Origin: Pseudomonadota bacterium
Lineage (GTDB): Bacteria > Myxococcota > Polyangia > GCA-2747355 > JACKDQ01
NCBI GenBank assembly: GCA_030591195.1
Contig: JAUVBO010000214.1
Span: 1-5,994 of the forward strand
Direction: 5' to 3'
Length of the DNA stretch: 5,994 bases
Part shown: piece after piece, positions 1 to 5,994 of the stretch
How positions within the stretch are numbered: position 1 is the first letter of the stretch
How the letters are laid out: each line of letters begins with the position of its first letter
The notes under the pieces: generated by a model
Database searches by the model: none
Seen by the model: only the letters and a program-made list of their open reading frames with translations
Told to the model about the DNA's origin: nothing
Made by a program: the position numbers and the translations under genes

Positions 1-141
1 CTCTGTCGGTGGCTGCCGATGCTGACCGCCCGGGTCGAGAAGGCCGAGGGCGAGGTCTTTTTCCGGGTCCTCGGCGCCGCCGATCACCTCACGCGCGGCG
101 AGAAGCAACGGCTCGAGGTCGCGATGGCCAGCGTGGCCTGA
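1..141 (+). CDS. C-terminal fragment of a probable TorD/NarJ-type molybdoenzyme chaperone
   Basis: The frame is open from the window edge to a TGA at 139-141, giving the last 46 residues of a protein whose start lies outside. The visible part reads W-L-P near its beginning, then a charged helix (TARVEKAEGE), an aromatic pair (VFFRVL) and a leucine-rich final helix. This spacing of a WLP segment, an FF/FY pair and a terminal helix is like the last part of TorD/DmsD/NarJ chaperones, which bind the signal peptide and apo form of DMSO-reductase-family molybdoenzymes before Tat export. The match is to a weakly conserved region and comes from pattern memory. The support from context is good: tatA follows at once and moaA lies downstream. 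The TGA is part of the tatA Shine-Dalgarno stretch, so the two genes are almost certainly cotranscribed. Alternative: an unrelated helical protein. Confidence 0.5.
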   Translation, partial: LCRWLPMLTARVEKAEGEVFFRVLGAADHLTRGEKQRLEVAMASVA

Positions 142-151
142 GGAGGGTTCG

Positions 152-361
152 ATGTTCGGACTGGGAGCGACCGAGCTGCTGATCATCCTTGCGATCCTGG
201 TCGTCCTGTTCGGCGCCCGCCGGATCCCCAGGCTTGCCCGCTCGCTCGGCGAGGCGGTCCAGTCGTTTCGAACCGCCGGCGCCGAGCGGGACAACGCCGT
301 AGCCGCGGCAGGGCAGGTCACGGCGGCGCCCGCGGGCGACGAAGGGGCGATCAAGAGCTAG
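152..361 (+). CDS. tatA: Sec-independent protein translocase subunit TatA
   Basis: TatA forms the size-adaptable membrane pathway by which TatBC-bound folded proteins cross the cytoplasmic membrane. The 69-residue product has the standard architecture: a very short N-terminus with a polar Glu8, one transmembrane helix (about residues 8-20), the Phe20-Gly21 hinge, a basic amphipathic helix (about 22-40, ARRIPRLARSLGEAVQSFR) and a low-complexity Ala/Gly-rich acidic tail. Length is at the short end for TatA. An AGGAGGG ribosome binding site at 141-147 sits four bases before the ATG and overlaps the stop of the preceding gene, so translation is likely coupled. No tatB or tatC is visible, so this is probably an accessory copy dedicated to the cluster. 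That agrees with export of a folded, cofactor-containing enzyme. TatB is less likely because the tail is too short; TatA and TatE cannot be separated by sequence alone. Confidence 0.9.
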   Translation: MFGLGATELLIILAILVVLFGARRIPRLARSLGEAVQSFRTAGAERDNAVAAAGQVTAAPAGDEGAIKS

Positions 362-400
362 CGGGCCCAGCGGCCGCACAGGTCCTGATTCAGGCCCGCT
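360..400 (+). repeat. 8-bp inverted repeat just after tatA
   Basis: AGCGGGCC (360-367) is perfectly complementary to GGCCCGCT (393-400), with a 25-base loop. The loop contains a smaller alternative hairpin, CCTG-ATT-CAGG (384-394), which would compete with the outer stem. The stem starts inside the tatA stop codon. No T-run follows, so it is not a classic intrinsic terminator. It may stabilise or process the message between tatA and the cytochrome gene. The rest of the 113-base gap (401-474) shows no convincing promoter. Confidence 0.3.
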
Positions 401-474
401 GCGTAATCTGGATCCTCTCGACGATCGGCTGCCGGTGGTCATGGTCGGGGGCTCCGCTGTCCCGAGGCTGATCG

Positions 475-1923
475 ATGCTCAGGCGAGTCGCCGACCTTCT
501 GCCCACCCTATGGAGCAATTGGACCGCGCTGCTCGGCACGGCACTGGCGACCGTCTCGGGCAACGTGATGCTGATCTTCTTCGTCGTCGACACCGCCACC
601 GCGGTGACGAATCCCTACGCGATGGGCTTCGCCTACCTGTTGATGCCGCCGGTGTTCGTCATCGGGCTGGTGCTGATCGCCTTCGGTTCCTGGCGAGCCA
701 GGCGGTTGGAACGGAGCCCGTCGGTGATCAGCGAGGCCGTGAGCATGGTGATGGCCGACCGCCGGACCCGCCGTCGGCTGTGGTTCGTCGTCTTGGGCAC
801 GCTGGCCAACGTCACCATCGTCTCGGTCGTCGCCTACAAGGGGATCACCTACACCAACTCGGTCGACTTCTGCGGCAAGCTTTGCCACTCGGCGATGGCG
901 CCCGAGTACTTGGCGTACAAGCGCTCGCCGCACGCCCGCGTCCCCTGCGCCGGCTGCCATATCGGCGAGGGGGCCTCGTGGTTTGTCCAGTCGAAGCTCT
1001 CCGGAATGGGCCAGGTCTGGGCGATCTTCCGCGGCAAGTACTCGCGGCCGATCAAGACGCCGATCCACAACCTGCGTCCCGCGCCCGAGACTTGCGAGAA
1101 GTGCCACTGGCCGGCCAAGTTCCACGGCACGCGCCTCCTGGTGCGGCACATCTACAAGAGCGACGAGAAGAACACCCGCGAGACCAACATCGTGCGGCTG
1201 AACGTCGGCGGGATGGACCGGCGCAAGGGCCGCTTCGTCGGCATTCACTGGCACGTCAGCCCCGGGGTGAAGATCTCCTACGAGGCGCTCGACGCGAAGC
1301 GGGCCAAGATCGGGAAGATCACGGTCGAGGAGCAGGGAAAGAAGACGCGGGTGTACCACCCGCCGGCCGACAGCAAGGGCAAGCGGTCGGCGGGCGAGGT
1401 GGTCGAGAGACGGGTGATGGACTGCGTCGACTGCCACAACCGCCCGTCGCACACCTTCGACCCCCTGCCCGAGAGGGCCGTGGACGCCGCGCTGACCCTC
1501 GGCAAGATCGACGACACGCTGCCGTTCATCCGCAAGCGGGCGATCGCGCTGCTACGCGATACCTCGATCGCGCCGGCGGCGGCAGCCGCGCGCTACGGGG
1601 ACGCGCTCCGGCGATTCTATCGCGGGAGGTATCCTCGCCTGGCCAAGAGCAAGGCCAGGTCGATCACCAAGGCTGCGGGTGAGATCGCTTGGATCTACCG
1701 GCGGAACATCTTTCCCCAGATGAAGATCGGCTGGGGCACCTACCCCTTGCACATCGGCCATCGGACGACCACCGAGGGCTGCTACCGCTGCCACGACGAT
1801 GAGCACGCGACGAGCCAAGGCGTGACGGTGTCCCAGGACTGTGACCAGTGCCACGAGATCCTCGCCGAGGAAGAAGAAAAGCCTGACGTGCCCCCGGGCC
1901 TGCTCCAGCTGGGGCGCATGTGA
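475..1923 (+). CDS. Membrane-anchored multiheme cytochrome c, NapC/NirT (ImcH-like) type
   Basis: The predicted 482-residue protein is an inner-membrane c-type cytochrome that probably takes electrons from quinol and passes them to a periplasmic redox partner. Three hydrophobic helices (about residues 17-39, 49-71 and 101-121) precede a periplasmic haem domain. Canonical CXXCH sites begin at C158, C207, C317, C436 and C456. The first site is C133-G-K-L-C137-H138, which is CX3CH. Met141 follows it and could be an axial ligand, as the Met after haem 1 is in NrfH. The segments PHARVPCAGCHIGEGASWFVQSKLSG and RPAPETCEKCHWPAKF belong to the NapC/NirT superfamily. Classic NapC and NrfH have one anchor helix and four haems; three helices and more haems recall ImcH of Geobacter, but I could not align them. 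The start is supported by GAGG at 464-467, seven bases before the ATG. The tail is acidic (AEEEEKPD). It lies between Tat and molybdenum cofactor genes, so its partner may be a molybdoenzyme. Confidence 0.92.
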   Translation: MLRRVADLLPTLWSNWTALLGTALATVSGNVMLIFFVVDTATAVTNPYAMGFAYLLMPPVFVIGLVLIAFGSWRARRLERSPSVISEAVSMVMADRRTRRRLWFVVLGTLANVTIVSVVAYKGITYTNSVDFCGKLCHSAMAPEYLAYKRSPHARVPCAGCHIGEGASWFVQSKLSGMGQVWAIFRGKYSRPIKTPIHNLRPAPETCEKCHWPAKFHGTRLLVRHIYKSDEKNTRETNIVRLNVGGMDRRKGRFVGIHWHVSPGVKISYEALDAKRAKIGKITVEEQGKKTRVYHPPADSKGKRSAGEVVERRVMDCVDCHNRPSHTFDPLPERAVDAALTLGKIDDTLPFIRKRAIALLRDTSIAPAAAAARYGDALRRFYRGRYPRLAKSKARSITKAAGEIAWIYRRNIFPQMKIGWGTYPLHIGHRTTTEGCYRCHDDEHATSQGVTVSQDCDQCHEILAEEEEKPDVPPGLLQLGRM

Positions 1924-1970
1924 CGGTCGTGGGGCAGATGTGGCCCCTGGGTGCGATGCTCGTGGGGCAG
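1922..1970 (+). repeat. Two 16-base direct repeats 33 bases apart (candidate activator sites)
   Basis: GACGGTCGTGGGGCAG (1922-1937) and GATGCTCGTGGGGCAG (1955-1970) match at 14 of 16 positions, with an 11-base identical core TCGTGGGGCAG. Their starts are 33 bases apart, about three helical turns, so both face the same side of the DNA. They lie roughly 125 and 160 bases upstream of the start expected from the sigma-54 promoter at 2063-2077, the usual range for NtrC-class enhancer sites. The first copy overlaps the stop codon of the cytochrome gene. The core is not palindromic, which is unusual for an NtrC-type site. Binding by the regulator encoded at 3152-4543 is inference. Confidence 0.5.
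1931..1947 (+). other. Small GC hairpin after the cytochrome stop codon
   Basis: GGGGC (1931-1935) pairs with GCCCC (1943-1947) around a seven-base loop, eight bases after the stop codon of the cytochrome gene. There is no T-run, so termination is uncertain. The 5' arm is shared with the first direct repeat, so the pairing may be incidental. Confidence 0.2.
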
Positions 1971-1986
1971 CCTGGTAACAACGGCA

Positions 1987-2013
1987 CCGGTCGCGTCGCG
2001 GTCGCCCGACCGG
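1987..2013 (+). repeat. Inverted repeat with nested 14-base palindrome upstream of the sigma-54 promoter
   Basis: CCGGTCG (1987-1993) is perfectly complementary to CGACCGG (2007-2013). Nested in it is CGGTCG-CC-CGACCG (1999-2012), a near-continuous palindrome with six-base arms. The two arrangements share the right arm, so CGGTCG occurs twice facing one CGACCG. The element lies about 50-75 bases before the -24 box and could be a protein binding site or a transcript hairpin after the cytochrome gene. GC-rich DNA makes such palindromes fairly common. Confidence 0.35.
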
Positions 2014-2062
2014 CGACGTGCGGTTGAGCTTGGTTTCGCTGTCGCCGGTGGGTCTTCGGTGG

Positions 2063-2077
2063 TGGCACGGGGCTTGC
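2063..2077 (+). promoter_or_regulatory. Sigma-54 (RpoN) promoter for moaA and downstream genes
   Basis: TGGCAC-GGGGC-TTGC is an exact match to the core sigma-54 consensus TGGCAC-N5-TTGC, with the invariant GG at 2064-2065 and GC at 2076-2077, ten bases between them. Transcription should start near 2089. The message would then begin almost at the ribosome binding site (2090-2096) and have a leader of only about 13 bases before the GTG of moaA. The promoter falls between the cytochrome gene and moaA, and a sigma-54 activator is encoded two genes downstream, which strengthens the call. Confidence 0.85.
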
Positions 2078-2089
2078 GTGACTGAGGTT

Positions 2090-2096
2090 GGAGGAG
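2090..2096 (+). promoter_or_regulatory. Ribosome binding site that sets the moaA start
   Basis: GGAGGAG lies five bases before the GTG at 2102 and 17 bases before the ATG at 2114, so the GTG is the better start. A longer reading from the GTG at 2018 would begin upstream of the sigma-54 promoter and is rejected. Confidence 0.75.
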
Positions 2097-2101
2097 AGCT
2101 C

Positions 2102-3067
2102 GTGCGCCGAACGATGACCAGTCGGACAACTGGGTTCTACATCAGGGTTTCGGTGACGGACCGCTGCAACCTGCGGTGCCGTTACTGTCGCCCGGCCGAG
2201 GGGCCTGCAGCAGGGGCGTCCGACACGCAGCCTCTCGACGACGAGACATTGCTGGGGATTCTCCAGGCGATTGGCAATGCGGTGCCGATATGCAAAATAC
2301 GGCTGACCGGCGGCGAGCCGTTGGTCCGCCGCGAGCTGCCGGGGTTGATCGAGGCGCTACGCGTGGGTTTCCCCGAGGCCTGCATCGGGTTGACGACCAA
2401 CGGCACGCGACTCGCCGCGCAGGCAGGGCGGCTGCGGCGGGCCGGCGTAGACGCCGTCAACGTCAGCCTCGACACGACCGACGCAGCTCGGTTCTCCGTT
2501 CTCACTGGCGGCGGCCTCTTGACTGACGTGCTCGCCGGGCTGTCTGCCGCGCGAGCTCAAGGGTTTCGGTCGCTGAAGCTCAACGCGGTGCTTCGCCGCT
2601 CCGGCCTCCGCGACATGGTCGAGCTGGTGCGCGTGGCCGACGCGCACGGGGCCGAGGCGCGCTTCATCGAGCTGATGCCCGTCGGCGCCGGGGCGGCGAT
2701 TTTCACGCAGGAGTACGTCTCCGTCGACCAGGGGTTGCAGACACTCCGTGGCGCGATGACCTACCTTGGTCCCGTCGGCCAGCAGGGGACCGCCATGCGC
2801 CACCGCCTCCGCCTCGGGAGCAGGGAGGTCACCGTCGGCTTCATCGCCCCGGTGTCGGTGCCCTTCTGTGGTGCGTGCGATCGGCTCCGCCTCGACGCGC
2901 GTGGCCGGCTGTACGCCTGCATGCGGTCGGTCAGGGGTGTCGACCTCGCCGCCAGGCTGGGGCAGGGGGACGACGCGGTTGGCCGGGCGGTTGGCGCGGT
3001 GGTGGCCCGCAAGCGCACGATGCCCTCGGCGTGGCCCCGACGGGACATGGTCGCGATTGGAGGATGA
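2102..3067 (+). CDS. moaA: GTP 3',8-cyclase MoaA (molybdenum cofactor biosynthesis)
   Basis: MoaA is a cytoplasmic radical-SAM enzyme that converts GTP to 3',8-cyclo-dihydro-GTP, which MoaC turns into cyclic pyranopterin phosphate, the first intermediate of molybdenum cofactor. The 321-residue product (E. coli MoaA has 329) shows the full motif set. IRVSVTDRCNLRCRYC carries the CX3CX2C cluster ligands C22, C26 and C29. LTGGEP (68-73), TTNGTRL (98-104), VSLDT (121-125) and FIELMPVG (188-195) follow. The C-terminal cluster is C256, C259 and C273 (CX2CX13C). The chain ends in the Gly-Gly tail (320-321) needed for activity, preceded by RRDMVAI. All key residues are present, so the enzyme should be active. 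The start is a GTG chosen by its ribosome binding site. No moaC, moaD or moaE is visible. This copy is probably extra and induced with a molybdoenzyme through the sigma-54 promoter just upstream. Confidence 0.95.
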   Translation: MRRTMTSRTTGFYIRVSVTDRCNLRCRYCRPAEGPAAGASDTQPLDDETLLGILQAIGNAVPICKIRLTGGEPLVRRELPGLIEALRVGFPEACIGLTTNGTRLAAQAGRLRRAGVDAVNVSLDTTDAARFSVLTGGGLLTDVLAGLSAARAQGFRSLKLNAVLRRSGLRDMVELVRVADAHGAEARFIELMPVGAGAAIFTQEYVSVDQGLQTLRGAMTYLGPVGQQGTAMRHRLRLGSREVTVGFIAPVSVPFCGACDRLRLDARGRLYACMRSVRGVDLAARLGQGDDAVGRAVGAVVARKRTMPSAWPRRDMVAIGG

Positions 3068-3114
3068 GCAGGGGACGATATTGGCTGGCGAGGGACAGAG
3101 GTCGGTGGCGGGAG

Positions 3115-3137
3115 CGTGCGGTCCTCTGAGACGCACG
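3115..3137 (+). other. Hairpin just upstream of the regulator's ribosome binding site
   Basis: CGTGCG (3115-3120) pairs perfectly with CGCACG (3132-3137) around an 11-base loop. It ends at the first base of the GAAGGGGG ribosome binding site, so it could modulate translation of the response regulator relative to moaA. It lies in the 84-base gap between moaA and the regulator. No promoter is evident there, so the two are probably cotranscribed. The stem is short and this is weak evidence. Confidence 0.25.
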
Positions 3138-3144
3138 AAGGGGG
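3137..3144 (+). promoter_or_regulatory. Ribosome binding site that sets the response regulator start
   Basis: GAAGGGGG lies seven bases before the GTG at 3152. That start puts VKILLVEDD at the very N-terminus, as usual for receiver domains. The GTG at 3116 would add 12 non-family residues and has no comparable site. Confidence 0.7.
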
Positions 3145-3151
3145 TCTGTCG

Positions 3152-4543
3152 GTGAAGATTCTGTTGGTCGAGGACGATCTGGCGGTCAGTACCACCATGA
3201 GAGATGCCCTGCTGGAAGCGGGGCATCTGGTCGAGGTGCATCGAGATGGCTTCGATGCGAAGGACGCGCTCGCCGAGCACTCCTTTGACCTCCTGCTCGC
3301 CGACGTGCGCCTGCCCGGCATGGACGGCGTGGCGCTCTTTCGCTTCGCTCGCCGGGTTCAGCCCCACTGCGCGGCGGTGTTGGTTTCCGCCTACGCGGAC
3401 ATCGATACCGCGGTGGCGGTCATGCGCGAGGGCGCGGTCGATTACCTCGCCAAGCCGTTCAAGCTGAAGGCGTTGGCGGAGCTGGTGGCAAAGGTGGAGC
3501 AGCAGGGTCACTTCGCCGACGCGCTGACGGCTGCTCGACGTCCAGAGCGGGGCGCGGAGCCGGACGACGACGAGCTGCTCGTCGGTCGCTCGGTCGCGAT
3601 GCGGGCCGTCCGCAACCGCATCGCCGCGGCCGCCGAAGCTGGCGTCAACGTGCTGATCACCGGGGAGACCGGCACCGGCAAGGAGCTGGCCGCGCGAACG
3701 CTACACCAGCGCTCAGCGCGGTCCGTGCGACCATTCATCCAGATCAACTGCGCTGCGATCCCGCCCGAGCTCTTCGAGTCCGAGATGTTCGGACACGAGC
3801 GAGGAGCCTTCACCGGCGCCGAGCGCAGCCGGGCGGGTCGCGTGGCCGTCGCGGACGGCGGGGTCCTGTTTCTCGACGAGATCGGGGAGCTGAAGCTCGA
3901 GCACCAGGCCAAGCTGCTTCGGGTCGCCGACGCCGGAAGCTTCGAGCGCGTCGGCGGCGACCGGCCGGCCCAGGTGGACCTAACGCTGATCTCGGCGACC
4001 AACCGCGATCTGGCCGACGACGTCGCCAGTGGGCGATTTCGCCGGGACCTGTTCTTCCGCCTCAACGTGATCGAGATCGCGTTGCCGCCGCTGAGGGAAC
4101 GCAGGGCCGATATTCCGCTGCTCGCCGCGACCTTTCTCGGCGAGCTCGCCGAGCGCGCGGGTCTAGCGATGCCGCGGCTGACCCCGGCGGCGATGGCCGC
4201 GCTGGCGACGCACGACTATCCGGGCAATGTGCGGGAGCTGCGTCATGCCCTCGAACAGGCGGTGGCGCTGTCGCGCGGCGCGACGATCGACGTCGGTCAC
4301 CTGCCCCAGCAGGCGTTCGAGCCGGTGGAGGCTCGCGAGCCGGGCGCGGGGCTGATGCGCCTGTCGGAGGCGGCCCGCCAGTTCGAGCGGGCCTACATCG
4401 AGCGTGCTCTCGACACCACGCAGGGAAGGCGCAAGGAAGCGGCCCGCCGGCTCGGCATCTCACGCAAGAGCCTCTGGCAGAAAACGAAGAAGGTAGGCCC
4501 ACTTGCCGGGGTTGCTTGCGCCAAGCCTCACGAGGATGAATAA
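3152..4543 (+). CDS. Sigma-54-dependent response regulator (NtrC/AioR class)
   Basis: This 463-residue cytoplasmic protein should, when phosphorylated, form a ring at enhancer sites and use ATP to open sigma-54 promoters. The receiver domain (1-118) has acidic residues D8 and D9, phosphoacceptor D51 (LLADVRLPGMDG), switch S79 and K101 of KPF. The AAA+ domain (about 143-375) has Walker A GETGTGKE (171-178), the sigma-54 contact loop GAFTGA (218-223), Walker B VLFLDEIGEL (D242, E243), SATNRDL (281-287), the arginine-finger region FRRDLFFRLN and PGNVREL (357-363). A Fis-type helix-turn-helix lies at about 405-446 (QGRRKEAARRLGISRKSLWQK). All catalytic residues are intact. The partner kinase is not in the window. 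It follows moaA by 84 bases and so probably shares its sigma-54 promoter, which it may itself activate. The adjacent PhnD-like gene makes it resemble AioR or ArxR, but the sequence alone shows only the NtrC class. Confidence 0.93.
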   Translation: MKILLVEDDLAVSTTMRDALLEAGHLVEVHRDGFDAKDALAEHSFDLLLADVRLPGMDGVALFRFARRVQPHCAAVLVSAYADIDTAVAVMREGAVDYLAKPFKLKALAELVAKVEQQGHFADALTAARRPERGAEPDDDELLVGRSVAMRAVRNRIAAAAEAGVNVLITGETGTGKELAARTLHQRSARSVRPFIQINCAAIPPELFESEMFGHERGAFTGAERSRAGRVAVADGGVLFLDEIGELKLEHQAKLLRVADAGSFERVGGDRPAQVDLTLISATNRDLADDVASGRFRRDLFFRLNVIEIALPPLRERRADIPLLAATFLGELAERAGLAMPRLTPAAMAALATHDYPGNVRELRHALEQAVALSRGATIDVGHLPQQAFEPVEAREPGAGLMRLSEAARQFERAYIERALDTTQGRRKEAARRLGISRKSLWQKTKKVGPLAGVACAKPHEDE

Positions 4544-4574
4544 TCACTAAGTGCTAGTCACTGGGTGTTGGTGT

Positions 4575-4578
4575 GGGG
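4575..4578 (+). promoter_or_regulatory. Probable ribosome binding site for the PhnD-like protein
   Basis: GGGG lies seven bases before the ATG at 4586. The alternative GTG at 4565 has no recognisable site upstream. The G-run is part of GTGGGGCA (4573-4580), which also occurs in both direct repeats at 1922-1970. Confidence 0.4.
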
Positions 4579-4585
4579 CACGAGC

Positions 4586-5503
4586 ATGGTCGCGGCGCAG
4601 CCGGAATCAGTCTTTATTGTCATCGCCCTGGCGGCACTGTCTGCCTCCTGTCGCGACGAGGTGGCGGTGCTGAACTTCGCCGAACGCGTTCCCACGCGTG
4701 CGGCGGTGGCGCGGCCCAGCAGGCAGCAACTGCGCGTGGCGATCGCCGCGATGATCTCGCCCAAGGAAACCGCAGCGCAGTACGAAAAGGTCGTGAGCGA
4801 GCTGGGCAAGGCGCTGAAGGAGCCCACCTCGCTGGTTCACGGCCGCACCTATGGCCACGTCAACGAGTTGTTCGACGCCGGCAAGCTGGATCTGGCGTTT
4901 CTTTGTACGGGCGGTTATCTGGCCCTGAAGAAGCGCACGCCGGGCGTGACCGTGCTGGCCGTGCCACAGGTCGATGGCAAGACGACCTACGAGTCGCTGG
5001 TGATCGTCAGAGTCGGCAGTCCCGCGACCCGGTTTGCCGACCTGAGGGGTGCCGCGTTTGCCTTCACCGACCCGCTGTCCCAGACCGGGTACCTCTACCC
5101 GGCGTCGCGGGTCAAGCAGCTCGGCGAGACCAAGGACAGCTTCTTTTCCTCCTACACCTTCGTCGGGAGCCACGATCGCGCGATACGGGCGGTCCAGGGC
5201 GGGCAGCGCAGCGCCGCGGCGGTGGACAGCCTCGTCTTTCGATACTTCGCCAAGCACGCGCCCGATCGCGTCCGCGGCCTGCGCGTGCTCGAGCGCTCAC
5301 CCGCCTTTGGCATGCCGCCCGTCGTCGCGTCGGCGAGGATCCCGGCGGCCCGCCAGCGACGATGGAGATCGGCGCTGCTCCAGCTACATCGGCGCGCTTC
5401 CGCAAGGGATGCGCTGCGGGCGCTCGGCATCGACCGGTTCGTCACGCCTCGGCCGAGCTTGTATCGGACCGCCCGGGAGCTCTACGACCGGGCTAACCCC
5501 TGA
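4586..5503 (+). CDS. PhnD-family periplasmic binding protein, AioX/ArxX-like oxyanion sensor candidate
   Basis: The 305-residue product belongs to the phosphate/phosphite/phosphonate-binding (PhnD-like) family. After a hydrophobic export segment (9-21) ending in Cys22 (LSASC, a loose lipobox) comes lobe one, LRVAIAAMISPKETAAQYEKV, and the HVNELFDAGKLDLAFLCTGGY motif, where PhnD proteins line the ligand pocket. FTDPLSQTGYLYP (160-172) is the family's serine/glycine oxyanion-binding loop, and VGSHDRAIRAVQGGQRSAAAVDS (193-215) is the second-lobe signature. Apart from Cys22 the only cysteine is Cys107 in the pocket motif. AioX, the arsenite sensor of AioXSR, uses a single cysteine at nearly the same number. 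No ABC permease or ATPase gene is adjacent, but a sigma-54 response regulator ends 42 bases upstream, so a sensing role is likelier than transport. The export segment has no Lys or Arg before it, which is odd and makes the start or localisation less certain. An ordinary phosphonate- or phosphite-binding role is the alternative. Confidence 0.85.
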   Translation: MVAAQPESVFIVIALAALSASCRDEVAVLNFAERVPTRAAVARPSRQQLRVAIAAMISPKETAAQYEKVVSELGKALKEPTSLVHGRTYGHVNELFDAGKLDLAFLCTGGYLALKKRTPGVTVLAVPQVDGKTTYESLVIVRVGSPATRFADLRGAAFAFTDPLSQTGYLYPASRVKQLGETKDSFFSSYTFVGSHDRAIRAVQGGQRSAAAVDSLVFRYFAKHAPDRVRGLRVLERSPAFGMPPVVASARIPAARQRRWRSALLQLHRRASARDALRALGIDRFVTPRPSLYRTARELYDRANP

Positions 5504-5533
5504 GCTCTGGAGGGTCCCGGACGGAAGCATATA

Positions 5534-5544
5534 TCACAATGTGA
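5534..5544 (+). promoter_or_regulatory. Palindrome TCACA-A-TGTGA in an AT-rich patch
   Basis: A perfect 11-base palindrome lies in the only clearly AT-rich stretch of this gap (about 5526-5550, including CATATATCACAATGTGAC). The half-sites are TGTGA/TCACA as in CRP/FNR sites, but in the opposite order and only one base apart, so it is not a standard CRP site. It overlaps the first GTGAC repeat. Confidence 0.35.
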
Positions 5545-5574
5545 CTGTTAGAGCGTGACACCCCAGCGGTGACA
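5541..5574 (+). repeat. Three GTGAC repeats at exact 14-base steps upstream of the sigma factor gene
   Basis: GTGACT (5541), GTGACA (5555) and GTGACA (5569) begin exactly 14 bases apart, and the last ends 36 bases before the ATG at 5611. The bases between them do not match, so only the short core is repeated. They may be binding sites for a regulator or sigma factor acting on the downstream gene. The rest of 5504-5610 shows no convincing terminator for the binding-protein gene. Confidence 0.45.
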
Positions 5575-5583
5575 TGGTAGGTT
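5555..5583 (+). promoter_or_regulatory. Weak candidate promoter for the sigma factor gene
   Basis: GTGACA (5555-5560, five of six to TTGACA) is followed after 17 bases by TAGGTT (5578-5583, matching T, A and the final T of TATAAT). Spacing is ideal but the -10 match is poor. The -35 element is one of the GTGAC repeats, so a different sigma factor, perhaps the ECF-like product itself, could be the real reader. Confidence 0.2.
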
Positions 5584-5598
5584 GCCGTGGATTTGTCT

Positions 5599-5604
5599 GG
5601 GAGG
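5599..5604 (+). promoter_or_regulatory. Ribosome binding site that sets the sigma factor start
   Basis: GGGAGG lies six bases before the ATG at 5611. The in-frame GTG at 5587 would precede this site and is less likely to be used. Confidence 0.7.
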
Positions 5605-5610
5605 CGCGTA

Positions 5611-5976
5611 ATGAGAGTCGTGGAGTCGCTTGAGCGCGGCGACCACCGATCGGGGCACCGCACGGCCTCCGCGACACCACTGGCTGGCGCGGAGCGGCGT
5701 GCGCTCAGCAGACGGTTCCTGGCGCTCGCTCCGCGGATTCACCAGTTCTTCTGGAGGAGGTTCGCGGACGCGTCCCTTGCGGACGAGCTGGTGCAGAGGA
5801 CGTTCTTCCTGATGCACCGAGCGGCCCACGAGTACCGGACCGGCTCGCCAGTCAATCCCTGGATCTTCACCATCGCCGCGCGGGTCGCGGCGACTCGAGC
5901 CCGTGATGGTGGTGCCTCGTCGTGGGTGTTGCGAGAAGCGAGATGTTGGCAGCGCGCGGACGGCGCTGCCGGATAG
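5611..5976 (+). CDS. Short ECF-like sigma-70 factor with region 2 only (truncated, frameshifted or atypical)
   Basis: The 121-residue product matches sigma-70 region 2 of ECF sigma factors over about residues 35-98: a helix ALAPRIHQFFWRRF, the core RNA polymerase-binding segment SLADELVQRTFFLMHRA (55-71) and the -10 recognition helix NPWIFTIAARVAATRAR (82-98). ECF factors are normally about 160-200 residues and carry a region 4 helix-turn-helix that reads the -35 element. Here the chain ends 23 residues after region 2 with a non-family tail rich in Ala, Gly, Arg and Trp. The +1 shifted frame (from about 5906) stays open to the window end at 5994, so a frameshift followed by linker and region 4 beyond the edge is possible, though the shifted reading is not clearly sigma-like. 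The first 30 residues are basic and unlike known families. The gene has its own 107-base upstream region with repeats, so it may be a separate transcription unit. No anti-sigma gene is visible. Confidence 0.65.
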   Translation: MRVVESLERGDHRSGHRTASATPLAGAERRALSRRFLALAPRIHQFFWRRFADASLADELVQRTFFLMHRAAHEYRTGSPVNPWIFTIAARVAATRARDGGASSWVLREARCWQRADGAAG

Positions 5977-5994
5977 CGGCACGGGCCACAGCCC

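What the first reader, a model, noticed from the sequence alone, without database searches (positions are those of the whole stretch)
4586..5503. PhnD-like binding protein with a lone pocket cysteine beside an NtrC-class regulator: candidate oxyanion sensor
The sequence shows a PhnD-family protein whose only cysteine outside the lipobox, Cys107, sits in the DLAFLCTGGY pocket motif. No transporter genes flank it, but a sigma-54 response regulator does. In AioXSR systems a PhnD-like protein senses arsenite through one cysteine (Cys106/Cys108 in studied AioX) and signals via kinase AioS to the sigma-54 regulator AioR. The combination here suggests a related sensor tied to an anaerobic molybdoenzyme locus. 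The ligand (arsenite, arsenate or another oxyanion) is unknown.
Basis: partly seen in the sequence, partly recalled or inferred. Interest (0 to 1): 0.7.

Follow-up and report, generated by a model that had tools for sequence, protein, structure and literature searches.

The report
ArrX-type arsenic sensor with its regulator
This DNA fragment carries a sensor protein of the family that detects arsenic oxyanions, next to the gene switch it most likely works with, inside what looks like a respiratory operon; relatives of this pair sit beside unusual molybdenum enzymes, one of them in what is very probably an arsenate-breathing bacterium that lacks the classic arsenate reductase.

Summary
The ORF at 4586-5503 encodes a 305-aa PhnD-fold protein (X) whose only cysteines are Cys22 (lipobox) and Cys107. 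Cys107 aligns with the pocket cysteine of AioX and ArrX, and the seven AioX pocket residues are kept, one as Ser-to-Thr. The best solved match by sequence and fold is ArrX. The cysteine is a family trait: 133 of 133 tree rows have it. X is sister to a Myxococcota clade; in all eight genomes of that clade the best match to the window's sigma-54 regulator (R) is the one at the X locus. All eight loci have a kinase beside X, four have TtrA-like molybdoenzymes, four have acr3 within 17 kb. One genome is very probably Anaeromyxobacter sp. PSR-1, an arsenate respirer without arr. Best reading: an ArrX/AioX-type arsenic (or antimony) oxyanion sensor that switches on a molybdoenzyme respiratory operon through sigma-54. 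Not shown: ligand, enzyme (the contig starts too late) and kinase, absent here although 83 of 89 related loci have it beside X.

The parts
4586..5503 (+). X: PhnD-fold periplasmic lipoprotein (by lipobox), ArrX/AioX-type oxyanion sensor, 305 aa
   Evidence: PF12974 191.5 bits; ArrX E 9e-44, AioX 1e-26; AlphaFold mean pLDDT 89.6; Foldseek top hits ArrX then AioX
4649..4651 (+). Codon of Cys22, lipobox cysteine
   Evidence: sequence; Cys in at least 90% of the 30 aligned relatives; signal peptide not predicted by a tool
4904..4906 (+). Codon of Cys107, pocket cysteine in the column of AioX Cys106
   Evidence: alignments; 133 of 133 tree rows
3152..4543 (+). R: sigma-54-dependent response regulator (receiver, AAA+ with GAFTGA, Fis HTH)
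   Evidence: best match in all 8 sister-clade genomes is the regulator at the X locus
2102..3067 (+). moaA, molybdenum cofactor biosynthesis (GTP 3',8-cyclase)
   Evidence: PF06463 and PF04055; TIGR02666 252 bits, below the 284 cut-off
475..1923 (+). NapC/NirT-type multihaem cytochrome c with C7-like end (5 CXXCH), presumed quinol dehydrogenase
   Evidence: PF03264, PF14522; motifs; three window-clade X proteins have the same longest-contig length as close relatives of this cytochrome
152..361 (+). tatA/E, twin-arginine translocase subunit
   Evidence: PF02416 50.1 bits; tatA-like ORFs in 13 of 79 related loci
1..141 (+). C-terminal 46 aa of an upstream gene; TorD-like chaperone by eye only
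   Evidence: no Pfam hit even at E 10; pairwise alignment to 13 TorD loci weak
2063..2078 (+). sigma-54 (-24/-12) promoter-like site TGGCACGGGGCTTGCG, 23 bases before the moaA start
   Evidence: one mismatch; mean 0.12 expected, 21 of 200 shuffles have at least one

Best explanation
X is a periplasmic lipoprotein sensor of the AioX/ArxX/ArrX subfamily. An arsenic oxyanion (arsenate most likely, arsenite or an antimony oxyanion possible) binds in the pocket formed by Tyr89, Cys107, Tyr135, Ser165, Thr167, His196 and Asp214. Loaded X then activates a membrane histidine kinase S, not encoded on this contig, which phosphorylates R. R drives sigma-54 promoters, among them probably the one at 2063-2078 that would start moaA-R-X, and the promoter of a periplasmic, Tat-exported molybdoenzyme fed by the NapC/NirT cytochrome. 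Shown by computation: family, pocket residues, fold, and the R-X partnership by co-orthology. Inferred: ligand, kinase, target promoter, and the enzyme upstream of the contig.
For: ArrX and AioX are the top PDB matches by sequence and by fold (ArrX E 1.2e-29, 37% identity over 254 columns). The AioX pocket residues listed in PMC5908839 (parts 1-4 of 6 read) are present: five positions in 133 of 133 rows, Asp214 in 126 of 133, position 167 Thr or Ser. Of 117 PF12974 domain hits in fetched loci (some loci overlap), 107 have the Cys; the ten others include two with Gly, as in PhnD, and three receptors fused to HD-GYP or kinase domains with Asn or His. R: in 8 of 8 sister-clade genomes the regulator at the X locus is the best match (412-483 bits; best anywhere else in the 11 genomes 362). 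Of 89 loci, 83 have a kinase next to X, 44 a molybdoenzyme within 10 kb and 36 a TtrA-like one. acr3 lies within about 10 kb of X in 5 of 59 genomes (0.32 expected) and within about 17 kb in at least 8 of 59 (0.52 expected); in the sister clade 4 of 8 within 17 kb (0.10 expected). G048, very probably the arsenate respirer PSR-1, carries arsM, moaA, R, two TtrA-like enzymes, S and X on one contig. TtrA-type enzymes have been proposed as arsenate reductases in Pyrobaculum and PSR-1 (passage; title only).
Against: No ligand data. No enzyme and no kinase on the contig; 83 of 89 relatives have the kinase next to X. Pocket residues do not set arsenite versus arsenate choice (PMC5908839). Most enzymes near X in relatives are TtrA-like, a family that also reduces tetrathionate and selenate (PMC10100899, passages). 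acr3 was not seen within reach of X in 51 of 59 genomes, 17 of which gave no acr3 match at all. Two sister loci, L109 and L113, show neither a molybdoenzyme nor ars genes. In 3 of 11 genomes the best match to R is not X-linked. The cytochrome was not found beside X in any of the 79 genome loci. Two Thermoflexus-type loci have a Cys-bearing X with an ABC ATPase and no kinase.
Confidence: 0.7

Rival explanations
1. X senses a sulfur oxyanion (tetrathionate, thiosulfate) or selenium oxyanion and controls a TtrA- or PhsA-like reductase.
For: Of 14 X-linked enzymes scanned, 11 score best with TtrA (349-562 bits, cut-off 1750) and 2 (L042, L108) with PhsA (412 and 281 bits, cut-off 694); none reaches its cut-off. 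TtrS kinases carry a PhnD-like domain (PMC5408782 and PMC11293645, passages).
Against: Three fused PF12974 receptors found here lack the cysteine, though no TtrS itself was compared. acr3 is enriched near X. ArrX is the nearest solved protein.
Confidence: 0.12
2. The ligand and substrate are antimony oxyanions (AnrA-like antimonate respiration).
For: A dissimilatory antimonate reductase AnrA of Geobacter sp. SVR is reported (passages and reference title in PMC13284237; the paper itself is not held). Geobacteraceae encode the same TtrA-like enzyme type at 68-77% identity to that of L011. A thiol pocket suits Sb(III) (general chemistry, recalled).
Against: I could not compare AnrA's sequence. 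ArrX, AioX and ArxX showed no antimonite binding in published ITC (PMC5908839).
Confidence: 0.1
3. The kinase was lost and X-R here is a decaying or differently wired remnant.
For: No kinase ORF between R and X or in the roughly 490 bases after X; 83 of 89 relatives have one beside X.
Against: X and R are full-length with the pocket residues and regulator domains present; both contig ends are open, so S may lie a few kb away.
Confidence: 0.06
4. X is the binding protein of a phosphonate or phosphite ABC transporter.
For: PF12974 and TIGR01098 matches; two related loci (L009, L013) have an ABC ATPase about 1.1 kb after X.
Against: Nearer ArrX and AioX; PtxB and PhnD score far lower; neighbouring co-orthologous regulator; no transporter gene in the window.
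Confidence: 0.02

Closest known systems
ArrX of Chrysiogenes arsenatis (PDB 6x6b, 6xl2 arsenate-bound)
   Same: Fold and pocket cysteine, 37% identity over 254 columns; ArrX binds arsenate (PMC5908839).
   Different: Its regulator ArrR is CitB-like without AAA+ (PMC5908839); here R is a sigma-54 AAA+ regulator. arrXSR is a module there; no kinase is seen here.
AioXSR of Rhizobium sp. NT-26
   Same: Cys106 column and an AtoC-type (sigma-54) regulator (PMC5908839).
   Different: 28% identity in the fold match, lower sequence score than ArrX; Aio enzyme there, unknown enzyme here.
Myxococcota X-S-R loci, including the likely PSR-1 genome G048 (L105, L137)
   Same: Co-orthologous X and R; moaA directly before R in the same order in G048.
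   Different: Kinase next to X there; TtrA-like enzymes and ars genes visible in several; no NapC/NirT cytochrome or tatA match in the G048 stretches searched.
TtrS/TtrR tetrathionate systems
   Same: PhnD-like sensing domain beside a TtrA-type reductase (passages).
   Different: Sensor fused to the kinase; fused PF12974 receptors seen here lack the pocket cysteine, but TtrS itself was not compared.

Membership tests
AioX/ArxX/ArrX sensor subfamily | PhnD-like type II binding-protein fold | tested here: met
AioX/ArxX/ArrX sensor subfamily | Pocket residues Tyr88, Cys106, Tyr131, Ser161, Ser163, His192, Asp210 (AioX numbering) | tested here: met
   Tyr89, Cys107, Tyr135, Ser165, Thr167 (conservative change), His196, Asp214; list from PMC5908839
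AioX/ArxX/ArrX sensor subfamily | Nearer to these sensors than to transporter binding proteins | tested here: met
   scores; the tree holds ArrX and AioX but no transporter outgroup, and both references sit on long branches
XSR module | Response regulator R encoded alongside | tested here: met
   R at 3152-4543; regulator at the X locus is best match in 8 of 8 sister-clade genomes
XSR module | Histidine kinase S encoded alongside | tested here: inconclusive
   none in the window; contig ends open; 83 of 89 relatives have it
XSR module | Aio, Arx or Arr molybdoenzyme alongside | tested here: inconclusive
   the contig shows no enzyme gene and its upstream end is open; of 14 enzymes scanned in relatives 11 are nearest TtrA, 2 PhsA, 1 ArrA (L012)
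AioX/ArxX/ArrX sensor subfamily | Binds arsenite or arsenate | not testable with these tools
   needs protein
PhnD/PtxB transporter binding proteins | Permease and ATPase genes alongside | tested here: inconclusive
   none in the window, but only about 490 bases follow X
PhnD/PtxB transporter binding proteins | No cysteine in the AioX Cys106 column (Gly in E. coli PhnD, PMC5908839) | tested here: not met
   Cys107 present

The most novel reading that the evidence does not exclude
Cys-bearing X sensors mark a large, little-recognised class of arsenic (or antimony) respiration run by TtrA- or PhsA-like molybdoenzymes in Myxococcota, Chloroflexota and others. The window is a new branch of it in which the kinase is split off and R-X is carried in a NapC-type cytochrome and moaA operon.
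Probability: 0.4. Interest if true: 0.75.

Novelty: new variant of a known kind. Interest (0 to 1): 0.55.

Why it matters
Some bacteria breathe arsenate without the classic Arr enzyme; for Anaeromyxobacter sp. PSR-1 a tetrathionate-reductase homologue was proposed (title seen). Finding ArrX-type sensors with co-orthologous regulators beside such enzymes, in a genome that is very probably PSR-1, makes that proposal testable and gives a genomic marker for hidden arsenic or antimony respiration. The sensors could also serve as arsenic biosensors.

Tried and rejected
Viral contigs held no relative of X. Searches for the window's close cytochrome type found nothing at 1e-140 in 297 genomes of one phylum and 189 of another, so the host phylum stays unknown; the X relatives above 50% identity came only as proteins from the protein search, and I could not open their contigs. 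More distant cytochrome relatives (38-45%) exist in 8 of 11 X-bearing genomes, but none lies beside X in the 79 loci. The last protein search, with the L011 molybdoenzyme, showed none of the contig lengths 76132, 27939 or 50341 in its top 120, which says nothing either way; one sister-clade X (P0034) and one TtrA-like enzyme (P0247) do share 20776. The upstream 46-aa fragment could not be proved TorD. The ECF sigma fragment after X has no match in any fetched locus at E 0.1. The GTAACAA site at 1975-1988 resembles a published ArxR site, but I chose the pattern after seeing it and 32 of 200 shuffles give one: not used. Sigma-54-like sites with up to 2 mismatches occur in 8 of 9 hand-chosen intergenic regions of relatives: suggestive only.

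Full report
What is there. The window is apparently a whole 5994-base contig, presumably metagenomic: its own proteins are listed with a longest contig of 5994, and no host genome is held. All genes named here read left to right: the last 46 aa of an unknown gene, tatA, a NapC/NirT-type multihaem cytochrome, moaA, a sigma-54 response regulator (R), the PhnD-like protein (X) and an ECF sigma fragment.

The observation. X is 305 aa from ATG 4586 with cysteines at 22 and 107 only. Cys107 aligns with the AioX and ArrX cysteines. It is C in 120 of 120 rows, window included, being the 120 listed of 721 hits, and in 133 of 133 rows of the X tree. Of the AioX pocket residues listed in PMC5908839 (parts 1-4 of 6 read), Tyr89, Cys107, Tyr135, Ser165 and His196 are invariant in those 133 rows, Asp214 is kept in 126, and position 167 is Thr (77) or Ser (56). 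Among 117 PF12974 domain hits in fetched loci (some loci overlap), 107 have the Cys. The ten others include two with Gly and three receptors fused to HD-GYP or histidine-kinase domains (Asn or His).

Family. By sequence the best solved proteins are ArrX (E 9e-44), AioX (1e-26), PtxB (3e-14) and, lower, PhnD of E. coli (5e-5). The AlphaFold model (mean pLDDT 89.6) matches ArrX first (E 1.2e-29), then AioX, then PtxB.

Partner. In the tree, window X lies in a 23-row clade (SH-aLRT 85) sister to a 12-row clade of Myxococcota type (98); the 35-row node has 96 (quick tree, no bootstrap). Window R was searched in 11 genomes that hold X; in six of them only 150 of more first-look candidates were scored. 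In the 8 whose X falls in the sister clade, the best match is the regulator at the X locus (412-483 bits; in G048 it lies about 8 kb from X). The best match anywhere else in the 11 genomes is 362 bits. In the other 3 genomes the best match is not the X-linked one. So R and X have travelled together in this clade.

Context in relatives. In 89 loci (79 and 10), a kinase lies next to X in 83. A sigma-54 regulator is within 4.5 kb in 20, a LuxR-type regulator in 47, neither in 22. A molybdoenzyme lies within 10 kb in 44 (36 of them TtrA-like, at 350 bits or more to one TtrA-like query, so other types are under-counted and short contigs cut the view), and moaA in 11. An ABC ATPase lies within 3 kb in 5 loci, in two of them (L009, L013) after X and without a kinase. 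Of 14 enzymes scanned with NCBIfam, 11 are nearest TtrA (349-562 bits), two nearest PhsA (L042, L108) and one nearest ArrA (L012, 1026 bits); none reaches its curated cut-off. In the eight sister loci, four have a TtrA-like enzyme (L011, L105, L106, L107), L108 a PhsA-like one, L053 ends inside the FeS gene, and L109 and L113 show none. A tatA-like ORF is present in 13 of 79 loci. The window's cytochrome type was not found beside X in any of the 79.

Arsenic link. Examples of ACR3, ArsA, ArsD and ArsR-type genes near X in L006, L024 and L107 were checked by profile. For ACR3 I searched 59 genomes (50 of the 79 loci and 9 others): 42 match, with 52 matches in all, fragments included. It lies within about 10 kb of X in 5 of 59 (L012, L024, L053, L066, G062; 0.32 expected) and within about 17 kb in at least 8 of 59 (adding G003, G022, G048; 0.52 expected); beyond 10 kb only genomes whose X had contig coordinates could be checked. 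Poisson tails are 2e-5 and 8e-8; for the sister clade, 4 of 8 within 17 kb against 0.10 expected. The distances were chosen after looking, so this is exploratory.

The PSR-1 case. PMC4432346 (read whole) reports Anaeromyxobacter sp. PSR-1, an arsenate respirer with three ars operons and no arr genes, in 344 contigs and 4,863,754 bases, 74.4% G+C. G048 is 4.9 Mb with exactly 344 contigs and three acr3 genes; fetched stretches are 69-76% G+C. On C340 it shows arsD, two arsC-like genes (below cut-off), a UspA-like gene, acr3, an arsR-type gene and arsM; on C343 arsD, arsA, a UspA-like gene, acr3, arsD and arsA. These fit the two orders given in the paper, except that on C343 arsR and arsC were not resolved by my gene caller; UspA is by eye. 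I therefore take G048 to be PSR-1, as an inference. On C340, after arsM, come an ECF sigma gene, a porin-like gene (by eye), moaA, R (49% identical to the window's), an FeS gene and a TtrA-like enzyme, then S and X (45%) on the other strand, and a trihaem cytochrome, FeS gene and second TtrA-like enzyme. [quoted passage not shown] PSR-1' exists (seen in reference lists only; not held). A TtrA was likewise hypothesised as an arsenate reductase in Pyrobaculum aerophilum (passage in PMC9751042).

Window operon. tatA, the cytochrome and moaA suit a Tat-exported periplasmic molybdoenzyme. Proteins of the close cytochrome type and of the window X clade share longest-contig lengths of 76132, 27939 and 50341 bases (P0010/P0130, P0004/P0138, P0014/P0144), so their linkage seems to recur; the contigs themselves were not seen. 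A sigma-54 promoter-like site sits 23 bases before moaA (mean 0.12 expected, 21 of 200 shuffles have at least one).

What is not shown. Ligand, kinase, enzyme and host are unknown. ArrX binds arsenate, and AioX and ArxX arsenite, with the same pocket residues (PMC5908839), so the ligand cannot be read from the pocket. [quoted passage not shown]

Novelty. A search for papers holding at least three of AioX, ArrX, ArxX, sensor and TtrA returned three papers, none with TtrA. That covers only the held open-access library, and the PSR-1 paper of 2020 could not be read, so the X-S-R genes there may already be in print.

On rereading the calls I corrected the number of enzymes nearest TtrA (11 of 14, from 349 bits) and the count of sister loci with a TtrA-like enzyme (four of eight).

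Noticed in passing
window 5587-5976: ECF sigma-70 fragment with region 2 only (PF04542, 34 bits), stopping early before the contig end; may be broken or misassembled.
   Followed up: partly
L009 and L013 (Thermoflexus-type Chloroflexota): Cys-bearing X with an ABC ATPase about 1.1 kb downstream and no kinase detected: perhaps a return from sensing to transport.
   Followed up: no
L105/L137 (G048, likely PSR-1): Two TtrA-like molybdoenzyme sets flank one X-S pair, with an arsM/ars operon, an ECF sigma gene and moaA upstream on the same contig.
   Followed up: partly
L004: Two tandem X-kinase-regulator sets on one 9.5-kb contig.
   Followed up: no
L036, L058, L059, L077: X with an adjacent kinase in archaeal MAGs (Methanoperedens, Methanosarcinaceae, Hydrothermarchaeota).
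   Followed up: no
L108 (G022): Sister-clade X-S-R locus with a PhsA-like 1011-aa molybdoenzyme, FeS subunit, torD, MOSC-like gene, moaA, arsR- and arsD-like genes.
   Followed up: partly
L117, L122: PF12974 domains fused to GAF, HD and partial GGDEF domains, without the pocket cysteine: possible oxyanion-type input to cyclic-di-GMP turnover.
   Followed up: no
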